Below, piece by piece: positions 1 to 64,000 of a stretch of 64,000 nucleotides of DNA. How positions within the stretch are numbered: the stretch's first letter is position 1; each line of letters opens with the position of its first letter. The position numbers were made by a program, and so were the translations under genes. The notes beneath the pieces are model-generated. The model had not been told where the DNA came from. It worked only from the letters and a program-made list of their open reading frames with translations, and made no database searches. Source of the stretch: Actinomyces naeslundii (GTDB lineage Bacteria; Actinomycetota; Actinomycetes; Actinomycetales; Actinomycetaceae); assembly GCF_001956585.1 (NCBI RefSeq), contig NZ_MSRR01000009.1, forward strand, positions 124,001 through 188,000. The letters are read 5' to 3'.

Positions 1-21
1 GGGTGGCGTCGTCGACGGCGC

Positions 22-237
22 TCATGAGCTCGGAGAAGTCCGGTCGTCGCGGTCATCATCCTTGCCACCGACGAATGGACGAATCAGCTGGTACAGGAAG
101 AGCGCTGACAGGAGACCGAAGATCACCACGCCCGTCGTGTCTCCCCGGCTGAAGGACATGAGTGCGGAGACGGCGCTGAGCACCATCACAACCAGCCGGA
201 GGATCCAGAGAGCCCGCTCAGTCAGCATGGTCATCAT
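22..237 (-). CDS. Small two-helix membrane protein (paralogue A)
   Basis: This is a 71-residue protein with two hydrophobic stretches, about residues 8-27 and 33-52, and a highly charged C-terminus (KDDDRDDR). No catalytic motif is visible and I do not recognise a named family. Its layout, including the motif LYQLIRPF, mirrors the upstream gene (LFQLIRLA), so the two are very likely paralogues. Its ATGATGACC start overlaps the last codons and stop of the upstream gene, which implies translational coupling. A function cannot be assigned; a small integral membrane protein is all that the sequence supports. Confidence 0.6.
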   Translation of the reverse strand: MMTMLTERALWILRLVVMVLSAVSALMSFSRGDTTGVVIFGLLSALFLYQLIRPFVGGKDDDRDDRTSPSS

Positions 238-409
238 CGTCGTCGCCGCGAGAGGCCAGGCGGATCAGCTGAAACAGAATGAGCACCGCAGCAGCGGCGA
301 AGAGGATCGCCATCGCCATGTCGCCCCGTTGAACAGACAGGACCGTGACCACGATGTTGAGCACCACGATGAACAGTAGGAAAATACGTCGGTTCCGACC
401 CGATAACAC
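218..409 (-). CDS. Small two-helix membrane protein (paralogue B)
   Basis: This 63-residue protein reads VLSGRNRRIFLLF at its start, has two hydrophobic helices (about residues 9-26 and 32-49) and ends in a run of aspartates. I chose the GTG at 409 because a strong purine-rich ribosome site (GGGGGGAGG) sits just upstream. The longer reading up to 550 adds only an Arg/Pro-rich segment with no features. It overlaps the downstream paralogue at positions 218-237. Function unknown; duplication of a small membrane protein gene is inferred from the matching architecture. Confidence 0.55.
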   Translation of the reverse strand: MLSGRNRRIFLLFIVVLNIVVTVLSVQRGDMAMAILFAAAAVLILFQLIRLASRGDDDDDHAD

Positions 410-640
410 CGCTGCCTCCCCCCTTTGCAGACTCACGTCGCGGGCACCGACCGCTCGCGCCTCCCACCACTGTAGGTGCGGATGAGGCCGCCTCGGGGCA
501 GTTCGCGGGCCATGTCGGGCAAGAATTCGACCTGTCGGAGTAATGACCATACTCCTGCGTCACTCCGCCCTGCACGCCTTCACAGGAGACCCACAAGGTC
601 AACCTACGCCCGGCACACACGGCCTCGACACGGTTGAGTC

Positions 641-1675
641 ATGCACAGCTCCAACGCTCTCAGCCCGACCGAGCCTCCCCAAACCGGCCAGTACCACGAG
701 TCCGGTCGGCGCGGCCGCTCCTCGAAGTCCCGCAAGCACCCACGCCGTCGCTTCCTCCTGGGCGGTGCCACGGTCCTGGGCCTGGCCGCCACCGGCACCA
801 GTGCCTGGGCGCTCAACCGCTTCGTCATCGACCACGTCGAGGTGGGCGACGTCGCCGCCCTGGAGGCCAAGGCGCAGAACGCCGCCGCCAACTCCTCGGC
901 CACCCCGGCCACCAACGTGACGGTCGGCGAGAACTCCTACTCCTCCTCCAACACGAGCATCGAGATCCAGCAGGTCTCCACCGGCTCGGGCAGCGACACC
1001 ATCACCTACTACGTGGCCGACGTCAAGCTCACCAACGCCACCGACCTGCGCAGCGCCTTCGCCAACAACTCCTACGGCACCAACATCACCGCCAAGCCCA
1101 CCACGATGGCCTCCGAGCACGACGCCGTCCTGGCCATCAACGGCGACTACTACGGCTTCCGCAGCGACGGCATCCTCATCCGCAACGGCGTCATCTACCG
1201 CGACAGCGGCACGCGCGATGGCATGGCCTTCTACACCGACGGGCGCGTAGAGGTCTACGACGAGACCACCACCAAGGCCCAGACGCTTCTGGACGCGGGG
1301 GTGTGGAACACGCTGTCCTTCGGGCCGGCGCTGGTCAACAGCTCCAAGGTGCTCTCGGGCATCGACCAGGTCGAGGTGGACACGAATGTCGGCAACCACT
1401 CCATCCAGGGCCAGCAGCCGCGCACCGCCGTGGGGTGGGTGGAGAAGAACCACCTCAAGCTCGTCGTCGTCGACGGCCGCAGCGAGGGCTACTCGCGCGG
1501 CGTGACCATGACCGAGCTCGCCCAGATCATGGCCGACCTGGGGTGCGCCTGCGCCTACAACATCGACGGCGGCGGCTCGTCGGCCATGTACTTCAACGGC
1601 TCGATCATCAACCAGCCCTCCAACGGGGGCGAGCGCGACACCTCCGACATCCTCTACATCGCGAACGGATCCTGA
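641..1675 (+). CDS. Tat-exported phosphodiester glycosidase family protein
   Basis: The 344-residue product has a twin-arginine signal (RRRFLLGG, residues 35-42) followed by a hydrophobic stretch, so it should cross the membrane folded. The rest matches the NAGPA/phosphodiester glycosidase family (formerly DUF2233): the landmarks are AINGDYYGFR near residue 165, the central HSIQGQQPRTAVG segment and the C-terminal DGGGSSAMYFNG. Members hydrolyse sugar-phosphodiester bonds, such as GlcNAc-1-phosphate linkages, in glycoconjugates or exopolysaccharide. The next gene begins one base after its stop, so it is probably co-transcribed and coupled to a glycosyltransferase that would act on the same surface glycan. 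The exact substrate is unknown. Confidence 0.85.
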   Translation: MHSSNALSPTEPPQTGQYHESGRRGRSSKSRKHPRRRFLLGGATVLGLAATGTSAWALNRFVIDHVEVGDVAALEAKAQNAAANSSATPATNVTVGENSYSSSNTSIEIQQVSTGSGSDTITYYVADVKLTNATDLRSAFANNSYGTNITAKPTTMASEHDAVLAINGDYYGFRSDGILIRNGVIYRDSGTRDGMAFYTDGRVEVYDETTTKAQTLLDAGVWNTLSFGPALVNSSKVLSGIDQVEVDTNVGNHSIQGQQPRTAVGWVEKNHLKLVVVDGRSEGYSRGVTMTELAQIMADLGCACAYNIDGGGSSAMYFNGSIINQPSNGGERDTSDILYIANGS

Positions 1676-1676
1676 G

Positions 1677-2840
1677 ATGAACGGCACCGACACAGCCCTT
1701 CAGACCTCGCCGCGGGTGCTGCCGCGGGTCATTGCCCCGGCGAACCGGATCGCCACGAACCGCACGGCGGGCAACCGGACGGCGCCGCGGGCCGGTAACA
1801 GGCCCCGCCCCCGGACGGCGGTAACACTCGTGGTTCTCATCCCGGCCTACAAGCCCGACGAGCGCCTGGCCGTGCTCGTGGCCCGCCTGCGCGGGGCGCG
1901 CCGGGACTGCGCGGTGCTCGTCGTCGATGACGGCTCGGGGCCGCGGTACGCGCCCTTCTTCGCCGCCGCCCGCGCCCGCGGCGCCCAGGTGGTCAGCTAC
2001 CCGGACAACCAGGGCAAGGGGCGGGCGCTGCGCACAGGGCTGGCCCATGCGGCCGCCACCTGGCCCGATGCGGACGTGGTGTGTGCCGACGCCGACGGAC
2101 AGCACACGCCGTCGGACATTGAGGCCGTGGCCGCGCGGGTGCGCGAGACCGGGCGCATGACCCTGGGGGTGCGGCGGTTCACCGGGCCGGTACCGCTGCG
2201 CAGCCGGATCGGCAACGATGTGACCGCCCTGCTGTTCCGCAGCGCAACGGGCTGGAAACTGAGCGATACCCAGACCGGCCTGCGCGGCTACCCCGCCGGG
2301 CACCTGGCCTGGCTGCAGAACGTACCCGGCGACCGCTACGAGTACGAGCTCTCCGCCCTGCTGCGCGCCCACGACCTGGGGCTCGTGGTGGAGCAGGTGG
2401 AGATCGCCACGGTCTACGAGCCGGGCAACACCTCCTCGCACTTCCGGCCGTTGCAGGACTCGGCGCGGATCTACGCACCGCTGCTGCGGTTCATGGGGAC
2501 ATCGCTGGCAAGCTTCGGGATCGACTGGCTGGGCGTCATGATCATCTTCGCGATGAGCGGCAACCTGCTGGCGGCGGTGGTGGGGGCGCGGTTGATCTCC
2601 GGGACGGCGAACTTCTTCATGAACCGCCGCGTCTTCCGGGCTCGGCGCGGCACTGTGGTGCGCACGGCGGTGCGCTACGGGGTCCTAGCGGTGAGCCTGC
2701 TGGCGGCCAGCTACCTGTTGCTCAAGGCGCTCACCACGATCGGGATCCCGCTGGGGATCGCCAAGGTTCTCGGCGATGGAGCCATCTACGTGGCCAGCTA
2801 TGTGGCACAGCGCCGGCTGGTCTTCACGGAGCGGGGGTGA
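1677..2840 (+). CDS. Bifunctional GT2 glycosyltransferase / GtrA-like membrane protein
   Basis: This is a fusion of 387 residues. Residues about 50-250 form a GT-A family 2 glycosyltransferase with VLIPAYKPDERL, the nucleotide-binding VVDDGSG and the metal-binding CADADGQH (DXD-type) motif. This half resembles polyprenol-phosphate sugar synthases of the DPM type. From about residue 270 there are four hydrophobic helices containing NFFMNRRVF, typical of GtrA, which is thought to flip polyprenyl-linked sugars. Together they would make and translocate a lipid-linked sugar for a surface polymer. The first ~50 residues are Arg/Pro-rich and poorly conserved-looking, so the true start may be internal. 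It follows the glycosidase gene by one base. Confidence 0.85.
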   Translation: MNGTDTALQTSPRVLPRVIAPANRIATNRTAGNRTAPRAGNRPRPRTAVTLVVLIPAYKPDERLAVLVARLRGARRDCAVLVVDDGSGPRYAPFFAAARARGAQVVSYPDNQGKGRALRTGLAHAAATWPDADVVCADADGQHTPSDIEAVAARVRETGRMTLGVRRFTGPVPLRSRIGNDVTALLFRSATGWKLSDTQTGLRGYPAGHLAWLQNVPGDRYEYELSALLRAHDLGLVVEQVEIATVYEPGNTSSHFRPLQDSARIYAPLLRFMGTSLASFGIDWLGVMIIFAMSGNLLAAVVGARLISGTANFFMNRRVFRARRGTVVRTAVRYGVLAVSLLAASYLLLKALTTIGIPLGIAKVLGDGAIYVASYVAQRRLVFTERG

Positions 2841-3024
2841 GATCAGCCCGCCGGGGCCCGGCGGGAAGCTCCTCGGATAGCCGTGTCCTCAGAGGCGATG
2901 TGCCGGCGTCGTCCCCGAGGGCACGGCATCGCCGCCCTCTCGATCGCACCCCGCTGACGGTTTCCGCGCAGCACCGTCAACAAGCCGCACTTAAGCACAA
3001 CGGCGACGGCTCTTGAGCAGATTT

Positions 3025-3146
3025 TGTCCGTATGGGACGACTTTGAATGCCCCAATCGCCGTAACGCAACTACCCAAAACGCCCTGACCTGCACAAACAC
3101 AATGCTGTTTGTGCGAGTGAGCCGTCAAAGTCGTCCCATATGGACA
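3025..3146. repeat. 122-bp palindromic element with 22-bp terminal inverted repeats
   Basis: The ends at 3025-3046 (starts TGTCCGTATGGGACG) and 3125-3146 (ends CCCATATGGACA) are inverted copies matching at 21 of 22 positions. Inside lies a second hairpin with 9-bp arms, GCACAAACA at 3091-3099 and TGTTTGTGC at 3106-3114. The element occupies most of the 357-bp gap between two convergent genes and has no convincing ORF. It could be a non-autonomous mobile element, a bidirectional terminator or a protein-binding palindrome. Its end sequence resembles the inverted repeats at 22202 and 23315. Confidence 0.6.
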
Positions 3147-3197
3147 CTTTTCAGCCGAAGACGCCACTCGCCTCACGCAGAGTCGCGGGCAGCAGCC

Positions 3198-3899
3198 TCA
3201 GCGGGGGCTGATGAGGCCGGACTCGTAGGCGGCGATGACGAGCTGGGCCCGGTCGCGGGCACCGAGGCGGGCCAGGAGTGCGGTGATGTGGCTGCGGCAG
3301 GTGGCCCGGGTGATACCGAGCTCGGCCTCGATCTCACTGTTGGACAGGCCCTGGGCGATGAGCAGCAGCACCTCGCGCTGGCGGGGTGTGAGGGCCTCGA
3401 CGGCATCGGCCCGGGTGCTGCCGGAAGCTCCGGCCGACGCCGCGCGCGGCATGCGGGCCACGAGGCGAGACAGCACCTGGGGGCTGAGCAGCGACTGCCC
3501 CTCGTGGACGGTGCGCACGGCGTCGACGAGGGACTGCGGGTCGGTGTCCTTGAGCAGGAAGCCGCAGGCGCCGGCGCGCAGGGCGCCCAGGACGTAGTCG
3601 TCGATCTCGAACATGGTCAGGATAAGGACGCGCGTGGCCGCGAGCGCCGGGTCGGCGCAGATCCGGGTGGTGGCCTCGATACCGGTGAGGCCGGGCATCT
3701 GAATGTCCATGAGGACGACGTCGGGGCGCAGCTCGGCAGCCAGGGCGACCGCGCGGGAGCCGTCCTCGGCCAGGCCGACGACGCTCATGCCGGGCTCGGC
3801 CTCGAGCAGAGCGGCCAGGGTGGTGCGCAGGAGGGCCTGGTCCTCAGCGATGAGGACCCGGATAGGGGCACTTCCCGGCCCGGGAACGGCTTCAGTCAT
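3198..3899 (-). CDS. NarL/LuxR-family response regulator
   Basis: The 233-residue protein has a receiver domain (acidic pocket VLIAEDQ at residues 15-21, phospho-acceptor D65 in VVLMDIQMPG, conserved LLKDT lysine) and a C-terminal LuxR helix-turn-helix (LTPRQREVLLLIAQGLSNSEI). It should be a DNA-binding transcription regulator phosphorylated by the sensor kinase encoded immediately upstream, with which it overlaps by 8 bp. I placed the start at 3899 (MTEAVPG) because the longer reading lacks a receiver-type beginning. The ABC transporter transcribed in the opposite direction from the kinase is a likely target. Confidence 0.9.
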   Translation of the reverse strand: MTEAVPGPGSAPIRVLIAEDQALLRTTLAALLEAEPGMSVVGLAEDGSRAVALAAELRPDVVLMDIQMPGLTGIEATTRICADPALAATRVLILTMFEIDDYVLGALRAGACGFLLKDTDPQSLVDAVRTVHEGQSLLSPQVLSRLVARMPRAASAGASGSTRADAVEALTPRQREVLLLIAQGLSNSEIEAELGITRATCRSHITALLARLGARDRAQLVIAAYESGLISPR

Positions 3900-4893
3900 G
3901 GGGCCTCCCGTGGGAGTCGACGGGCAGCGTCGCCTCGATGGCGAAGCCGGGGGCGTCGGCACGGGGGCCGGCGGTCAGGGTCCCACCAAGCGCGGTCAGG
4001 CGCTCATGGAGTCCGCGCAGTCCTTGCCCGGCCCCGAGGTGAGGCTCCCAGCCGGTCGCGGGCCCGTCGTCGACCACGGCGATGCGCAGCAGTCCCGGCT
4101 CCCGGCGGAGGGTCACGCGGGCGCGCGTGGGGCCGGCGTGGCGGGCGGTATTGGCCAGGGCCTCGGCCACGACTCGGGCAGCGGCCTGCACCACCGGGGC
4201 GGGGAGGAGATCGGGTGCCGCCGCGCCCCGGATGGCAGCCGCTTCTGCACGTGTCCCGACATCAGAGTCGAGCTCGACGGTGACACCGGATCGCCCAGCC
4301 CGGTCGATCGATTCGTCGATTGATTCATGGAGACTCTCGGTGAGTTCGTCGGGAGTACCGGTCTTCGCCGCCGGTACGCCCTCCGCTGAGGTCACAGCGG
4401 TTGCAGCGGTCGCCGAGGCCGCAACGACCGCTCCCGGCGTCGGGGGCCTGCTCCCGTCGCGCAGGACGGCGAGCATGCGCCGCAGCGCGTCGGTGGCCTC
4501 GCGGGAGGCGGTCTCGACGTCGTCGAGTGCGGTCCGCAGCCCGTCGGGGGTGGTCTCGAGGCGCTGGGCCACGGCGCAGCGCACGGTGATGGCGCCGAGG
4601 TTGCCGGAGACGACGTCGTGCAGCTCGCGGGCGATGACGAGGCGGTCCTCGGCGACGGCGCGCGCGGCGGTCTCCTGCGCCAGGCGCCGCTCGTAGGCAC
4701 GCTGGTCGCGCCGCAGCAGCCACAGGGAGGCGACGACGAGCCCGGCCATGACGAGCAGCACCGTTATCTGGGCGCGCCGAGAAGGAACCGGGGAGAAGCC
4801 GACCATGGTGCCCAGGCCGACAACAACCACGGTCAGCCCGGTGATGGCGCGCCCGAGCGGCGAGTGGCGCGGTGGGACATCGGGGGCAGGCAC
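3892..4893 (-). CDS. NarL-type sensor histidine kinase (HisKA_3)
   Basis: This is a 333-residue sensor with two N-terminal membrane helices (about residues 14-33 and 43-61) and almost no extracytoplasmic loop, as in intramembrane-sensing kinases. The phospho-acceptor is H92 in ARELHDVVSGNLG. The ATP-binding domain carries EALANTARHA (N box) and VVDDGP with GLRGLHERL (G boxes). A low-complexity Ala/Thr/Glu linker of about 90 residues separates the two parts. It pairs with the overlapping response regulator. Minimal sensing loops next to an ABC transporter are typical of peptide-antibiotic or cell-envelope stress systems; that role is inferred. Confidence 0.88.
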   Translation of the reverse strand: MPAPDVPPRHSPLGRAITGLTVVVVGLGTMVGFSPVPSRRAQITVLLVMAGLVVASLWLLRRDQRAYERRLAQETAARAVAEDRLVIARELHDVVSGNLGAITVRCAVAQRLETTPDGLRTALDDVETASREATDALRRMLAVLRDGSRPPTPGAVVAASATAATAVTSAEGVPAAKTGTPDELTESLHESIDESIDRAGRSGVTVELDSDVGTRAEAAAIRGAAAPDLLPAPVVQAAARVVAEALANTARHAGPTRARVTLRREPGLLRIAVVDDGPATGWEPHLGAGQGLRGLHERLTALGGTLTAGPRADAPGFAIEATLPVDSHGRPHD

Positions 4894-4929
4894 GCGGCCA
4901 GTCTAGGAAGGCGGCTCGGGCGCTTCATC

Positions 4930-4990
4930 GAACCAGGGTCTGACGGACCTGGGTCTGAGGCAGTGGGACCGCCTCGGCTGGGCGGCCGAT
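4930..4990 (+). promoter_or_regulatory. Tandem direct-repeat regulatory site A upstream of ABC operon
   Basis: Two direct units, GAACCAGGGTCTGAC (from 4930) and GGACCTGGGTCTGAG (from 4945), repeat with a 15-bp period. The sequence CGATGCG begins at 4987, 27 bases after the 4960 end of the site, and the ABC ATPase start is 64 bases beyond the site. The same arrangement occurs at 12986-13046 before the CPBP gene. The site lies in the gap between the kinase and transporter genes, so it is a good candidate operator for the adjacent response regulator. Confidence 0.6.
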
Positions 4991-5023
4991 GCGCGCTGCC
5001 GCTCGGCGCGCTGGAGTTGGCCC

Positions 5024-5779
5024 ATGATCAGTATTGAGAACCTCGTCAAGCGGCACGGGGAGCGGGAGGTGCTTCACGGCGTGAGCCTGGAGGCCCGTCC
5101 GGGCCGCGTCACCGGATTCGTGGGCCCGAACGGCGCCGGGAAGTCCTCGACCCTGCGGTGCCTGCTGGGTCTGGACCGGGCCGACGGCGGGCGGACGCTT
5201 ATCGGCGGGCGCCCCTACCGCGAGCTGCGCGAGCCGCTGCGCACGGTGGGGGCGGTGCTCGACGGCTCGGGCGCGCATCCCTCGCGCACGGCCCGCGGTC
5301 ACCTGGGTTGGGTGGCCTCGGGCGCAGGGATCAGTCGGCATCGGGTGGCCGAGGTACTCGACGTCGTCGGGCTGAGTGATGCGGCCGGGCGGCGGGTGCG
5401 CACCTTCTCCCTGGGAATGGGGCAGCGCCTGGGGCTGGCGACGGCGCTGCTGGGCGACCCGGAGGTGCTGGTCCTCGACGAACCGGTCAACGGCCTGGAC
5501 CCGGAAGGGATCCGGTGGATCCGCACGCTGCTTCGGCAGAGGGCCGATGCCGGGGGCACGGTCCTGCTGTCCAGTCATGTTCTGGCAGAGCTGGGCGAGG
5601 TGGCTGACGACGTCGTCGTCATCGCCGGCGGGCGGGTGCGGGCCGCCGGGACGCTGGAGGAGGTCGCGGCGGGCTACGCGAACCTGGAGGAGGCCTTCTT
5701 CTCGCTGACTGCCCCGACCGGGGGCAAGGCCGGCGGTCGGGGCGGCCGGGCCGGACGCGAGGAAGGGGTCCGTTCATGA
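5024..5779 (+). CDS. ABC transporter ATP-binding protein
   Basis: The 251-residue protein has Walker A GPNGAGKS (residues 34-41), the ABC signature in FSLGMGQRLGLA, Walker B VLVLDEPVNGLD and the switch histidine in LLSSHV. The order and spacing match ATPases of ABC-2-like drug or peptide exporters (CcmA/LanF/BcrA type). A ribosome site (GGAG) precedes the ATG. The gene overlaps the first permease gene by four bases (ATGA) and should form an exporter with the two following membrane proteins. Site A at 4930-4960 lies in its promoter region. Substrate unknown; bacteriocin or lantibiotic immunity is a plausible guess. Confidence 0.9.
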   Translation: MISIENLVKRHGEREVLHGVSLEARPGRVTGFVGPNGAGKSSTLRCLLGLDRADGGRTLIGGRPYRELREPLRTVGAVLDGSGAHPSRTARGHLGWVASGAGISRHRVAEVLDVVGLSDAAGRRVRTFSLGMGQRLGLATALLGDPEVLVLDEPVNGLDPEGIRWIRTLLRQRADAGGTVLLSSHVLAELGEVADDVVVIAGGRVRAAGTLEEVAAGYANLEEAFFSLTAPTGGKAGGRGGRAGREEGVRS

Positions 5780-6585
5780 GCGCGGCGACGGCGGTGGTGC
5801 GTTCCCTCAAGGCGGAGGTGCGCAAGACGGTGGGCCTGCCGGGGGCCTGGCTGGGGGCGGCGCTGGCGATCGTCCTGCCGCTCCTGATCGAGTACTACAC
5901 GGATCATGACCTGGCGGCGCGGCTGGCGGCCGGCGACCCGGATGCGCCGGCGCAGCTGGGCAACGTCGGCGTCATCGGGCTGTACGTGGGGACGACGGGG
6001 ATCGTGGTGCTGGCGGTGAGTGTTGTGGTCAGCGAGTACGCAAGTGATCCGCGCACGAGCGGGGCCTCCGGCGCTCCGCGACAGGTGACGACGACGATGC
6101 TGGTACAGCCGCGGCGCGGGGCATCGGTGGCCGCGAAGCTGCTCGTGGTGCTGGGTGCTGCGACGGTGCTCCTGGCGGTGGCGTGGACGGCGACCTACTC
6201 GCTGTGCCGGCACCTGCTGGGGTCGAGTGTGCCCTTCGAGCCGGTGCCGTGGTGGATGCTGATGGGAATCCTGACGTGGTGGGTGTTCTCGGCAATGGCG
6301 TCGATGGCACTGGCGATGGCGACGCGCAGCGCGCTGGTGTCGATGACGGTCCTCGTAGCAATGTCGACGATGATCTCGCCGGGGGTGCTTCTCATCAAGT
6401 CCACCGATGCGGCCCGGTTCCTGCCGGATACCGCGGCGGTGCGGCTCATTGCGAACCCGACGACGCTCAACTACGACCGGCTCGTCGAGCTGCTGTCGAT
6501 CCCGATGGCGGCCGCCGTCTGCACGGCGTGGGCGGGCGGGTGCGCGGCGGTGTGCTGCTGGGTGTGGATGAGGCGGGACGTATGA
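5776..6585 (+). CDS. ABC transporter permease (first)
   Basis: This is a 269-residue integral membrane protein with about six hydrophobic segments, starting with an amphipathic N-terminus (SLKAEVRKTVGLPGAWLGAAL) typical of ABC-2 or LanE/LanG-like permeases. It overlaps the ATPase gene upstream and the second permease downstream by ATGA junctions, so all three are translationally coupled. The second permease shares the layout (ELLKVVTLPAMWWSAAV), which suggests a duplicated pair forming a heterodimeric channel. No substrate-specific motif is visible. Confidence 0.82.
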   Translation: MSAATAVVRSLKAEVRKTVGLPGAWLGAALAIVLPLLIEYYTDHDLAARLAAGDPDAPAQLGNVGVIGLYVGTTGIVVLAVSVVVSEYASDPRTSGASGAPRQVTTTMLVQPRRGASVAAKLLVVLGAATVLLAVAWTATYSLCRHLLGSSVPFEPVPWWMLMGILTWWVFSAMASMALAMATRSALVSMTVLVAMSTMISPGVLLIKSTDAARFLPDTAAVRLIANPTTLNYDRLVELLSIPMAAAVCTAWAGGCAAVCCWVWMRRDV

Positions 6586-7325
6586 GCGGAGCCGGTGCGA
6601 CCAGCAGGGTGAGGGCTACCGCAGGGGTGACGACAGCCTGGGGGCGTGCGCTGCACGCGGAGCTGCTGAAGGTGGTGACGCTGCCGGCGATGTGGTGGTC
6701 GGCAGCGGTGGCGGGCGCGGCTGCGATCGCCACGATGATGTCGGTCCTGCAGAACGTGGTGGATGGGCGGGACTTCGGATTCGAGGAGATCGCGCCAATG
6801 TGGACGTTGGCGGTGCAGATCGGCTTCGTGGCGGCCGGTGTGGCCGCCGCGGGTGCCGAGCACTCCACGGCGCAGGGCATGACGAGTCTGCTGGTGACGC
6901 CGGCGCGGGGGCGGCTGGCGGCGGCGCGACTCATGGTGCTGACCGGTACGGGACTGGTGGCGGCGAGCGTCCTGGTCGGGGCGAGCCTGGCGGCGTGCCC
7001 GACGATGTCGACGGCGGCGCTGTGGGCCGGCGGAAGAACCGTGGTCTGGTTGACGGCGGTGCTGCTGCTGGCGGCCGGGCTCGGTGCGGCGCTGCGCAGC
7101 GTCATCGGCGCGTCGACGGCGGCCGTGGTGCTGGTGATCCTGACACCGCAGCTGGCCGTGTTCCTGGGCGACGCCGCCCGCTGGTTCCCCGGCCAGGCGG
7201 GCCAGATCTGGCTGACGGCAGCCGAATCGCAGGCGGACGTCACCTCCGCCGGACTCATCATCCTGGCCTGGACGACGGCCACTCAGATGGCTGGCATCGT
7301 CCGGCTGGTGCGGGCCGATGGATGA
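6582..7325 (+). CDS. ABC transporter permease (second)
   Basis: The 247-residue protein has about six membrane helices and an N-terminal segment (GRALHAELLKVVTLP) like that of the preceding permease. The start at 6582 overlaps the stop of the first permease (ATGA). With the ATPase it completes a three-gene exporter cassette in the LanFEG style. It is the last gene of the operon: a noncoding stretch of about 200 bases and a change in base composition follow. The assignment is by topology and context, because permeases of this type carry few fixed motifs. Confidence 0.82.
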   Translation: MSGAGATSRVRATAGVTTAWGRALHAELLKVVTLPAMWWSAAVAGAAAIATMMSVLQNVVDGRDFGFEEIAPMWTLAVQIGFVAAGVAAAGAEHSTAQGMTSLLVTPARGRLAAARLMVLTGTGLVAASVLVGASLAACPTMSTAALWAGGRTVVWLTAVLLLAAGLGAALRSVIGASTAAVVLVILTPQLAVFLGDAARWFPGQAGQIWLTAAESQADVTSAGLIILAWTTATQMAGIVRLVRADG

Positions 7326-7452
7326 GGATCAGGACACCACAAGTACGAGCCGGCCGCCGCTCATCAAAGCCAAGGGTGAGAGCGAGTGAGGACGCTTTCA
7401 CCCCTATCCCCTGCCGAGTAAACCCAGATCGCTCAACATCGTTCCAGCACGA

Positions 7453-7530
7453 TATACTCCCGCAGAGACATTCTGCCATCGCAGGCAGACACCCCCGTCT
7501 CTCACCTGCTCTTTTCATGAGGGAAGCACC
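7453..7530 (+). promoter_or_regulatory. Promoter and ribosome site of the HNH gene
   Basis: A clear -10-like hexamer TATACT lies at 7453-7458, followed by a 5' leader and the ribosome site GAGGGA just before the ATG at 7531. No convincing -35 hexamer is visible at 16-18 bp spacing. This marks the HNH gene as an independent transcription unit separate from the ABC operon. Confidence 0.4.
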
Positions 7531-8475
7531 ATGGACAGCGATACGTTCACTCCAGAAGAGGAGCTCGATGCGCACCTAGCTACCATGAAATGGCTGGAAG
7601 AACAACGCATCAACGGACATGAAATACTGACCTTTCAAACCCTTAACGACGGATTCCGCTGGCACGGCCATCGAATTCAGTTAATCAACAGAAATCAAGG
7701 AATATGGCGCCCAAAGCAGTTTCGCGGAGCTTTTTCCTTCAAAACTACATCTACAGAAGAAGATTCCAGGCCATACGATGATACTATCGATGACGACGGA
7801 CTTCTCCACTACCAGTTCGCCGATTCGGACAACAAGACATGGACAAACGATGCGATGATCGAGGCGCATCTGCGCAAGTATCCACTCGTTTGGCTTATTC
7901 GAGTGCCGTCAATGAAGAATCCAACATTGTACTATATGCGATTCCCGGCATACATCAAAGATGTCGACCTCCAGAAGCAGGAATTTATTATAGACATCGA
8001 TGATTCGATCCCCTACGGAAACCTCACGAACCCACCTCCTATTGAAAAGAAATATAAGTCAAGGTGGATGAAAGAGCGCATCCACCAGCACGATTTCAGG
8101 GAGCACGTACTCAGTGCCTACCAGATCTCTTGCGCAGTCTGCGATCTTCCGCACGCACAGCTCCTGGAAGCCTCGCACATCATCGCCGACTCCAGGGAAG
8201 CGGGAGTCCCTGAGGTCAGCAACGGCTTGGCCCTGTGCAGACTCCACCACACCGCCTACGACCGCCATCTCCTCGGCATCGACGCCGACCGCCACATCCA
8301 CGTGGCAACACGAGCAAAGCGCCTCGAGACCGCCCGTCTGCAAACTGGATTGTTAAAATTCGAAGGTCACTCCCTCACGCATGTGCCGGCCTCCAAACAG
8401 ATGCGCCCCGATGGCGACCGTCTTGCCGAACACTTCGAGGACTTCCTCAAAGCAGAGGCTCAAACAGTCAGATAG
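7531..8475 (+). CDS. HNH endonuclease domain protein
   Basis: This is a 314-residue protein with a C-terminal HNH nuclease domain: CAVCD near residue 208, the LLEASHI histidine near 217-223, then NGLALCRLHHTAYDRHLLGID. The N-terminal ~190 residues (DGFRWHGHRIQLINRNQGIWRP, then a beta-rich part) look like the DNA- or modification-recognition half seen in HNH restriction-like enzymes. The product probably cuts DNA in the cytoplasm, as restriction or anti-phage defence. Base use is odd: the first ~560 bp are AT-richer than the host average and the nuclease part is GC-richer, suggesting transfer or domain recombination. No methyltransferase gene is adjacent. Confidence 0.78.
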   Translation: MDSDTFTPEEELDAHLATMKWLEEQRINGHEILTFQTLNDGFRWHGHRIQLINRNQGIWRPKQFRGAFSFKTTSTEEDSRPYDDTIDDDGLLHYQFADSDNKTWTNDAMIEAHLRKYPLVWLIRVPSMKNPTLYYMRFPAYIKDVDLQKQEFIIDIDDSIPYGNLTNPPPIEKKYKSRWMKERIHQHDFREHVLSAYQISCAVCDLPHAQLLEASHIIADSREAGVPEVSNGLALCRLHHTAYDRHLLGIDADRHIHVATRAKRLETARLQTGLLKFEGHSLTHVPASKQMRPDGDRLAEHFEDFLKAEAQTVR

Positions 8476-8543
8476 ACCCAAAGCTTCCGACAAGCTACAC
8501 ACAGCTCCAGAGAATGGGTTCCATCTACTCGAAGGAGCCCGCC

Positions 8544-9128
8544 ATGACCTACCCGCGAGACATCACAACCGAAGTCGAGGCAGCAGTGCTTGAACATGCG
8601 GATCGCCTCGCCGCTATCATCGGCAAGCACTGGCACCCCACGAACGACACCGATCGAGATGATGTCATGCTGCTCGTCGCAGATCTCCTGCGCGCGCACG
8701 CCGAAACAGGGATCGAGATGCAGACCTGGAGGGCAGCACTCGACGTCGTCATGGATCACCTTGCCGCAGAGCCAGAAGGTGCCGATCTACTCCACCGGCT
8801 CGGCAGACCTACCTGGTTCACCGTCATCGGCACCACTAAGAGCAGTCACCGAGAGGCCGTCGCCGTCATCCCCGGCCGGCGCCATCTAGAGACCGCCATC
8901 GGCGCCTGGGCAACTCAGGTCCAGGCGCCGACTGCAGCTGACGCTGTGAGCGCCGCTGTCAGCAAACACTTACAGCACACCTACCTGGCCGCCCCTACCG
9001 GTAACGACGCGCAGCCTCGCGAAGCTGTTCGGCGTACTGATAGATGTCTTCTAGACGATCGATCTGGTGACGAGTCTCGGTTTTATGCTCATCAAGCAGA
9101 CCAAGATACTTCTTGTTTTTCCCATTGA
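8544..9128 (+). CDS. Hypothetical protein, C-terminus probably rearranged
   Basis: The reading frame of 194 residues begins with a good ribosome site (GAAGGAG) and ATG at 8544. Residues 1-150 look like an ordinary soluble alpha-helical protein (TTEVEAAVLEHADRLAAIIGKHW). I do not recognise the family. After about residue 150 the frame runs antisense through the last 134 bp of the convergent HsdR-like gene and becomes charge-rich with no pattern. The natural C-terminus may therefore have been lost when the neighbouring AT-rich segment was inserted. It lies 68 bp after the HNH gene. Confidence 0.5.
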   Translation: MTYPRDITTEVEAAVLEHADRLAAIIGKHWHPTNDTDRDDVMLLVADLLRAHAETGIEMQTWRAALDVVMDHLAAEPEGADLLHRLGRPTWFTVIGTTKSSHREAVAVIPGRRHLETAIGAWATQVQAPTAADAVSAAVSKHLQHTYLAAPTGNDAQPREAVRRTDRCLLDDRSGDESRFYAHQADQDTSCFSH

Positions 9129-10074
9129 AGTGGAAGCGGCATATTGGTCTGCGATTAGAATCATCAACAAGAACGCCGAAATAGCTCTTGGTGTCGCGGT
9201 CAACGACCCGTTCCAGCGGAATTTCTGACACCACGATCGCACGAACAATCATGTATGCCTGCTTTTCTTCCTCGGTAGTAACAATTCCTGATTTCTTATC
9301 CTCGACCTCAACCTCACTCCGAGTGTTTTCTTCTTCACTTTCGGGAGAAGCGGAAACAGTCTCACCAAGTGCATTCTTAAGACGCTCATTAACCTGATCA
9401 GCAAGGAACTGCCTGCACGCCTTCTCGACAACCCCTTGAAAAAACTCCCTCATTTTCGCGGTAAGTGCACCGTCATACACCCGGCGGGCAAACAGCTGCA
9501 CAAAATCCGCATCCGGCTCACTGAAGGTCTTTGCAATCTCCGCCCTAGTAGAGGACACGTACTTGAGTTCCTCAGCCGCCGTTAACACCGAATCGAGATC
9601 AAATGTTGCTTTAGTTAACTTTTTCAATTCGGGAAGAATGTAACTATCTACATTTAGAAGATCCAGGCGAAGAAATGGCTTGGAATCCATGATGTTGGGC
9701 TTGTCCAGATCGGTGTAAAAATGCCAGCACCTCCCATTAGTCAAGACCCCAATCCTAGCATTAGATACGGAGAAGTATCGAACTAGCTGGCTAGCGTGTT
9801 CAAGCGACAGAGGTTCGCCAACCTTTTTAGCTTCAACAAGAATCTGTATGGTTTCCTTACGCTTGATGGCATAGTCAATTTTTTCAGCTTTCCGACTACC
9901 GACGTCGGCAACAAATTCCGGCACAACTTCATCTGGATCAAATACGTCATAGCCTAGAACACTCTGAATGAAAGGCATGATGATCGCATTTTTAGTGGCT
10001 TCTTCGGTCTCAAGCGAACCGGCGTAGTCTCGCACACGGTTTGCTATGTTGAGCAACGCATCTTCGAATGACAT
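8995..10074 (-). CDS. Orphan HsdR_N-like PD-(D/E)XK nuclease protein
   Basis: This 359-residue protein starts with the type I restriction enzyme R-protein N-terminal fold: TEEATKNAIIMPFIQSVLGYDVFDP, then E53, D67 (KIDYAI) and the catalytic E81-A-K83 (ILVEAKKVG). The signature Q and hydrophobic HASQLVRYFSVS follow. No helicase motor, HsdM or HsdS is present. The C-terminal third (RPICRFHFNGKNKKYLGLLDE) resembles a domain found in stand-alone HsdR_N proteins of phages and islands. The gene is clearly AT-richer than its surroundings, which indicates transfer. A role in DNA cleavage or phage defence is inferred. It overlaps the convergent 8544 gene by 134 bp. Confidence 0.75.
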   Translation of the reverse strand: MSFEDALLNIANRVRDYAGSLETEEATKNAIIMPFIQSVLGYDVFDPDEVVPEFVADVGSRKAEKIDYAIKRKETIQILVEAKKVGEPLSLEHASQLVRYFSVSNARIGVLTNGRCWHFYTDLDKPNIMDSKPFLRLDLLNVDSYILPELKKLTKATFDLDSVLTAAEELKYVSSTRAEIAKTFSEPDADFVQLFARRVYDGALTAKMREFFQGVVEKACRQFLADQVNERLKNALGETVSASPESEEENTRSEVEVEDKKSGIVTTEEEKQAYMIVRAIVVSEIPLERVVDRDTKSYFGVLVDDSNRRPICRFHFNGKNKKYLGLLDEHKTETRHQIDRLEDIYQYAEQLREAARRYR

Positions 10075-10533
10075 GAGTCCTCACTGACTGCCTCGGAACA
10101 ACGGCTTTGTCGGTTCGACATCATAGATCAACCACTTCCCGCTCTCTCACAACTTTCAACGCATAACTCGAAATTGTCGCCATACCGTTATTTACGTATA
10201 GAACTCGAGACAAGGGTCTAGTGTCACATTGAGAGCTCGCCATCAAAAGTGGCAGACCTTCTTTCAAACCAACCGAAAGTCCCACTCACTTTCAGTAACA
10301 TACCAACGCAGTATGCACATTTTATTCAAATCTAGCGGACACTCATCCAGTGGTGCTGCAGTCCAACGCGTTCTAACCTACAGAAGTTATCATAAGGGCA
10401 CTCCCAAGCAGACATACTCCAGTTGCGTCTCCACCGTATCTACCAGTGCGCAACCGAAATTTCATCTCCTCCCCTGAGAGACTTAAGGCACTCGGAATTT
10501 CAATACGATCACTCCACGGTCAATCGCTTTTTT
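10075..10533. other. AT-rich intergenic stretch without a supportable gene
   Basis: These 459 bases separate the HsdR-like gene start from the end of the first Excalibur gene. Base composition is far below the window average. The one plus-strand frame (10229-10477) has no ribosome site and no recognisable protein features. The part near 10190-10220 contains AT-rich hexamers (TATAC, TAACGG) that may belong to the promoter of the HsdR-like gene, but I cannot fix a promoter. Confidence 0.4.
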
Positions 10534-11088
10534 CTACTCACAAGCGATGCCGTCGTTATCGCGGTCCAGCTCACGCCGGTAACCGGACTGCCCTCGATAG
10601 AGCGGCGCCACACCGGCATCGCGAGCCGCCTTGCAGTTGCGGTAGTAGACACCGCTCGAGTCGGCTTCCGACCGAGTCGGTTCCTCACCTGTGCCAGACG
10701 AGGTACCACCTCCGGAATTTTCTTCACTCGTCTCCGGCGTCGGCTCCGACACCGGCGCAGCGGGAACCGTCGCCGGTGGAGCGGGAGCCTCAGTCGCTGG
10801 CACCGGTGACGGTGAATAAACAACTGTTGGCACTGGCGACGGGCTGTAGACAACCGTGGGAACAGGGGTTGGTGAGTACACCACAGTGGGCGTCGACGCC
10901 GCCGTCGGCTGGGACGGAGCATCGTCCGACGCGCCAGCAGCGCCAAGCCCAGCCCCAAGAACAAACGTCACAACATAGGGGACAAATCTCCTCAAATTCG
11001 TCCGACGCCTCGGCATCGGACTGTAGTATTGGCTGGGACCAACATAGGAATATGCTGACGAATATGGAGGAGAAGGGGGTACGCTCAT
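10534..11088 (-). CDS. Excalibur domain surface protein 1
   Basis: This 184-residue protein has a Tyr/Pro-rich N-terminus, one membrane or signal helix (about residues 33-52), a linker with three copies of a PTVVYSPxPVP unit (about residues 67-97), and a C-terminal Excalibur domain (YYRNCKAARDAGVAPLYRG ending DRDNDGIACE). The DxDxDGxxCE core is a calcium-binding-type motif found on extracellular bacterial proteins. It is probably displayed outside the cell by the helix, with the Pro-rich spacer reaching through the wall. It is the first of three consecutive Excalibur genes on the same strand. Ligand unknown. Confidence 0.82.
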   Translation of the reverse strand: MSVPPSPPYSSAYSYVGPSQYYSPMPRRRTNLRRFVPYVVTFVLGAGLGAAGASDDAPSQPTAASTPTVVYSPTPVPTVVYSPSPVPTVVYSPSPVPATEAPAPPATVPAAPVSEPTPETSEENSGGGTSSGTGEEPTRSEADSSGVYYRNCKAARDAGVAPLYRGQSGYRRELDRDNDGIACE

Positions 11089-11333
11089 GATGCCTCAGGT
11101 CGCAAGAAAGGATCATTACGGCTAGTCGAGAAGATTAAAGCACCTCGACGAATCCAGCGTCCTGAAATTTCGGAAAATGAAATCATACCGCAACCTACAG
11201 TTGTCTCCAGAAGTACAAAGACGACTTAGCCACTGAAGCTCATTCCCTTTGTACCCCTCTGGCTACTGCGGGTTTAACGCATCCCGATACTCCTGCCCAC
11301 TCGGTCCACTTCCGCTCACTCCGTGCCATCTCA

Positions 11334-11350
11334 GCTCACGTGACGTGAGC
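11334..11350. repeat. Perfect short palindrome
   Basis: GCTCACG at 11334-11340 and CGTGAGC at 11344-11350 form a perfect 7-bp inverted repeat with a 3-base centre. It lies in the 409-base gap between two Excalibur genes and may be an operator or part of a remnant element. Confidence 0.35.
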
Positions 11351-11395
11351 GAACGTCGTGCTCCTTATACAAGATCCCACAGACCGTCCAACCGA

Positions 11396-11439
11396 ATGTG
11401 CTTCGTTCGCAGCACGTAGACGCTACGAACGAAGCACAT
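11396..11439. terminator. Strong 18-bp hairpin between Excalibur genes
   Basis: The arms at 11396-11413 (starts ATGTGCTTCGTTCG) and 11422-11439 pair at 17 of 18 positions around an 8-base loop. There is no T-run on either side, so a classical intrinsic terminator is uncertain. It lies 57 bp downstream of the stop codon of the second Excalibur gene, which fits a transcription end or mRNA-stabilising hairpin. Confidence 0.45.
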
Positions 11440-11497
11440 GGAACTGGTGGACGACTCTGCAGCGTCCCCGTTCTAGACGGCAGGCGTCAACGGAGCC

Positions 11498-12076
11498 TTA
11501 CTTGATCTCGCAGGCGACGCCATCCTTGTCTCGATCCAGGTCCTCGCGATACCCGGGATCACCTCGGTACAAGGGAGCAGCGCCTGCTGCCTTCGCAGCC
11601 TTGCAGTTGGGGTAGTACGTGCTCTCCTGCTTCGGCTCCGGAGCGGGTGCGGGAGCCGCCCCACCACCGCCACCCTGCGTATCCGCCTCCGGCGTCGGCT
11701 CGGGCTCCTGCGTCTCAGGCGGCGTCGAGGGCTCGGGGGTCGGGGCCTGCGTCGTCGGGCTCGGTGACGGCGTGGGCGTCGGCGTAGGCGTCGGGGCGGG
11801 ACTCGGCGTCGGGGTCGGAGCGGGGGACGGAGTCGGAGTAGGAGACGGCGACACCGAAGCAGTCGCCGTCGGCGAGGGTGCCGGTACCGGCGAGTCCACA
11901 TCGTCAGCCGACGACGGGACCCCGCACCCGGCCAGTCCGGCGCAGACCGCGATGGCAAGGGCCGCAGACACTGACCTCACCGTCACCTTCTGGCAACGGG
12001 ACATCGGAGTTGCCGCCCGACCAGCACCGGCGTGGAACGATCGCAAAGAGACGAAGTGGACAGGGAAATTCTTCAT
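11498..12076 (-). CDS. Excalibur domain lipoprotein 2
   Basis: The 192-residue product has a lipoprotein-type signal ending in the lipobox LAGC, a long low-complexity linker rich in Pro, Thr, Ser and Ala (PTPTPSPAPTPTPSPAP), and a C-terminal Excalibur domain (YYPNCKAAKAAGAAPLYRG ... DRDKDGVACEIK). It should be lipid-anchored with the domain exposed beyond the wall. The leader cgaggctctc before the ATG is shared with the third Excalibur gene, which supports this start, although an internal ATG (MSRCQK) would give a more normal signal peptide. Its C-terminal domain is almost identical to its neighbours, so tandem duplication is likely. Confidence 0.82.
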   Translation of the reverse strand: MKNFPVHFVSLRSFHAGAGRAATPMSRCQKVTVRSVSAALAIAVCAGLAGCGVPSSADDVDSPVPAPSPTATASVSPSPTPTPSPAPTPTPSPAPTPTPTPTPSPSPTTQAPTPEPSTPPETQEPEPTPEADTQGGGGGAAPAPAPEPKQESTYYPNCKAAKAAGAAPLYRGDPGYREDLDRDKDGVACEIK

Positions 12077-12220
12077 GAGAGCCTCGAAAAGGAAAAGTGA
12101 AAGACAATGTGTTGCGCTACGTCAAGCCGCATAGCACTCGACGCAGCATGACGGGACACGCGAAGATGAGATCTGGAGCAGCGAGAGCCGGCATTGGCTT
12201 GCCGCAGCAATAGTCAGGCC

Positions 12221-12730
12221 TTACTTATTTTGATCGCAGGCGATGCCGTCCTTATCCCGATCCAGCTCGGGCCGGTAGCCAGGGTCACCCTTGTACATCG
12301 GTGCAGCCCCGGCAGCCTTGGCGTCGTCACAGTTGGCGTAGAACTCCTTCTGAGGCTCAGGCTCGGGGGTCGCCCCCTCCTCGGAGCTCTCCCCGGAACC
12401 CGAGTCACCGCCACCGAACCAGCCGCTCCGGCCAGACGAGTCGTCCGTCGGCTCCGCAGCGGGCTCCTCAGCAGGCGCCTCCTCGGAGTCAGCGGAGCCA
12501 TCGCTGCCGGAGTCCTGCTGCGACTCGGCCGGCGCAGTCGAAGACGGAGCATCACTGCTAGTGCTGGCGGTGTCGTCACAGCCGGCGAGCCCGACGCCAA
12601 GAACCAGGGCGAGGAGCACGGGAGCCGAGGTCCTCAACAGCCCCCGCCGCTTCGACGTCGAGGAAGACACTGATGAAACAGACGAACGGGAAAATATGGG
12701 AGGAATAGGGGACAAAAAGGGCGCGTTCAC
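12221..12730 (-). CDS. Excalibur domain lipoprotein 3
   Basis: This 169-residue protein begins at a GTG after the same cgaggctctc leader as the previous gene. The signal peptide (LLALVLGVGLAGC) ends in an LAGC lipobox. A Ser/Glu/Asp/Gly-rich acidic linker of ~80 residues leads to a C-terminal Excalibur domain (FYANCDDAKAAGAAPMYKG ... DRDKDGIACDQNK). The acidic linker differs from the Pro/Thr linkers of the other two copies, so the spacers evolve faster than the domain. Surface lipoprotein; ligand and role unknown. Confidence 0.82.
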   Translation of the reverse strand: MNAPFLSPIPPIFSRSSVSSVSSSTSKRRGLLRTSAPVLLALVLGVGLAGCDDTASTSSDAPSSTAPAESQQDSGSDGSADSEEAPAEEPAAEPTDDSSGRSGWFGGGDSGSGESSEEGATPEPEPQKEFYANCDDAKAAGAAPMYKGDPGYRPELDRDKDGIACDQNK

Positions 12731-12985
12731 GAGAGCCTCGAGTCAGGAGAAGGGATGGTGGGCGGCTAGCCGATAGAATTGAAGCACTCCAGGGGCAGTA
12801 ATAACTCACGCAGCCATAAAATGCAATCGCATTGATACACACATTTTTCACTGTCACTGGGAGTAGAAATTGAAATGCGACTGCTTGACAATTGTCCCTT
12901 ATTTTTACGCTTAGTGCGCAGTCTTCCAACCCCACGACAGCCGACCACACATGCGCTCAGGCAGCTCAGCAAGGCTTAGGGAGTC
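12731..12985. other. AT-rich intergenic region
   Basis: This region, AT-rich compared with its surroundings, lies between the divergent Excalibur 3 gene and the CPBP gene. I see no coding frame with a ribosome site. It contains the promoter region for the Excalibur gene, and the regulatory site B starts at its right edge. Confidence 0.4.
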
Positions 12986-13046
12986 GAACCGGAGTCTGAC
13001 GAACCAGGGTCTGAGGGGCACACCGAGACTCAGCCGCCGGGGCGAT
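12986..13046 (+). promoter_or_regulatory. Tandem direct-repeat regulatory site B upstream of CPBP gene
   Basis: Units GAACCGGAGTCTGAC (from 12986) and GAACCAGGGTCTGAG (from 13001) repeat with a 15-bp period, almost identical to site A at 4930. CGATGTG begins at 13043, 27 bases after the 13016 end of the site, the same spacing as in site A. The ATG of the CPBP gene is 66 bases beyond the site, against 64 for site A. The conserved geometry suggests a shared activator-dependent promoter. Confidence 0.6.
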
Positions 13047-13081
13047 GTGACTCATGGGCCGGCCGCCGCACACTTCCGGCC

Positions 13082-13867
13082 ATGAGCACTTCCCGCACGT
13101 CCCTGCCCCAGCAGACGCCGACCATCTCCGGAGCACCGGATCCTGCGCCGTCGGACTCCGCTCCGGTCTCGACTCCGACCGCGAGCACCCACCCCGACCG
13201 ACTGAGCACCGTCACACTGGTCATCTTCACAAGCGTCTACGCCTTCTTCTTCCCCCTCCACCTCGGCCACTTTCTCATCCCCGGGGACGCCGGCCCCGCA
13301 ACCGGCCTCGCGCTCTACATCGCTCTCTTCGCCGTCGGCTGCGTCGCCTTCCGCCACCCGCTGGCCCGGGCCGCCCGTCAGGTAGCGGCCCGTAAGCGGC
13401 GGGCCGTCCTCACTCTCATCGTGGGCGGACTCGCCACCTTGGTCATCGAGCTCGTCGGCGGCCTGGCGTCCTCGGCCCTGCTCAACCTCGCCGGCCTGTC
13501 CGGAGCAACCCTGCAGAATGACACCAGCGTTGGCGAAGCCACGCGGATGTTCCCGCCGATCATCATCGTCGTCGTGCTCGGGATCGTGGGGCCGATTGTG
13601 GAGGAGATGTTCTTCCGCCAGCTCCTCATTGGGCTCATCGAGCGTTTCGCGCCGACCTGGGTGGCTGTTGTCGTCTCCAGCGTCCTGTTCGGTGCGCTGC
13701 ACATGCACTCGTTCGCGCTCTCCGAGGTACTGAGCGTCATCCCGCACGCCTTCTTCGGGCTCAGCTGCGGGCTGCTCTATGTCAAGGCCGACCGCAACCT
13801 GCTCTACCCGGCGAGCATCCACTGCCTCAACAACCTCAGCGCCTTCCTGACCCTCCTCCTGCACTGA
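13082..13867 (+). CDS. CPBP family intramembrane metalloprotease
   Basis: The 261-residue membrane protein carries the CPBP (CAAX protease and bacteriocin-processing, Abi) motifs: IVEEMFFR near residue 176 (paired glutamates), FGALHMHS near 203 (metal histidine) and SIHCLNN near 249. About eight hydrophobic helices are present. Family members are glutamic-type intramembrane proteases, often giving self-immunity to bacteriocins or processing peptides. The preceding site B ties it to the two-component/ABC operon at 3-7 kb. It is monocistronic here; an ArsR-type gene with its own promoter follows. Confidence 0.88.
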   Translation: MSTSRTSLPQQTPTISGAPDPAPSDSAPVSTPTASTHPDRLSTVTLVIFTSVYAFFFPLHLGHFLIPGDAGPATGLALYIALFAVGCVAFRHPLARAARQVAARKRRAVLTLIVGGLATLVIELVGGLASSALLNLAGLSGATLQNDTSVGEATRMFPPIIIVVVLGIVGPIVEEMFFRQLLIGLIERFAPTWVAVVVSSVLFGALHMHSFALSEVLSVIPHAFFGLSCGLLYVKADRNLLYPASIHCLNNLSAFLTLLLH

Positions 13868-13938
13868 CCGCATCACACTCACCTTCCGCTCCGGGCCCGT
13901 TCCGGCTCGTTCAACGCGCGGGCCGACGGCGCCCGGAG

Positions 13939-13968
13939 TACTATTTCGGTATGTCGCGAAATACCGAA
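13939..13968 (+). promoter_or_regulatory. ArsR-gene promoter and overlapping operator
   Basis: A -10-like hexamer TACTAT at 13939-13944 ends six bases before the ATG at 13951, so the mRNA is probably leaderless. An inverted repeat, TTCGGTAT at 13945-13952 and ATACCGAA at 13961-13968, covers the transcription start and the start codon. A repressor bound here would block initiation, as expected for autoregulation by the encoded ArsR protein. Confidence 0.6.
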
Positions 13969-14277
13969 TCAGGAGTCTTCGCCGCCCTGGGGCACCCCAC
14001 ACGGCGCGCGATCCTGGCTTTCCTGCGCGATCACGACTACGTCAGGGTCGGCGAGATCGCCAACGCCGTCGGCGTCTCAGGATCAACCCTGTCGGGCCAC
14101 CTGCGCACGCTGCGCGAGGCCGAGCTGGTCGACACCCGTCGCCGCGGCACCGAGATCCAGTACCGCGTCAACCTCACCCTCATTGACGAGGCCATGCTGC
14201 TGCTCGCCTCCCTGGGCGGCACGCTCAAAGCCCCCGATCCCACCGTCCGCCTCGCTCAGGAAAGGAGAGAACCATGA
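13951..14277 (+). CDS. ArsR-family autorepressor (SdpR-like)
   Basis: The 108-residue winged-helix protein opens with FAALGHPTRRAILAFLRD and has the recognition helix VSGSTLSGHLRTLREAELV followed by the RRGTEIQYRVN wing. These are ArsR/SdpR hallmarks. It lacks the CxC metal-binding pair of arsenic or metal sensors, so it is not a metal sensor by sequence. An inverted repeat covers its own start codon. It overlaps the next gene by four bases (ATGA). The pairing with an SdpI-like membrane protein matches the Bacillus SdpR-SdpI signalling-immunity pair. Confidence 0.85.
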   Translation: MSRNTESGVFAALGHPTRRAILAFLRDHDYVRVGEIANAVGVSGSTLSGHLRTLREAELVDTRRRGTEIQYRVNLTLIDEAMLLLASLGGTLKAPDPTVRLAQERREP

Positions 14278-14981
14278 CAACCGAGAACCGCCCAACTCGT
14301 TTTCCCGCCGGAGTTGTTATCGCTGCGGCGATCGCCCTGGCCTTCATGATCGCCTGGAGCGCCGTGCACTGGCCGGAGATGGCGCCCACCATCGTCACAC
14401 GGGAGGCCGGCGGCAGCCACGGCGCGAGCATCATCCCCCGAGGCTTTAGCGCGTCGGCAATGCCGGTGACCCTCGTGCTGGTCTCCTCGCTGATGGCGAT
14501 CAGCCCCTGGGTGAACGCGAAGTTCTCCTCCCTCACCGGCATGCCAATGCCCCGCTACGACCGCAGTGCCGCACGGGTCCGCACCGCGACGCAGGCCGGG
14601 CTTTGCCTAGTGATGTGCGCCGTGCACGTCTTCGTCGTCGGCCTCCACACGGGCTCCGAGACCTCCGCGCTCACGCTGGTGGCGATGAGCCTGGGCGCCC
14701 TGCTGGTCCTTCTGGGCATCTACCTCCCCATCGCGCAGTCCGACGTCGAGACGAATGACTCCTGGCTCAATGCCCTCATCGTCGCTCAACGCTCGATGAG
14801 CCGCAGCGCGGGCATCTCGATGGTCGTCGTCGGCCTGGCCACGATTGCGGGCACCACCGCCAGCCCGTGGCTGGGTCTGGCGATCGGAGGCAGCGGAGCG
14901 GTAGCCATCACCGTGACCCTTCTGGTCGCCTCCCTGGTCAGGGCCATGCGTTTGAGCAGGCCACGGCACCGCCACCCGTAA
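14274..14981 (+). CDS. SdpI-like membrane protein
   Basis: This is a 235-residue protein with five or six hydrophobic helices. An outward segment after the first helix (AVHWPEMAPTIVTREAGGSHG) recalls the DUF1648 part of SdpI-type proteins. It is coupled to the ArsR gene by an ATGA overlap. In Bacillus, SdpI gives immunity to a killing peptide and can sequester its SdpR repressor at the membrane. A similar sensor-plus-immunity role is inferred here from gene order and topology; sequence alone does not prove it. Confidence 0.6.
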   Translation: MTTENRPTRFPAGVVIAAAIALAFMIAWSAVHWPEMAPTIVTREAGGSHGASIIPRGFSASAMPVTLVLVSSLMAISPWVNAKFSSLTGMPMPRYDRSAARVRTATQAGLCLVMCAVHVFVVGLHTGSETSALTLVAMSLGALLVLLGIYLPIAQSDVETNDSWLNALIVAQRSMSRSAGISMVVVGLATIAGTTASPWLGLAIGGSGAVAITVTLLVASLVRAMRLSRPRHRHP

Positions 14982-15320
14982 GCCGCAGTCACATATCTGC
15001 AGGGTCGACGCACCCACCGAGATGTCCCGGAGGGTTCGCATGTTGCAACGACATAAGCAATAGCCTCAACACAACCACAACATCCCCTCGTGTTGTCTGA
15101 TGTCCACAGGACGGCGCACACCCGCCCACCTGGCCAAGGAAAGACAGAAGAAGCAGGAAGGGAGGAGGCACAGAGCAACGACAAGAACACCTCGGGAGAC
15201 ATCATCCATAACGTCGGGCGGCGGCCAGTAAGGCTGCCTAAGGACTGGTCACCGCCCGAAGGGCCGGTACCCGACCGGCCATTCCACCGCGGGGGAGACG
15301 GCACGTGCTTCAATCGAGGC
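14982..15320. other. Intergenic region before the nitroreductase gene
   Basis: The 339 bases contain an 8-bp palindrome GTTGCAAC (15042-15049), an inverted pair CAACAC/GTGTTG near 15068-15095 and a hairpin with 7-bp arms at 15262-15268 and 15274-15280 (GGCCGGT, loop acccg). A hexamer TTCAAT ends six bases before the ATG at 15321. No coding frame with features is visible. The palindromes may be regulator sites, but nothing identifies the regulator. Confidence 0.35.
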
Positions 15321-15959
15321 ATGGCAGTCGTCTCCCCCGTTCCGGTTCCGGGCCCCGTGCCCGGCGAGTCCATCCTGACCGAGTCCGACGCCTCGCTGCT
15401 GTTCAGCGGGGCACGCACCGCCTACACCTTCACCGACGAACCGGTGACGGACGCCCAGCTGCGGGCAATCCACGAGCTGGCCAAGTGGGCGCCGACGGCG
15501 GTCAACGCCCAGCCGTTGCGGGTGGCGGCCGTGCAGTCCCCCGCCGCCCGGGAGCGGTTACTGCCCTGTCTTCCTCGCGGCAATCGCGAGCAGGCCGCGG
15601 GGGCGCCTCTCACACTCGTCTGCGCAGCCGACCGCTCCTTCGCCGAGTCCTTGCCGCGGCTGCACCCGCGCGGCGAGCGCTACCAGCAGCTGCTGGAGGA
15701 GGGCGGGCCGGACATGCGGGCACGGTGGGCGCGCGCCTCAGCACTGGTTCAGACGGCCTACGTCATCCAGGCGATTCGCGCCGTCGGGCTGGCAGCCGGC
15801 CCCATGAACGGCGATGACGCCGAGGCGTTGGCGGCCGAGTTCTTCGCCGCTCACGACGTGGAGGTGCTGCTGGTCATCAACGTCGGTCACCCGGGGCCGG
15901 ACGCCTACCAGGAGCGAAACCCGCGCCTGCCCTTCGAGGAGGTCTATCGGGTGCTATGA
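15321..15959 (+). CDS. Nitroreductase family protein (RutE/HadB-like)
   Basis: The 212-residue protein matches the FMN-dependent nitroreductase family closest to malonic semialdehyde reductase RutE: FTDEPVTDAQLRAIHELAKWAPTAVNAQPLR holds the FMN-phosphate contacts, and NVGHPGPDAYQERNPRLPFEEV is the characteristic C-terminus. It probably reduces a small carbonyl, nitro or quinone substrate with NAD(P)H in the cytoplasm. No rut or uracil genes are adjacent, so the substrate is unknown. I place the start at 15321; longer readings add a segment without features. Its last six bases overlap the convergent PIN gene. Confidence 0.82.
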   Translation: MAVVSPVPVPGPVPGESILTESDASLLFSGARTAYTFTDEPVTDAQLRAIHELAKWAPTAVNAQPLRVAAVQSPAARERLLPCLPRGNREQAAGAPLTLVCAADRSFAESLPRLHPRGERYQQLLEEGGPDMRARWARASALVQTAYVIQAIRAVGLAAGPMNGDDAEALAAEFFAAHDVEVLLVINVGHPGPDAYQERNPRLPFEEVYRVL

Positions 15960-16355
15960 GCCCAATGGGTCGATCACACCCAGCCCCCGGGCCCGAGCGG
16001 CACCGGCCAGGCGGGCGTCGTGAGTCAGAACCGTGACAGGGTGACGAGGGGCGTCCAGCAGTGTCGCGGTGGCCAGGTGAATGGCGTCGAGAGACTTGAG
16101 CTCACCGGTCAGGGCGCTGGCGCGCTCAATGACGTCCGGACCGATCTCGATGACCTCCACTCCCGCGATGAACTCATCGACCACACGGACGTCGAAGTGA
16201 TCGCGATGCGCTGCCCGCGCCATTTCCACCTTGAGAAGGCAGGAGGAGGCCAGCCCCTCCTTCACGCGGGCATCCATGATGAGCCGCGCAGCCTCATCGG
16301 CTCCGGGCTGGCCGAGGAGTGCGAGCAGCGCCACTGAGGTGTCGAGGTAGATCAC
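15954..16355 (-). CDS. PIN-domain toxin (VapC-like)
   Basis: The 133-residue PIN domain has the acidic catalytic set D5 (MIYLDTSV), an internal glutamate (KVEMARA), D near residue 91 (SLDAIHLATA) and D near 114 (LTHDARLA). Such proteins are metal-dependent RNases that act as toxins. The ATG overlaps the 3' end of the upstream antitoxin gene by four bases, the usual order and coupling for type II toxin-antitoxin operons. The 3' end just overlaps the convergent nitroreductase gene. Confidence 0.88.
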   Translation of the reverse strand: MIYLDTSVALLALLGQPGADEAARLIMDARVKEGLASSCLLKVEMARAAHRDHFDVRVVDEFIAGVEVIEIGPDVIERASALTGELKSLDAIHLATATLLDAPRHPVTVLTHDARLAGAARARGLGVIDPLGS

Positions 16356-16663
16356 CTGTCCTCCTCGCGCTCGCCGAGGAGGAACTGCTCAAGGTCGAAC
16401 CCCTCGGGCGCCTCCCACCGCCTGGTGGGCAGCACCCAGTCGTCTGCGGCCGGACGAACCTTGCCTTCACGGACCATGCGCTCGTACCACGACTCGTCAT
16501 GGCGGATCGGGACGATCTGAGCAATAGGGCGACCGTGGTCGGTGACCGTCACAGGCACACCACTGGACTCGACCTCACGGTAGACCCGCCCGGCCTGCTG
16601 ATTGACCTCCCGCAGTCCGACAGTTCTGTTCCCCGGAGAAACCGGCACATCCGCTGCACTCAT
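16352..16663 (-). CDS. Phd/YefM-type antitoxin
   Basis: This 103-residue protein has the Phd/YefM N-terminal DNA-binding fold (VGLREVNQQAGRVYREVESSGVPVTVTDHGRPIAQIVPI), followed by a longer acidic, aromatic C-terminus (DDWVLPTRRWEAPEGFDLEQFL) that should wrap the PIN toxin. It precedes and overlaps the toxin gene. Like its relatives it should repress its own promoter, which lies within 16664-16766. Confidence 0.87.
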   Translation of the reverse strand: MSAADVPVSPGNRTVGLREVNQQAGRVYREVESSGVPVTVTDHGRPIAQIVPIRHDESWYERMVREGKVRPAADDWVLPTRRWEAPEGFDLEQFLLGEREEDR

Positions 16664-16766
16664 GACACGAGAATACGATATAGGTTCTACATGTACTACT
16701 TTGTGGCGGCAAGTCCGGAGCCGGAGTCAAAAGTATCGAGAGGCAGCACCCAGCCGGCGCTACGAG

Positions 16767-17129
16767 CTAGTCAACGTCCATGAACATGTGCACTCGGCTC
16801 ACCCGCCCTTGAGCATTGCGGAAGACGATGTTGACACCGCGTTTGACCAACTCCCCGGCAGGGGTGGACATCGACCAGCGCAGGAGCAGCGCATCCCCCG
16901 ACTCGATCTGCTGGTCGTAGACGAAGTCCAGATCCTTCAGGGCATCGTAAAGACTGGCGACATGATCGACGATGCGGTCAACGCCCTCTACAACCATCGC
17001 CGGCGAGGAGACGGTCAACCTCCCGTCCGGTGCCCACATATTCATGATGAGGTCGCGACGTCGTTTCGGATCGGGCTCTATCCATGAGCGTAGGTACTCG
17101 TCGGCGAAGTCTGCTGCAGAGGCGGCCAT
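16767..17129 (-). CDS. SnoaL/NTF2-like domain protein
   Basis: The 120-residue protein has the cone-shaped alpha+beta NTF2 pattern: an N-terminal helix (FADEYLRSWIEPDPKRRRDLIMNMWAPDGRLTV), then PAMVVEGVDRIVDHVASLYDAL and a beta-sheet half ending RVSRVHMFMDV. The family includes SnoaL-type cyclases and many small-molecule binding proteins. No catalytic pair is obvious, so enzyme activity is uncertain. It stands alone between the antitoxin promoter and the GH16 gene on the same strand. Confidence 0.7.
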   Translation of the reverse strand: MAASAADFADEYLRSWIEPDPKRRRDLIMNMWAPDGRLTVSSPAMVVEGVDRIVDHVASLYDALKDLDFVYDQQIESGDALLLRWSMSTPAGELVKRGVNIVFRNAQGRVSRVHMFMDVD

Positions 17130-17205
17130 CTGTTCTCCTGGGCTGTCTGGGAGGCGTGCGGGAGCGAGACGAATTCGGAACTGCGCTCACCTCCAGATAC
17201 GGGAA

Positions 17206-18276
17206 CTACCCCCTGGTGTAGTGGGCGACGTAGTCGATCTGAATGTCGGAGACGGCCGGAGTGAGCGGGCCGGGGACACCGCCGTCGACCGTCTCGTACC
17301 ATCGGGCGTTCTCGTGGTTGGGATCCATCGCCCCACTCTGGACCCCCAAGAACATCCGCTTGCTGGAGATGTTCTCGCCGACGTCGTCCCGAGTGATCCG
17401 GCCCCACTCCTCGCCGTCGAAGGTGAAGGCGATGTACTCGTCCTCCACGATGACACCGTACGTGTGCCAACCACCCATGTCAGGGTTGTCGAGGCTCACT
17501 TGTTTCCGCATGTGTCCCTCCGGAGTGGCATCACCCCAGTGGTAGGTGCCCACCACCGGCGGACCATGGAAGCGCCCCTCGACGAAGTCGATCTCCGGCG
17601 GTGCCTTCTGGTCCTCGGGCCACAACAGGATCGCGTACCCGATGCCCTTTGCCCGGGAGAACTTGGCGCGCACCTCCCACCGGCCGCGCGAGGCCGCGAA
17701 AACCTTGTTGGTCGAGGCACCACCGGCGCTCCACTGACCATCCTGGTACTGGGTGCGAATGATGAGCTCGCCGTTCTGGGTGAAGGAGTCCCTCCTCAAC
17801 CTCATGCCCATGGCTCCCGGATCGGTGAGGGGGTTATCGCCGTATTGCTCCCAACCAGTTTCCTCGATGGAGGCGTCAAAGCCCTCGAAGAAGTCGACGT
17901 TCCAGCCGTCGATCTCGACCTCGGAGCGCCCCCGACCCGAGCCCTCGGAGGGCTGCGAGGGTGAGGCGGTTGCGGCGTCGGACGGGGAGGCGGCGGTCTC
18001 GCTCGGCAAGGCGGAGGACTCACCGGACGGGGCAGCAGTGGTCGTCTCCCCCATGCTCGACGACGGTGCCGCCGGCACGGAGGCATTACCGGCCGGCGGC
18101 ACCGAGGCCGCCGCACTGGCCGGGCCGCCGGGGGATGCCTGCTCGGTGCCGACACTGGTCGACAGAGCAGCAGCCCCCGGGCCCGCACCCTGGGGCTGGA
18201 CCGGGAAGCAGGCGGTGGCCGTCGCCACGGCAAGACCTACGGTCATGAGAAGCTGGGTTGCTCGTGCGGGTTTCAC
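17206..18276 (-). CDS. GH16 family glycoside hydrolase lipoprotein
   Basis: The 356-residue product has a lipoprotein signal ending in the lipobox ATAC (C23), a ~110-residue low-complexity Ser/Ala/Pro/Gly linker and a GH16 beta-jelly-roll catalytic domain. The catalytic signature EIDFVE is present with nucleophile E228, D230 and acid/base E233. Conserved aromatic residues occur in GIGYAILLWPED and GGWHTYGVIV. GH16 enzymes cut beta-1,3/1,4-glucans, agarose-like or related galactans; the substrate cannot be told here. The GTG at 18276 is preferred because AAAGGAG lies at proper spacing; a longer frame has no such site. Confidence 0.87.
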   Translation of the reverse strand: MKPARATQLLMTVGLAVATATACFPVQPQGAGPGAAALSTSVGTEQASPGGPASAAASVPPAGNASVPAAPSSSMGETTTAAPSGESSALPSETAASPSDAATASPSQPSEGSGRGRSEVEIDGWNVDFFEGFDASIEETGWEQYGDNPLTDPGAMGMRLRRDSFTQNGELIIRTQYQDGQWSAGGASTNKVFAASRGRWEVRAKFSRAKGIGYAILLWPEDQKAPPEIDFVEGRFHGPPVVGTYHWGDATPEGHMRKQVSLDNPDMGGWHTYGVIVEDEYIAFTFDGEEWGRITRDDVGENISSKRMFLGVQSGAMDPNHENARWYETVDGGVPGPLTPAVSDIQIDYVAHYTRG

Positions 18277-18398
18277 GGTCGTCTCCTTTGATGCGGGAAC
18301 CCTTCCAGCGGATACGAGGAGCCTAACCAGTCGGTCGTTATCGGACAAGACACCCGCGCTTATGAGAGGTCCGCGTGGCGCCGCGGCCCCGCCCGCCG

Positions 18399-18785
18399 CT
18401 ACGGCCGGACGATCGAACTGTCGTCACTGACGTAGGCGACTGCAAGCCGCTGCGTCCAGGCCATCTGGCCGACGATCTTGACGAGCGCGTTCGCGTCCGA
18501 CCAGCCGACACTGATGTAGATGTGGTCGGCGCCGATGGTGTATTCGGCGACCGGCAGCCCCTTGTCCTCCCGCTCTTCGAGCTCCTCCTCACTCAGCGCG
18601 TCGGGGCCGTTGAACGGGGGGAAGGAGCGGATGAGGTCTCGGTAGAAGGACCTGATCGCCGGGGTAGAGCCGTCGGTGGTGTCGTAGTCGCGCGGCTCCT
18701 CCCACTGGGAGACCTGTTCCCACCACTGCGGGAATTCCTCGTCTGAGACCGCCGCCGGCTCGAAAATCAGAATGTCGTAGCTCAT
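18399..18785 (-). CDS. Hypothetical acidic protein
   Basis: The 128-residue protein begins MSYDILIFEPAAVSDEEFPQWWEQ and is strongly acidic in the middle (EEELEEREDKG). MSYD(I/L) openings with Trp/Glu-rich segments occur in a loose group of small cytosolic proteins, some of them predicted immunity proteins, but I cannot assign a family. The end reads VAYVSDDSSIVRP. It lies between the GH16 gene and nrdG on the same strand with no coupling. Function unknown. Confidence 0.6.
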   Translation of the reverse strand: MSYDILIFEPAAVSDEEFPQWWEQVSQWEEPRDYDTTDGSTPAIRSFYRDLIRSFPPFNGPDALSEEELEEREDKGLPVAEYTIGADHIYISVGWSDANALVKIVGQMAWTQRLAVAYVSDDSSIVRP

Positions 18786-18847
18786 GCCCCGAGGCTAGTA
18801 GCGCACCCACCGCCCGACCATGGACACCGCTCCCCACACGAGCCGCC

Positions 18848-19642
18848 CTATGCCGGGCGGTAGGTGAAGCGGTCCCAGCCCAGGGCCTCGATGCGCTCGG
18901 CCATGCGCTCGCACACCCCGTCCCAGCCGGGCGCCACGACGTCGAACTCGCCGCTCGTCCCCTCCGAACGCGCCTGCTGGAGGGCGTAGACCCGCGCACC
19001 CGCCGCGTGCACCCGCCGGGCCACCTCGACGGCGTCGTCGGCCGTCACGTCCCCGGGCACCACGGTGGTGCGCACCTCGAAGCCCGGCCCGCCGCGATCG
19101 GCCGCCTCGATGAGCACCTCCAGGCTCTCCCAGGCCTTCGCGGCCGCGTTCGCCCGGCCGACCACCTGCCCGTAGTGCTCGGGCAGCGCCTTGATGTCCA
19201 GCCCCACCCAGTCGACGAGCCCGGACGCGATCATGTCCCGCAGCCGCCGCGGGTAGGGCCCGGCCGTGTGCAGCCCCACCTGGAAGCCCATGTCGATGAC
19301 CTCGCGGGCGGCGTCGGCCAGGGCGTCCTGGCGCAGCGCCTCACCGCCGGTGAGGACGACGCCGTCGAGCAGTCCCCTCCGGCGGCGCAGCAGGGCGCGC
19401 ACCTCCTCCCACGCCACCTGGCCGGGCGTGCGGGCGGGGATGAGGGCCTGGTTGTGGCAGTAGAAGCAGTTCCAGGGGCAGCCCTGCAGGAAGACGGTCG
19501 CGGTCAGGTGGTCGGGCCAGTCGACCGTGCTCATGGGGACGAGCCCGGCAATCACCAGGTCGTCAGCCGGGCGGTGGCCGGGGCTCTCCCCCGCCGCCGG
19601 AACGGGTGGGGAGGCCTGCGAGCCTCTCGGCAGGGAGGTCAC
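18848..19642 (-). CDS. nrdG: Anaerobic ribonucleotide reductase activating protein
   Basis: The 264-residue radical-SAM enzyme has its [4Fe-4S] cysteines in CPWNCFYC (C55, C59, C62), the SAM-binding GGEAL and a C-terminal segment typical of short activases (EALGWDRFTYRP). It makes the glycyl radical on NrdD using S-adenosylmethionine. The N-terminal ~28 residues are Pro/Gly-rich and may be dispensable, so a downstream start is possible. It sits downstream of nrdD on the same strand, separated by 91 bp that contain a very strong hairpin. It should act in the cytoplasm under low oxygen. Confidence 0.9.
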   Translation of the reverse strand: MTSLPRGSQASPPVPAAGESPGHRPADDLVIAGLVPMSTVDWPDHLTATVFLQGCPWNCFYCHNQALIPARTPGQVAWEEVRALLRRRRGLLDGVVLTGGEALRQDALADAAREVIDMGFQVGLHTAGPYPRRLRDMIASGLVDWVGLDIKALPEHYGQVVGRANAAAKAWESLEVLIEAADRGGPGFEVRTTVVPGDVTADDAVEVARRVHAAGARVYALQQARSEGTSGEFDVVAPGWDGVCERMAERIEALGWDRFTYRPA

Positions 19643-19672
19643 GGCTGCTCCTCTCGCGTCTTGTCGTCATGG

Positions 19673-19728
19673 CGCCGGGTCGTCGGGCGCCGTCGCCGGA
19701 TCATCCGACGGCGCCCGACGACCCGGCG
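19673..19728. terminator. 23-bp perfect hairpin between nrdD and nrdG
   Basis: Arms 19673-19695 and 19706-19728 are exact complements of 23 bp with a 10-base loop (ccggatcatc). No T-run follows, so it is not a standard intrinsic terminator. Its place between two genes whose products are needed in unequal amounts suggests a partial terminator, an mRNA-processing site or a 3'-end stabiliser of the nrdD message. Confidence 0.6.
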
Positions 19729-19733
19729 GATTC

Positions 19734-21719
19734 TCAGGCACTGACCGCGCTCAGGCGCGAGACGGCCGGGCCGTGGCCGCCGGCGGCGACCTCGGTGAAC
19801 ATCTGCCGCTCCATGTACTCGCCCTTCTTGCCGATGTTGAACGAGCGCACCGGACGGAAGTAGCCCATGACGCGGGTCCACACCTCGCACTCGACCGGCT
19901 CGGCCTCCGGGTGGAGCTCGGCGCACTTGTCGCAGGTCAGGTGCTCGCCCACGAGGTATCCGTGGACCGGGCAGATGGAGAAGGTCGGAGTGATGGTGAT
20001 GTAGGGCGTGCGGAAGGCGGTCAGGGAACGGCGCACGAGCTCCTTGCAGGCGGCGGCCGAGGAGATCCGCTCGTTCATGTACAGGTGCAGGACGGTGCCG
20101 CCGGTGTACTTGGTCTGGAGCTCCTCCTGCATCTCCTGGGCCTCGAAGGGGTCGTCGGTGTAGCCCACGGGGACCTGGGAGGAGTTCGTGTAGTAGGGGT
20201 TGGTCTCCGTGCCGGCCTGGAGGATGCCGGGGTAGCGCTTGCGGTCCTCCTTGGCGAAGCGGTAAGTGGTGCCCTCAGCCGGCGTGGCCTCGAGGTTGTA
20301 GAGGTGGCCGGTGGCCTCCTGGAACTCGACCATCTTGTCCCGCACGTGGTCCAGGAGGCGCACGCACATGGCGTGGCCGCGCGGGTCGGTCAGGTCGTAG
20401 GCGTCGTGGGTGAAGTTGCGGACCATCTCGTTCATGCCGTTGACGCCCAGGGTGGAGAAGTGGTTGTCCAGGGTGCCCAGGTACCGCTTGGTGAAGGGGA
20501 ACAGGCCGGCGTCGATGTGGTGCTGGATGACGGTGCGCTTGAGCTCGAGGGTGTCGCGGCCGATCTCGAGCAGCTCGTCGAGCCGGGCGGTCAGGGCGGC
20601 CTCGTCATCGGCGTAGAGGTAGCCGAGCCGGGCCATGTTGATGGTGACGACACCGACCGACCCGGTCTGCTCGGCCGAGCCGAACAGACCGTTGCCGCGC
20701 TTGAGCAGCTCGCGCAGGTCGAGCTGGAGGCGGCAGCACATGGAGCGGATCATGCCGGGGTCGAGCTCGGAGTTGATGAAGTTCTGGAAGTAGGGCAGGC
20801 CGTACTTCGCGGTCATGGTGAACAGGAGCTCGGTGTTGGGGGCGTCCCAGTCGAAGTCACGGGTGATGTTGTAGGTGGGGATGGGGAAGGTGAAGACCCG
20901 GCCCTCGGCGTCGCCCTCGGTCATGACCTCCATGAAGGCGCGGTTGATGAGGTCCATCTCCGCCTGGAGGTCGCCGTAGGCGAAGTCGCAGACGTCGTCG
21001 CCGATGAGGGGGTGCTCGTCGGCCAGGTCCGCGGGGCAGGTCCAGTCGAAGGTGAGGTTGGTGAAGGGCGTCTGAGTACCCCAGCGCGAAGGGACGTTGA
21101 GGTTGAAGATGAGCTCCTGCATGCACTGCTTGACCTGCCCGTAGGTCATGTCGTCCAGGCGGACGAAGGGCGCCATGTAGGTGTCGAAGGAGGAGAAGGC
21201 CTGGGCACCGGCCCACTCGTTCTGGAGGGTGCCCAGGAAGTTGACGATCTGCCCGACGGCGGAGGAGAAGTGCTTGGCGGGGCCGGCGGCGATGGCGCCG
21301 GGGACGCCGTTGAAGCCCTGCTGGAGGAGGTCCTTGAGGGACCAGCCGGCGCAGTAGCCGGCGAACATGTCCAGGTCGTGGATGTGGAGGTCCGCGTTGC
21401 GGTGGGCCTGGCCGGCGACCGCCGGGTAGACCTGGCTGAGCCAGTAGTTGGCGACGACCTTGCCGGAGGTGTTGAGCATCATCCCGCCCAGCGAGTAGCC
21501 CTGGTTGGCATTGGCGTTGACGCGCCAGTCGGAGCGGTCCAGGTACTCGGTGATGGTGGCGATGGCGTCCACGATGGGGCGCTCGCCGCGGGCGACGGCG
21601 GAGTCGGCCGAGCCGGGGGCCACCAGGTGCGGGTCGGTGGTGGCGTCGGGCGTGGCGGCCGGCGGCTGCGCCGAGCCGTCAGCTGCGGGGGCGGTGGAGG
21701 CAAGGTTCTTCTCGAGCAC
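19734..21719 (-). CDS. nrdD: Anaerobic ribonucleoside-triphosphate reductase, class III
   Basis: The 661-residue catalytic subunit reduces ribonucleoside triphosphates with a glycyl radical. Landmarks are YSLGGMMLN, HIHDLDMFAGYCAGWSL, FDTYMAPFV, the zinc ligands CPVHGY and CDKC, and the C-terminal radical loop RVMGYFRPVRSFNIGKKGE with its glycine. The N-terminus lacks an ATP-cone, so dATP inhibition of the usual kind may be absent. The GTG at 21719 has GGAG before it; the longer frame would begin inside an NrdR box and is rejected. It should form a complex with NrdG. Confidence 0.92.
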   Translation of the reverse strand: MLEKNLASTAPAADGSAQPPAATPDATTDPHLVAPGSADSAVARGERPIVDAIATITEYLDRSDWRVNANANQGYSLGGMMLNTSGKVVANYWLSQVYPAVAGQAHRNADLHIHDLDMFAGYCAGWSLKDLLQQGFNGVPGAIAAGPAKHFSSAVGQIVNFLGTLQNEWAGAQAFSSFDTYMAPFVRLDDMTYGQVKQCMQELIFNLNVPSRWGTQTPFTNLTFDWTCPADLADEHPLIGDDVCDFAYGDLQAEMDLINRAFMEVMTEGDAEGRVFTFPIPTYNITRDFDWDAPNTELLFTMTAKYGLPYFQNFINSELDPGMIRSMCCRLQLDLRELLKRGNGLFGSAEQTGSVGVVTINMARLGYLYADDEAALTARLDELLEIGRDTLELKRTVIQHHIDAGLFPFTKRYLGTLDNHFSTLGVNGMNEMVRNFTHDAYDLTDPRGHAMCVRLLDHVRDKMVEFQEATGHLYNLEATPAEGTTYRFAKEDRKRYPGILQAGTETNPYYTNSSQVPVGYTDDPFEAQEMQEELQTKYTGGTVLHLYMNERISSAAACKELVRRSLTAFRTPYITITPTFSICPVHGYLVGEHLTCDKCAELHPEAEPVECEVWTRVMGYFRPVRSFNIGKKGEYMERQMFTEVAAGGHGPAVSRLSAVSA

Positions 21720-21877
21720 GGGTCTCTCCGATGGTCCTTCTCGTTCCTGTTCACGGCCTTGTCGAGCGTCGATGAGGCCGGTCCTTCTGGGTGCCGTCAG
21801 TGACTGAGCACTGCCTGTTGGGAGCCAACCGGTCGGCGGCACCGGTGCCGACCATACTCCCAAATCACATCGATGAG

Positions 21878-21925
21878 ACACATCATCTTGTGTCTTAATT
21901 GTATCTCAACCACAACATCTTGCGA
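21878..21925 (-). promoter_or_regulatory. Tandem NrdR boxes upstream of nrdD
   Basis: Two 16-bp sites read ACACATCATCTTGTGT (21878-21893) and CCACAACATCTTGCGA (21910-21925). Both match the NrdR-box pattern acaCwAtATaTwGtgt well. Their centres are 32 bp apart, about three helical turns, as required for cooperative NrdR binding. They lie ~160 bp before the nrdD start, so dATP/ATP-dependent repression by NrdR is expected. Confidence 0.8.
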
Positions 21926-22201
21926 TAGAGGCGAGGACTTTCGTCCCTATAGGCGACGCCTTCCCGCGCGATCTCGCGGATGCCGTCGAAGCTGGAACGC
22001 GAGCCGACAGGACCACCCGGAGAGCACATATGAGGCCCAGATCACTCCTGCCCGGCGTGTTGGGACGAGGGCGGGAGCGCAACCCTCACCCCTGCGCGCG
22101 ATCGCTCTCTTCACGATCCACTTGCGCCGCCGGCCGTCTGCTATCCCCCGACGAAGAAGAGGCATCACCAGAGCTGTGCAAAACCCTCCGAGGGAGGTTC
22201 G

Positions 22202-22360
22202 TGTCCAAATCGGAGACAAAGGAGCCCAACCACTTTTCGCCGAGCCACACGAACCGCGGAATCATGCGGTTTTGTCAAGCGCGCTCAGCGCCTGCAACCG
22301 CCTTTGTCACCGATTTGGACACTCCCCACCGTTCCAAGGCCCTCTGCACGTCCGGGACGA
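22202..22360. repeat. Direct repeat copy 1 with internal long inverted repeat
   Basis: This 159-bp segment aligns without gaps to 23315-23473, about 90% identical by eye. It covers the last 28 codons and downstream sequence of the DUF559 gene. Inside, TGTCCAAATCGG... at 22202-22222 and its inverted partner at 22301-22321 form a long palindrome. The palindrome may terminate transcription of the gene. Confidence 0.7.
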
Positions 22361-23168
22361 CCTGATGCGCGTAGACATCCTTCCTCGTGAAGCGCAGTGG
22401 CAGGAAGCCACGGGCAACAAGCCGGCGGTCGCGCCATCGGTCGAGGCCGAACTGGTACTCGTCGCAGTGGTAGGTGTAGCCGTCCAGCTCCACGACCGCC
22501 CATCCCTCAACCACCAGGTCCACCTCGCCGACGCCCTCGATCTCCACCCCGTCCTCGAAGCTCAGTCCTGCAGCCTCGAGGTCCATTCGCGCCAGCGTCT
22601 CCAACGGGGAACGAGCCCGGTCACTGGCACGATCGAGCCGTGCGAGCGCACGGGCCGAACCGGGGCCGCGAAGCAGGTCGCGAACCTGTCCGACAGTGAC
22701 GCGCTCATCGTGAAGTGCTGCGTCAAGAGCGATGAGTGGGGAGTCGTCCTGAACGTGGCAGCGCAGAAAACGAGCCAGCGCCTCAGGAAGTGACTGCACC
22801 GGGTATGAGGTTGGCGATAACCGAGTCCGATGCCGGTCTGCATGGAGCACCTCCCGCCCAACAACTGAGAATCGCCTACCTGTCGTGACCACAAGATGAA
22901 CCTGTTCGGCCCCTTGTGTCACCGGCAGGTCGTAGTAGCGCATAGCGGCCTGACAGGAGAGAAGTCCACCGTGGATACGCGCCAGAACGACGGCACGTTC
23001 CACCCCCGGAAGACTGACGACACCGTGCTCATGGTCGATGAGCTCACCGGCTCTCACAAGAGAGGCGATATGACGGCGCTGAGTGCGAGACAGGTCAAGG
23101 TCCCGAACGCGCACCGCGCCGTAGCAGCCACGAACAACGGCGAGCAGGTCTGTGTCCAAGGTGCTCAT
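22275..23168 (-). CDS. DUF559/AbiEi-type endonuclease domain protein
   Basis: The 297-residue protein has an N-terminal winged-helix part like the AbiEi antitoxin domain (RDLDLSRTQRRHIASLVRAGELIDHEHGVVSLPG) and a C-terminal DUF559, VSR-like nuclease fold (GEVDLVVEGWAVVELDGYTYH with an acidic D...E-D pattern, then RDRRLVARGFLPLRFTRKDV). Such actinobacterial proteins are of unknown role; DNA cleavage is suspected. I use the ATG at 23168, as the longer frame starts inside the repeat at 23315. Its 3' end lies inside direct repeat copy 1. Confidence 0.72.
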   Translation of the reverse strand: MSTLDTDLLAVVRGCYGAVRVRDLDLSRTQRRHIASLVRAGELIDHEHGVVSLPGVERAVVLARIHGGLLSCQAAMRYYDLPVTQGAEQVHLVVTTGRRFSVVGREVLHADRHRTRLSPTSYPVQSLPEALARFLRCHVQDDSPLIALDAALHDERVTVGQVRDLLRGPGSARALARLDRASDRARSPLETLARMDLEAAGLSFEDGVEIEGVGEVDLVVEGWAVVELDGYTYHCDEYQFGLDRWRDRRLVARGFLPLRFTRKDVYAHQVVPDVQRALERWGVSKSVTKAVAGAERA

Positions 23169-23314
23169 GGAGCCCATTGCCGCCCACCTGCGGAGTGGGC
23201 GCAACCCGGTCGCCGGCGCCCTGTGGACAACTGGCGCATCCGTCAGTCTGTGGCCTCCAGGACCCGACATGTCACCAACCCCAGAGACATCACGCCCTGG
23301 TAGCCCGAGCATTG

Positions 23315-23473
23315 TGTCCAAATCGGAGACAAAGGAGCCCAACCACTTTTCGCCGAGCCACGCGAACCTCGGAATCATGCGGTTTCATCAAGCACACTCA
23401 GTGCTCGTTGCCGCCTTTGTCACCGATATGGACACTCCCCACCGCTCCAAGGCCCTCTGCACGTCCGGAACCA
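23315..23473 (-). pseudogene. Direct repeat copy 2: remnant 3' end of a DUF559 paralogue
   Basis: Read on the minus strand, the right part encodes VVPDVQRALERWGVSISV, then TKAATSTECA and a stop, matching the C-terminus of the intact gene (VVPDVQRALERWGVSKSV). The left part repeats its downstream palindrome (arms 23315-23335 and 23414-23434). No upstream body of the gene remains beyond 23473. So it is a decayed copy, either of a tandem duplicate or of a duplicated 3' end. Confidence 0.65.
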
Positions 23474-23581
23474 CATGGGAGGTTGTTCATCAGCGTCCCC
23501 GTCACCGGCGCTCACCCAGATCAGGACAGGGCGCCCCATGTCACCCCGCCGACCTGCCCTCCTCGCGGACCGTCATTCTTT

Positions 23582-23599
23582 TGTCGGGCTGACCCGACA
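23582..23599. promoter_or_regulatory. Palindrome upstream of beta-lactamase-like gene
   Basis: TGTCGGG at 23582-23588 and CCCGACA at 23593-23599 form a 7-bp inverted repeat with centre ctga, 57 bases before the ATG at 23656. It could be a repressor site for that gene. Confidence 0.35.
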
Positions 23600-23655
23600 T
23601 CGAGCGACCAGGTGGCCGGATCGTGTGGGCGATCACGCTCCGACAACCTGGCTCC

Positions 23656-25248
23656 ATGAGCACTGACACCTCTCCCCTCCGCCGCTCCCACCCTCCGTCG
23701 CAGCAGGTCAGACCCACGTCTCCCATCCGGTCGCGCAGCCTCCTGCCCCGCTGGGCCTGCGCGGTCCTGGCGGTCTGCCTGGCCCTGATGGTCTTTGCCG
23801 TCGGGCCGCACGCGCCGAAGGCCGACACCTCCTCCATCACGGGAGACAAGGACCTGGCCAAGCAGGTCATCAGCCTTCTGCCCGACGACTACCAGGCCCG
23901 CGGCATCCACGTCTCCGTCATCACCGCCGAGGGCGCCCGCCACGCCGGCATCGGCACCGCCGCCTCCGGCCAGCAGTACACGTCCACCACCCCCATGGAG
24001 ATCGGCTCGATCACCAAGACCTTCAGCGGCCAGCTCCTGGCCGATGCCGTCGCGCGCGGCGAGGTCAAGGCGAGCGACCCGCTGTCCACCCACCTGCCCG
24101 AGCTCGCCGGCACCCCGGCGGGCGAGGCCACCCTGGAGGAGGTCGCCTCGCACCGCTCCGGCATCCCGGGCGTCCCCTCACAGGACCAGACCTGGTTCGC
24201 GCTGCGAGGCGACATCCTGGGGCTCAACCCCTTCTCCGACAGCACCGACCAGCTCATCGAGAAGACCCGCACCACCGAGATGGGCAAGCGCGGCGAGTTC
24301 GCCTACTCCAACTTGGGCATCTCGCTGCTGGGTGAGGCCCTCAAGCGCGCCGCCGGGGCCGACTCCTGGAAGTCCTACATCTCGGAGCGGCTCTTCACGC
24401 CGCTGGGCATGGAGCACACGACCCTCATCGCCAACCAGTCGGAGATTCCCGACGGCGCCATCCACGGGGTCCAGGCCAATGGGCGCCGCGGCCAGTCGCT
24501 CAGCGGCACGGCCTCCAACCCGGCCGGTGCCGGGGTGTGGAGCACCCCGGAGGACATGACCCGCTACGCCCAGGCGGTCCTGACCGGCACAGCCCCCGGA
24601 GGTGACAGCCCCCAGGAGCCGCGGTGGCCGGCCGAGGTCTTGGCCGGCTTCCAGCTGCCGGGCGAGAAGATCGGCTACACCTGGTACACCGACGTCGTCG
24701 ACGGGCACACGATCATCAGCCACGGCGGCACCACGATGGAGTACATGACGCACCTGGCCATCGACAAGGAGTCGGGCAAGGCCGTCATGGTCTACACCGA
24801 CCAGAACACGGACGGCACCGCCGCCGCGCTCGCCGCGACGCTCCTGACCGACGGGCAGAAGATCTCGACGGCGCACCTACCGGTGCCGGCCGAGATGCTG
24901 CTCCAGGGCATGATCCTCGGCATCTTCACCATCCTGGCGCTGGTCATGGGCCTGTACACGGCCGCCCGCGCAGCGAGCGCACCCAGCCGCATGGCGGTGA
25001 TCTGCCGCGTGGCCGCACTCCTCGCCTGCCTGGCGGCGGCCGCGGCCTCGGGGCCCTGGGCGCACGTGCCCACCTGGATCCTGGCGGTGGCGTCGCTGCC
25101 CGGCCTGTACGGGATCGTCCGGGGCATGACGCTGTGGCCGGACCTGCCCACCCTGCCACGTCGCCGGGCCTGGCTCGGCTGGACACAGCTGGCACTGACT
25201 GTCGCCTTCGTCGCCGTCTGCCTGTTCGTCGCCTGGCCCAAGGCCTGA
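23656..25248 (+). CDS. Membrane-anchored serine beta-lactamase family hydrolase
   Basis: The 530-residue protein has one N-terminal membrane helix (about residues 32-50) and an extracytoplasmic class C/penicillin-binding-like domain with S118-I-T-K121, Y217-S-N219 and H356-G-G358. A C-terminal region of about 110 residues has four membrane helices. This layout matches esterase or D-Ala-D-Ala peptidase-like proteins of unknown substrate; it is not by itself evidence for antibiotic resistance. I chose the ATG at 23656; the earlier one lacks support. It is followed by a short hairpin and the M28 peptidase gene. Confidence 0.85.
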   Translation: MSTDTSPLRRSHPPSQQVRPTSPIRSRSLLPRWACAVLAVCLALMVFAVGPHAPKADTSSITGDKDLAKQVISLLPDDYQARGIHVSVITAEGARHAGIGTAASGQQYTSTTPMEIGSITKTFSGQLLADAVARGEVKASDPLSTHLPELAGTPAGEATLEEVASHRSGIPGVPSQDQTWFALRGDILGLNPFSDSTDQLIEKTRTTEMGKRGEFAYSNLGISLLGEALKRAAGADSWKSYISERLFTPLGMEHTTLIANQSEIPDGAIHGVQANGRRGQSLSGTASNPAGAGVWSTPEDMTRYAQAVLTGTAPGGDSPQEPRWPAEVLAGFQLPGEKIGYTWYTDVVDGHTIISHGGTTMEYMTHLAIDKESGKAVMVYTDQNTDGTAAALAATLLTDGQKISTAHLPVPAEMLLQGMILGIFTILALVMGLYTAARAASAPSRMAVICRVAALLACLAAAAASGPWAHVPTWILAVASLPGLYGIVRGMTLWPDLPTLPRRRAWLGWTQLALTVAFVAVCLFVAWPKA

Positions 25249-25281
25249 ACCGGCCGACCCGATGCTTTCTCAACCGTTGCC

Positions 25282-25299
25282 CTCCCCCAGGTGGGGGAG
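25282..25299. terminator. Short GC hairpin, copy 1
   Basis: CTCCCCC-AGGT-GGGGGAG lies 33 bases after the stop of the beta-lactamase-like gene. The same core occurs at 31348-31367. It has no T-run; transcription end or shared repeat. Confidence 0.4.
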
Positions 25300-25388
25300 C
25301 CGAGCCCCGCCCGCTTCCACCTGAAGACCACCAACTTCGACCTCTCGACCGATCAACACGTCATTTTCGAGTTCCTAGGTTCCTTGCC

Positions 25389-27173
25389 ATGACTACTCAC
25401 CGTTTCTCCGTACCCGATCTCTCCCGGCGCCTGCTGGCTCCGATCGCCGCCCTGCTGGGGCTGGTGGCGGGCCTGAGCGTCCTCATCCTGCCCTCCCCCG
25501 CACCGACCACCGCCGACCCGACCACGTTCTCCGCCGAGCGCGCCATGGCCTCCATCAACCGCCTCGCCGACGAACCCCACAGTGTCCTGCGCCGCGAAGC
25601 GCACGACCGGGCGCGCAACGACGTCATCGGCATGTTCACCGACCTCGGCTACACCCCCACCGTGCACTCCGACCCACTGTTCGACTTCAGCATCCCGGAG
25701 GACAAGGAGACCTTCGACATGCTGTCCACCGAGCAGCAGGCGGCGGTCAAGGACGCGCCAGCCGAGACGATCGTCGTCGACGTGCCGGGGAAGTCCGAGC
25801 GCACCATGGCGCTCATGGCCCACTACGACTCGGCCACGGTCGAGGCGGACGAGAACGGCCATCAGCACATCACCGACGGCACCTCTCCCGGGGCATCCGA
25901 CGACGGCTACGGCGTGGCCGCCATCGTCGAGACGCTCCGGGCTCTCAAGGCCGAGGGGCGCCAGCCGGAAAACTCGCTGAAGATTGTCATCACCGACGCA
26001 GAGGAGATCGGCCTCGTCGGCGCCCGCAACGAGATGCAACACCACCGCGCCGACTACGAGAACGTCGACCTCGTCCTCAACCTCGAGGCCCGCGGCACGA
26101 GCGGCCCGGCATTCATGTTCGAGACCTCTCCGAACAACAGCGCCGTCGCCGGCTACTTCCTCAGTCACGTGAAGCAGCCCGTGAGTAGCTCGCTGCTCCC
26201 CTCGCTGTATGCGCGCATGCCCAACGGCACCGACATGAATGTCCTCATCCCCAAGGGCTTCACGGTGCTCAACATCGCGGCGATCGGAGAGGCCGAGCAC
26301 TACCACCACGCCACCGACGCCCCGCGCTACGTCGACCACTCGACCCTCCAGCACTACGGCGACCAGGTCCTCAGCCTCACGCGGGCCTGGGCCTTCGACG
26401 GGCAGGCCCCCACGCTGACGGCCGACGGCGACCTCCACTTCTTCCAGCTGTGGCGGGGGCTGACGGTGCGCTACCCGGCCGCGGTCGGGACGGGGCTGGG
26501 CTGCCTGGCCGTCATCGCGGCACTCGGCGCCGTCGCAATGCGGGCCAGGTCGCTGCGCTGGAAGCGGGTCCTGGGGACCGTGTGGGGCCTGACGTGGCGA
26601 TCCGCACTCGCCTCCGCCGCGGCGGGGCTGGTGCAGCTCGGGGCCATGGCGATGAAGTGGGCGCCGGAGAGCGGACTCGGACCGAACCCGCTACTGCCGT
26701 GGATGTTCGCCGGCGGAGCCCTCATCGGGGTTGGGCTCACCGTGCGCTTCGTGGTGCGGCGCTGGAAGGAGGGGCTCGGGCAGGAGGCCGTCGCCGCGGT
26801 GCTGCTCCTGCTGGCGGCCGCCTGCATCCCGCTCATGGTGCTGTTGCCCGGCGCTGCCTACGTCCTGGTCCTCCCCACACTCGCCCTGGCGCTGACCGCC
26901 CTGGCGCCACAGCGGATGCGGCCGGTGGTCGGGGCGCTGGCGGCCTTCATCATCGTGGTGATCTTCGCCCCCACGGTCCTGCTCATCCACGAGCTGCTCA
27001 GCCTCGGCGCGGTGTGGGCGACCGTGTTCTTCGCGATCGTGCCGGTGGCGCCGCTGGCACTCGTGCTCCTGCAGGCAGGTTCCCGACGCACCCAGCGCAC
27101 CACCGCGCGGACCAGCAGCAGACCTGACGCCGCTCTCGACAGCGCTGCAGGTCCGGCCACCGCGACGGCCTAG
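25389..27173 (+). CDS. M28 family metallopeptidase with membrane domain
   Basis: The 594-residue protein starts with a membrane helix (residues 15-36), then an M28 zinc aminopeptidase domain with likely ligands H145 (MAHYDS), D171 (GASDDGYG), E206 after catalytic E205 (DAEEIGL), E233 (NLEARG) and H307 (HHATD). From about residue 355 there are about eight membrane helices, an FXNA/Pff1-like arrangement. The peptidase domain should face outside and remove N-terminal residues from peptides. The frame upstream of 25389 only mirrors the previous gene and is not coding. The neighbouring exported hydrolases suggest extracellular peptide use or wall turnover. Confidence 0.87.
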   Translation: MTTHRFSVPDLSRRLLAPIAALLGLVAGLSVLILPSPAPTTADPTTFSAERAMASINRLADEPHSVLRREAHDRARNDVIGMFTDLGYTPTVHSDPLFDFSIPEDKETFDMLSTEQQAAVKDAPAETIVVDVPGKSERTMALMAHYDSATVEADENGHQHITDGTSPGASDDGYGVAAIVETLRALKAEGRQPENSLKIVITDAEEIGLVGARNEMQHHRADYENVDLVLNLEARGTSGPAFMFETSPNNSAVAGYFLSHVKQPVSSSLLPSLYARMPNGTDMNVLIPKGFTVLNIAAIGEAEHYHHATDAPRYVDHSTLQHYGDQVLSLTRAWAFDGQAPTLTADGDLHFFQLWRGLTVRYPAAVGTGLGCLAVIAALGAVAMRARSLRWKRVLGTVWGLTWRSALASAAAGLVQLGAMAMKWAPESGLGPNPLLPWMFAGGALIGVGLTVRFVVRRWKEGLGQEAVAAVLLLLAAACIPLMVLLPGAAYVLVLPTLALALTALAPQRMRPVVGALAAFIIVVIFAPTVLLIHELLSLGAVWATVFFAIVPVAPLALVLLQAGSRRTQRTTARTSSRPDAALDSAAGPATATA

Positions 27174-27244
27174 GACGGCGCAGCCGCGAGCACGCCCACC
27201 GTACGGCCGTAGCCTGCCGCGTGCCGAAAGGTATGGACGCGTCA

Positions 27245-27292
27245 ACCTCCCGGAGGACGAAAACGGACCTCGTCCGTTTTCCTCCGGGAGGT
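27245..27292. terminator. Long bulged hairpin
   Basis: The arms at 27245-27268 and 27272-27292 pair over 21 bp, with a 3-base bulge near 27257-27259 and a loop of three bases. It is 71 bases after the M28 stop in a 356-base gap and probably marks the transcript end, though a T-run is lacking. The rest of the gap holds no supported gene. Confidence 0.5.
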
Positions 27293-27529
27293 CAATATCA
27301 TCTACCTGGGGGTCGCAAACCGGCGCCTCCAAGATCCTCCCGATGGTCGAGGAAACCGACACCGCCGCTCCTTTAACGTCGCAAGTGTCCGGGCGCCGCG
27401 GGGGCGCAGCCCGGGCGAAACCTACCAGCGGGAATGAGTCGGACACGAGGCATCGCGCCGCCCGCGGCCACCTCTGCCCGCGGCAGGTAGAGACCGAAGA
27501 CGTTCCAGCCCCCAAGGAGCAGAAACCCT

Positions 27530-29260
27530 ATGAAACCGATACCTCTCGCCGCGCGGAAGGCGGGCGCGGTCCTGGCAGCACTGATGCTGTCGACCGCCCT
27601 GACGGCCTGCCAACCACAGGCCTCCGCCGCCAGCACCACACCACCCACATCCGCACCCACGCCCACCGCCCAGGCCAGCACCCCTGCCAGCGGTTCCCCC
27701 GGCAGCTCCAGCAACTCCACCGGCAGCCCCGACGGTTCCAGCGACGGTTCCCAGAGCGACATTCCCCAAGGGCTGGAGAGCTTCTACAGCCAGAGCATCG
27801 ACTGGCAGGATTGCCCGGACGGCGCCCCTTTCAAATGCGGGACGGTCACCGTCCCCCTGGACTACGAGCACCCGGATGGCCGCACCATCACGATCGCCCT
27901 GAAGAAGCTCCCCGCCTCTGACGGCAACGCTGAGCACGGCTCCCTGTTCACCAACCCAGGAGGCCCCGGCGCCAGCGGCATTGAGACGGTGAAGGACCCG
28001 GCCGCTATGCCCGAGGAGCTTCGCGGTGCTTACGACATCATCGGATTCGATCCTCGGGGAGTCGGACAGTCCACCCCGATCACCTGCTGGACCGATGACG
28101 AGATCAAGCAGTCCCTGGCAGCCCCTGACGACGGCAGCACCAACCCAATGAAGCCGCTTAAAGGCGTCACCTCCAAGAACGTTCCGGCCCAGGACAAGAT
28201 CGACCAGGGCGCGGCCAACGCCGCCAGATGCGCCCAGCACTCCGAGGTCCCCGAGCTGCTCGACCACGTCGGCACCCGCGACGTCGCCCGCGACCTGGAC
28301 ATCCTGCGCGCCACGAACGGCAACGCGAAGCTGAACTACCTGGGCACCTCTTACGGGACCTACATCGGAGCCATCTACGCCGACCTCTTCCCCGGCCACG
28401 TCGGACGCACCGTCCTGAACGCGGCCATGAACCCGTCGCGGTACCGGACCGACAGCGACGCCGAGGTAGTAGCTTTCAAGGAAGGTGCCCTGCGCCAATA
28501 CGTGGAGCATTGCCAGGCCCAGAACGGCTGCCCCCTGACCGGCTCCACGGACGAGGCGGTCGCCCAGCTGACGACCTTCGTGGACGGCCTGGACAAGAAT
28601 CCCCTCACCGCGCCGGACTCCAATGTCACCGTCAACACGCAAGACGCCACCGCCATCGTCCAGCAGTACGCCGTCGAGAAACCGGACTGGGAGGCGCTGA
28701 CCGCCATGCTCAACCCGGCCATGAACAAGCGTGACGGCACCCTCATGGTGAAAGCGAAGCAGAGCGTGCCCGACCTGTCGCCGGAGACGACCGTCGAGGA
28801 GGCGGTCAGCAGCGCCAACAGCGAGGTCATGTTCGGCGCGGTCATCTGCAACGACTACCCGGACACGGGCGGCACCGCCTCCGACTGGGACGCGCAGTCA
28901 GCCGCCGAGAAGAAGAGCTACCCCTTCTTCGGCGGCACCTCGAACGCTATGGAGGCCTACTGCCGAGGCTGGGGGCACCGGGCACAGACCCCACCCCAGG
29001 AGACCCATGCCAAGGGATCTGCCCCGATCCTCGTCATCGGAACCACAGGAGACTCCCGAACCCTCTACCCCTGGGCCCAGAGCCTCACCGACCAGCTGGA
29101 CAACGGCCACCTGCTCACCGTCAAGGGCTACGGCCATGGCGCCTCCGGCAGCTGTGCCGGCGCCGCCATGATCGACTTCCTCGTCAACGGAACCGTCCCG
29201 GCAGAGGGAACCACCTGCGACGCCGGCCCCCAACAGGCCGCCGGCGGAGCCGAGGGCTGA
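27530..29260 (+). CDS. TAP-like alpha/beta hydrolase lipoprotein peptidase
   Basis: The 576-residue lipoprotein has the lipobox LTAC (C27), a Ser/Thr/Pro/Gly linker to about residue 80 and an alpha/beta hydrolase domain. The oxyanion motif is FTNPGGPGASG and the nucleophile is S274 in GTSYGT. The C-terminal segment (APILVIGTTGDSRTLYPWAQSL and GYGHGASG) supplies the acid and histidine, as in the TAP-like family of Streptomyces tripeptidyl aminopeptidases. It should release short peptides outside the cell. A strong ribosome site (AAGGAG) precedes the ATG. It follows two other exported hydrolases. Confidence 0.9.
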   Translation: MKPIPLAARKAGAVLAALMLSTALTACQPQASAASTTPPTSAPTPTAQASTPASGSPGSSSNSTGSPDGSSDGSQSDIPQGLESFYSQSIDWQDCPDGAPFKCGTVTVPLDYEHPDGRTITIALKKLPASDGNAEHGSLFTNPGGPGASGIETVKDPAAMPEELRGAYDIIGFDPRGVGQSTPITCWTDDEIKQSLAAPDDGSTNPMKPLKGVTSKNVPAQDKIDQGAANAARCAQHSEVPELLDHVGTRDVARDLDILRATNGNAKLNYLGTSYGTYIGAIYADLFPGHVGRTVLNAAMNPSRYRTDSDAEVVAFKEGALRQYVEHCQAQNGCPLTGSTDEAVAQLTTFVDGLDKNPLTAPDSNVTVNTQDATAIVQQYAVEKPDWEALTAMLNPAMNKRDGTLMVKAKQSVPDLSPETTVEEAVSSANSEVMFGAVICNDYPDTGGTASDWDAQSAAEKKSYPFFGGTSNAMEAYCRGWGHRAQTPPQETHAKGSAPILVIGTTGDSRTLYPWAQSLTDQLDNGHLLTVKGYGHGASGSCAGAAMIDFLVNGTVPAEGTTCDAGPQQAAGGAEG

Positions 29261-29375
29261 CGGACAGCACCGCACGTGCGGGACACTTCGGGGCCTCGGG
29301 CTCACTCCTGGCGAGTGGTCCGAGGTCCCAGTCTGTTGGGCGGGAGTGGGTGTCGTCGGGTCGGCGGCAGCAGGT

Positions 29376-30041
29376 TCAGCGAGGGACGTCGTCGACGGTG
29401 CACTCGGCCACGGCGACGGCGAGCTGGACCCGGTTGGTGACGCCGAACTTGTCCAGCAGGGCGGAGACGTGGGTCTTGACGGTGCTGGCACCGACGACGA
29501 GCTCCTCGGCGATCTCACCGTTACCCAGGCCCTGAGCCACGAGCAGAGCGACCTGACGCTCCCGGTCGGTAACGGTCTCGGGGAAGGCGCGGCGCTGCGG
29601 GGTGGCCTCGACGGCGGCCTCGACGAGCCGGTCCAGGACGGAGCCGGAGAAGGCCCGCTGGCCGTCGGCGGCGGCGTGCACGGCGCGGAAGATGATCTCG
29701 GGGGCGCTGTCCTTGAGCAGGAAGCCGGTGGCGCCGGCGCGTAGGGCGGCGGCGACCATCGCGTCGGTGTCGAAGGCGGTCAGCACGAGAACCTTGGTGT
29801 CAGGGCAGTCGGCGGCGATCTGGGCGGTGGCCCAGACGCCGTCGGTGCCGGGCATGTGCAGGTCCATGAGGACGACGTCGGGGCGCAGACTGCGCGCCGC
29901 GTCGTAGCCGCTGCGCCCGTCGGCCCCCTCGCCAAGGACCGTGACGCCGGAGTCGCCCTCGAGGACGAGACGCAAGGCGGCGCGCACGAGGGCATCGTCG
30001 TCAACGATGACAACACGTACACGGCGCTGCGGTGAGTCCAT
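29376..30041 (-). CDS. NarL/LuxR-family response regulator
   Basis: The 221-residue regulator has an acidic pocket IVDDD (residues 12-16), phospho-acceptor D60 (VVLMDLHMPG), LLKDS and a C-terminal LuxR HTH (VTDRERQVALLVAQGLGNGEIAEELVVGASTVKTHV). It is downstream of its kinase on the same strand, with a gap of 34 bases. Its targets are unknown: I see no copy of the tandem site found at 4930 near this system. Adjacent genes are an exported peptidase (convergent) and a helicase. Confidence 0.9.
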   Translation of the reverse strand: MDSPQRRVRVVIVDDDALVRAALRLVLEGDSGVTVLGEGADGRSGYDAARSLRPDVVLMDLHMPGTDGVWATAQIAADCPDTKVLVLTAFDTDAMVAAALRAGATGFLLKDSAPEIIFRAVHAAADGQRAFSGSVLDRLVEAAVEATPQRRAFPETVTDRERQVALLVAQGLGNGEIAEELVVGASTVKTHVSALLDKFGVTNRVQLAVAVAECTVDDVPR

Positions 30042-30075
30042 GCCGATTCCTTTGCTTGTTCAACTACCTGGGAGG

Positions 30076-31314
30076 CTACTGTACGTCGGGGTGGGCGGGG
30101 ACAGCAGCCATGACGATGAACTGCTCTGTGCGCTGCGAGACGTGCAGCTCGCCACCGAGAAGCCGCAGCCGCTCGCGCAGACCCTCCAGGCCCAGGCCGC
30201 CGCCGGGCGCCGCCGGCCGAGGCGTGGACGGGCAGTCATTGACGCACCGCACCACGAGGGCTGCGCCGTCGTCGCCGGGACCGTCGGAGGCCTCGACCTC
30301 ACAGTCGAGCCGCACCACGCCGCCGGTTCCGTGGCGGCGGGCGTTGGTGAGCAGCTCCTCGATGGTGCGCAGGACCGCGTGTCGGCTGCGGGCGTCGGCG
30401 GCCTCGAAGAAATCCGCCCAGGACCCGGCCAGGTGCAGTTCGATCTCCTGGCCGGCCTCCCGCTCCCAGGACAGGACGTCCTCGACATCGGACCAGGTGG
30501 CGCGGGCGCCGTCAGCGGAACCGTCGTCATGCAGGACAGCGAGGATCTGGCGCAGCTCGCGTCCGGAGTCGGCGGCGAGGGTGTGGATGCTGCCCGCGAT
30601 CTTGCTGACGCTGCCCAGATCCAGGTCGGTGCGGGTCTGAAGCGCGCCGGCGTGGAGGGAGACCAGGGAGAGGCGGTGGGCGAGGGAGTCGTGCATCTCG
30701 CGGGAGATGCGGGCGCGTTCCTCGGCGCGGCTCTGGGCGATGCGCGCCTCCTGCGTGGTGCGGATGAGGCGGGCCTCGCGGGAGGCCGAGCGCAGCAGCT
30801 CCTCACGGGCCTGCAGGTTGACGCCCAGCATGACGCAGACGATGCAGATCGGGAGACTACTGACTGCGTATGAGGCGACGGCCGATAGCGTGGCCTCTTC
30901 GCGAATCGGATTGAGGAGCGGAGACATGGACACACCCACGACCATGACGGCCACCACGACCGGTATCGCTTTCGCCCCTTTACGCATGCCGATGACGGTC
31001 GCAGACACAGAAGCCGCCACCTGCGGCCAGGTGGGGATGAGCCCCAGGAAGACGATAAGGATCGACAACGACGGGCGGGGTCCTCTGAGGACCGGGATGA
31101 GGAGGAGAAGACAGGTCAGGGAGATGAGTACGTGTCCGGCATACAACACCTGCCAGCGGTCCAGGCCCGGCACAACCGTGGAGCCGCCTTCCAGCTTGAG
31201 GTACACAATCAGGGCGAGCAGCGTCTGCACCACGGTGATCGAGGCGGTGCCGCTCCAGACGAGGATCTGCACCTTGCGGGCGTGCGTGCTGGAGGAGACG
31301 GAGGCGTCGGACAT
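30076..31314 (-). CDS. NarL-type sensor histidine kinase
   Basis: The 412-residue kinase has five or six membrane helices in the first 165 residues, a short coiled linker, phospho-acceptor H208 (RARISREMHDSLAHRLS) and an HATPase domain (TIEELLTNARRHG, then GGGLGLEGLRERLRLLGG). The multi-helix sensor with short loops resembles DesK-like kinases. It should phosphorylate the downstream regulator. The stimulus is unknown; membrane state or a lipophilic compound is a reasonable guess. Confidence 0.9.
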   Translation of the reverse strand: MSDASVSSSTHARKVQILVWSGTASITVVQTLLALIVYLKLEGGSTVVPGLDRWQVLYAGHVLISLTCLLLLIPVLRGPRPSLSILIVFLGLIPTWPQVAASVSATVIGMRKGAKAIPVVVAVMVVGVSMSPLLNPIREEATLSAVASYAVSSLPICIVCVMLGVNLQAREELLRSASREARLIRTTQEARIAQSRAEERARISREMHDSLAHRLSLVSLHAGALQTRTDLDLGSVSKIAGSIHTLAADSGRELRQILAVLHDDGSADGARATWSDVEDVLSWEREAGQEIELHLAGSWADFFEAADARSRHAVLRTIEELLTNARRHGTGGVVRLDCEVEASDGPGDDGAALVVRCVNDCPSTPRPAAPGGGLGLEGLRERLRLLGGELHVSQRTEQFIVMAAVPAHPDVQ

Positions 31315-31347
31315 GGGCCGACCCTACTGAGGGCGCCTGCGCGGGAG

Positions 31348-31367
31348 CCTCCCCCAGGTGGGGGAGG
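31348..31367. terminator. Short GC hairpin, copy 2
   Basis: CCTCCCCC-AGGT-GGGGGAGG has perfect 8-bp arms. It lies between the kinase start and the end of the upstream helicase gene, and shares its core with 25282-25299. It probably ends or processes the helicase mRNA, though 180 bases separate them. Confidence 0.45.
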
Positions 31368-31546
31368 CCGTTCGTCATCGTCAGCCGCGCGTGGCCGTGG
31401 GGTGGGTGTCACGTTCGTACCCTTTACCCCTCGAACGGGAGACATAAGGTAGGACCACGACAACCGGGGTGCAGGCAATCGGAGAACGGTGTCTCACTGG
31501 ATCTCCAACGACACCTTGCGCCTTCCAGTCCTGTCGGTGCTCTCGT

Positions 31547-34500
31547 TCAGCCCACCGTATCCACGGCCTGCTGAGGCTCCGGGGCGAGTGCAGAGGCGAG
31601 GTCCGCGAAATACGGATACTGCACCCAGGCGGTGCGGTCACCGATAACGTAGAGACGACGCTTCGCTCGGCTCGCGGCGACATTGACGAGATTGACGGTC
31701 GACGAGGCCCAGGCCTTCGCCCCAGGAGCGTCGGGCTTCCCTCCCAAAATCAGGAAGACCACATCCGCCTCCCGGCCCTGGGCGGTATGAATCGTACCGC
31801 CACACAACCCGGGATAACTCCTCGCGAGGGACTCCAACTCGTTAGCCACCACTCGGAACGGCGAGATGGCAATAATCTGCGACATTTTAATTTCGCGCCC
31901 TCGAAGATCGTCAAGCAGACGACGTAATAGTTTCATTTGATTCTTCTGAAGATGCGTACAGGATGGAATCTCCCGGACATCAAGCCATTGACTTGCTGGG
32001 ACTCTCAACCCCCGAGGCCCTTCAAGGAGAAATAGATCTGGATGATCACTATTATCAAGATAATGGTGAACACCGCTAACCATCATACCCCCATAAGCGA
32101 TCTCATTGCACAGCCTGAACATCGGATCGTCACATCGGCGATGCACTGTCAGTGGTGCACTCACCCACATGGGTTTCTCTCCGTGGCACAAAGTGGTTCC
32201 ATAGCGCGAAATGCGATCAGCAAGAGTCTGGACCGAGGCTTGCGGCGGAATCCAGACCGATGAGACACCGAACGCAGCTGCGATGTCATACTGAGCCTTG
32301 CGCGGCATCGTCACTACCGGCTGCAGTTGCAATGGGTCACCGACGACGATGACCCGCCGGGATCGCCAGATCCCTCCAACCGCGCCCTGCGGGCATATTT
32401 GTCCAGCCTCATCAATGAGCAACCATCCGAGAGACTCAGGACCAAGTCCCGTGAATAAACGGCCGAAGGAGGCGAAGGTCGTCGAAACCATCGGCACAGC
32501 CAGGAAGAAGATCTGCCACGCTGCGCGTATCTTTTCCGGCTCTAGACCACGAGGGTGAGCACCAGCAACTACCTCAATAGCCGCACGCAACCCCTTCACC
32601 ATATCTCCGGCCGCATTGGCAAGGAAGTCCTCATGGAGCCTCAGCGCTGCCAGGAACAGGTCAGACCGAGCCGCATCGAGCTCTGCGTCGAGCCATGGGG
32701 CATACTTCTCGCGGTCCTCTCTATCCCGCCTCTCATCCGGGTACCCGCGCCCATAGTGCTCACGGTCCTCAGCCACTTGCCAGCGCAGATCAGCCACTTC
32801 CTGGGAAAGGCGCTTGCATCGATTCTCAGCGCTTGCCAGCTCGCCAGAGATGTGCCGCGCCCGCTCGTCGAGGTACTGCGCATGCTGGCGCACCCGCTGC
32901 CAGTTCTGCTCCGCCGTCCGCAGCTTCTCCTCGAGTGGCTCCAACCGTTCCCTCCACTCGCGAGCAGCTCGCCCCAAGGTGAAGAGCGTCTCAAGCACCC
33001 CGGGCTTGATCTCCGCGTGCCGGTTCCGGATGCTGCCAGCCTCGGAGTACTCCGCCTGCGCACGCTCGATGACATTCGCATACCCCCAACTCTCGTCCGC
33101 AGCCTTGGCAGCCTCCAACGCAAGGCGCTGAGCCTGCGCTGCGAGTTCCAGCTCCTCCATGAGGGCATCCTTGAGACGCTCCATACGCCACTGAGCCGCT
33201 TCCCGCTGAGCGAGGAGCTCGTCGACTCGTCGCTCGGCCCGACGGAAGTCTTCTCGTGCCTGCGACCAACTCTTATATGGCACCTTTCCGTCACGCCACT
33301 GATTCAGACGCGTCTGCATGCGCGGAGCAGTTCCCGGAACGCGTTTCCCGTTCCCGTCTGTGACGTCGAACCAGAAGGCTTCACGAAAAGCTTTTCGATT
33401 CTGCTTACTACCTAATCTGGCCACCACCAGGCCCCAGGCCTTCCGCTCCGTTCTCTCAGCATCCTCACGTTTCCGTTCCCCGACATCCAAGGCCGCCAGA
33501 GCCGCAGAGGCAATGTCAGCAAAATAGTCGGCGTCTTCCCGCCATTTGCCATCGATCGCACCAAGGGCGGGAATCTCAACGCTGATGTTCTCAACGGCGG
33601 CATTGTTCGCTGAAGCGATAACCATCTCGAATCCAGTGAGTTCGGAACGCAGTTGCCTGACTTTGCACCAATGTTCACCACCAGTTCTCCATCGGTATGT
33701 AGTTTCAGTGAATGCATCCCCAGGACTCTTCAAGTCAGCGAGGCGCCGCGCGCGTTCAACAACATTGCCGGCCAGGATGTCGCGCAGCATCGTTGTCTTG
33801 CCGGTACCGGGAGGTCCGTTGACTCCCATCAGCCCACCTGCATCAGGCAGATCATCCAAGGCCCGGTTGACGGCGAACTGCTGACGCAACGCCAGGCCGT
33901 GCTCAGTATTGGAGGGCCACCGACCTTTCGGCAACCTGTCAACCCGGACTCCGGCGTCGGCAACGGTGTTGTCCCTGATGACGTCCTTCCTCCGCCCTAC
34001 GGGAAGGTTGGCGTCGGCGGTCAGGTACTCAGACAGTGCCGGCGGGCAGTCCCCATCCGATATCCCCGCCATGACTCCTGCAAGATCCTCAAGGAAGAAA
34101 CTGTTGAGAAAGTCGATGTTGGCAGCAGCATCGTCGGTACGACGACGGGATACAGCCACAGATGAGATAATGATACGTGAACTAGCGAGTTTAGGTACCC
34201 TAGCCACCCCAGAAACCTGATGAGATATATTTAGCAGCTCCAGCAACGACATCTCGTCCAGGATCGAGAAATCTCCAGCACCAATGACCGCCTGACGACT
34301 TTCCTTAAAAGCAGCCACCCTATCCTTGAATATCTCAGACACCTGATAGAATTCGTTAGCCCACAGTGACCTCGGTGTCTCACCCGTAATGCTGACCTGA
34401 GCCATAGCCCATAACGCAGAGGAAAGCGTCGCTGATTCAGCCAAGAGACTTCCATCCTCATCTAGGACGATCGCCGAACAGGCACTGAGACCGGCCGTAC

Positions 34501-34783
34501 GTTCATCGTAGGCGTCAGGATCCTCTCCGAAGAAGTCGTGCAGGCCCTCATAGACCCTATCGAGGTCGTACACGCCAAAGTAGACAGTATGTTGCCATTT
34601 CATAGGCGTCTTTCCCGCCGACTCAGGTGGAGCCAAGGTATGCCAGGGCAGAGAGTTCCCCATCCTCCAGTCGACCCACCGACCACCTCTTGACTCTTTC
34701 ACAATTTGTGGGCTGAATAGCTCCAGCATCCACCAGTACTGCAGGATCCGCTGACGAGTCTCGGAGGAAGTATTCATTCCCAT
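31547..34783 (-). CDS. Large SF1 (UPF1/DNA2-like) helicase with coiled-coil insertion
   Basis: This 1078-residue protein is a split superfamily-1 helicase. Walker A is GPPGTGKTT (residues 323-331). The Walker B LLIDEAGQICPQ, motif III VVGDPLQLQPVV and motifs V/VI (GGTIHTAQGREADVV, VNVAASRAKRRLYVIGD) come ~450 residues later. The insertion between them is a long charged coiled coil (about residues 490-740). The first ~300 residues have no recognised domain. Such single-gene helicases occur in islands, sometimes in phage defence; nuclease domains are not visible here. GC content is lower than in flanking genes. It is divergent from the next gene. Confidence 0.82.
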   Translation of the reverse strand: MGMNTSSETRQRILQYWWMLELFSPQIVKESRGGRWVDWRMGNSLPWHTLAPPESAGKTPMKWQHTVYFGVYDLDRVYEGLHDFFGEDPDAYDERTAGLSACSAIVLDEDGSLLAESATLSSALWAMAQVSITGETPRSLWANEFYQVSEIFKDRVAAFKESRQAVIGAGDFSILDEMSLLELLNISHQVSGVARVPKLASSRIIISSVAVSRRRTDDAAANIDFLNSFFLEDLAGVMAGISDGDCPPALSEYLTADANLPVGRRKDVIRDNTVADAGVRVDRLPKGRWPSNTEHGLALRQQFAVNRALDDLPDAGGLMGVNGPPGTGKTTMLRDILAGNVVERARRLADLKSPGDAFTETTYRWRTGGEHWCKVRQLRSELTGFEMVIASANNAAVENISVEIPALGAIDGKWREDADYFADIASAALAALDVGERKREDAERTERKAWGLVVARLGSKQNRKAFREAFWFDVTDGNGKRVPGTAPRMQTRLNQWRDGKVPYKSWSQAREDFRRAERRVDELLAQREAAQWRMERLKDALMEELELAAQAQRLALEAAKAADESWGYANVIERAQAEYSEAGSIRNRHAEIKPGVLETLFTLGRAAREWRERLEPLEEKLRTAEQNWQRVRQHAQYLDERARHISGELASAENRCKRLSQEVADLRWQVAEDREHYGRGYPDERRDREDREKYAPWLDAELDAARSDLFLAALRLHEDFLANAAGDMVKGLRAAIEVVAGAHPRGLEPEKIRAAWQIFFLAVPMVSTTFASFGRLFTGLGPESLGWLLIDEAGQICPQGAVGGIWRSRRVIVVGDPLQLQPVVTMPRKAQYDIAAAFGVSSVWIPPQASVQTLADRISRYGTTLCHGEKPMWVSAPLTVHRRCDDPMFRLCNEIAYGGMMVSGVHHYLDNSDHPDLFLLEGPRGLRVPASQWLDVREIPSCTHLQKNQMKLLRRLLDDLRGREIKMSQIIAISPFRVVANELESLARSYPGLCGGTIHTAQGREADVVFLILGGKPDAPGAKAWASSTVNLVNVAASRAKRRLYVIGDRTAWVQYPYFADLASALAPEPQQAVDTVG

Positions 34784-34927
34784 GGGAGGATTCTGCCAGG
34801 TCGCAGCAGTTCGAGTGGATGATTTGCACGGGATACTTCTGGCGAGGAGGGATCACCGCGCTCGGGCCCGGACACCGGCGGAGGCGAGTCGGACGCCGAC
34901 GGCCACCGGTGGTGCACACTGTGCCCC

Positions 34928-37510
34928 ATGGCAGACGGGACCAGACGCGACCTCACCGGGCTCCTGGAGTCCATCGGCGGGCGCGACGGCCGGCTCGTCC
35001 ATCTCCAACGCACCCCGGCCCGCCCCGGCCGCCACTCCGATTGGCCCGAGTGGGCGGACCCCGACCTCGTGGCCGCCTACCGCCGCATCGGCGTCGAACG
35101 CCCCTGGACGCACCAGGTCGCCGCCGCGCGCTCCGCCCACGCCGGCCACCACACGGTTCTGGCCACCGGCACCGGATCGGGCAAGTCCCTGGCCGCCTGG
35201 CTGCCGGCGCTCTCCGACGTCCTAGCGGCCCAGTCCCCCGGCGCCGACTCGCGCATCTCCGCCCACGGCCGGCGCCCCACCACCCTCTACCTCTCCCCCA
35301 CCAAGGCGCTCGCCGCCGACCAGGCAGCCTCCCTGGGCCGGCTCATCGGCGAGCTCGAGGCAGTCCAGCGCGAGGCCGGCACCCCCACGGGCTCCCTGCG
35401 CACGGTGCGCACCGGCACCTGCGACGGCGACACACCCCTGCCCGAGCGAGACTGGGTGCGTGCCCATGCCGACGTCGTCCTGACCAACCCCGACTTCCTC
35501 CACTTCTCCCTGCTGCCGGGCCACGAGCGCTGGACCCGTCTCCTGCGGGGCCTGCGCTACGTCGTCATCGACGAGTGCCACGCATACCGCGGGATCCTGG
35601 GGGCGCACGTCGCCCTCGTGCTGCGCCGCCTCCTGCGGCTCGTGGCGCGCCTGCGCCCGCGCGGCCCGCAACCGATCGTCCTGTGCGCCTCGGCGACGGC
35701 AGCCGAGCCGGCCCTCACCGCGGCCCGACTCATCGGCGCCGAGCCCGACGACGTCGTGGCCGTCACCGACGACGGCGCACCCGCCGGGGAGCGCACCCTG
35801 GCCCTGTGGCAGCCTGCGCTGCGCGACCCCTGGATGCTGCCTGCGCCCGACGTCGATCCGGCCCAGGACTCGGCCCGTGCGGCCGAACCGGACTCAGGCG
35901 ACCCGGGCGAGGACCCCTCGGCGCGGCGCAGCGCCGTCGTCGAGGCCGCCGAGCTGCTCGTGGACCTGCTGAGCGTAGGCGCCCGGGCGCTGGTGTTCGT
36001 GCGCTCTCGTCGCTCGGCGGAGATCGTGGCCGAGCGGGCCCGCCACACACTGGGGCTCTCGCTGCCCGAGCTCATCGGCACGGTCTCGGCCTACCGCGGC
36101 GGCTACCTGCCCGAGGAGCGCCGGGCCCTGGAGGCAGACCTGCGCTCAGGCCGGCTGCGCGCCCTGGCCACTACCAACGCCCTGGAGCTGGGCATCGACG
36201 TCACCGGGCTGGACGCGGTCCTCATCGCCGGATGGCCGGGCACGCGCGTTTCGCTGGGGCAGCAGGCGGGCCGGGCCGGACGTGCCGGCAGCCGCGGACT
36301 CGCCGTCCTCATCGCCTCCGACAACCCGCTGGACGCCTACCTGGTGCACCACCCCGAGGCGGTCTTCGCCGCCCCCGAGGCCACGGTCTTCGACCCGGCC
36401 AACCCCTACGTGCTCGCGCCGCACCTGTGCGCCGCCGCCTCCGAGGCTCCCCTGAGGGCCGAGGACCTGGCCCTGTTCGGCCTGCCCGATGACGCCCTGC
36501 TGCGCGAGCTGGAGAGCCGGGGCGCGCTGCGGCGTCGACCCACGGGCTGGTTCTGGAACGTCAACCTGCCCGGCCGGCCCCAGGACCTCACCTCCCTGCG
36601 CGGCGACGGGCCGCCCGAGGTGCCGGTGGTGGAGGCCGACACCGGCGCGGTCATCGGCACGGTTGACGGCGCGGCCGCCGACTCCACCGTCCACGAGGGC
36701 GCGGTCTACGTCCACCAGGGGCGCGTCTACGTGGTCGAGGAGCTGGCCGACGACGTCGCACTCGTGCGGCAGCGGGCGGCGGTCGGCTACCGCACGCGGG
36801 CCCGGTCGCGTTCGAGCGTGCGCATCATCGCCGAGCGCGAGCAGCAGGTCTGGGGCCGGCCGGTCGGGGGCGGGGATCGGCTCGACGACGTCCCTGAGCC
36901 GTCAGCGCACACGGCCGACGACGGGCGGGAGGCTCCCGGAGCTGCGGCGATCACCTGGTCCTTCGGGTCAGTGGAGGTCACCAGCCAGGTGACCGGCTAC
37001 CAGCGGATGGCGCTGCCCGGCGGGGAGGTCGTCTCCCAGCACGCCCTTGAGATGGACGAGCACGTGCTGCCCACCGCCGCCGTGTGGTGGACGATCCCGC
37101 AGGAGACCTGCGAGGCGGCGGGCCTGGAGCCCACCGACCTGCCCGGCGCCCTGCACGCGGCCGAGCACGCGAGCATCGGGATGCTGCCGCTGCTGGCGAC
37201 CTGCGACCGCTGGGACATCGGCGGGCTGTCAACCGCAGCGCACCCGCAGACGGGGGCGCCCACCGTGTTCGTCCACGACGGGCACGCCGGCGGGGCGGGC
37301 TTCGCCGAGCGCGGTTACCGGGCCGGGCGCGAATGGCTGGCGGCGACGCTCGCCGTCATCGAGGGCTGCGGGTGCGCGAGCGGCTGCCCCTCGTGCGTGC
37401 AGTCGCCCAAGTGCGGCAACAACAACGAGCCCCTGGACAAGGCCGGGGCGGCCGCCCTGCTGCGGCTCCTGCTCGAGGCGGCGCCGGCCACCGGCCCTCA
37501 CGCACCATGA
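34928..37510 (+). CDS. DEAH-type DNA helicase with DUF1998 zinc domain (MrfA-like)
   Basis: The 860-residue helicase has Walker A ATGTGSGKS (residues 79-87), DECH box VVIDECHAYRG, an SF2 second domain (ATTNALELGIDVTGLDAV and QQAGRAGRAGSRG) and a C-terminal DUF1998 domain with cysteines in GCGCASGCPSCVQSPKC. This is the layout of Bacillus MrfA (YprA), a helicase for repair of mitomycin-type DNA damage, and differs from Lhr. The partner nuclease-like MrfB is not adjacent. Start ATG 34928. A DNA-repair role is known for the family; here it is inferred. Confidence 0.87.
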   Translation: MADGTRRDLTGLLESIGGRDGRLVHLQRTPARPGRHSDWPEWADPDLVAAYRRIGVERPWTHQVAAARSAHAGHHTVLATGTGSGKSLAAWLPALSDVLAAQSPGADSRISAHGRRPTTLYLSPTKALAADQAASLGRLIGELEAVQREAGTPTGSLRTVRTGTCDGDTPLPERDWVRAHADVVLTNPDFLHFSLLPGHERWTRLLRGLRYVVIDECHAYRGILGAHVALVLRRLLRLVARLRPRGPQPIVLCASATAAEPALTAARLIGAEPDDVVAVTDDGAPAGERTLALWQPALRDPWMLPAPDVDPAQDSARAAEPDSGDPGEDPSARRSAVVEAAELLVDLLSVGARALVFVRSRRSAEIVAERARHTLGLSLPELIGTVSAYRGGYLPEERRALEADLRSGRLRALATTNALELGIDVTGLDAVLIAGWPGTRVSLGQQAGRAGRAGSRGLAVLIASDNPLDAYLVHHPEAVFAAPEATVFDPANPYVLAPHLCAAASEAPLRAEDLALFGLPDDALLRELESRGALRRRPTGWFWNVNLPGRPQDLTSLRGDGPPEVPVVEADTGAVIGTVDGAAADSTVHEGAVYVHQGRVYVVEELADDVALVRQRAAVGYRTRARSRSSVRIIAEREQQVWGRPVGGGDRLDDVPEPSAHTADDGREAPGAAAITWSFGSVEVTSQVTGYQRMALPGGEVVSQHALEMDEHVLPTAAVWWTIPQETCEAAGLEPTDLPGALHAAEHASIGMLPLLATCDRWDIGGLSTAAHPQTGAPTVFVHDGHAGGAGFAERGYRAGREWLAATLAVIEGCGCASGCPSCVQSPKCGNNNEPLDKAGAAALLRLLLEAAPATGPHAP

Positions 37511-37612
37511 GGCTGCTCAGTGCTCGGGCATGAACATAAATTCATAAGACACTCGCCTTCGTATTCATGAGATGCTCGCCCTCACGTAGCGTGAGACTGA
37601 TACGTTCCCAGC

Positions 37613-39346
37613 ATGCTCGTTCGATTACTGCGCAGGCACCTGCGACCGTATACGGGACTGCTTCTGTGCGTTCTGGTGCTTCAGTTCGCCCAGGTGATGG
37701 CCTCTCTGTACCTTCCCACCCTCAACGCCGACATCATCGATAAGGGTGTGGCCACCGGGGACACCGGTTATATCTGGCGAATGGGCGCGTTCATGCTGGT
37801 GGTAAGCGTCGGTCAGGGTGTGTGTTCGGTGGCGGCGACGTATCTCGCGGCGCGGTCCGCCATGAGCATGGGCCGCGACCTGCGCGGAGAGGTCTTCGAG
37901 CGGGTCAGCGGCTTCTCCGAGCGGGAGATCACCGCCTTCGGGGCGGGGTCGCTCATCACCCGCAACACCAATGACGTCCAGCAGGTTCAGATGCTCGTGA
38001 TGATGGGCTGCACCATGCTGGTGACGGCACCGGTCATGGCAGTGGGCGGCATCATCATGGCGATCACGCGCGCCCCGAGCCTGTCGTGGCTGATCGGGGT
38101 GTCGGTGCCGGTTCTGCTGGTGGCGGTGGGCCTCATCGTGGGCCGGATGCTGCCCCTGTTCCGCTCCTACCAGGACAAGCTCGACGCCATCAACCGGGTC
38201 ATGCGCGAGCAGCTCACCGGCATTCGGGTGATCCGAGCCTTCGTGCGCGAGCAGGCCGAGACCGAGCGCTTCGAGGACGCCAACACCGACATCGCCCGGG
38301 TCGGCGAGCGCGTGGGCCAGCTCTTCGTCCTGCTGTTCCCACTGGTGATGCTTGTGCTGGACGTGACGATCGTCGGCGTCATCTGGTTCGGCGGGCACCA
38401 GGTCGGCGACGGCGACGTGGAGGTGGGCACCCTCATCGCCTTCATGTCCTACCTCATGCAGATCCTCATGGGCATCGTCATGGCGAGCTTCATGACGATC
38501 ATGATTCCGCGCGCGGCCGTATGCGCCGAGCGCATCAGCGAGGTGCTGGCAACGGCGCCGACCATCACCTCCTCCCCCGACGCCGTCGACACCTTCCCGG
38601 CCCCCGGAACGGTTGAGATGCGTGACGTCACCTTCGTCTACCCCGACGCCGACGCCCGCGTCCTGGCGGAGGTGAGCTTCACCGTTCAGCCCGGCACGAC
38701 GACGGCGATCGTCGGCTCGACGGCGTCGGGCAAGTCCACGGTGGTGCGGCTGCTGTCCCGGCTGCTGGAGGCCAGCAGCGGGCAGGTGCTCATCGGCGGC
38801 ACCGACGTGCGCGAGGCCGACCCCGAGGCGCTGTGGGCCCAGATGGGGCTCGTCCCCCAGCAGCCCTTCCTGTTCGCCGGAACCGTGGCCTCCAACCTGC
38901 GCCTGGGGCGCGAGGAGGCCACCGACGACGAGCTGTGGAAGGCCCTGGAGGTCGCCCAGGCCAAGGACTTCGTCTCCGCGATGGACGGGGGCCTGGAGGC
39001 GGCCATCGCCCAGGGCGGCACCAACGTCTCGGGCGGTCAGCGTCAGCGCCTGGCCATCGCCCGGGCCCTAGTGCGCCGCCCCGACATCCTCATCTTCGAC
39101 GACTCCTTCTCGGCCCTGGACGTGTCCACCGACGCGCGGCTGCGCGAGGCCATGGGGCCGGCCACGGCCGGCATCACGAAGGTGATCGTGGCCCAGCGCG
39201 TCTCCACGATCACCGAGGCCGACCAGATCCTCGTCCTGGACGGCGGCCACCTGGTGGGCAGCGGCACGCACACCGAGCTGCTGGCCACCTGCCCCGTCTA
39301 CCGCGAGATCGTCACCTCCCAGCTCGGAGCGGAGGCCGCAGCATGA
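37613..39346 (+). CDS. ABC exporter half with degenerate catalytic site
   Basis: The 577-residue protein has six membrane helices (ABC type I exporter fold) and a nucleotide-binding domain: Walker A GSTASGKST, signature VSGGQRQRL and Walker B ILIFDDSFSALD. The usual catalytic glutamate after Walker B is aspartate here, so one of the two ATP sites is expected to be non-hydrolytic, as in TM287/288 and LmrC-type partners. It overlaps the second half-exporter by four bases (ATGA). Together they should form a heterodimeric multidrug or lipid exporter in the membrane. Confidence 0.92.
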   Translation: MLVRLLRRHLRPYTGLLLCVLVLQFAQVMASLYLPTLNADIIDKGVATGDTGYIWRMGAFMLVVSVGQGVCSVAATYLAARSAMSMGRDLRGEVFERVSGFSEREITAFGAGSLITRNTNDVQQVQMLVMMGCTMLVTAPVMAVGGIIMAITRAPSLSWLIGVSVPVLLVAVGLIVGRMLPLFRSYQDKLDAINRVMREQLTGIRVIRAFVREQAETERFEDANTDIARVGERVGQLFVLLFPLVMLVLDVTIVGVIWFGGHQVGDGDVEVGTLIAFMSYLMQILMGIVMASFMTIMIPRAAVCAERISEVLATAPTITSSPDAVDTFPAPGTVEMRDVTFVYPDADARVLAEVSFTVQPGTTTAIVGSTASGKSTVVRLLSRLLEASSGQVLIGGTDVREADPEALWAQMGLVPQQPFLFAGTVASNLRLGREEATDDELWKALEVAQAKDFVSAMDGGLEAAIAQGGTNVSGGQRQRLAIARALVRRPDILIFDDSFSALDVSTDARLREAMGPATAGITKVIVAQRVSTITEADQILVLDGGHLVGSGTHTELLATCPVYREIVTSQLGAEAAA

Positions 39347-41403
39347 GCACCAGCACGAGTAGCAACGCAAGCACCGGAACGAGCACCGCCGTCGACCCCG
39401 ACGAGCTCAGCGAGGAGGACCTCAAGCTGGCCGCCGAGACGCAGGCATCCTCGGGCGACTGGCACGACGGACCGCCTCCGGGCAAGGCCGAGGCCTTCTG
39501 GCCCTCCTTCAAGCGGATGGTCGGCCTGCTGGGCGTCCACCGGATCTCGCTGGTGGTCGTGGCCCTGGCCGCCGTGGGCACGGTGGTGCTGGCGGTGGCC
39601 GCCCCCAAGGTGCTGGGCCAGGCCACCAATGTCATCTTCGAGGGCGTGGTCTCCACGATGCTGCCGGCCGGCACCACCAAGGCCCAGGCCGTCGAGATGC
39701 TGCGAGCCCGAGGCATGGACGACTTCGCCTCCATGCTCTCCGCCATGGACGTCGTTCCCGGCGCCGGCATCGATTACACCCGCCTGGGGCAGATCCTGAC
39801 GGTGGTGCTGGCCCTGTACGTGGGCTCGGGCCTGCTCAACTGGCTTCAGGGCTGGCTCCTCAACCGCGTCACGGTCAAGGTCCTCTACCGTCTGCGCGCC
39901 CAGGTGGAGGACAAGGTCCACCGCCTGCCGCTGAGCTACTTCGACACCGTCCAGCGCGGTGAGCTGCTCAGCCGCCTGACCAACGACGTCGACAACGTCA
40001 CCAACACCCTTCAGCAGTCCCTGTCCAGCGCGCTGACCTCCATCCTCACGGTGGTGGGCGTGCTGGGGATGATGTTCTCCATCTCCTGGAAGCTGGCACT
40101 GGTGGCGCTCATCATCTTCCCGCTCATGGGCGTGGTCTTCGGGGTGATCGGGCCGCGCTCGCAGAAGGCCTTCACCCACCAGTGGGCCCGCACCGGCAAG
40201 ATCAACACCCGGGTGGAGGAGTCCTTCTCCGGACACGCCCTGGTCCAGGTCTACGGGCGCACGGACTCGGTGCGCGAGGCCTTCGCCGCCGAGAACGAGG
40301 AGCTCTTCCGGGCCTCCCTGCGCGCGCAGTTCCTCTCCGGGATCATGATGCCGGTCATGCTGGTCATCGGGAACCTCAACTACGTGGCCATTGCGGTGGT
40401 CGGCGGCGCCATGGTCGCCTCCGGGTCGCTGCGCCTGGGCGACGTGCAGGCCTTCATCCAGTACTCCCAGCAGTTCTCCCAGCCCCTGGGCCAGCTCGGT
40501 GGCATGGCCACGGCCGTGCAGTCCGGTACCGCCAGCGCCGAGCGGATCTTCGAGCTGCTCGATGCCGAGGAGCAGCGGCCCGACGATGTCGCCCCGGAGG
40601 GCGCCGGCCGGGATTCTGCGACCCACCCCAGCGGGCAGGCTCCGGGGGGCCCGGGTGTCATCGAGATGGAGCACGTGCGCTTCTCCTACAGCCCGGAGGT
40701 CGAGCTCATCCGGGACCTGTCGCTGCGGGTCGACCCCGGCCACACGGTCGCGATCGTGGGGCCCACGGGAGCGGGCAAGACCACCCTGGTCAACCTGCTC
40801 ATGCGCTTCTACGAGCTCGACGGCGGCCGCATCCTGCTCGACGGGCGCGACATCGCCACCATGACGCGCCACGACGTGCGCCGTCGAACCGGCATGGTCC
40901 TGCAGGACCCCTGGCTGTTCGCCGGCACGATCCGCGAGAACATCCGCTACGGACGCCCCGGGGCCACCGATGAGGAGGTCGAGGCCGCCGCGAGGGCGTG
41001 CTTCGTCGACCACATCATCAAGGCCCTGCCACAGGGCTACGACACGGTTCTGGAGGAGGACGCCGCCAACATCTCCGCCGGTGAGCGTCAGCTGCTCACG
41101 ATCGCACGGGCCTTCGTGGCCAACCCGGCAGTGCTCATCCTCGATGAGGCCACCAGCTCGGTGGACACCCGCACCGAGCTGTTGGTCCAGCAGGCCATGA
41201 ATGCGCTGCGCGAGGGCCGCACAAGCTTCATCATCGCCCACCGTCTGTCTACTATCCGCGACGCCGACACCATCCTGGTCATGGAGCATGGTGACATCGT
41301 CGAGCAGGGCAGCCACGATGAGCTCATCGCGGCCGACGGCGCCTACGCAAGGCTCCACGCGGCCCAGTTCGCCAACGGTGCCACCGTCGCCGTCGAGGAC
41401 TGA
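39343..41403 (+). CDS. ABC exporter half with canonical catalytic site
   Basis: The 686-residue partner has an extra ~65-residue charged N-terminus, six membrane helices interrupted by an ~60-residue outward segment after the first helix (MLPAGTTKAQAVEMLRARGMDDF), and an NBD with Walker A GPTGAGKTT, signature NISAGERQLL and intact Walker B LILDEATSSVD with H-loop IAHRLST. It supplies the hydrolytic site of the heterodimer. The start at 39343 overlaps the stop of the first half. Substrate unknown. Confidence 0.92.
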   Translation: MSTSTSSNASTGTSTAVDPDELSEEDLKLAAETQASSGDWHDGPPPGKAEAFWPSFKRMVGLLGVHRISLVVVALAAVGTVVLAVAAPKVLGQATNVIFEGVVSTMLPAGTTKAQAVEMLRARGMDDFASMLSAMDVVPGAGIDYTRLGQILTVVLALYVGSGLLNWLQGWLLNRVTVKVLYRLRAQVEDKVHRLPLSYFDTVQRGELLSRLTNDVDNVTNTLQQSLSSALTSILTVVGVLGMMFSISWKLALVALIIFPLMGVVFGVIGPRSQKAFTHQWARTGKINTRVEESFSGHALVQVYGRTDSVREAFAAENEELFRASLRAQFLSGIMMPVMLVIGNLNYVAIAVVGGAMVASGSLRLGDVQAFIQYSQQFSQPLGQLGGMATAVQSGTASAERIFELLDAEEQRPDDVAPEGAGRDSATHPSGQAPGGPGVIEMEHVRFSYSPEVELIRDLSLRVDPGHTVAIVGPTGAGKTTLVNLLMRFYELDGGRILLDGRDIATMTRHDVRRRTGMVLQDPWLFAGTIRENIRYGRPGATDEEVEAAARACFVDHIIKALPQGYDTVLEEDAANISAGERQLLTIARAFVANPAVLILDEATSSVDTRTELLVQQAMNALREGRTSFIIAHRLSTIRDADTILVMEHGDIVEQGSHDELIAADGAYARLHAAQFANGATVAVED

Positions 41404-41427
41404 GTCTCGGGCCGGGGCGCGCTGAGC

Positions 41428-41799
41428 TCAGCCGGGCGGGGCGTCGACGGGGCCGGCGCGGGCCTGGGCGGCGGCCTGGCGGGGCAGGCCGAGGATCGTC
41501 GCGGGAACAGTCACGCTGACCGTGACGTCCTCGCCGGCCACGGAGCAGGCGCTCACCGAGGCGCCATTGGCGGCGGCGACGCGTCCGGCCATGGCGCAGG
41601 GGTCGCCGGGGGCGACCACCGAGGACAGGACTGTGGCACCGGAGATGGCCGCGAGGTCGGCGGCGGCCCGGGCCCGGCCGGTGGCGCTCTGGGCCTGGAT
41701 AAGGCCCGCGATGCCGACCGCGGCCGCCAGGAGCACCGCGATGACACCCAGGGCGTAAACCGTCCCCGAGCCGCGCTCATCCCTTCGTGGACGGTTCAT
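41428..41799 (-). CDS. Rv3654c-family TadE-like pilin accessory protein
   Basis: The 123-residue protein starts MNRPRRDERGSGTVYALGVIAVLLAAAVG, a prepilin-like N-terminus with one helix, and continues with ADLAAISGATVL and DPCAMAGRVAAANGASVSAC (two cysteines). This matches the Rv3654c family that accompanies TadE and Flp pilins in actinobacteria. It overlaps the upstream TadE-like gene by four bases. It is probably part of a Tad/Flp-type surface pilus assembly. The ATPase and membrane-platform genes of that system are not in the window. Confidence 0.82.
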   Translation of the reverse strand: MNRPRRDERGSGTVYALGVIAVLLAAAVGIAGLIQAQSATGRARAAADLAAISGATVLSSVVAPGDPCAMAGRVAAANGASVSACSVAGEDVTVSVTVPATILGLPRQAAAQARAGPVDAPPG

Positions 41800-42323
41800 G
41801 GGCTGCTCGGTTCGGTGTAGGTGCAGGCCCGGGCGCGCGCCGTCAGGCCCAGCCCGCCCAGTGGGCCGGGCACGGGACGGGCAGCGGTGACGCAGGTGAG
41901 CTCGCCCTGCTCGACACCGAGGCTCACCCCGCCGGCCACGCGCTGGGCCGCGCCGGTGTAGTCGTCCTGTCCGATGGCGGCCTGTCGGGCGGCCGTGCGG
42001 GCGGCGTCGGCCACCCGCAGCTGGGTGACGCCGGCGCTGACGGCAGCCAGGACGATGAGGAGCACGAGGACGACTGCAGGCAGCGACAGCGCCGTCTCCG
42101 CCGTCACCATCCCCTGCTCGCCCTGCCCGGACTCGTCCGGGCCACTGGACCCACCGCCGGACTCAGCGTCTCGATGGCACGGGCACCCGCGTGACGGATG
42201 CGGTTCCGCCCGGCCGGAAGGCCGGCGGGAGGCGGGGCCCGGGCGGCGACGTCGGCCACCGCCGGGCAGCCGGACCCTTCGGGGGCGAGCGCGCCCACCC
42301 ACTGCGATGACGCCGCACATCAC
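41796..42323 (-). CDS. TadE-family minor pilin
   Basis: The C-terminal ~110 residues are TadE-like: EQGMVTAETALSLPAVVLVLL with the cleavage-type Gly and Glu+5, then ARTAARQAAIGQDDYTGAA. The N-terminal ~70 residues are Arg/Pro/Gly-rich and unusual for a pilin. The start overlaps the stop of the upstream gene (TGATG), which supports translation from 42320-42323, but an internal start or an attenuated leader is possible. The product would be processed and placed in the cell envelope with the adjacent small pilin. Confidence 0.65.
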   Translation of the reverse strand: MMCGVIAVGGRARPRRVRLPGGGRRRRPGPASRRPSGRAEPHPSRGCPCHRDAESGGGSSGPDESGQGEQGMVTAETALSLPAVVLVLLIVLAAVSAGVTQLRVADAARTAARQAAIGQDDYTGAAQRVAGGVSLGVEQGELTCVTAARPVPGPLGGLGLTARARACTYTEPSSP

Positions 42324-42571
42324 ACCGAGAGCGCCGACTCGATGATGGACTGCAGGGCGCCGCTCAGGCTGCCCGAACGCATGAGCGCCAGCAGCAGGCC
42401 GGCGAAGGCCGCGGCCGCCAAGGTCCCGATGGCGTACTCGGCGGTGGCCATGCCCTCCTCCCGGGACACCAGGCGCCGCAAGCGGGTCGGCAGTGCCGAC
42501 ACGTCGCCCGGGCGGGCCAGCATCACACTGGTGCGCAGAGCGCGCAGAGTGGTCCTCGTGGGTCTCCTCAT
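42320..42571 (-). CDS. DUF4244 small Flp-like pilin protein
   Basis: The 83-residue protein has a basic N-terminus, then EEGMATAEYAIGTLAAAAFAGLLLAL, a class III prepilin motif (cleavage after G, Glu+5) and one helix, and ends SIIESALSV. DUF4244 proteins accompany TadE genes in actinobacteria and are likely the major pilin subunit. I chose the ATG at 42571 because AGGAG lies just before it. It is coupled to the TadE-like gene and then the Rv3654c-family gene. The assembly ATPase would have to be encoded elsewhere. Confidence 0.8.
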   Translation of the reverse strand: MRRPTRTTLRALRTSVMLARPGDVSALPTRLRRLVSREEGMATAEYAIGTLAAAAFAGLLLALMRSGSLSGALQSIIESALSV

Positions 42572-42788
42572 GGTGGTTCTCCTCTGGTTGATGGGGACCA
42601 GCGCACCGCTGCTCCCCAGCGGGCGCTGTGCCCGCCCCAACAGAATCGGTCCATCCCGAGCCCGCGCGCTCAGGGGCTTCTCAGCCCTGTGGAGACCACC
42701 TGCAGTCCCGAGCCTGTGGACCCTGGGACGCCCACGCCTCAGCCGATCCGCCGGGCCACGTGAAAGGCCCTCACCGGCGTCGAGAGCC

Positions 42789-45700
42789 TCAGCCCTCGAT
42801 GAGCTCGCGAATCTCGGCGGCGGTCAGGGCCGCAGGGCTGAGGCCACCCGCGCCCGCCGCACCCGCAACCCCGGCCGGCCCTCCGGCGCCCTCGCCGCCG
42901 GCCTCGACGTCGCCGGTACCCTCAACGACCCGGGCGAAGAGCTCGGCCTTCTTCTCCTTGAGGGCCATGACCTTCTCCTCGATGGTGTCGGCCGAGACGA
43001 GCCGGTAGACCATGACCGGCTTGTCCTGGCCGATCCGGTGAGTGCGGTCGACGGCCTGCTCCTCGGCCTGCGGGTTCCACCACGGGTCCAGCAGGAAGAC
43101 GTAGTCGGCCTCGGTAAGCGTGAGCCCGAAGCCACCGGCCTTGAGGGAGATGAGGAAGACGTCGGCCTCGCCGGCCCGGAAGGCGTCGATGACCTTCTGC
43201 CGGTCGGGGGTGGAGCCGTCCATGTAGGCGGTCCGTACACCGGCATCCTCCAGGTGCTCGCGCACGCCGGAGAGGTAGCGCGTGAACTGGGAGAAGATGA
43301 GGGCCCGGTGTCCCTCGGAGACGATGGAGCCCAGGTGCTCCAGCAGTACCTCGACCTTGGCCGACGGGCTCGGCCGCCGACCGGACCTCCGCTGTGCCTC
43401 GGGAGGGGTGGCGGCCGCCTTGTCCTTCACACCCTTCGCACCGCGGGCCGCTATCGTCCCTGACCCGTCATTCCCGCCGTCGCCGTCGACAAGCGCCGGG
43501 TCGAGCGCCATCTGCCGCAGGGTGGTCAGCGCCTTGAGGGCGATGAAGCGCGACTGCGCCGTGTCCTCCTCCAGCAGCCCGAGGATCCTCTGCCGCTCCC
43601 GGGCCAGGCGCTGGTCGTAGGCCTTGCGGTGCTTGGCGCCCAGCTCGACGGCCAGAACCTGCTCGGTCTTGGCCGGCAGGTCCGCGGCCACCTGCTCCTT
43701 GGTGCGCCGCAGCAGGAAGGGCCGCATCCGGCGCCGCAGCCGTTCCAGTGCCTCGGTGTCCCCGCGGTCGATCGGCTTTCTGTAGACCTGTCCGAAGCGC
43801 TCCGGATCGGGCAGGAGCCCCGGCGCCGCGATGCTCATGAGCGCCCACAGGTCCATGAGCGAGTTCTCCAGCGGCGTGCCCGTAATCGCGATGGTCGACG
43901 GCGCCCGCAGCCGCCGCACGGCCTTGTAGGTGGCCGAGGTACGGTTCTTGACGAACTGGGCCTCGTCGCACACCACCCAGGCCCAGTCCTGGGCGACGAA
44001 CTCCTCCTCGCACAGCCGCGCGATCGTGTAGGAGGTGACAACGACGTCGGAGCCCTCCGCGATCCGCTCCAGGGCCTCCTCGCGCTTGGCGGCTGTCCGC
44101 GTCACCGCCCGCACCCGCAGGTTCGGGCAGAAGCGCTCGGCCTGCTCCACCCAGGAGCCGACCACGGAGGTCGGTGCGATGACGAGCACCGGCCCGATCC
44201 CGTCCGGCTCGTTCAGCTCGTTCAGCTCGTCGGAGTCAGTCGATTCGCTGTCCTCGCCGGTACCGACGTCGGTCGGCACCTGCCCCTCGACCTTCTCACG
44301 CTCCTCAACGAGGCGCTGGACGACGGCGAGCACCTGGACGGTCTTGCCCAGTCCCATGTCGTCGGCCAGGACCCCGCCGAGGCCAGCCTGGCGCAGGAAG
44401 TCCAGCCAGCGGTAGCCCTCGAGCTGGTAGGGGCGCAGCGTCGCCCGCAGTCCCTCGGGCACGGGCGTCCCGCCGGCGCTGCCCCCGGCATCGGCAACGG
44501 CGTCGTGCTCAGCAGCGGCCTCGGCGGCGCGCGCCCGCTCCAGCAGCCGCCCGACCCGCTCCTTCCAGCGCGCGGTCGCCCGCTCGATGATGCCGAGGGA
44601 CTCCAGTACCTCGTAGTAGCCGGCGTGCAGGGCACTGACACGCAGGGTGCCGTGCGCCTGCGGATCGTCCAGCTCGCGCCCCTCCTCCATGAGGCGGGCC
44701 AAGGTCTCGATCTCCGGGCGGTCGATGCTCACCCACGTGCCCGACTCCAGGAGCACCTCGGGCTCACCGGCGGCCACGGCCGCCATGAGCGGCGCCAGTG
44801 GGATCTCCTCCTCACCCACGTGGACGCGCACGGACAGGGAGAACCAGTCGGGGCGGTCCTCGTCGTCACTGACGCTGGTGGTGATGACCGGGGCGTCGGC
44901 GGCCTCGCGGTAGTCGGGGACGTCGTCGTCGACCTCGACGTCGAAGGCCTCCAGCTCGCGCAGGACCGGCAGCGTCTCGGTCATGAAGCGGGCCGTGGCC
45001 ATGCCGCGCAGGTCCAGGGAGTGCCAGACGGCCGGGTGCTGGACGGCCAGGGGCAGCAGGCGGTTGAGGACCTCGCGGGCCAGGCGGGTCTCCCCCTCCA
45101 CGTCTCGGCCGGCGGCCCCGTCTTCGATGCGGCCCTCGGCGGCCTCGGCGAGGTCCCCGACGCCGTGACCGTGCCGGACCTCGCCGTCCTCGGAGACGTA
45201 GCGGATGGACCACTCGGTGGTCAGGTGGTGCTCGTCGGCGTCGACGTGGACCGCGAGCGCAGCGCGCAGCGTCGTGGGCCGGGGCAGGCGGATGGAGGCG
45301 TCGGCGGACAGGATCGGCAGCGCCCGGGTGAGGGCCTCGAGGTGCTCGGTCTCGAAGCGCTCGACGTCTCCGGCCGGGATAGTGATCGTCTCCCTCTCAC
45401 CCAGGAGCAGCCGCGAGAGCGCCTCGGTGGGGCGCGGCTCGATCGGCATGAGCAGCAGCTCGCGTCCGGGCATCCACGTGTAGAAGCCGTGGACCGGGTC
45501 GCCAATCGGCATGAGCGTCAGATCGAGCTCGATCCCGGGTACCTGCTGGCGGTTGATCTCCTCGACGTCGTCGATCTCCAGCGCGGGGGCGACGACGACG
45601 CCTCCGTCGCCCTCCCGGATGAGGTGGACACCGCCGCGCAGACCCTCGGCGAGGTGGACGGGCCGGCCGTGGCGCTGCGCGGTGGTGAGGGTCAGGCCGG

Positions 45701-46406
45701 CCGCCACTCCGCGGCGCAGCACCTCCCAGACGCGGGCGGGCGCGGTCATCAGGGAGACGCGGTCGTCGGCGTAGTAGAAGCCGTAGCCGCCGGCCATACC
45801 GGCCAGCTCGCGCAGGACGCCGATCACCTCGGGGTCCGCCTCGTCGTCGAGCCCACCGGAGGCGATCTGGCTCCAGGAGGCGCCCTGTCGGTTCCAGCCG
45901 CGCTTGCCCCCGATGAGCGGGAGCATGGATGGGCCGGCAGGGTTGCCCCACATGCTGCCAGTGTCGTCGATGATCTCCAGGGCCATCCGACGGTGCGGCA
46001 TGCGCTCCAGCTGCAGCAGGCCGGCCAGACGGCTCTCCCAGGGAGCGACCTGACCGGCCGGGCCTGCGACGTCGGGCTCCTCCTGCGCCAGGGAACGCGC
46101 CGTGATGAGCAGGGCGGCCACGTGCTTGCAGTTGGCGCCCACTGGGCACGAGCAGTTGCCGACCCAGGCCTCCGGGCCCCTCTGGTCGTGCTGCTTGCGG
46201 AAGACCATGGTCTGATAGATGCGGGCGCCCGAGCCCTTGGACTGGGCACTGATGATGTCCCCGTCCCCGGCGACGCCGATGCCCCGCACCCGGCCCTTGC
46301 GCGCGTAGTCCAGGCCGCGCTGGAAGGCCCCGCGGCCGACCCGACTGATGATCTGGTCATCAGTGAGCCTCACCGGCCAGTCGTCATGCCGAATAGCGCG
46401 CGCCAT
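42789..46406 (-). CDS. SNF2-family helicase with SWIM zinc finger
   Basis: The 1205-residue protein has an N-terminal SWIM zinc finger (CSCPVGANCKH, about residues 84-94), a middle region of ~500 residues, and a SNF2/Rad54-like ATPase: DDMGLGKT, WVVCDEAQFVKN, ITGTPLEN and the second half LKAGGFGLTLTEADYVFLLDPWWNPQ with DRTHRIGQ. Bacterial SNF2 proteins of this kind (HepA/RapA relatives) probably remodel protein-DNA or RNA-polymerase complexes in repair or transcription. It ends in a Gly/Ala-rich tail. It is monocistronic, upstream of the pilin genes. Confidence 0.9.
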   Translation of the reverse strand: MARAIRHDDWPVRLTDDQIISRVGRGAFQRGLDYARKGRVRGIGVAGDGDIISAQSKGSGARIYQTMVFRKQHDQRGPEAWVGNCSCPVGANCKHVAALLITARSLAQEEPDVAGPAGQVAPWESRLAGLLQLERMPHRRMALEIIDDTGSMWGNPAGPSMLPLIGGKRGWNRQGASWSQIASGGLDDEADPEVIGVLRELAGMAGGYGFYYADDRVSLMTAPARVWEVLRRGVAAGLTLTTAQRHGRPVHLAEGLRGGVHLIREGDGGVVVAPALEIDDVEEINRQQVPGIELDLTLMPIGDPVHGFYTWMPGRELLLMPIEPRPTEALSRLLLGERETITIPAGDVERFETEHLEALTRALPILSADASIRLPRPTTLRAALAVHVDADEHHLTTEWSIRYVSEDGEVRHGHGVGDLAEAAEGRIEDGAAGRDVEGETRLAREVLNRLLPLAVQHPAVWHSLDLRGMATARFMTETLPVLRELEAFDVEVDDDVPDYREAADAPVITTSVSDDEDRPDWFSLSVRVHVGEEEIPLAPLMAAVAAGEPEVLLESGTWVSIDRPEIETLARLMEEGRELDDPQAHGTLRVSALHAGYYEVLESLGIIERATARWKERVGRLLERARAAEAAAEHDAVADAGGSAGGTPVPEGLRATLRPYQLEGYRWLDFLRQAGLGGVLADDMGLGKTVQVLAVVQRLVEEREKVEGQVPTDVGTGEDSESTDSDELNELNEPDGIGPVLVIAPTSVVGSWVEQAERFCPNLRVRAVTRTAAKREEALERIAEGSDVVVTSYTIARLCEEEFVAQDWAWVVCDEAQFVKNRTSATYKAVRRLRAPSTIAITGTPLENSLMDLWALMSIAAPGLLPDPERFGQVYRKPIDRGDTEALERLRRRMRPFLLRRTKEQVAADLPAKTEQVLAVELGAKHRKAYDQRLARERQRILGLLEEDTAQSRFIALKALTTLRQMALDPALVDGDGGNDGSGTIAARGAKGVKDKAAATPPEAQRRSGRRPSPSAKVEVLLEHLGSIVSEGHRALIFSQFTRYLSGVREHLEDAGVRTAYMDGSTPDRQKVIDAFRAGEADVFLISLKAGGFGLTLTEADYVFLLDPWWNPQAEEQAVDRTHRIGQDKPVMVYRLVSADTIEEKVMALKEKKAELFARVVEGTGDVEAGGEGAGGPAGVAGAAGAGGLSPAALTAAEIRELIEG

Positions 46407-46852
46407 GACCCCAGGTTAGACGCGGGGTACGACGCGTTCGGGCACCATGAGCACCGATCGAACGCCCAGCGCGAACAGGCCGACAATCTACGCTTAGATA
46501 AACACTTTGAGGATTACTCATAAGAACGTGTGGTCAGATCTGCCATCATCCCTTAGCTCACGAGTCGCTCGGTGTCCACGCAGCGTACACGACCAGCACC
46601 CCAGCCGGCATGACTAGCGGACAACTCTGGAACCCTACGGTTCTCGTCATAACTCCGAGCACCTCCGCAGCACCCACATCCACTGCGTAAATACTGATCG
46701 AAACCACCCCAACCCCGACAATCACCGCAACGAGTCCGACGAATAAGCCTTATCGCTATATTTAACACTGACAAACAGCAATGTCGATCCACAGAATCAT
46801 CAAGGAATAGGTTTTCGATAGGCCAAAACCACTTTGAAACGACAGCATTTGT
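46407..46852. other. Lower-GC gap between SNF2 gene and winged-helix gene
   Basis: These 446 bases separate the SNF2 start from the winged-helix stop. Apart from the doubtful Cys-rich frame at 46553-46792 I see no gene. The sequence becomes AT-rich from about 46480, which marks the right boundary of host-like DNA. Confidence 0.35.
46553..46792 (-). CDS. Small Cys-rich hypothetical protein (doubtful)
   Basis: This 79-residue frame is unusual for a random ORF: it clusters cysteines (CGDCRGWGG and SGCGCCGG) as in a small zinc finger. It lies 60 bp downstream of the plasmid-like winged-helix gene on the same strand in a lower-GC region. There is no clear ribosome site and no family match that I know. 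It may be a real accessory gene or chance. Confidence 0.25.
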   Translation of the reverse strand: MDRHCCLSVLNIAIRLIRRTRCGDCRGWGGFDQYLRSGCGCCGGARSYDENRRVPELSASHAGWGAGRVRCVDTERLVS

Positions 46853-47680
46853 TCATGCGTATCGAGCTTCGTTTACTAAGAGGTAAGCTTTTCGTCGACG
46901 TCTCGCAGTGAATGACGACCTTTTGCCAGGACTTTCTCGAAGTCGTTGACTCATTTCAACAATAAGATGCAGTTCATCCCGAAGTTCTTTTATGCCTTTA
47001 GTGCGCGTATCCGGACTAATGCAGAAACGTTCGGAAAACACGCGAGGAGACCACCACTGAGGTTGATTTCTGCCAAACGACTCTTCTAGCACAACGAGAA
47101 GCATCGCAAGGGCGGCAGCACTCATGCCCTGAATAAGGCCCCGGGTCCACAATTCGGCAGAAACACTGAAATACCTATCCGCCTCACCCCTCCCCTTGGG
47201 GAGAGAGTATTTATTCCCCGAACCATCGTCTCGCAGCAACCTCACCACGTTCGATTTTCCTGGACGTCTTTGAATCGCAATAAGTTGATGCCTCTCGAGT
47301 ATTTCCAGCGCCTTCCTAACTCTCCTAGCCCCTTTTTCAAGCGGCCCGAGATCAAGAATTTGCGCCCAGTCACCAGCCTCGAGTTCACTAGTATGCCCGT
47401 ACCCAGAACTTAACCAAAGCAAAGCTAGATATAATTTTAGAGCAACTTCACCACCACCTCTCCCTTTCACGCCAACAAGGAGCGAAAGCGGTGGGCGCCC
47501 TTTTTCATCTTTTCCGAAGTATCGAACAAAACTATTTCTTACAAGAGCGCCCCTCTCGCGGCGACGCACTCGTTCAGCCAGCCGATTGACCGCTTCTTGC
47601 GATGCAGGCGAAAGCAGGCTTGTGCGCTCAACTTTCGCGCGCTCAGCCAACACATCCCAACTATTTGTGACTTCGGTCAC
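46853..47680 (-). CDS. Winged-helix protein, possibly plasmid replication initiator-like
   Basis: The 275-residue protein is basic and of lower GC than its neighbours. Residues 70-165 look like a winged helix (LALLWLSSGYGHTSELEAGDWAQILDLGPLEKGARRVRKALEILERHQLIAIQRRPG), and a second such unit follows near residue 190 (AALAMLLVVLEES, then FSERFCISPDTRTKGIKELRDE). Two winged helices in tandem are the plan of RepA/RepE-type plasmid initiators, but I see no diagnostic motif. It is probably acquired from a plasmid or integrative element. An inverted repeat lies upstream at 47755. Confidence 0.5.
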   Translation of the reverse strand: MTEVTNSWDVLAERAKVERTSLLSPASQEAVNRLAERVRRRERGALVRNSFVRYFGKDEKGRPPLSLLVGVKGRGGGEVALKLYLALLWLSSGYGHTSELEAGDWAQILDLGPLEKGARRVRKALEILERHQLIAIQRRPGKSNVVRLLRDDGSGNKYSLPKGRGEADRYFSVSAELWTRGLIQGMSAAALAMLLVVLEESFGRNQPQWWSPRVFSERFCISPDTRTKGIKELRDELHLIVEMSQRLRESPGKRSSFTARRRRKAYLLVNEARYA

Positions 47681-47754
47681 TTTGATCCCTCTTTGCTGCT
47701 TCTTGGTGGTACAACGCGGTACGCAGATCTACTTACTGTCCGCCACAAGTGTAG

Positions 47755-47780
47755 CAGTGTATCGGCACCAAAGTACACTG
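47755..47780. promoter_or_regulatory. Inverted repeat upstream of winged-helix gene
   Basis: CAGTGTA at 47755-47761 and TACACTG at 47774-47780 form a 7-bp inverted repeat with a 12-base spacer, 75 bases before the winged-helix start. It is a plausible operator or binding site for the encoded protein. Confidence 0.35.
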
Positions 47781-48232
47781 AAACAACAGCACTAAGGATC
47801 ATGTCTCTCCGTAGATTCACATCCTTGAACCGCCATTAGCGTTGAAATCTAGGGGAAGAACGGCTGAACAGTGCTATGCTATCTTCATGACGCGGAAGCA
47901 GGAACGATCCGCCACAAGGAGTGGGTTCGGGTCTGGAATGCCAAGCGCTACCGAGCCGACAGGCATGCAACATAGTTAGCCTGTTCGATCCATCGGAACC
48001 TGGGAGGGCCAGGGAGATCCGAAGGAAGCAACGGCTTCGGGCGCGGGGGCTCGCCGGTGGGAACCGGTGAGCCTCCGCGTCTCTGTGAAAGAGCAAGTTC
48101 AGCACACCTCGGTGCGACTATGAGGACATGGCTCAAGCCCCAGCGCCTCCCCCTCAAGAAGGACCCGCCCCGGATCCGGATCTCGCACCTACGAGGGATC
48201 ACAAACAGGTCACGGCGCGTTGTACTGGACCC
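47781..48232. other. Intergenic stretch before GPP34 gene
   Basis: This gap contains a hairpin with 11-bp arms (one mismatch) at 48048-48058 and 48063-48073 and a return to host GC content near 47880. The frame extending the GPP34 gene upstream to 48128 is Pro-rich and without features. No RNA gene can be recognised. Confidence 0.35.
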
Positions 48233-48901
48233 ATGAATGCGATGCTGATCTGTGAAGAATTGTTCCTGCTGCTGACCAAGGACTCCGGAAAGCCCGAGAG
48301 TCGCATGACCTACCCGGCCTACGGCCTCACCGGCGCGCTGCTCACCGACCTGCTGCTGGCCGGCCGTATCTCTTTGACCGAGGAACGCAGCCCCCGCGTC
48401 TACATCATCAACTCGGGGCCCACCGGGCACCCCGTGCTGGACTGGGCGCTGACGGTTCTGCCCGCCAAGGACGGCAAGCGCTTCTCCTCCGTGGTCTCAT
48501 GGGGCAAGCTCAACCCCACTCGCCACATCGCCGCATCCCTGGAGACGACCGGAGTCATCCGCATCCACACGGGCGGACTGTTCGGATCCTTCAGCCCCAC
48601 CTACCCCACGCTCGACCCCGTTCCCGAGCGGCTGCTGCGCGAGCGCATCGACGGCGCTCTGCGCGGGGTGCAGCCGCCCACCGGACCCGACGTCGCCCTG
48701 CTGGCGATCCTGCAGGCACTCAACATCGCGCCGGTCGTCCTTCCGCAGCAGGAGACCGGACTCAGCCGCGGTGAGCTCAAGCACCGGATCAAGGAGATCT
48801 CCGGGGCGAGCCCCGTGGGCCGCGCGGTGCAGCGGGCCGTGGACGCCACGACGATGGCCATCATCGCGGCCACGAGCGCAGTGGCGGTGTCGACCAACTG
48901 A
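48233..48901 (+). CDS. GPP34 (GOLPH3/VPS74-like) family protein
   Basis: The 222-residue protein matches GPP34: LICEELFLLLTKDSGKPESRMTYPAYGLTGALLTDLLLAGRISL, a central GLFGSFSPTYPTLDPVPERLLRERIDGALRG (the hairpin in the eukaryotic homologues) and a C-terminal helix. In eukaryotes the family binds phosphatidylinositol-4-phosphate at the Golgi. In actinobacteria it is a membrane-associated protein of unknown role. No ribosome site precedes the ATG at 48233, and a TGTACT hexamer ends six bases upstream, so the message may be leaderless. It is alone in its unit. Confidence 0.85.
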   Translation: MNAMLICEELFLLLTKDSGKPESRMTYPAYGLTGALLTDLLLAGRISLTEERSPRVYIINSGPTGHPVLDWALTVLPAKDGKRFSSVVSWGKLNPTRHIAASLETTGVIRIHTGGLFGSFSPTYPTLDPVPERLLRERIDGALRGVQPPTGPDVALLAILQALNIAPVVLPQQETGLSRGELKHRIKEISGASPVGRAVQRAVDATTMAIIAATSAVAVSTN

Positions 48902-48987
48902 TCGGGGCCACCCCACCGCAGAGACCCGCCCTCGTGGCCGACCGGTCATCGACGGCCGGCGCCCTCTTGGCAGCACACCAAGCCACA

Positions 48988-49635
48988 TCACCCGCAACCG
49001 AGGGCCCGAAGCAGCAGCTCCTGCTCGACGTCGGACAACGGTTCAGCCCCGTCATCTCCGGCCGCAAAGGCGATCCCGGCGAGGACAGCCCCCAGGACCA
49101 GCCGGGCTCCGGCATGAGGATCCAGGTCGAAGGCACCCTCACCGCGCGCCCGGGCCTGGTCCCGGATCTGCTCCAGGTGAGAGCGAGTGGCGGCGAGGAG
49201 CTCCCCGACGAGCAGCTCCTTGAGCTCCGGGTCCTGCGGCAGCTCGCCCAGAAGAGAGAGCACCGCCTGACCCGTGGCCCCTGACAGCGCCCGGTTCTTG
49301 TGGGCGATGAAGGCCTGCAGGTCCCCTCGCAGCGAACCGGTATCGAAGTCCTCGGCCACGGCGGCACCGGAGCCCATAGCCTCGTCGGCCACGCCGGTCT
49401 CGATCATGCGCCTGGTCGAGGCCAGGACGAGCTCGCGCTTGGTGGGCCACCGGCGGTAGAGGGTGGCGGTCGAGACGCCCGCGCGCCGGGCCACGGCCGC
49501 CGTCGTCAGCGCGGCGTAGCCGCTCTCGGCCAGGAGGTCACGCACGGCCAGCATGATCGCCGGCCCCAGAGCGGCGTCAACCGGCCGCCCCGGAGTGCGC
49601 CTGCTCCTCGGTGCTTGTGAGCCCACAGCGTTCAT
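48988..49635 (-). CDS. TetR-family transcriptional regulator
   Basis: The 215-residue protein has the N-terminal TetR helix-turn-helix (AVRDLLAESGYAALTTAAVARRAGVSTATLYRRWPTKRELVLASTRR) and a variable C-terminal ligand-binding domain of the TetR_C type (RDLQAFIAHKNRALSGATGQAVLSLLGEL). It is divergent from the reductase gene at 49703, whose promoter it probably represses through the shared 67-base gap. Ligand unknown, perhaps a substrate of the reductase. Confidence 0.9.
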   Translation of the reverse strand: MNAVGSQAPRSRRTPGRPVDAALGPAIMLAVRDLLAESGYAALTTAAVARRAGVSTATLYRRWPTKRELVLASTRRMIETGVADEAMGSGAAVAEDFDTGSLRGDLQAFIAHKNRALSGATGQAVLSLLGELPQDPELKELLVGELLAATRSHLEQIRDQARARGEGAFDLDPHAGARLVLGAVLAGIAFAAGDDGAEPLSDVEQELLLRALGCG

Positions 49636-49656
49636 GGGGCGATCGTACCGACCAAT

Positions 49657-49696
49657 AGCGAAACTGATTGACTTCGTTTCCTAAGACTGTCAGGCT
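49657..49696 (+). promoter_or_regulatory. Promoter and candidate TetR operator for reductase gene
   Basis: TTGACT at 49668-49673 and CAGGCT at 49691-49696 are spaced 17 bp, fitting -35 and -10 elements. The -10 ends six bases before the ATG at 49703, a leaderless layout. GAAAC (49660-49664) and GTTTC (49676-49680) form an inverted repeat across the -35, suitable for the TetR protein encoded on the other side. Confidence 0.5.
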
Positions 49697-49702
49697 GCGG
49701 CC

Positions 49703-50797
49703 ATGCGATCCTCGGACACACACAACATCAACGACTTCGACTCCACCATCGACCTGAGCGGCATCCCGGTCGACACCAGCAGCCCCGTCATGATCACCGG
49801 CGCCACCGGCTACCTGGGCAGCTGGGTCACCAAGGGCCTGCTCGACGCCGGCGTCACCGTCCATGCCGCCGTGCGCGACCCCCAGAACACGAACAAGGTG
49901 GCCCACCTGAACCGCATGGCCGAGCAGGCACCGGGCACTCTGCGCCTCTTCGCCGGCGACCTGCTCCAGCCCGGCTCCTACGACCAGGCCATGGAAGGGT
50001 GCGCAGTCGTCATCCACACGGCCTCGCCATTCATTCGCACAGTCGAGGATCCCCAACGAGACCTTGTCACCCCAGCGCTGCAAGGAACCCGCAACGTGCT
50101 GACCGGGGTGGGGCGCACACCATCGGTCACGCGAGTGGTCCTCACCAGCTCCATCGCCGCCATGTACGGCGACGCCGCGGACATCGAGGGATACCCGGGG
50201 CGAATCCTGACCGAGACCTGCTGGAACACCACCTCCTCCCTGTCCCATGAGCCCTACCCCTACTCCAAGACCCTCGCGGAGAAGGAGGCGTGGCGACTGG
50301 CCGCAGAGCAGGATCGGTGGAGGCTGGTAACCATCAACCCGTCCATGATCCTCGGCCCCTCTCTGGGCAGCGCCCCAACCAGCGACAGCTTCTCCACGAT
50401 CCGGATGATGATCGACGGCACCGCTCGCCTCGGGGCGCCGCGCGTGGGCATCAGCGTTGTCGACGTTCGCGAGGTGGCCCAGGCGCATATCGCCGCCGCT
50501 TTCCTGCCCGAGGCCCACGGCCGCTACATCGCCTCCGCGGAGGATACCGACATCTTCGCGCTCACAAGCACTCTGCTGCCGCGCTTCGGCCGATCGCTCC
50601 CGTTGCCACGGCGCGCCCTGCCTCGGCCAGTAGTAGTGGCCATGGCACCCAGACTTGGACAGACTCGAACCTATATTCGACGCAACGTGGGCTACACGGT
50701 CCGCTCCGACGCCTCGCGGAGCCGCCTCGAGCTGGGCACCCGCTACCGGCCGGTGCAGGCGTCACTGGAGGAGATGGTCGAGCAGATGCTCCCCTAG
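49703..50797 (+). CDS. NAD(P)-dependent epimerase/dehydratase (dihydroflavonol reductase-like)
   Basis: The 364-residue enzyme has a Rossmann fold (TGATGYLGSWVTKGLLDAGVTVHAAVRD; GxxGxxG at residues 33-39), TASPF and SSIAAMYG with the catalytic Ser, and the Tyr-Lys pair in YPYSKTLAEKEAW. This is the extended SDR group of DFR/aldehyde reductases. It probably reduces a carbonyl compound or detoxifies an aldehyde with NADPH. It is controlled by the divergent TetR gene. Confidence 0.85.
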   Translation: MRSSDTHNINDFDSTIDLSGIPVDTSSPVMITGATGYLGSWVTKGLLDAGVTVHAAVRDPQNTNKVAHLNRMAEQAPGTLRLFAGDLLQPGSYDQAMEGCAVVIHTASPFIRTVEDPQRDLVTPALQGTRNVLTGVGRTPSVTRVVLTSSIAAMYGDAADIEGYPGRILTETCWNTTSSLSHEPYPYSKTLAEKEAWRLAAEQDRWRLVTINPSMILGPSLGSAPTSDSFSTIRMMIDGTARLGAPRVGISVVDVREVAQAHIAAAFLPEAHGRYIASAEDTDIFALTSTLLPRFGRSLPLPRRALPRPVVVAMAPRLGQTRTYIRRNVGYTVRSDASRSRLELGTRYRPVQASLEEMVEQMLP

Positions 50798-50813
50798 CTC
50801 GGCGGAAGAGGAG

Positions 50814-52433
50814 TCACTGGCCGCGGGGCCCACGACGCCGGGCGGCTCGGGACGTTCCGCCGCGCCGGCGCAGGTGGTGCCAGCGCTCGCGCCACTGGGC
50901 GTGGTCCTGCTCGATCTGGGCCAGACGTGCGGCCAGACGGTGCGACTCCTCCACCGACAGCCCGTGGGCGTGCACCCCCAGGTCGGCGAGGTGCGTGGCA
51001 ACCGGGGCAGCCTGCTCGCGCAGGTCGGGCCAGCCCACCAGGTCGGGCTGCGCCGGCCGCCTCACGCCTCCGGCTGGGGTACGCACACCTTCCGGCAGCC
51101 TGATACCGCTGGGCGGCGACGCCGGACGGCGCGGCTCCGAGACGTGCTCGCCGGCAGGGACGGTGGCCTCCTCCGGGGTGCGTCCGTCGGGTGCGGCCGG
51201 CCCCTGGACCACGCGCATCACCTCGTTGGCCGGAACGTGGTCGCTCCTGCGCCCCAGCCCCAGCCCCGCCGCCGGCAGGACGAGCACCGAGAGCACCCCG
51301 GCCAGCACGAGCGTGGAGGCGAAGGAGGTCGACATGGCCTCGGCGCTGACCGCCACCTGGGTGACGGCCACGATGATGGGCAGCGCCGTCGTCGAGTAGA
51401 CGGCGATCTGGAGGCTCTGACGCATCGAGTAGGCGCGTGAGCCGTCTCGACGCCGCTCCACGCGGGAGGCCAGCCACACCGGCACGCCCCGCACGAGCAC
51501 CAGCAGCACGAAGAAGGCGAGCAGGTTGCCCAGGTCCCCGGCGCTGAGGCTCGAGTCGATGCCCATGCCGGAGGTGACGAAGAAGATCGGGACGAAGAAC
51601 CCGTAGGCCAGGCCGTCGAGCTTCTCCTCGAACTCGGCGTCGCCCTCTGGCAGGACGTGGCGCAGGACGAAGCCGGCGGCGAAGGCCCCCAGGATGACGT
51701 CGAGATCGAAGACGGCGGCGATCGCGCACAGCCCCACCAGCAGCAGGACGGTGGCGCGGATGGTGGTCTGCGCCGTCGTCGAGGCCCCAAAGTGGATGGC
51801 CTCGACCAGGCGGCGCCCCACGCGCTTGACGCGGCTGGTGAAGCGGATGATGAGCAGGGTGATGATGAGGAAGACGCCCAGGATCACCAGGCTCACCCAG
51901 GTGGAGCGCGAGCCCAGCAGCAGCGCCATGAGGAGGATCGGGCCGACCTCGCCGATGGCTCCGTGGTTGAGGATCGAGGCGCCCACCGCTGTGGGCAGCA
52001 GACCTCGGTCGCGCAGAATCGGCAGAATCGTGCCGATCGCCGTCGAGGTCATCGCGATAGCGATGGCGATGCCGTTGGCCGACGCCGCGCCGCCGGTCAC
52101 CCCGATGGCCGTCACCGCCCCGAAGGCCAGACCCAGCGAGAGTATCCAGGCGACGGCTGCGTGACGCCCGCCCGCGCCGCGCAGCTCGTTGACATCGATC
52201 TCGTAGCCGGCCATGAGGAAGAGGAAGGCGACGCCGAGCTCGCGCAGCAGCTCGATGGAGGAGCCCTCACCGGCCAGCCCCAGGCCGTGGGGGCCGATGA
52301 CCATGCCGCCGAGGATGAGCAGGACGACCTCGGGCACGAGCCGCTTGGGGACGGTCCAGGAGACCAGCGGCGCCACGAGGGCCACCGCCACGATGAGCAG
52401 CAGGGAGGTGAGGACCTGATCCAGGTCGGTCAT
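50814..52433 (-). CDS. CPA2-family cation:proton antiporter
   Basis: The 539-residue protein has about 12 membrane helices in the first ~400 residues, with VPEVVLLILGGMVIGPHGLG, FLFLMAGYEIDVNEL and a core segment NGIAIAIAMTSTAIGTILPILRD, as in KefB/NapA-like exchangers. The C-terminal ~140 residues are hydrophilic and contain no recognisable TrkA domain. It should exchange Na+ or K+ for protons. Start at 52433 with a strong AAGGAGG site; the longer frame is rejected. It is divergent from the DUF4921 gene. Confidence 0.9.
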   Translation of the reverse strand: MTDLDQVLTSLLLIVAVALVAPLVSWTVPKRLVPEVVLLILGGMVIGPHGLGLAGEGSSIELLRELGVAFLFLMAGYEIDVNELRGAGGRHAAVAWILSLGLAFGAVTAIGVTGGAASANGIAIAIAMTSTAIGTILPILRDRGLLPTAVGASILNHGAIGEVGPILLMALLLGSRSTWVSLVILGVFLIITLLIIRFTSRVKRVGRRLVEAIHFGASTTAQTTIRATVLLLVGLCAIAAVFDLDVILGAFAAGFVLRHVLPEGDAEFEEKLDGLAYGFFVPIFFVTSGMGIDSSLSAGDLGNLLAFFVLLVLVRGVPVWLASRVERRRDGSRAYSMRQSLQIAVYSTTALPIIVAVTQVAVSAEAMSTSFASTLVLAGVLSVLVLPAAGLGLGRRSDHVPANEVMRVVQGPAAPDGRTPEEATVPAGEHVSEPRRPASPPSGIRLPEGVRTPAGGVRRPAQPDLVGWPDLREQAAPVATHLADLGVHAHGLSVEESHRLAARLAQIEQDHAQWRERWHHLRRRGGTSRAARRRGPRGQ

Positions 52434-52614
52434 GGATGCATCGCCTCCTTGTGTCTGGTCGGTCGGGTGCGGGGAAGTCGGGATGCGCAGTGGGCCGGAA
52501 CCGGCGCACGAGTCCACACGAGTCAGAGAGACTACCCCCGCCCTCGACGGCCCGGAGGCATCCGAGGGGACGCAGAGCGCGCGCGGGTGCGTCACAAGGC
52601 GTCACAATAGGGGC

Positions 52615-53961
52615 ATGCTCATGCCGTACGCACCCTCCGCCGAACCACTTACGCGCCTGGCCGACGGGACGGTCAAGCAGATCAGCCCCTTCACCGGCAC
52701 CGAGGTGTGGACCGTGCCGGGCCGCGCCAACCGCCCCATCTCGCACCCGGTCGCCGAGGTCCGCCCGCTCGAGGCGGCCGACCGCACCCACAGCTGCGCC
52801 TTCTGCTCGGGGCGCTACCTGGAGACACCCCCGGAGAAGGCACGCGTCGTGCGCCGGGCCGACGGCGGCTTCGAGCGTCTCGACGCTCTTACCGTCTCCG
52901 CCCTGTTCGACACGGTGGCCGAGTTCCGGCGGGTGCCCAACCTCTTCGAGATCCTCTCCTTCGACTACTGGCACATCAACCACGGCTACGAGATCCCCGA
53001 CGCCGCCCGCGAGCGCATGGAGGCCTACCTGGCCGAGCCGGCCGGCGTCGAGCACGTCGAGCGGGTGGCGCGCACCAAGCTGGCGGCTGCGGGCGCGGAC
53101 CCGGACTCCTGGGACTCGATGGACGAGCGGACCCGCCACACCTTCCTGGCGGCCTTCTTCGCCGGGGGCCACGACGTCATCGTCGGCCGACGCCACTTCA
53201 CCGACGACGCCGTCGACACCTCCGCCCTGGCCGGCTCGGGAACCCTGAGCGTGGCAGAGCACCGTGCCTACACGCGCCTGGCGATCCACGCGATGCAGAG
53301 CCTGTACGAGGCCAACCGGTGGGTGCGCTACGTAGCCGTCTTCCAGAACTGGCTGCGGCCGGCCGGGGCGAGCTTCGACCACCTGCACAAGCAGCTGGTG
53401 GGCATCGACGAGCGCGGCGTGACCAGTCAGCTGGAGCTGCAGAAGGTGCGGGTCAACCCCAACCTGTACAACGAGATGGCGGTGGACTACGCCGCCTACC
53501 AGGGACTGCTCGTGGCGAGCAACGAGCACGCGGTGGCCTTCGCCGGATTCGGGCACCGCTACCCGACGCTGGAGGTGTACTCGACGTCGGCCATGCCCGA
53601 GCCGTGGCTCATGAGCCGCGAGGAGGTCGACGCCGTCGCCGACCTGGTCCACGCCCTGCACGCGGCCACGGGCGCGGACGTGCCCAGCAACGAGGAGTGG
53701 CACCACAAGCCCCTCGACGTGGACCAGCCCATGCCCTGGCACATCACACTCAAGTGGCGGGTCTCGACCCTGGCCGGTTTCGAGGGCGGCACGAAGATCT
53801 ACCTCAACACGATCGACCCGTGGACGCTGCGCAACCGCGTGGTGGCGCGGCTGGAGGACCTGCGGGCGGACCGGCTCATCGCTCCGATGGCCGTGGGTGA
53901 GGAGTGCCCGACGACCCCCAACCGGCTCCTGTACAACCCGGTCCTGACCGCCAGGCCGTAG
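52615..53961 (+). CDS. DUF4921 family GalT/HIT-like protein
   Basis: The 448-residue protein has a CAFC zinc-type pair, the segment EILSFDYWHINHGYE, a HIT-like histidine motif (SFDHLHKQLVG near residue 260) and MPWHITLKWRVSTLAGFEGGTKIYLNTIDPW. It resembles nucleotidyl-transferases of the GalT group, in which a histidine accepts a nucleotide, and corresponds to DUF4921. No substrate is known. CACAAT ends six bases before this ATG (leaderless option); a second in-frame ATG six bases on has AGGGG at normal spacing. Confidence 0.82.
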   Translation: MLMPYAPSAEPLTRLADGTVKQISPFTGTEVWTVPGRANRPISHPVAEVRPLEAADRTHSCAFCSGRYLETPPEKARVVRRADGGFERLDALTVSALFDTVAEFRRVPNLFEILSFDYWHINHGYEIPDAARERMEAYLAEPAGVEHVERVARTKLAAAGADPDSWDSMDERTRHTFLAAFFAGGHDVIVGRRHFTDDAVDTSALAGSGTLSVAEHRAYTRLAIHAMQSLYEANRWVRYVAVFQNWLRPAGASFDHLHKQLVGIDERGVTSQLELQKVRVNPNLYNEMAVDYAAYQGLLVASNEHAVAFAGFGHRYPTLEVYSTSAMPEPWLMSREEVDAVADLVHALHAATGADVPSNEEWHHKPLDVDQPMPWHITLKWRVSTLAGFEGGTKIYLNTIDPWTLRNRVVARLEDLRADRLIAPMAVGEECPTTPNRLLYNPVLTARP

Positions 53962-53966
53962 GGGCC

Positions 53967-54022
53967 GGTGGGCGCGATCCGACGCCGGCGGCGCCGGACT
54001 GGGCCGGCCGTACTGCACGAGG
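53967..54022. repeat. 56-bp direct repeat with hairpin, left copy
   Basis: This segment matches 54969-55024 at most positions (about 90% by eye; for example GATCCGACGCCGGCGG versus CAGTCCGACGCCGGCG). Its hairpin arms are imperfect. It begins 6 bases after the DUF4921 stop and may be that gene's transcript end. With its right copy it brackets the TacA/TacT genes. Confidence 0.65.
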
Positions 54023-54126
54023 GGCGGGACAAGATGGCCGGAAGATGCCCGCACCGCGGGAGTCACAGGCCTTGCATACTCCCATCTCTGTACGTACATT
54101 ATCCGCACCATGAAGGAGGTCAGAAC

Positions 54127-54432
54127 ATGCCAACCGCAACAGCCCGCAGAACCCGAAGAATCGACCTGCGCGCCACACCGCGTCAGGAGACTCTGATTCA
54201 GCAAGCCGCCTCCCAGACGGACCGCTCCGTCAGCGAGTTCATCCTGTCCTCAGCGACACTTGAGGCTGAGCGCGTTCTCGCCGATCGCCGCTGGTTCTCC
54301 GTGACATCGGAGCAGTTCGACGCCATTGAGGCCGTGCTGGACGCTCCACTGGAGGAAACGTCCCGTTTCGCCCGCCTATGGAACCGCCCCTCGCCCTTCG
54401 GGACCCGCATCGACCTCGACAACGAATCGTGA
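54127..54432 (+). CDS. DUF1778 antitoxin (TacA-like)
   Basis: The 101-residue protein has a ribbon-helix-helix N-terminus (TRRIDLRATPRQETLIQQAASQTDRSVSEFILSSATLEAERVL), the TacA/DUF1778 pattern, and a C-terminal segment for toxin binding (EQFDAIEAVLDAPLEETSRFARLW). The ATG has an ideal GGAGG site. It overlaps the GNAT toxin by four bases (GTGA). It should neutralise the acetyltransferase and repress the operon. Confidence 0.9.
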   Translation: MPTATARRTRRIDLRATPRQETLIQQAASQTDRSVSEFILSSATLEAERVLADRRWFSVTSEQFDAIEAVLDAPLEETSRFARLWNRPSPFGTRIDLDNES

Positions 54433-54944
54433 GCAGCGGAGGCCTCCAGGCCCCTCGGCGCCTCATCCGCCAGGACGTCACAGCAGGGTTCCAGAGCGGG
54501 GCGAAGGAGCTGGATGACTGGTTCCAGCGCTACGCGTGGCAGAACCAGAAGGCCAACAATGCCGTCGTATACGTCACCACCCAGGATGACGTCATTCTCG
54601 GTTACTACGCCATCACGACGGCCGCCTACTCCCGCAATGACGCACCGGAGGGACTCAATCACCGTAGCCGACCGGAGGAGATTCCATGCATCCTCCTGGC
54701 CCGGCTCGCAGTTGATGAGCGGGCCCAGGGGCACGGAATCGGCGCAGCACTACTCAAGGACGCGATCGAGCGTTGCTACATGCTCAGCCGAGAAGTGGGT
54801 GCTGCCGCCCTTGTCGTGCACTGTCGAGATGAGCAGGCGCGCTCCTTCTATCTCGCCAACGGCGACTTTCTTCCATCACCCGCCAACAACCTGCACCTGC
54901 TGCTCCCCATGAAGCGGCTGAGCCGGATGCTCGGGTCCTCCTGA
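54429..54944 (+). CDS. GNAT toxin (TacT-like tRNA acetyltransferase)
   Basis: The 171-residue GNAT protein begins with RRLIRQDVTAGFQSGAKELDDWFQRYAWQNQKANNAVVYV, the typical TacT start, and has the acetyl-CoA loop in AVDERAQGHGIGAALL. TacT-type toxins acetylate aminoacyl-tRNA and stop translation. I start at the GTG at 54429 that overlaps the antitoxin stop. The module sits between two direct repeats and was probably acquired as a cassette. Confidence 0.9.
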   Translation: MSSGGLQAPRRLIRQDVTAGFQSGAKELDDWFQRYAWQNQKANNAVVYVTTQDDVILGYYAITTAAYSRNDAPEGLNHRSRPEEIPCILLARLAVDERAQGHGIGAALLKDAIERCYMLSREVGAAALVVHCRDEQARSFYLANGDFLPSPANNLHLLLPMKRLSRMLGSS

Positions 54945-54968
54945 GCCGAACCGGCCGCGAGAGCCGAG

Positions 54969-55024
54969 GGTGGGCGCAGTCCGACGCCGGCGGCGTCGGA
55001 CTGCGCCGGCCGTATTGCACGAGG
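54969..55024. repeat. 56-bp direct repeat with hairpin, right copy
   Basis: This copy carries a perfect 16-bp hairpin, arms 54973-54988 and 54992-55007 with loop ggc, and then the shared GGCCGTATTGCACGAGG. It starts 25 bases after the toxin stop and could be a terminator or insertion site. See the left copy. Confidence 0.65.
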
Positions 55025-55131
55025 CCCGGGTTGTACCGACCAGGGGTTGTCCGTACTGCGCGGGCTCGGGACTCGCGTGGAGTACGGCGAAGCGGCCAGC
55101 GAGAGAGCGGGCCTCGGCGGCCGCGGCAGTC

Positions 55132-55998
55132 TCAGCAGCCCAGGGCGCTGCGCTCCTCGGGACCCACCCAGCCCGAGCGGCTCTCCAGGGCGCGGAACCA
55201 GCGGGCCAGCGCTGGCCAGAAGGAGATCGACGGCGCCTCCCCGCCGGGGTAGTGCTGACGCCCGCCGTACTCGTAGGACTGGACGGTGGTGAACAGGCGG
55301 ATGTCGCTGCCGGTGGGCTTGTCGCCGCACAGGTACTGGCCGATCGCGACGACGGCGGACAGGGCCGGCCCGTCGAGCATCGTCAGGCCGTCCTCGCGGG
55401 AGGCCTCCATCCGCGTGGCCCGGGCCAGGAGGGTGTCGATGACGTCGAAGCCCACGAGCACGCCGTTGGCCGCAGCCGCAGCCTTCTCCGGGTCCTTGGA
55501 GTGGGTGGCCACCGCATGGCCGACGTTGATCTGGGAGCCGATCCACTCGTCCCAGGCGTCGGTGGAGTTGCGGCGGTTGAGTGGGTAGAGGTCCGGGGCG
55601 CCCTCGCGCTGGAGGTCCCACCAGGCGGTGGACAGATCGAAGAGCATGTCGCCGGAGTCGTCGCTGACGACCTCGCCGGTGGTCATGTCCACCAGGGCAG
55701 GGACGGTGGGGGGCGGCTCGTAGCCGGGGGTCTTCTCATAGACCTCGGCCAGGGAGCGGGCGCCGAGCGCCGGGTCGACGCCGGGCTCGCCGTCGGGACC
55801 GGTCAGCTCCCAGTAGCCGTCCGCACCCTTGCCGTAGGTCCAGGACACGGGAAGCGCCTCGGTCAGGCCGAGCAGGCGCCGGGCGATGAGGACGCGGCGG
55901 CACCACGGGCACGAGCCCGCCGCCACGAGTCGATAGCGCCCCGCCTCCACGGGTAGGTCGCCACTGGGTGAGAATCGGTGTGAGACTGCGATGGCCAT
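55132..55998 (-). CDS. Glutathione S-transferase-like (Xi class) reductase
   Basis: The 288-residue protein has the active-site motif SCPWCRR (residues 28-34) near its N-terminus and the Xi-class segment MDMTTGEVVSDDSGDML-like (VDMTTGEVVSDDSGDML), with AWWDLQREGAPDLYPLNRR and an alpha-helical C-terminal domain (YLCGDKPTGSDIRLFTTV). Xi enzymes reduce glutathionyl-hydroquinones; actinobacteria lack glutathione, so a mycothiol conjugate is the likely substrate. The start at 55998 has a GGAGG site. It is separated from the upstream TPR gene by 202 bases. Confidence 0.82.
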   Translation of the reverse strand: MAIAVSHRFSPSGDLPVEAGRYRLVAAGSCPWCRRVLIARRLLGLTEALPVSWTYGKGADGYWELTGPDGEPGVDPALGARSLAEVYEKTPGYEPPPTVPALVDMTTGEVVSDDSGDMLFDLSTAWWDLQREGAPDLYPLNRRNSTDAWDEWIGSQINVGHAVATHSKDPEKAAAAANGVLVGFDVIDTLLARATRMEASREDGLTMLDGPALSAVVAIGQYLCGDKPTGSDIRLFTTVQSYEYGGRQHYPGGEAPSISFWPALARWFRALESRSGWVGPEERSALGC

Positions 55999-56200
55999 GG
56001 GGTGCCTCCCGGGAGGGTCGTCAAGGGGGTCGTGGTGCCCAAGGCTTATCATTCCTCGCCCGACCGCGGCCGTCAGCCGATTCACACGGGGCGAACCTCC
56101 CACGCGTCACATTGCGATACGCCACCCACGCACGCCCCAGGGGACCTTTGACCCGTACGGGGACGCTCTCGACTCAACGGGCGAGGCGCAGCACCGCGGG

Positions 56201-59200
56201 TCAGCGCAGCGTCTCCTCGATGGAGACCACGAACTCCAGGGCGTCGTGGCCGTCCCACTGCGGCTCACCCAGCAGGTCGCGCACGCGAGCGCAGGCGGCC
56301 AGGGCGTCGTCTCGCTCGCCGCGCTCGGCGTGCAGGCGGGCCAGCATGCACAGGGCGCGCGAGGCCGAGTCCCGGTCCTCGGTGTCCATGTATCCGTCGT
56401 AGGCGGCCTCGCAGTGCTGGACGGCCTGCCAGTTCTGGCCGGTGCGCCACAGGATCCAGGCCATGTCGTCGTGCCAGTCGCCGATCTCCCAGGCCGAGGA
56501 GTAGCCCTCGGTGTCGGCCACGCCGGCGAAGGCCTGGCGGGCCTCCTCCATGACCTCCCGGGCCTCGTCGAGCCGGGCGCGGGCCATGGGCAGGGTGAGG
56601 TCGTCCACCAGCGCCCGGGCCGAGCGGCGCAGCGCTCGCCCCCGGTCCAGGCAGCCCTGGTCGGTGCGGGTGTCCTCCAGGTCAGCGGCCTGGCGGAACA
56701 GGGTGGCGGCGCGCACATTGTCCTTGAGGTTGGAGGCGGCCATCGCCGCGTGCGAGAGGTACTCCCCCGCCAGCGCCCGGCGTCCCTGGTCCTGCAGGAT
56801 CCGGGCGGCGGCCAGCGAGTGCTCGGCGACACTGTCCTCCTCCCCCATGGCCATACCGGTCTGGGCCAGGAGCCGGTGCAGGTACAGGGCGATGCTCCCG
56901 GCCCCGGCGCGCTGAGCCAGGGACAGTGCGGACTCCAGGACCTCGGCGCTCTCCAGGTAGCGCTCGGAGGCCTCCAGCGCCGAGCCCAGAGACAGCAGCG
57001 AGGCCACGGCGTACAGCGTGATGCCGGCGGCCAGCATGATGTTGGCCTGCTCGCGGAACTGGGTGATGGCCTCGTCGAACTGCCCCACCTCCATCGAGGA
57101 GATGCCCAGCAGCCTCCGCCCGCGGGCGGCCAGGACCGGGGAGACCTTCTCATGGCGGCGCATGACCTCCTCGGCTAGGAGGCAGCCGTTGTAGACGTCG
57201 CCGCACTCGGCCAGGACCTCGGCGCGCGCCATGTCGAGGATGTCGTCCATCCGCTCGGCGTGGCGGTCCTCGGGGACGACCGCGGCGGCCCGGGCGACGA
57301 CCTGGATCGCCCCGAGGGCCTCATCGCGGGCGTGCAGGTCGGTGAGGACCGAGGCGCCCACGAGCAGCGCGTCGGCGGCCAGGACGAGGGCATCGGTGCC
57401 ACCGGGATCGAGCAGCTCGGTGGACACCAGGTCCTCGATCTGGGCCTCAACCTGCCCGATGAGCGAGGTGGCGCGCCGCAGGCGCTGGTCGCGCTCGGCC
57501 TCCAGGGGGCGCTCGGCGATGGAGTCGGCGGTGATCTCGTTGTCGAGGTTGAGCAGGTCGACGTAGTAGGCGCCCAGCGGCCCGAAGGCCAGCTCGATGA
57601 GGGGTCGGATCCGCAGGCGCTCGGCGATGGCCTCGTCCATCTCGGTACGACACGTCAGGGCGGCGGCCCGCAGCAGGCCGGTGTGGTACTCCAGGCCCGG
57701 GATCTCCTCACCGGGCGGCGGCAGCAGGTCGCGCGTGGCCACCTGGTCGACGACGTACCAGTAGTCCATCGTCGAGGAGCCGATGGAGCGGCGGTGCTCG
57801 ACGTAGCGGCGCACCGCGTCCTCTCCACTGCGCACCGGCCGGGGACGCACGAGGTCCACCAGCGGGAAGGGCTCGTCACCGCCCTGGTGGCTGGTGACGG
57901 CGCGTCCGGCACGGGTGCGTCGGGCACCCGCCTCCGGGCTCGACGACGTCGTCCGGGGCGCGTGCTCCTGGATCGATCCCTCGTCGTCGGCCACGAGGCC
58001 CAGGAGGGAGGCGACGTCGGGCTCGGCGCCGTCCTCGTTTACGGTCAGGCTCGTCTGGGCCGGCTCGGGCAGCTCCTCGGAGGGCTCCAGGAGGTCGACC
58101 TCCACGCCGAGCCCGTGAACCGCGCCGGGAGCGGCGTCGAAGACGGCCCGTACCAGGGAGCGCTCCAGGTGGTCGGAGATCGTGGAGTTGCCGTTGCGGG
58201 CGTCGAACTGCTGGGCCAGGCGCCGGGCCCAGCCGGTCATCTCGGCGTAGGCGCGCGAGATGGTGGTGGAGGCCTCCAACCCCGGCAGCGGGTACCACAA
58301 GTCGGCGGTCGGGAGCTCGACGCCCAGGGCCTCCTCGCCCCGACCGGCCCGCTCGGCCTCGCGCAGCACCAGGCTCATGCCTCGCAGCGCCGACAGCAGC
58401 ACGTAGGCGGACTCGGCCTGGGCCAGCCAGGGCAGGTGGCGTCGCAGGATCTCCAGGCCGCGGTCCACCCGCCTCACGAGGGCCAGGTACTCCAGGTGGT
58501 AGGACAAGGAGATGAGGGCCTTGGGCGTGCGGCGGATCTCCCGGTAGGAGCGCAGGTGGGCCTCCCAGGCGGCCCGGGGCCGTCCGGAGGCCAGCAGGGG
58601 CAGCAGCACGAGGGACTGCGTGGTCTGGGGCTGCTCGGCGCAGCCGACGGCGCCGGTCAGCACGGGCACGGCCGTGGCCACGGCCAGCTCCCACGCCTCG
58701 GTGCGGTAGGCGAAGGCCACCTGTCGCATGGGGTCGCAGCCCTCGCAGTCGGCGTTCTCATCGCGGTGGGTGGCCCGCCAGGCGGCCAGCTCCTCGGCGG
58801 CCTCCTCCTCAAGCCCCAGCAGGCCGGCGACCGAGGCGCGCTCGCCGTGGACGACGTGCATGGAGGCACCCCCGGCGCGGTAGAACTCCTCGAGGCTGGC
58901 CTCGAGCTGGCGCACCTTGTCCTTGGAGACCTTGGGATTGGCGGCCGCCACGGCCACCGCCCGCTTGAAGTGCCAGTGCAGGGTGCGCACCTGGGCGTCG
59001 TCGAACAGCTCGGGACGTCTCTGGTAGCGGGCGAGGTTCCACACGAAGGGCTCCAGCGCCTTCCACTCCTCATTGCCCTGCTGGTAGGCCTCGGTCAGGG
59101 CCAGCCGGGTGGCGACCCGCAGGTCCTCCTCACCCAGGGCGTCCGCCCAGCTGACCGCCTCCGCGACAAGGGCCGAGGTCCTGGGGCCGTGGCCGAGGGC

Positions 59201-59245
59201 ATCGGCGTAGGCAAGGCGCTCGAGGATGTCTTCGCGTGTTGTCAT
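56201..59245 (-). CDS. Large TPR-repeat protein
   Basis: The 1014-residue cytosolic-looking protein is almost all alpha-helical. The C-terminal half has several tetratricopeptide-like units with the W-L-G-Y-A-F pattern (for example GRRLLGISSMEVGQFDEAITQFREQANI and RDSASRALCMLARLHAERGERDDALAACARVRDLL). The N-terminal half is weaker but repeat-like; a linker near 420-470 is Glu/Ser/Ala-rich. No enzymatic domain is visible. It probably acts as a scaffold. Start MTTREDIL at 59245, with GGAAGGA before it. It ends the zinc-ribbon/YbjN cluster. Confidence 0.82.
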   Translation of the reverse strand: MTTREDILERLAYADALGHGPRTSALVAEAVSWADALGEEDLRVATRLALTEAYQQGNEEWKALEPFVWNLARYQRRPELFDDAQVRTLHWHFKRAVAVAAANPKVSKDKVRQLEASLEEFYRAGGASMHVVHGERASVAGLLGLEEEAAEELAAWRATHRDENADCEGCDPMRQVAFAYRTEAWELAVATAVPVLTGAVGCAEQPQTTQSLVLLPLLASGRPRAAWEAHLRSYREIRRTPKALISLSYHLEYLALVRRVDRGLEILRRHLPWLAQAESAYVLLSALRGMSLVLREAERAGRGEEALGVELPTADLWYPLPGLEASTTISRAYAEMTGWARRLAQQFDARNGNSTISDHLERSLVRAVFDAAPGAVHGLGVEVDLLEPSEELPEPAQTSLTVNEDGAEPDVASLLGLVADDEGSIQEHAPRTTSSSPEAGARRTRAGRAVTSHQGGDEPFPLVDLVRPRPVRSGEDAVRRYVEHRRSIGSSTMDYWYVVDQVATRDLLPPPGEEIPGLEYHTGLLRAAALTCRTEMDEAIAERLRIRPLIELAFGPLGAYYVDLLNLDNEITADSIAERPLEAERDQRLRRATSLIGQVEAQIEDLVSTELLDPGGTDALVLAADALLVGASVLTDLHARDEALGAIQVVARAAAVVPEDRHAERMDDILDMARAEVLAECGDVYNGCLLAEEVMRRHEKVSPVLAARGRRLLGISSMEVGQFDEAITQFREQANIMLAAGITLYAVASLLSLGSALEASERYLESAEVLESALSLAQRAGAGSIALYLHRLLAQTGMAMGEEDSVAEHSLAAARILQDQGRRALAGEYLSHAAMAASNLKDNVRAATLFRQAADLEDTRTDQGCLDRGRALRRSARALVDDLTLPMARARLDEAREVMEEARQAFAGVADTEGYSSAWEIGDWHDDMAWILWRTGQNWQAVQHCEAAYDGYMDTEDRDSASRALCMLARLHAERGERDDALAACARVRDLLGEPQWDGHDALEFVVSIEETLR

Positions 59246-59604
59246 GGAGTCTGTCCTTCCGGGCGGAGCCTGACGTTGCGCCGTCATGAGGCGGAGGCTT
59301 CCACCGTGCCCTGGGAGCGCCGCGGGAGACAGGCCATCATCCCGCGCCGTTCAACGATGAACGACGGCATAGGCATATCGGCCTCCTTTCATCCAGCGGG
59401 GTGGTCGTCCGACGTCCAGTGTTACCGAACAGTTATAGAATCCGCTACCGCTGCGCCGAGGGGCAACTCGACCGCAGGGCATGTCGGAGACCCACACCGT
59501 ACCCCGACCGACCGGTTCGAGATCCGTCTGCTTCGACGACGTCTCTCACTACTCCAGTGTTTCCAACGGGTTTCGTACAGCCGAGACCACCGGACCCGTA
59601 TGGT
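59246..59604. other. Gap between YbjN and TPR genes
   Basis: These 359 bases hold no supportable gene. A hexamer TATAAC on the minus strand near 59430 could be a -10 of a promoter for the TPR gene. The inverted pair AGACCA (59584-59589)/TGGTCT (59601-59606) lies at the end of the YbjN gene. The TPR gene may therefore have its own promoter. Confidence 0.35.
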
Positions 59605-60375
59605 CTAGGACACGAGCACGGGCTCGGGGGTGTCGGTTGTCTCAACCCCGGTTCCGCCTTCAGCATCACCCAGGGCAATCATGTCCTCATCACTCTTGAC
59701 GCCGGCGTCGGACTCCGCATCGACTTCTGCAGCGGCCTCTGAACCGGCCTCTGAACCGGCCCGCGCAGCCCGCGAATCGGCCTCTGTCCGGGACTGCGCG
59801 TACGCGTCGGTTCCGGGGCCGCTGACGACGGCGGCCATCTCCGGCGTCTGCGTCGTATCGGGCAAGGCGACGGCAACCGCCTCCTGCGCCGTCGTCTCGC
59901 CGGCGGTCTCGGTGCCGGTCGGGCCGGCAGCGTCGTCGAGGATGCCGAGGACCTCGCGCAGAGCCTCGTCGACGCCGTCGAGAATGAAGTCCATGGTGCC
60001 GGCGAGCTGGGCGTCGTCGAGCCCGGCCCCGATATTGGTGAGCACCTCGGCGCACAGGCTCAGCCCAGCGTCATCAACCTCGGTGTAGAGGGCGGGAATG
60101 AGCCGGCCGCTGGAGACCTCCTGGGCCACGGCGCGCACCCGCGAGAGCATCGCGGCGCTCGGGGCGGGGCCGCCGAGATCGTGGTGGGCGCGCACGGCGA
60201 GAATCCGACGGTCGACCACCGTGAGCACGTAGTCGAAGCCGGCCACCGAGGAGCGCACCAGCCCCTCGGACAGGTCGATGTCGTAGCCGTAGCCGCACTG
60301 GGCGAGCCAGGCGGCCAGGCGCCTGAGGGTCACGGTCGGGGTCACGGCCCCCTCCGGCTGGTTCCACCAGGCCAT
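59605..60375 (-). CDS. YbjN-domain protein 1
   Basis: The 256-residue protein has a YbjN domain at residues 1-150 (TLRRLAAWLAQCGYGYDIDLSEGLVRSSVAGFDYVLTVVDRRILAVRAHHDL and AEVLTNIGAGLDDAQLAGTMDFILDGVDEALRE), followed by an acidic Ala/Glu/Thr-rich tail of ~100 residues. YbjN folds like type III secretion chaperones and binds partner proteins. Its start overlaps the stop of the preceding gene by one base (TGATG). It should work with the other YbjN protein and the TPR protein. Confidence 0.8.
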   Translation of the reverse strand: MAWWNQPEGAVTPTVTLRRLAAWLAQCGYGYDIDLSEGLVRSSVAGFDYVLTVVDRRILAVRAHHDLGGPAPSAAMLSRVRAVAQEVSSGRLIPALYTEVDDAGLSLCAEVLTNIGAGLDDAQLAGTMDFILDGVDEALREVLGILDDAAGPTGTETAGETTAQEAVAVALPDTTQTPEMAAVVSGPGTDAYAQSRTEADSRAARAGSEAGSEAAAEVDAESDAGVKSDEDMIALGDAEGGTGVETTDTPEPVLVS

Positions 60376-60815
60376 CAGTCCTCCTCCCAGGTGACGAGCT
60401 CGGGGAAGCGCTCCTCCACGGTGGCGAAGAAGGCCCGGGTCATTCCCAGGCCCATGTCCAGGAAGGCGTCGAGCTGGGCATCGCTCATTCCCTCACCGAC
60501 GTAGGCCACCATCTGGGTGCTCAGCAGCAGCGAGCTCGGGTCGTGGGCGGGGGTGACGGCCAGGTCCGGACCGTAGGTGGCGCGGTGCTGGGTGTCGATG
60601 AAGACCCGCATCTCGTCGAGGCGGCAGGCCGCAGGACGCCCGCGCCACATGCCGGCCACGACGAGGGCGGCCTTCTCGTCATGCAGGTAGATGCCGATGT
60701 CGCAGCCCGGGTAGCCCATGAAGACGGCACCGTCCTCCTCCGGGCCGGCGGCGATGCCGCGCTGGGACAGCCAGGTCTCGACCCTGGCCAGGGTCAGTGC
60801 CGGTTGTGCGCTCAT
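60375..60815 (-). CDS. YbjN-domain protein 2
   Basis: The 146-residue protein has the compact YbjN fold only (LARVETWLSQRGIAAGPEEDGAVFMGYPGCDIGIYLHDEKAALVVAGMWRGRPA, then SLLLSTQMVAYVGEGMSDAQLDAFLDMGLGMTRAFFATVEE). The start at 60815 has GGAAGGAGG upstream, rejecting a longer frame. It couples to YbjN protein 1 through TGATG. A heterodimer of the two is likely. Confidence 0.82.
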   Translation of the reverse strand: MSAQPALTLARVETWLSQRGIAAGPEEDGAVFMGYPGCDIGIYLHDEKAALVVAGMWRGRPAACRLDEMRVFIDTQHRATYGPDLAVTPAHDPSSLLLSTQMVAYVGEGMSDAQLDAFLDMGLGMTRAFFATVEERFPELVTWEED

Positions 60816-60922
60816 GGGCGGGTTCGCCTCCTTCCCGGTGCTGGGTTGTTGCAGGTCTGATGGGAATTGACACGGCTGTGACACCGGCCGGCGGCCCGCC
60901 GACACCGACGCGCGAGCCGGAC

Positions 60923-61381
60923 TCAGAACTCGATATCGGCTGCGATGTCAGCGACCGTGTCGACCTGGCCGGTTCCGGTCTGTGCGCTGCGCACGCTACC
61001 CGGAGAAGCCCCTTTTCCCCTAGTCGAGCCCGGTGCACCGACGGCGTCGGGCCGGCTCGCCGTAGCAGAACCCGCCGGGCCGCCTGCGGCTGCGGGGGCG
61101 TCGGGACCGTCCGGGAGGCGGCCCAGCGCCTGGTCCAGGGAGCGGCCCAGCACCCCGGAGGCCGACTCGGCCAGAGTCAGGCAGCGCGAGTCCATCTGCT
61201 CGGAGGTCTTGTAGCTCCGGCGGCCGGCGGCCGACGTGCGCCTCCCCTTCCCGGCGCGAGCGGCAGGCTCGGTGCGCGAGGCACGGGAGCGCTGCGGTGC
61301 GCCCGAGGCGCCGGCGCCTCCTCGTCCAGCCGATCGGGCGGCGGAGTTGCTGTCCTGGGACTTCTTGCGGAAGCCGACCAT
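60923..61381 (-). CDS. Hypothetical Ala/Gly/Arg-rich protein
   Basis: The 152-residue protein starts MVGFRKKSQDSNSAARSAGRGG and is low-complexity, with a basic N-terminal half and a helical segment in the middle (YKTSEQMDSRCLTLAESASGVLGRSLDQALGRL). A good ribosome site (GAAAGGA) supports its start. I recognise no family. It lies between the zinc-ribbon and YbjN genes on the same strand and is probably a partner of the cluster. Confidence 0.6.
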   Translation of the reverse strand: MVGFRKKSQDSNSAARSAGRGGAGASGAPQRSRASRTEPAARAGKGRRTSAAGRRSYKTSEQMDSRCLTLAESASGVLGRSLDQALGRLPDGPDAPAAAGGPAGSATASRPDAVGAPGSTRGKGASPGSVRSAQTGTGQVDTVADIAADIEF

Positions 61382-61538
61382 GGTGGTCCTTTCGGGAGTC
61401 GAGCGGCCTTGGGCCGCGCAGGGAGTGAAGAGATGGTGAGCCGACGGGATCCGCGAAGGAAGACGCGGGGCGCGCCGTCGGCTCGGGCCGCGTCCGCAGT
61501 ACCGGCGGGCCAGGCCGAGCGGGCGGCGAGATGGGACG

Positions 61539-62594
61539 CTAGCGGGGCACCTCGCAGGAGAGCTGGTCGGCGGCGCGGGCCTGCTGGCTCCACAGCTCCT
61601 CGGTGAAGGTGCCGTCCAGGATGGAGCGCGCCAGCGGCTCGTCGGGGCGCATGATGTCGCGCACCGTCTGGAGGATGAGCTGGCGGCGGTCGGTCAGGCC
61701 CTCCTGGCCGAGGATCTGGGCCGAGCGACCCAGGCCGCCCATGAAGTTGACGTACTCCATGGCGTGGTACTGAGGGGAGACCTCGTCGGGGCGCAGCTGA
61801 TGGGTACGCGTCTCCAGCGCGTTGCGCACGTCGCGGCGCAGGGCCTCCTGGCCGCCCTCGGAACGCACGTAGAAGGGCAGCAGGCGGTTCATCATGAGGT
61901 GATGGGCGATGGCGTAGTCGACGTAGTAGAAGAAGGCCAGGCCCACGCCCTCCTCAGCGGACTGCTCCGACTCCGACTTCTGCCACTCGGCGTAGCAGGT
62001 GGTCTTGGCGACCTCCTTGGCCCAGGTGGGCGCGGCCACCATGGCCTCGGTGGGTTGGAAGGCCACGCGCGACTTGCAGCGCGGACAGGTGATGAACACC
62101 GGCATGTGGTAGAGCTCGGGCAGCGGCACCGGGTCGCCGCACTTGTCGCAGGTGAAGGAGAACTGGGCCTGACGCCAGTCGGTCATGGCCCGGTTCCACT
62201 CCTCGCGGGCCTGCTCGGCACGGCCGGGCGCGAAGACCTCCTCGATGATGTTGCGCAGGCGCACCTCGAAGCCGGCCACGAGGTTGGCCGCGTCCTGAAG
62301 GCGGGCGGAGAGCTGGCGATCCTCCTCGATGGACAGGTCGGCATCGATGTCCAGGAAGGGGGCGAAGTGCTTGGCGAAGACCCGCTGGGCCTTGGTGTGC
62401 AGGAACATGATCTGGGCCTCGACCTCCGAGCGGAAGGCGGAGACGGAGGCCGGATCGGTGATCTGCATTTCCATCGCGGTGCGGGCTGAGCTGACGCCGA
62501 ACTCCCGGGCACGGGCCTCCAACCGGTCCAGGTAGGTGCTCAGGCGCTGAGTGAGTGCCTGAAGCCGCCGGTAGTAGCGGACGTAGGCGGACAT
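61539..62594 (-). CDS. Zinc-ribbon helical protein
   Basis: The 351-residue protein has a coiled helical N-terminus (YVRYYRRLQALTQRLSTYLDRLEARAREFG), a zinc ribbon with C149-D-K-C152 and C170-P-R-C173, and a C-terminal helical part with AFFYYVDYAIAHHLMMNRLLPFYVR and NFMGGLGRSAQILGQEG. No enzyme motif is visible. The start at 62594 has AAGGAG before it. It is the first gene of the five-gene cluster. Function unknown; the ribbon suggests nucleic-acid or protein binding. Confidence 0.72.
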   Translation of the reverse strand: MSAYVRYYRRLQALTQRLSTYLDRLEARAREFGVSSARTAMEMQITDPASVSAFRSEVEAQIMFLHTKAQRVFAKHFAPFLDIDADLSIEEDRQLSARLQDAANLVAGFEVRLRNIIEEVFAPGRAEQAREEWNRAMTDWRQAQFSFTCDKCGDPVPLPELYHMPVFITCPRCKSRVAFQPTEAMVAAPTWAKEVAKTTCYAEWQKSESEQSAEEGVGLAFFYYVDYAIAHHLMMNRLLPFYVRSEGGQEALRRDVRNALETRTHQLRPDEVSPQYHAMEYVNFMGGLGRSAQILGQEGLTDRRQLILQTVRDIMRPDEPLARSILDGTFTEELWSQQARAADQLSCEVPR

Positions 62595-63166
62595 GTCAGG
62601 CTCCTTGCGGTGGAGGATCGGGAGTATTACGGAGGAAGGCACCGGTTGCCGGGGCTGTCCGGGCGCGGCTCGGTGTCGGCGACGACGCCGATTCACGAGC
62701 CCGGCGCATCAGGCACCCACGGCTGTCAGCACTGTGGATGCTACTCAACTGGAGACTTCAACTGCGACCTGATCGTGATCTTTTGAAATCGCGAGGCTCA
62801 AAATCTGGGCAGGACTCCCCCTTGCCATTCCTCCGACGACATGGCTTCTCGGCTGTCTACAACGGCCGCGGCAAGCCGGAGAAAAGTCGGGGCTCCGCTC
62901 AGGCCGGAGCAACTCAGGAAGCACCACGAAGTGACAAGGATCATAGTGTTGGTGCTGGCGTGAAAGCACTGGTCATGACGCCATTCGTAATCTCTCCGTT
63001 ATCCAAGAGATCGGGCGGGGCGGCTGGTGGCTGAGAGCGGTTGTTCCTTCCCACCCAGGCCGATAGGTTGATATCGTTCGCCCGCAGGTGCCAGTCGACG
63101 TCAGACACCTGTCCTCCTATCGGCCTTCTTCCGACACTGTCGTCAAGCACCCAAGGCGCAGTTGCC
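62595..63166. other. Intergenic region with inverted repeat
   Basis: The 572-base gap has lower GC near 62740-62830 and no convincing gene. GGCCGATAGG (63058-63067) and CCTATCGGCC (63116-63125) form a 10-bp inverted repeat before the hydrolase gene at 63167. The minus-strand frame at 62941-63168 has no ribosome site or motif. Confidence 0.35.
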
Positions 63167-64000
63167 ATGTCTCATGTCAAGACGGCGCTGATCATCTGGT
63201 CAGTCCTGGCCATCGGCCTCATCATCTACTACGTCTGGCTGCGCCAGCACGTACTTCGCATCCAGGACCCACGGGGCGAGGTCTACGGGGCCGTCGCACT
63301 CACGGTGGTGACGTTCGGGGGCCTCCTCTCGGCCCTAGTCATCCGCGTCGTCACTGCGTTTCTGCACCGCCCAGCCGCGGCGGCCGCCATCTCACTGCAG
63401 ATCTCACTGCTGACCGGTGCCCTCCTCATCCTCATGGTGGTGCTGTCGCAAGTCACTGCTTTCACGCCCGCCGTCGAGGGGTCCGACCCGATCTCGGAGC
63501 TGCGCCCCGTCACTGTCAACGGCCGCACGGAGTGGCTGTCCCTGCGCGGCCGGGACCGAAGCAAGCCCGTCCTGCTGTTCCTCTCCGGTGGGCCCGGAGG
63601 CTCACAGCTGGTGACCGCCCGCCATTGTTTCGCCGACCTGGAGCGCGACTACGTCGTCGTCACCTGGGAGCAGCCGGGGGCGGCGAAGTCCTACAGCGCG
63701 ATCAACCCAGCGGACATCACTCTCGAGACCTACCTCGCCGACGGCGCCGCAGTCACCGAGATCCTCAGGCGCGAGTTCGGTCAGGACCGCATCTACCTCA
63801 TGGGCGAGTCGTGGGGCTCGGCACTGGGACTCATGATGGCGCGCGAGCACCCGGAGCACTACCGGGCCTTCATCGGCACGGGTCAGATGGTCGACTTCCT
63901 CGAGACCGAGAGGATCGACTACCAGATGGCTCTTGAGGACGCCCGCAGGACCGGGAACAAGAAGCTGGTCGACAAGCTCGAAGAGCAGGGACCGCCGCCC
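63167..64000 (+). CDS. Membrane-anchored alpha/beta hydrolase (partial, runs off the window)
   Basis: At least 278 residues are present. Three N-terminal membrane helices (for example WSVLAIGLIIYYVWL and ISLLTGALLILMVVL) precede an alpha/beta hydrolase: VLLFLSGGPGGSQLV is the oxyanion strand turn and GESWGSALG contains the nucleophile serine. The motif set resembles the proline iminopeptidase group, suggesting an extracytoplasmic peptidase or esterase. The acid and histidine lie beyond the window end. A 10-bp inverted repeat precedes the gene. Confidence 0.8.
   Translation, partial: MSHVKTALIIWSVLAIGLIIYYVWLRQHVLRIQDPRGEVYGAVALTVVTFGGLLSALVIRVVTAFLHRPAAAAAISLQISLLTGALLILMVVLSQVTAFTPAVEGSDPISELRPVTVNGRTEWLSLRGRDRSKPVLLFLSGGPGGSQLVTARHCFADLERDYVVVTWEQPGAAKSYSAINPADITLETYLADGAAVTEILRREFGQDRIYLMGESWGSALGLMMAREHPEHYRAFIGTGQMVDFLETERIDYQMALEDARRTGNKKLVDKLEEQGPPP

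Follow-up and report, generated by a model that had tools for sequence, protein, structure and literature searches.

A tandem inverted-repeat operator probably joins an ABC exporter and a CPBP protease to one NarL-class two-component system in Actinomyces

Gene content of the locus

The window analysed here, a 64,000-nucleotide stretch of the Actinomyces naeslundii genome, carries a two-component pair on the minus strand, an ABC transporter operon and, further along, a gene for an intramembrane protease. The histidine kinase (3892..4893, minus strand) combines HisKA_3 and HATPase_c domains with two predicted membrane helices separated by a very short loop. The NarL/LuxR-class response regulator (3198..3962, minus strand; likely start ATG at 3899) has a receiver domain (PF00072, 4e-26) and a GerE/LuxR helix-turn-helix (PF00196, 3.1e-14); among solved structures its closest match is VraR (1.1e-37), and NarL is also matched (2.4e-34). 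Its recognition-helix region reads ITRATCRSH, and the form ITRAT[CR]R[ST]H is kept in 28 of 28 orthologues.

The transporter operon encodes an ATPase (5024..5779), a first permease (5776..6585) and a second permease-like membrane protein (6582..7325), all on the plus strand. The best NCBIfam match of the ATPase is the lantibiotic-protection family TIGR03740, at 177.4 bits against a curated cut-off of 309.75; the protein may be LanFEG-like in function without being filed as a family member. The first permease has no Pfam or NCBIfam match above cut-off and models as an ABC-2 exporter of generic fold, and a search of the same databases returned no family match for the second.

The protease (13082..13867, plus strand) matches PF02517 at 65.6 bits (cut-off 22.4), and E174, E175 and R179, F203 and H207, and H247 and N251 are invariant in 19 of 19 aligned sequences, corresponding to the CPBP/Rce1 protease motifs EExxxR, FxxxH and HxxxN. 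On family match and motifs it is thus predicted to be a CPBP/Rce1-like protease with its catalytic motifs kept. A search of PDB sequences gave no match at E <= 1, and comparison with the Rce1 fold gave a Z that is middling for a helical protein. Just behind it lies an ArsR/SdpR-like gene (13951-14277; SdpR subfamily 71.5 bits, cut-off 100), present beside the CPBP gene in four genomes (G000, G017, G019, G035), although some of the examined stretches end close by. The next frame, 14274-14981, may be SdpI, going by gene order; it has no family match in Pfam or NCBIfam.

A tandem inverted-repeat operator

The first-pass annotation of this DNA had reported 15-bp-period direct repeats at 4930-4960 and 12986-13016, in otherwise unlike regions upstream of the ABC operon and the CPBP gene. 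Both sites are real, about 2 bases from where it placed them: one operator separates the ABC operon from the kinase-regulator operon divergent from it (4928..4958, plus strand) and the other lies before the CPBP gene (12984..13014, plus strand). Of their 31 bases the two operators share 27, and their flanks are mostly dissimilar, except for a partly similar stretch reaching CGATG.

The 15-bp period also stands, but the simple 13-mer direct repeat does not. Each operator consists of two 7-2-7 inverted repeats, TCGAACC-AG-GGTCTGA (4928-4943) and ACGGACC-TG-GGTCTGA (4943-4958) on the ABC side and TCGAACC-GG-AGTCTGA (12984-12999) and ACGAACC-AG-GGTCTGA (12999-13014) on the CPBP side, and the best description of the unit is the 16-bp inverted repeat TCRGACC-NN-GGTCYGA; the period is 15 bp because neighbouring units overlap by 1 bp. 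Inverted repeats of the 7-2-7 form are the type of site used by NarL. When 31 sites were aligned and 120 centres tried, positions 8.5 and 23.5 gave, in that order, the highest paired fractions (0.66 and 0.54; mean of all centres 0.29); centres 54.5 and 16.0 followed closely (0.52 and 0.50), so by the centre test alone the symmetry of unit 2 is weak. Unit 2 is also the weaker in paired positions (127/210, against 161/210 for unit 1). We set the direct-repeat reading aside in favour of tandem palindromes because the spacing of units varies (13 bp in G018 and G029, 14 in G009 and G017, 24 in G032) while unit 1 keeps 0-2 mismatches to the palindromic consensus; unit 2 in these genomes carries 3-4 mismatches, G032 with a single mismatch being the exception.

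Candidate promoter elements lie at fixed distances on both sides. A conserved CGATGCG (4987..4993, plus strand) and CGATGTG (13043..13049, plus strand) mark the candidate -10 regions of the ABC and CPBP promoters, 28 bases from the operator end (29 to GATG) at both sites; the equality noted earlier is thus correct, the value of 27 is not, and the distances to ATG, given as 64 and 66, are likewise nearly equal at 65 (ABC) and 67 (CPBP). CGATG is a poor match to TAnnnT, and no -35 element is conserved. We rejected the alternative that CGATG holds the start codon of a small upstream ORF, as G002, G033 and G009 have lost the ATG and its frame to the gene varies. On the kinase side, a candidate -10, TAGACT (4900..4905, minus strand), lies 22 bp from the operator edge, and TAnnnT occurs at 22-23 bp from the operator in all 25 loci where the kinase is divergent. 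The kinase GTG follows TAGACT by 6 bases, and its mRNA is probably leaderless. The fixed distance of this -10 from the operator suggests that the kinase-regulator operon is autoregulated.

Occurrence in the genome, family and genus

At <=3 mismatches the tandem operator occurs at exactly two places in the 3.12-Mb genome, upstream of the ABC operon and of the CPBP gene (reversed-pattern control, one match). The genome search that had been proposed for the unit at 15-bp period therefore returns only the two sites first noticed, and the site is not common in unrelated promoters. Single units are not rare: in the window, nine matches at <=2 mismatches are not significant (100 shuffles: mean 5.69, as many in nine), and genome-wide there are 19 matches at <=1 mismatch, several of them one place on both strands, against five in the control. 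Ten single-unit loci were inspected: six fall within long likely ORFs, and a doubtful ORF and a tRNA-like arm account for one each. Of the remaining two, L194 is at a contig end and L186 is intergenic, 17 bp upstream of a minus-strand gene that we read as HtpX-like.

Across the family, outside the genus, the pattern was found in 4 of 164 genomes, among them G127 with a repeat array, and its reversed control in 3 of 164, so these matches are at chance level. In the genus the picture is different. Among 49 Actinomyces genomes, 28 have a regulator orthologue at >=70% identity, and the refined operator is present in 23 of these and in none of the 21 others (Fisher p = 2.9e-9); a CPBP relative is present in 19 of the 28 and again in none of the 21 (p = 4.9e-7), counts that are not independent events because the genomes are related. 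The reversed control matches 0 of 49, and all 30 places of the refined pattern precede a CPBP gene or an ABC operon (ATPase or permease gene first). Of 36 chosen targets, 34 have a unit of the NarL-class 7-2-7 form (<=2 mismatches) in the 450 bp preceding them, and across the same 30 loci the 16.2 kb of upstream sequence holds 50 unit matches, compared with 8 in the other 350 kb.

The arrangement varies around this constant. Of the 28 genomes, 18 have the kinase-regulator pair divergent from the ABC operon and six have it divergent from CPBP; ten keep both effectors, seven the protease only and eight the exporter only, with three damaged or unclear. One cluster (G012) holds PermA-CPBP and ABC-PermB, each with its own site. 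Weaker sites also occur: the ABC operator of G009 and G017 has one good unit and one poor (4 mismatches), G010 and G024 have weak units only (>=3 mismatches), and a second CPBP relative in G032 (L080) has no site of this kind. Diverged regulators in G015 and G048 (recognition helix VSHSTLKTH) stand beside a similar ABC operon without the operator.

A tandem search also gave nine of 33 matches that do not precede ABC or CPBP genes, and we did not count these as a third regulon member. Five, from several species, span the stop codon that ends a citrate-synthase-like ORF, and no convincing gene follows them on the same strand; identical sequence places a sixth, in G040, with them. One (L013) is within an ADP-ribosylglycohydrolase-like ORF, with a G040 match of identical sequence, and one (L006) is among overlapping GC-rich frames. 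Both ORF names are our reading of the protein.

Discussion

The first-pass annotation had proposed a single regulon of the two-component system, and this part of its interpretation is well supported, because the operator tracks the regulator, all its places precede ABC or CPBP genes, and the pair is divergent from either target. The shared operator is very probably worked by the adjacent sensor pair, and we put the chance that the whole is an Actinomyces stress regulon, running from kinase through regulator and tandem operator to exporter, protease and membrane protection, at roughly 80%. The intramembrane-sensing kinase would phosphorylate the regulator, two dimers of which would occupy the tandem inverted repeats and recruit RNA polymerase; the site at 4928-4958 would then activate the exporter (5024-7325) and, in the opposite direction, the kinase-regulator operon itself, and the site at 12984-13014 would activate the protease. 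The foreign amphipathic compound against which exporter and protease would most likely shield the membrane is probably a bacteriocin-like peptide.

What does the regulon answer to? Exporter and protease look like a defence against membrane-attacking peptides, and the bacteriocin resistance proposed earlier draws on family resemblance. The same regulon could instead respond to polyenes, lipids or general envelope stress, which is possible if somewhat unlikely: a Bacillus system in which LnrK controls lnrLMN has the same layout of a two-component pair with an ATPase and permeases (PMC7472640, in excerpt), and the permease fold is that of a generic ABC-2 exporter, but the ATPase scores best against the lantibiotic-protection subfamily and a streptococcal bacteriocin region includes the gene for a CAAX protease, SilX (PMC9298176, in excerpt).

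Does the regulator activate? Repression of both targets is improbable. The operator does lie beside promoter elements, but it is upstream of the candidate -10 without a conserved -35, a position that suits an activator, and at the kinase promoter the nearer of the two units has its centre ~42 bases ahead of the predicted start. Slightly less probable again is that the operator is real and shared and yet bound mainly by the ArsR/SdpR-like protein or a paralogous NarL-class regulator. The ArsR gene is a close neighbour of CPBP, and in G001 the CPBP operator is intact although a deletion took the kinase together with the first part of the regulator; however, ArsR accompanies CPBP in few genomes, and regulator relatives of ~45-55% identity also occur in operator-less genomes, whereas the operator follows the 70%+ orthologue. 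That the repeats are chance or a recently copied promoter fragment is very improbable, for although single units are not rare and tandem near-matches recur at the citrate-synthase-like 3' end, the operator is kept with regulators down to 70% identity while the spacer behind it changed, the flanks are unlike, and genus distribution, symmetry and upstream enrichment already contradict it.

CPBP proteases occur in bacteriocin loci, where few have a known role; in this locus a precise, conserved operator links one with a sensor and an exporter, and the sensor therefore gives a way to search for the inducer and substrate of the protease. The operator is also a defined candidate site at which a NarL-class regulator of oral Actinomyces would bind, and our literature search found no paper on such a site; moreover, the genomes form a natural series in which the target genes of one two-component pair have been exchanged. 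We speculate, with little confidence, that the pair is a portable alarm and that exporter and protease are interchangeable against one peptide, the protease cutting within the membrane what the exporter pumps out, or else trimming the sensor and so setting the alarm threshold.

Parallels exist in several known systems. At the E. coli ogt promoter NarL activates from two upstream sites centred at -44.5 and -77.5 (PMC7419079, in excerpt), and the Actinomyces promoters would likewise be activated from two sites upstream, although these share 1 bp and their centres are 15 bp apart. Within the CPBP family, SpdC is reported to control a kinase (PMC5854430, in excerpt); compared with SpdC and Rce1, the Actinomyces protein gives a Z that is middling for a helical protein, and its gene lies under a NarL-class operator. 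The actifensin cluster has a LuxR-family regulator and ABC genes, and the excerpted text mentions neither CAAX nor histidine kinase (PMC6989792); a link to our regulon is only an idea.

Several regulators of Cpr-type/LanFEG modules are OmpR-class, unlike the NarL-class regulator here. Such two-component-controlled lantibiotic resistance modules include CprABC-K-R, LcrSR-LctFEG and NsrFE1E2G-XRK (PMC5786555, in excerpt), and they share with the Actinomyces locus a two-component pair beside an ATPase and permeases, the ATPase here matching their family best and yet falling below its cut-off. In Streptococcus mutans NsrRS governs NsrX and MutFEG in combinations that differ by strain (PMC9241761, in excerpt), again one pair with two unrelated protection factors, although the second factor there is NsrX, the phylum is different, and the terms CAAX and CPBP do not occur in that text.

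LnrJK is of the NarL class, and LnrLMN consists of an ATPase and two permeases. In Bacillus subtilis LnrJK (YfiJK) answers linearmycin and amphotericin, and lnrLMN (yfiLMN) is the only LnrK target reported in the excerpted source (PMC7472640). The Actinomyces system is alike in that a two-component pair would control an ABC transporter; it differs in having divergent operons and a further target with the shared operator, CPBP, which in some species stands where the transporter would be.

The tandem operator and its setting

The 3.12-Mb genome that holds the window carries a minus-strand response regulator of the NarL/LuxR class (3198-3962) and a histidine kinase (3892-4893, minus strand), divergent from a plus-strand ABC operon encoding an ATPase (5024-5779) and two membrane proteins (5776-6585 and 6582-7325). 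About 8 kb on lies the plus-strand gene of a CPBP protease (13082-13867); behind it come an ArsR-family gene and one more membrane-protein gene. The repeats of 15-bp period that the first-pass annotation described before the ABC operon and the CPBP gene are real (4928-4958 and 12984-13014), and the two sites are identical at 27 of 31 positions within largely unlike flanks. GATG lies at 29 bases in both, and the start codons stand at 65 and 67 bases. A genome search for the tandem unit with up to three mismatches returned only these two places, against one for the reversed control; the count of single units within the window was not significant.

The distance between the two operators differs in length from species to species. 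In the window, an HNH-endonuclease gene lies in this interval together with the gene of a 359-aa protein that has a type I restriction HSDR_N domain (7531-10074); three consecutive minus-strand Excalibur-domain proteins with low-complexity linkers come next (10534-12730). At 13951-14981, the ArsR gene behind CPBP, which scores 71.5 bits for the SdpR subfamily against a cut-off of 100, precedes a membrane protein without a family, an order reminiscent of SdpR-SdpI immunity pairs. Actinomyces oris WVU627 (a 415-kb record, annotated with generic gene names only) has kinase-regulator, ABC and CPBP genes in the same order, both operators, and a CPBP relative at 91.9% identity.

How should the repeat be read? 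Among 31 sites from the genus (30 refined-pattern places plus one weak site in genome G024), the symmetry centres at positions 8.5 and 23.5 of the site take the top two ranks among 120 (paired 0.66 and 0.54; mean 0.29; next-best centres 0.52 and 0.50). The best reading of each 15-bp unit is thus an inverted repeat, TCRGACC-NN-GGTCYGA, made of two heptamers separated by 2 bp, adjacent units having one base in common. Unit 2 is the weaker palindrome, pairing at 127/210 positions against 161/210 for unit 1, and its outermost bases are complementary at 1 site out of 30. Species with other spacings lend support to the palindrome as the likely unit of the operator: before CPBP in G032, a perfect TCGGACC-GG-GGTCCGA and a unit with one mismatch stand 24 bp apart, and the offset is 13 bp in G018 and G029 and 14 bp in G009 and G017, the second unit being poor in all four.

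The operator tracks the regulator across the genus

A regulator orthologue at 70% identity or more is present in 28 of 49 Actinomyces genomes. The refined tandem pattern (at most three mismatches) is present in 23 of them and absent from the other 21 (Fisher p = 2.9e-9, relatedness of genomes ignored), and the reversed pattern in 0/49; this co-occurrence argues for the proposed shared regulon of the adjacent two-component system. The five regulator-positive genomes without a tandem match (G010, G018, G024, G029, G047) have units that are single, weak or otherwise spaced. All 30 refined-pattern places precede an ABC operon (first gene ATPase or permease) or CPBP. The recognition-helix residues are conserved in 28/28 regulators; two diverged regulators (~60% identity) beside a similar ABC operon have a different helix and no such operator. 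A family-wide search outside the genus found the pattern at chance level, in 4 of 164 genomes versus 3 for the control.

With up to two mismatches, the unit lies within 450 bp upstream of 34 of 36 chosen targets in 30 loci; the 16.2 kb of upstream sequence hold 50 matches, and 350 kb elsewhere in those loci hold 8. CPBP relatives (E <= 1e-15) occur in 19 of the 28 regulator-positive genomes and 0 of the other 21 (p = 4.9e-7). A second CPBP relative in G032 (locus L080) has no operator site.

Targets are exchanged across the genus

The ABC operon is the divergent neighbour of the kinase-regulator pair in 18 of 28 genomes, and CPBP is so in six (G003, G004, G010, G018, G024, G029); CPBP is the pair's convergent neighbour in G047, and G012 has one cluster with two sites, one for PermA-CPBP and the other for ABC-PermB (PermA and PermB being permease genes). 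G001 and G035, whose contig ends at the locus, were left out of this assignment. Where the pair adjoins the ABC operon, CPBP lies ~5-13 kb off (G000, G017, G019, G020, G040, G045), or far off or on a separate contig (G009, G014, G032). Counting ABC where an orthologue at least 70% identical lies beside the pair, both targets occur in 10 of the 28 genomes, CPBP only in 7 and ABC only in 8; outside these classes fall G001, G035 and G039, where the ABC gene behind the operator is truncated. On the regulator tree, the CPBP-adjacent state takes 4 changes, of which well-supported branches force at least 2.

In G001, a deletion at L124 17265-19374, with no assembly gap, removed the ABC front, the operator, the kinase and the regulator front; the distant CPBP operator is intact despite this loss.

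Promoters

On the kinase side, all 25 loci whose kinase is divergent have a candidate -10 element, TAnnnT, at 22-23 bp from the edge of the operator. Within the window this element is 6 bases upstream of the GTG, and the kinase mRNA is probably leaderless. The near unit is centred at about -42 from the predicted start, a classical activator position, so that positive autoregulation of the kinase-regulator operon seems likely. On the target side, 25 of 31 sites have GATG at a distance of 29-30 bases, and the 31 aligned sites have no conserved -35; a T 14 bases upstream of GATG is conserved. We infer that GATG may serve as a weak -10, which would centre the units near -50 and -65. NarL acts at ogt from -44.5, -67.5 and -77.5 (PMC7419079).

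Related sites elsewhere

A tandem near-match, a 15-bp duplication with GGGTCTGA, runs across the termination codon of a citrate-synthase-like ORF (L007, L011, L022, L025, L027, ~1500-1530); such near-matches, in several Actinomyces species, have no convincing same-strand gene downstream. The window's own genome has a single intergenic unit with one mismatch (L186 1501-1516; C4:51561-51576), 17 bp ahead of a gene on the minus strand that we take to resemble the membrane protease HtpX; this unit is possibly a further target or chance. Upstream of paralogous ABC operons (L051, L052, L053), CCGATG stands at a similar distance behind a different, CCCGTGGGCCC-type repeat, perhaps the operator of another regulator. 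Before a different ABC operon in G018 (63% ATPase; L009 450-476), a perfect large palindrome, ACCCGGGTCTACTAGACCCGGGT, resembles the operator and is not identical to it.

Comparison with known systems

Our literature search, with most subscription journals outside its coverage, returned no report of a CPBP gene and an exporter under a common NarL-class operator. The 7-2-7 layout of the Actinomyces units is that of NarL sites. LanFEG-like modules of the Cpr type are under two-component control (PMC5786555). Closest in layout is LnrJK-LnrLMN, for which one target is reported, in contrast to the two target units, ABC and CPBP, in Actinomyces (PMC7472640). Closest in logic is NsrRS of S. mutans, in which one pair controls both an exporter and a factor unrelated to it, in combinations that vary (PMC9241761).
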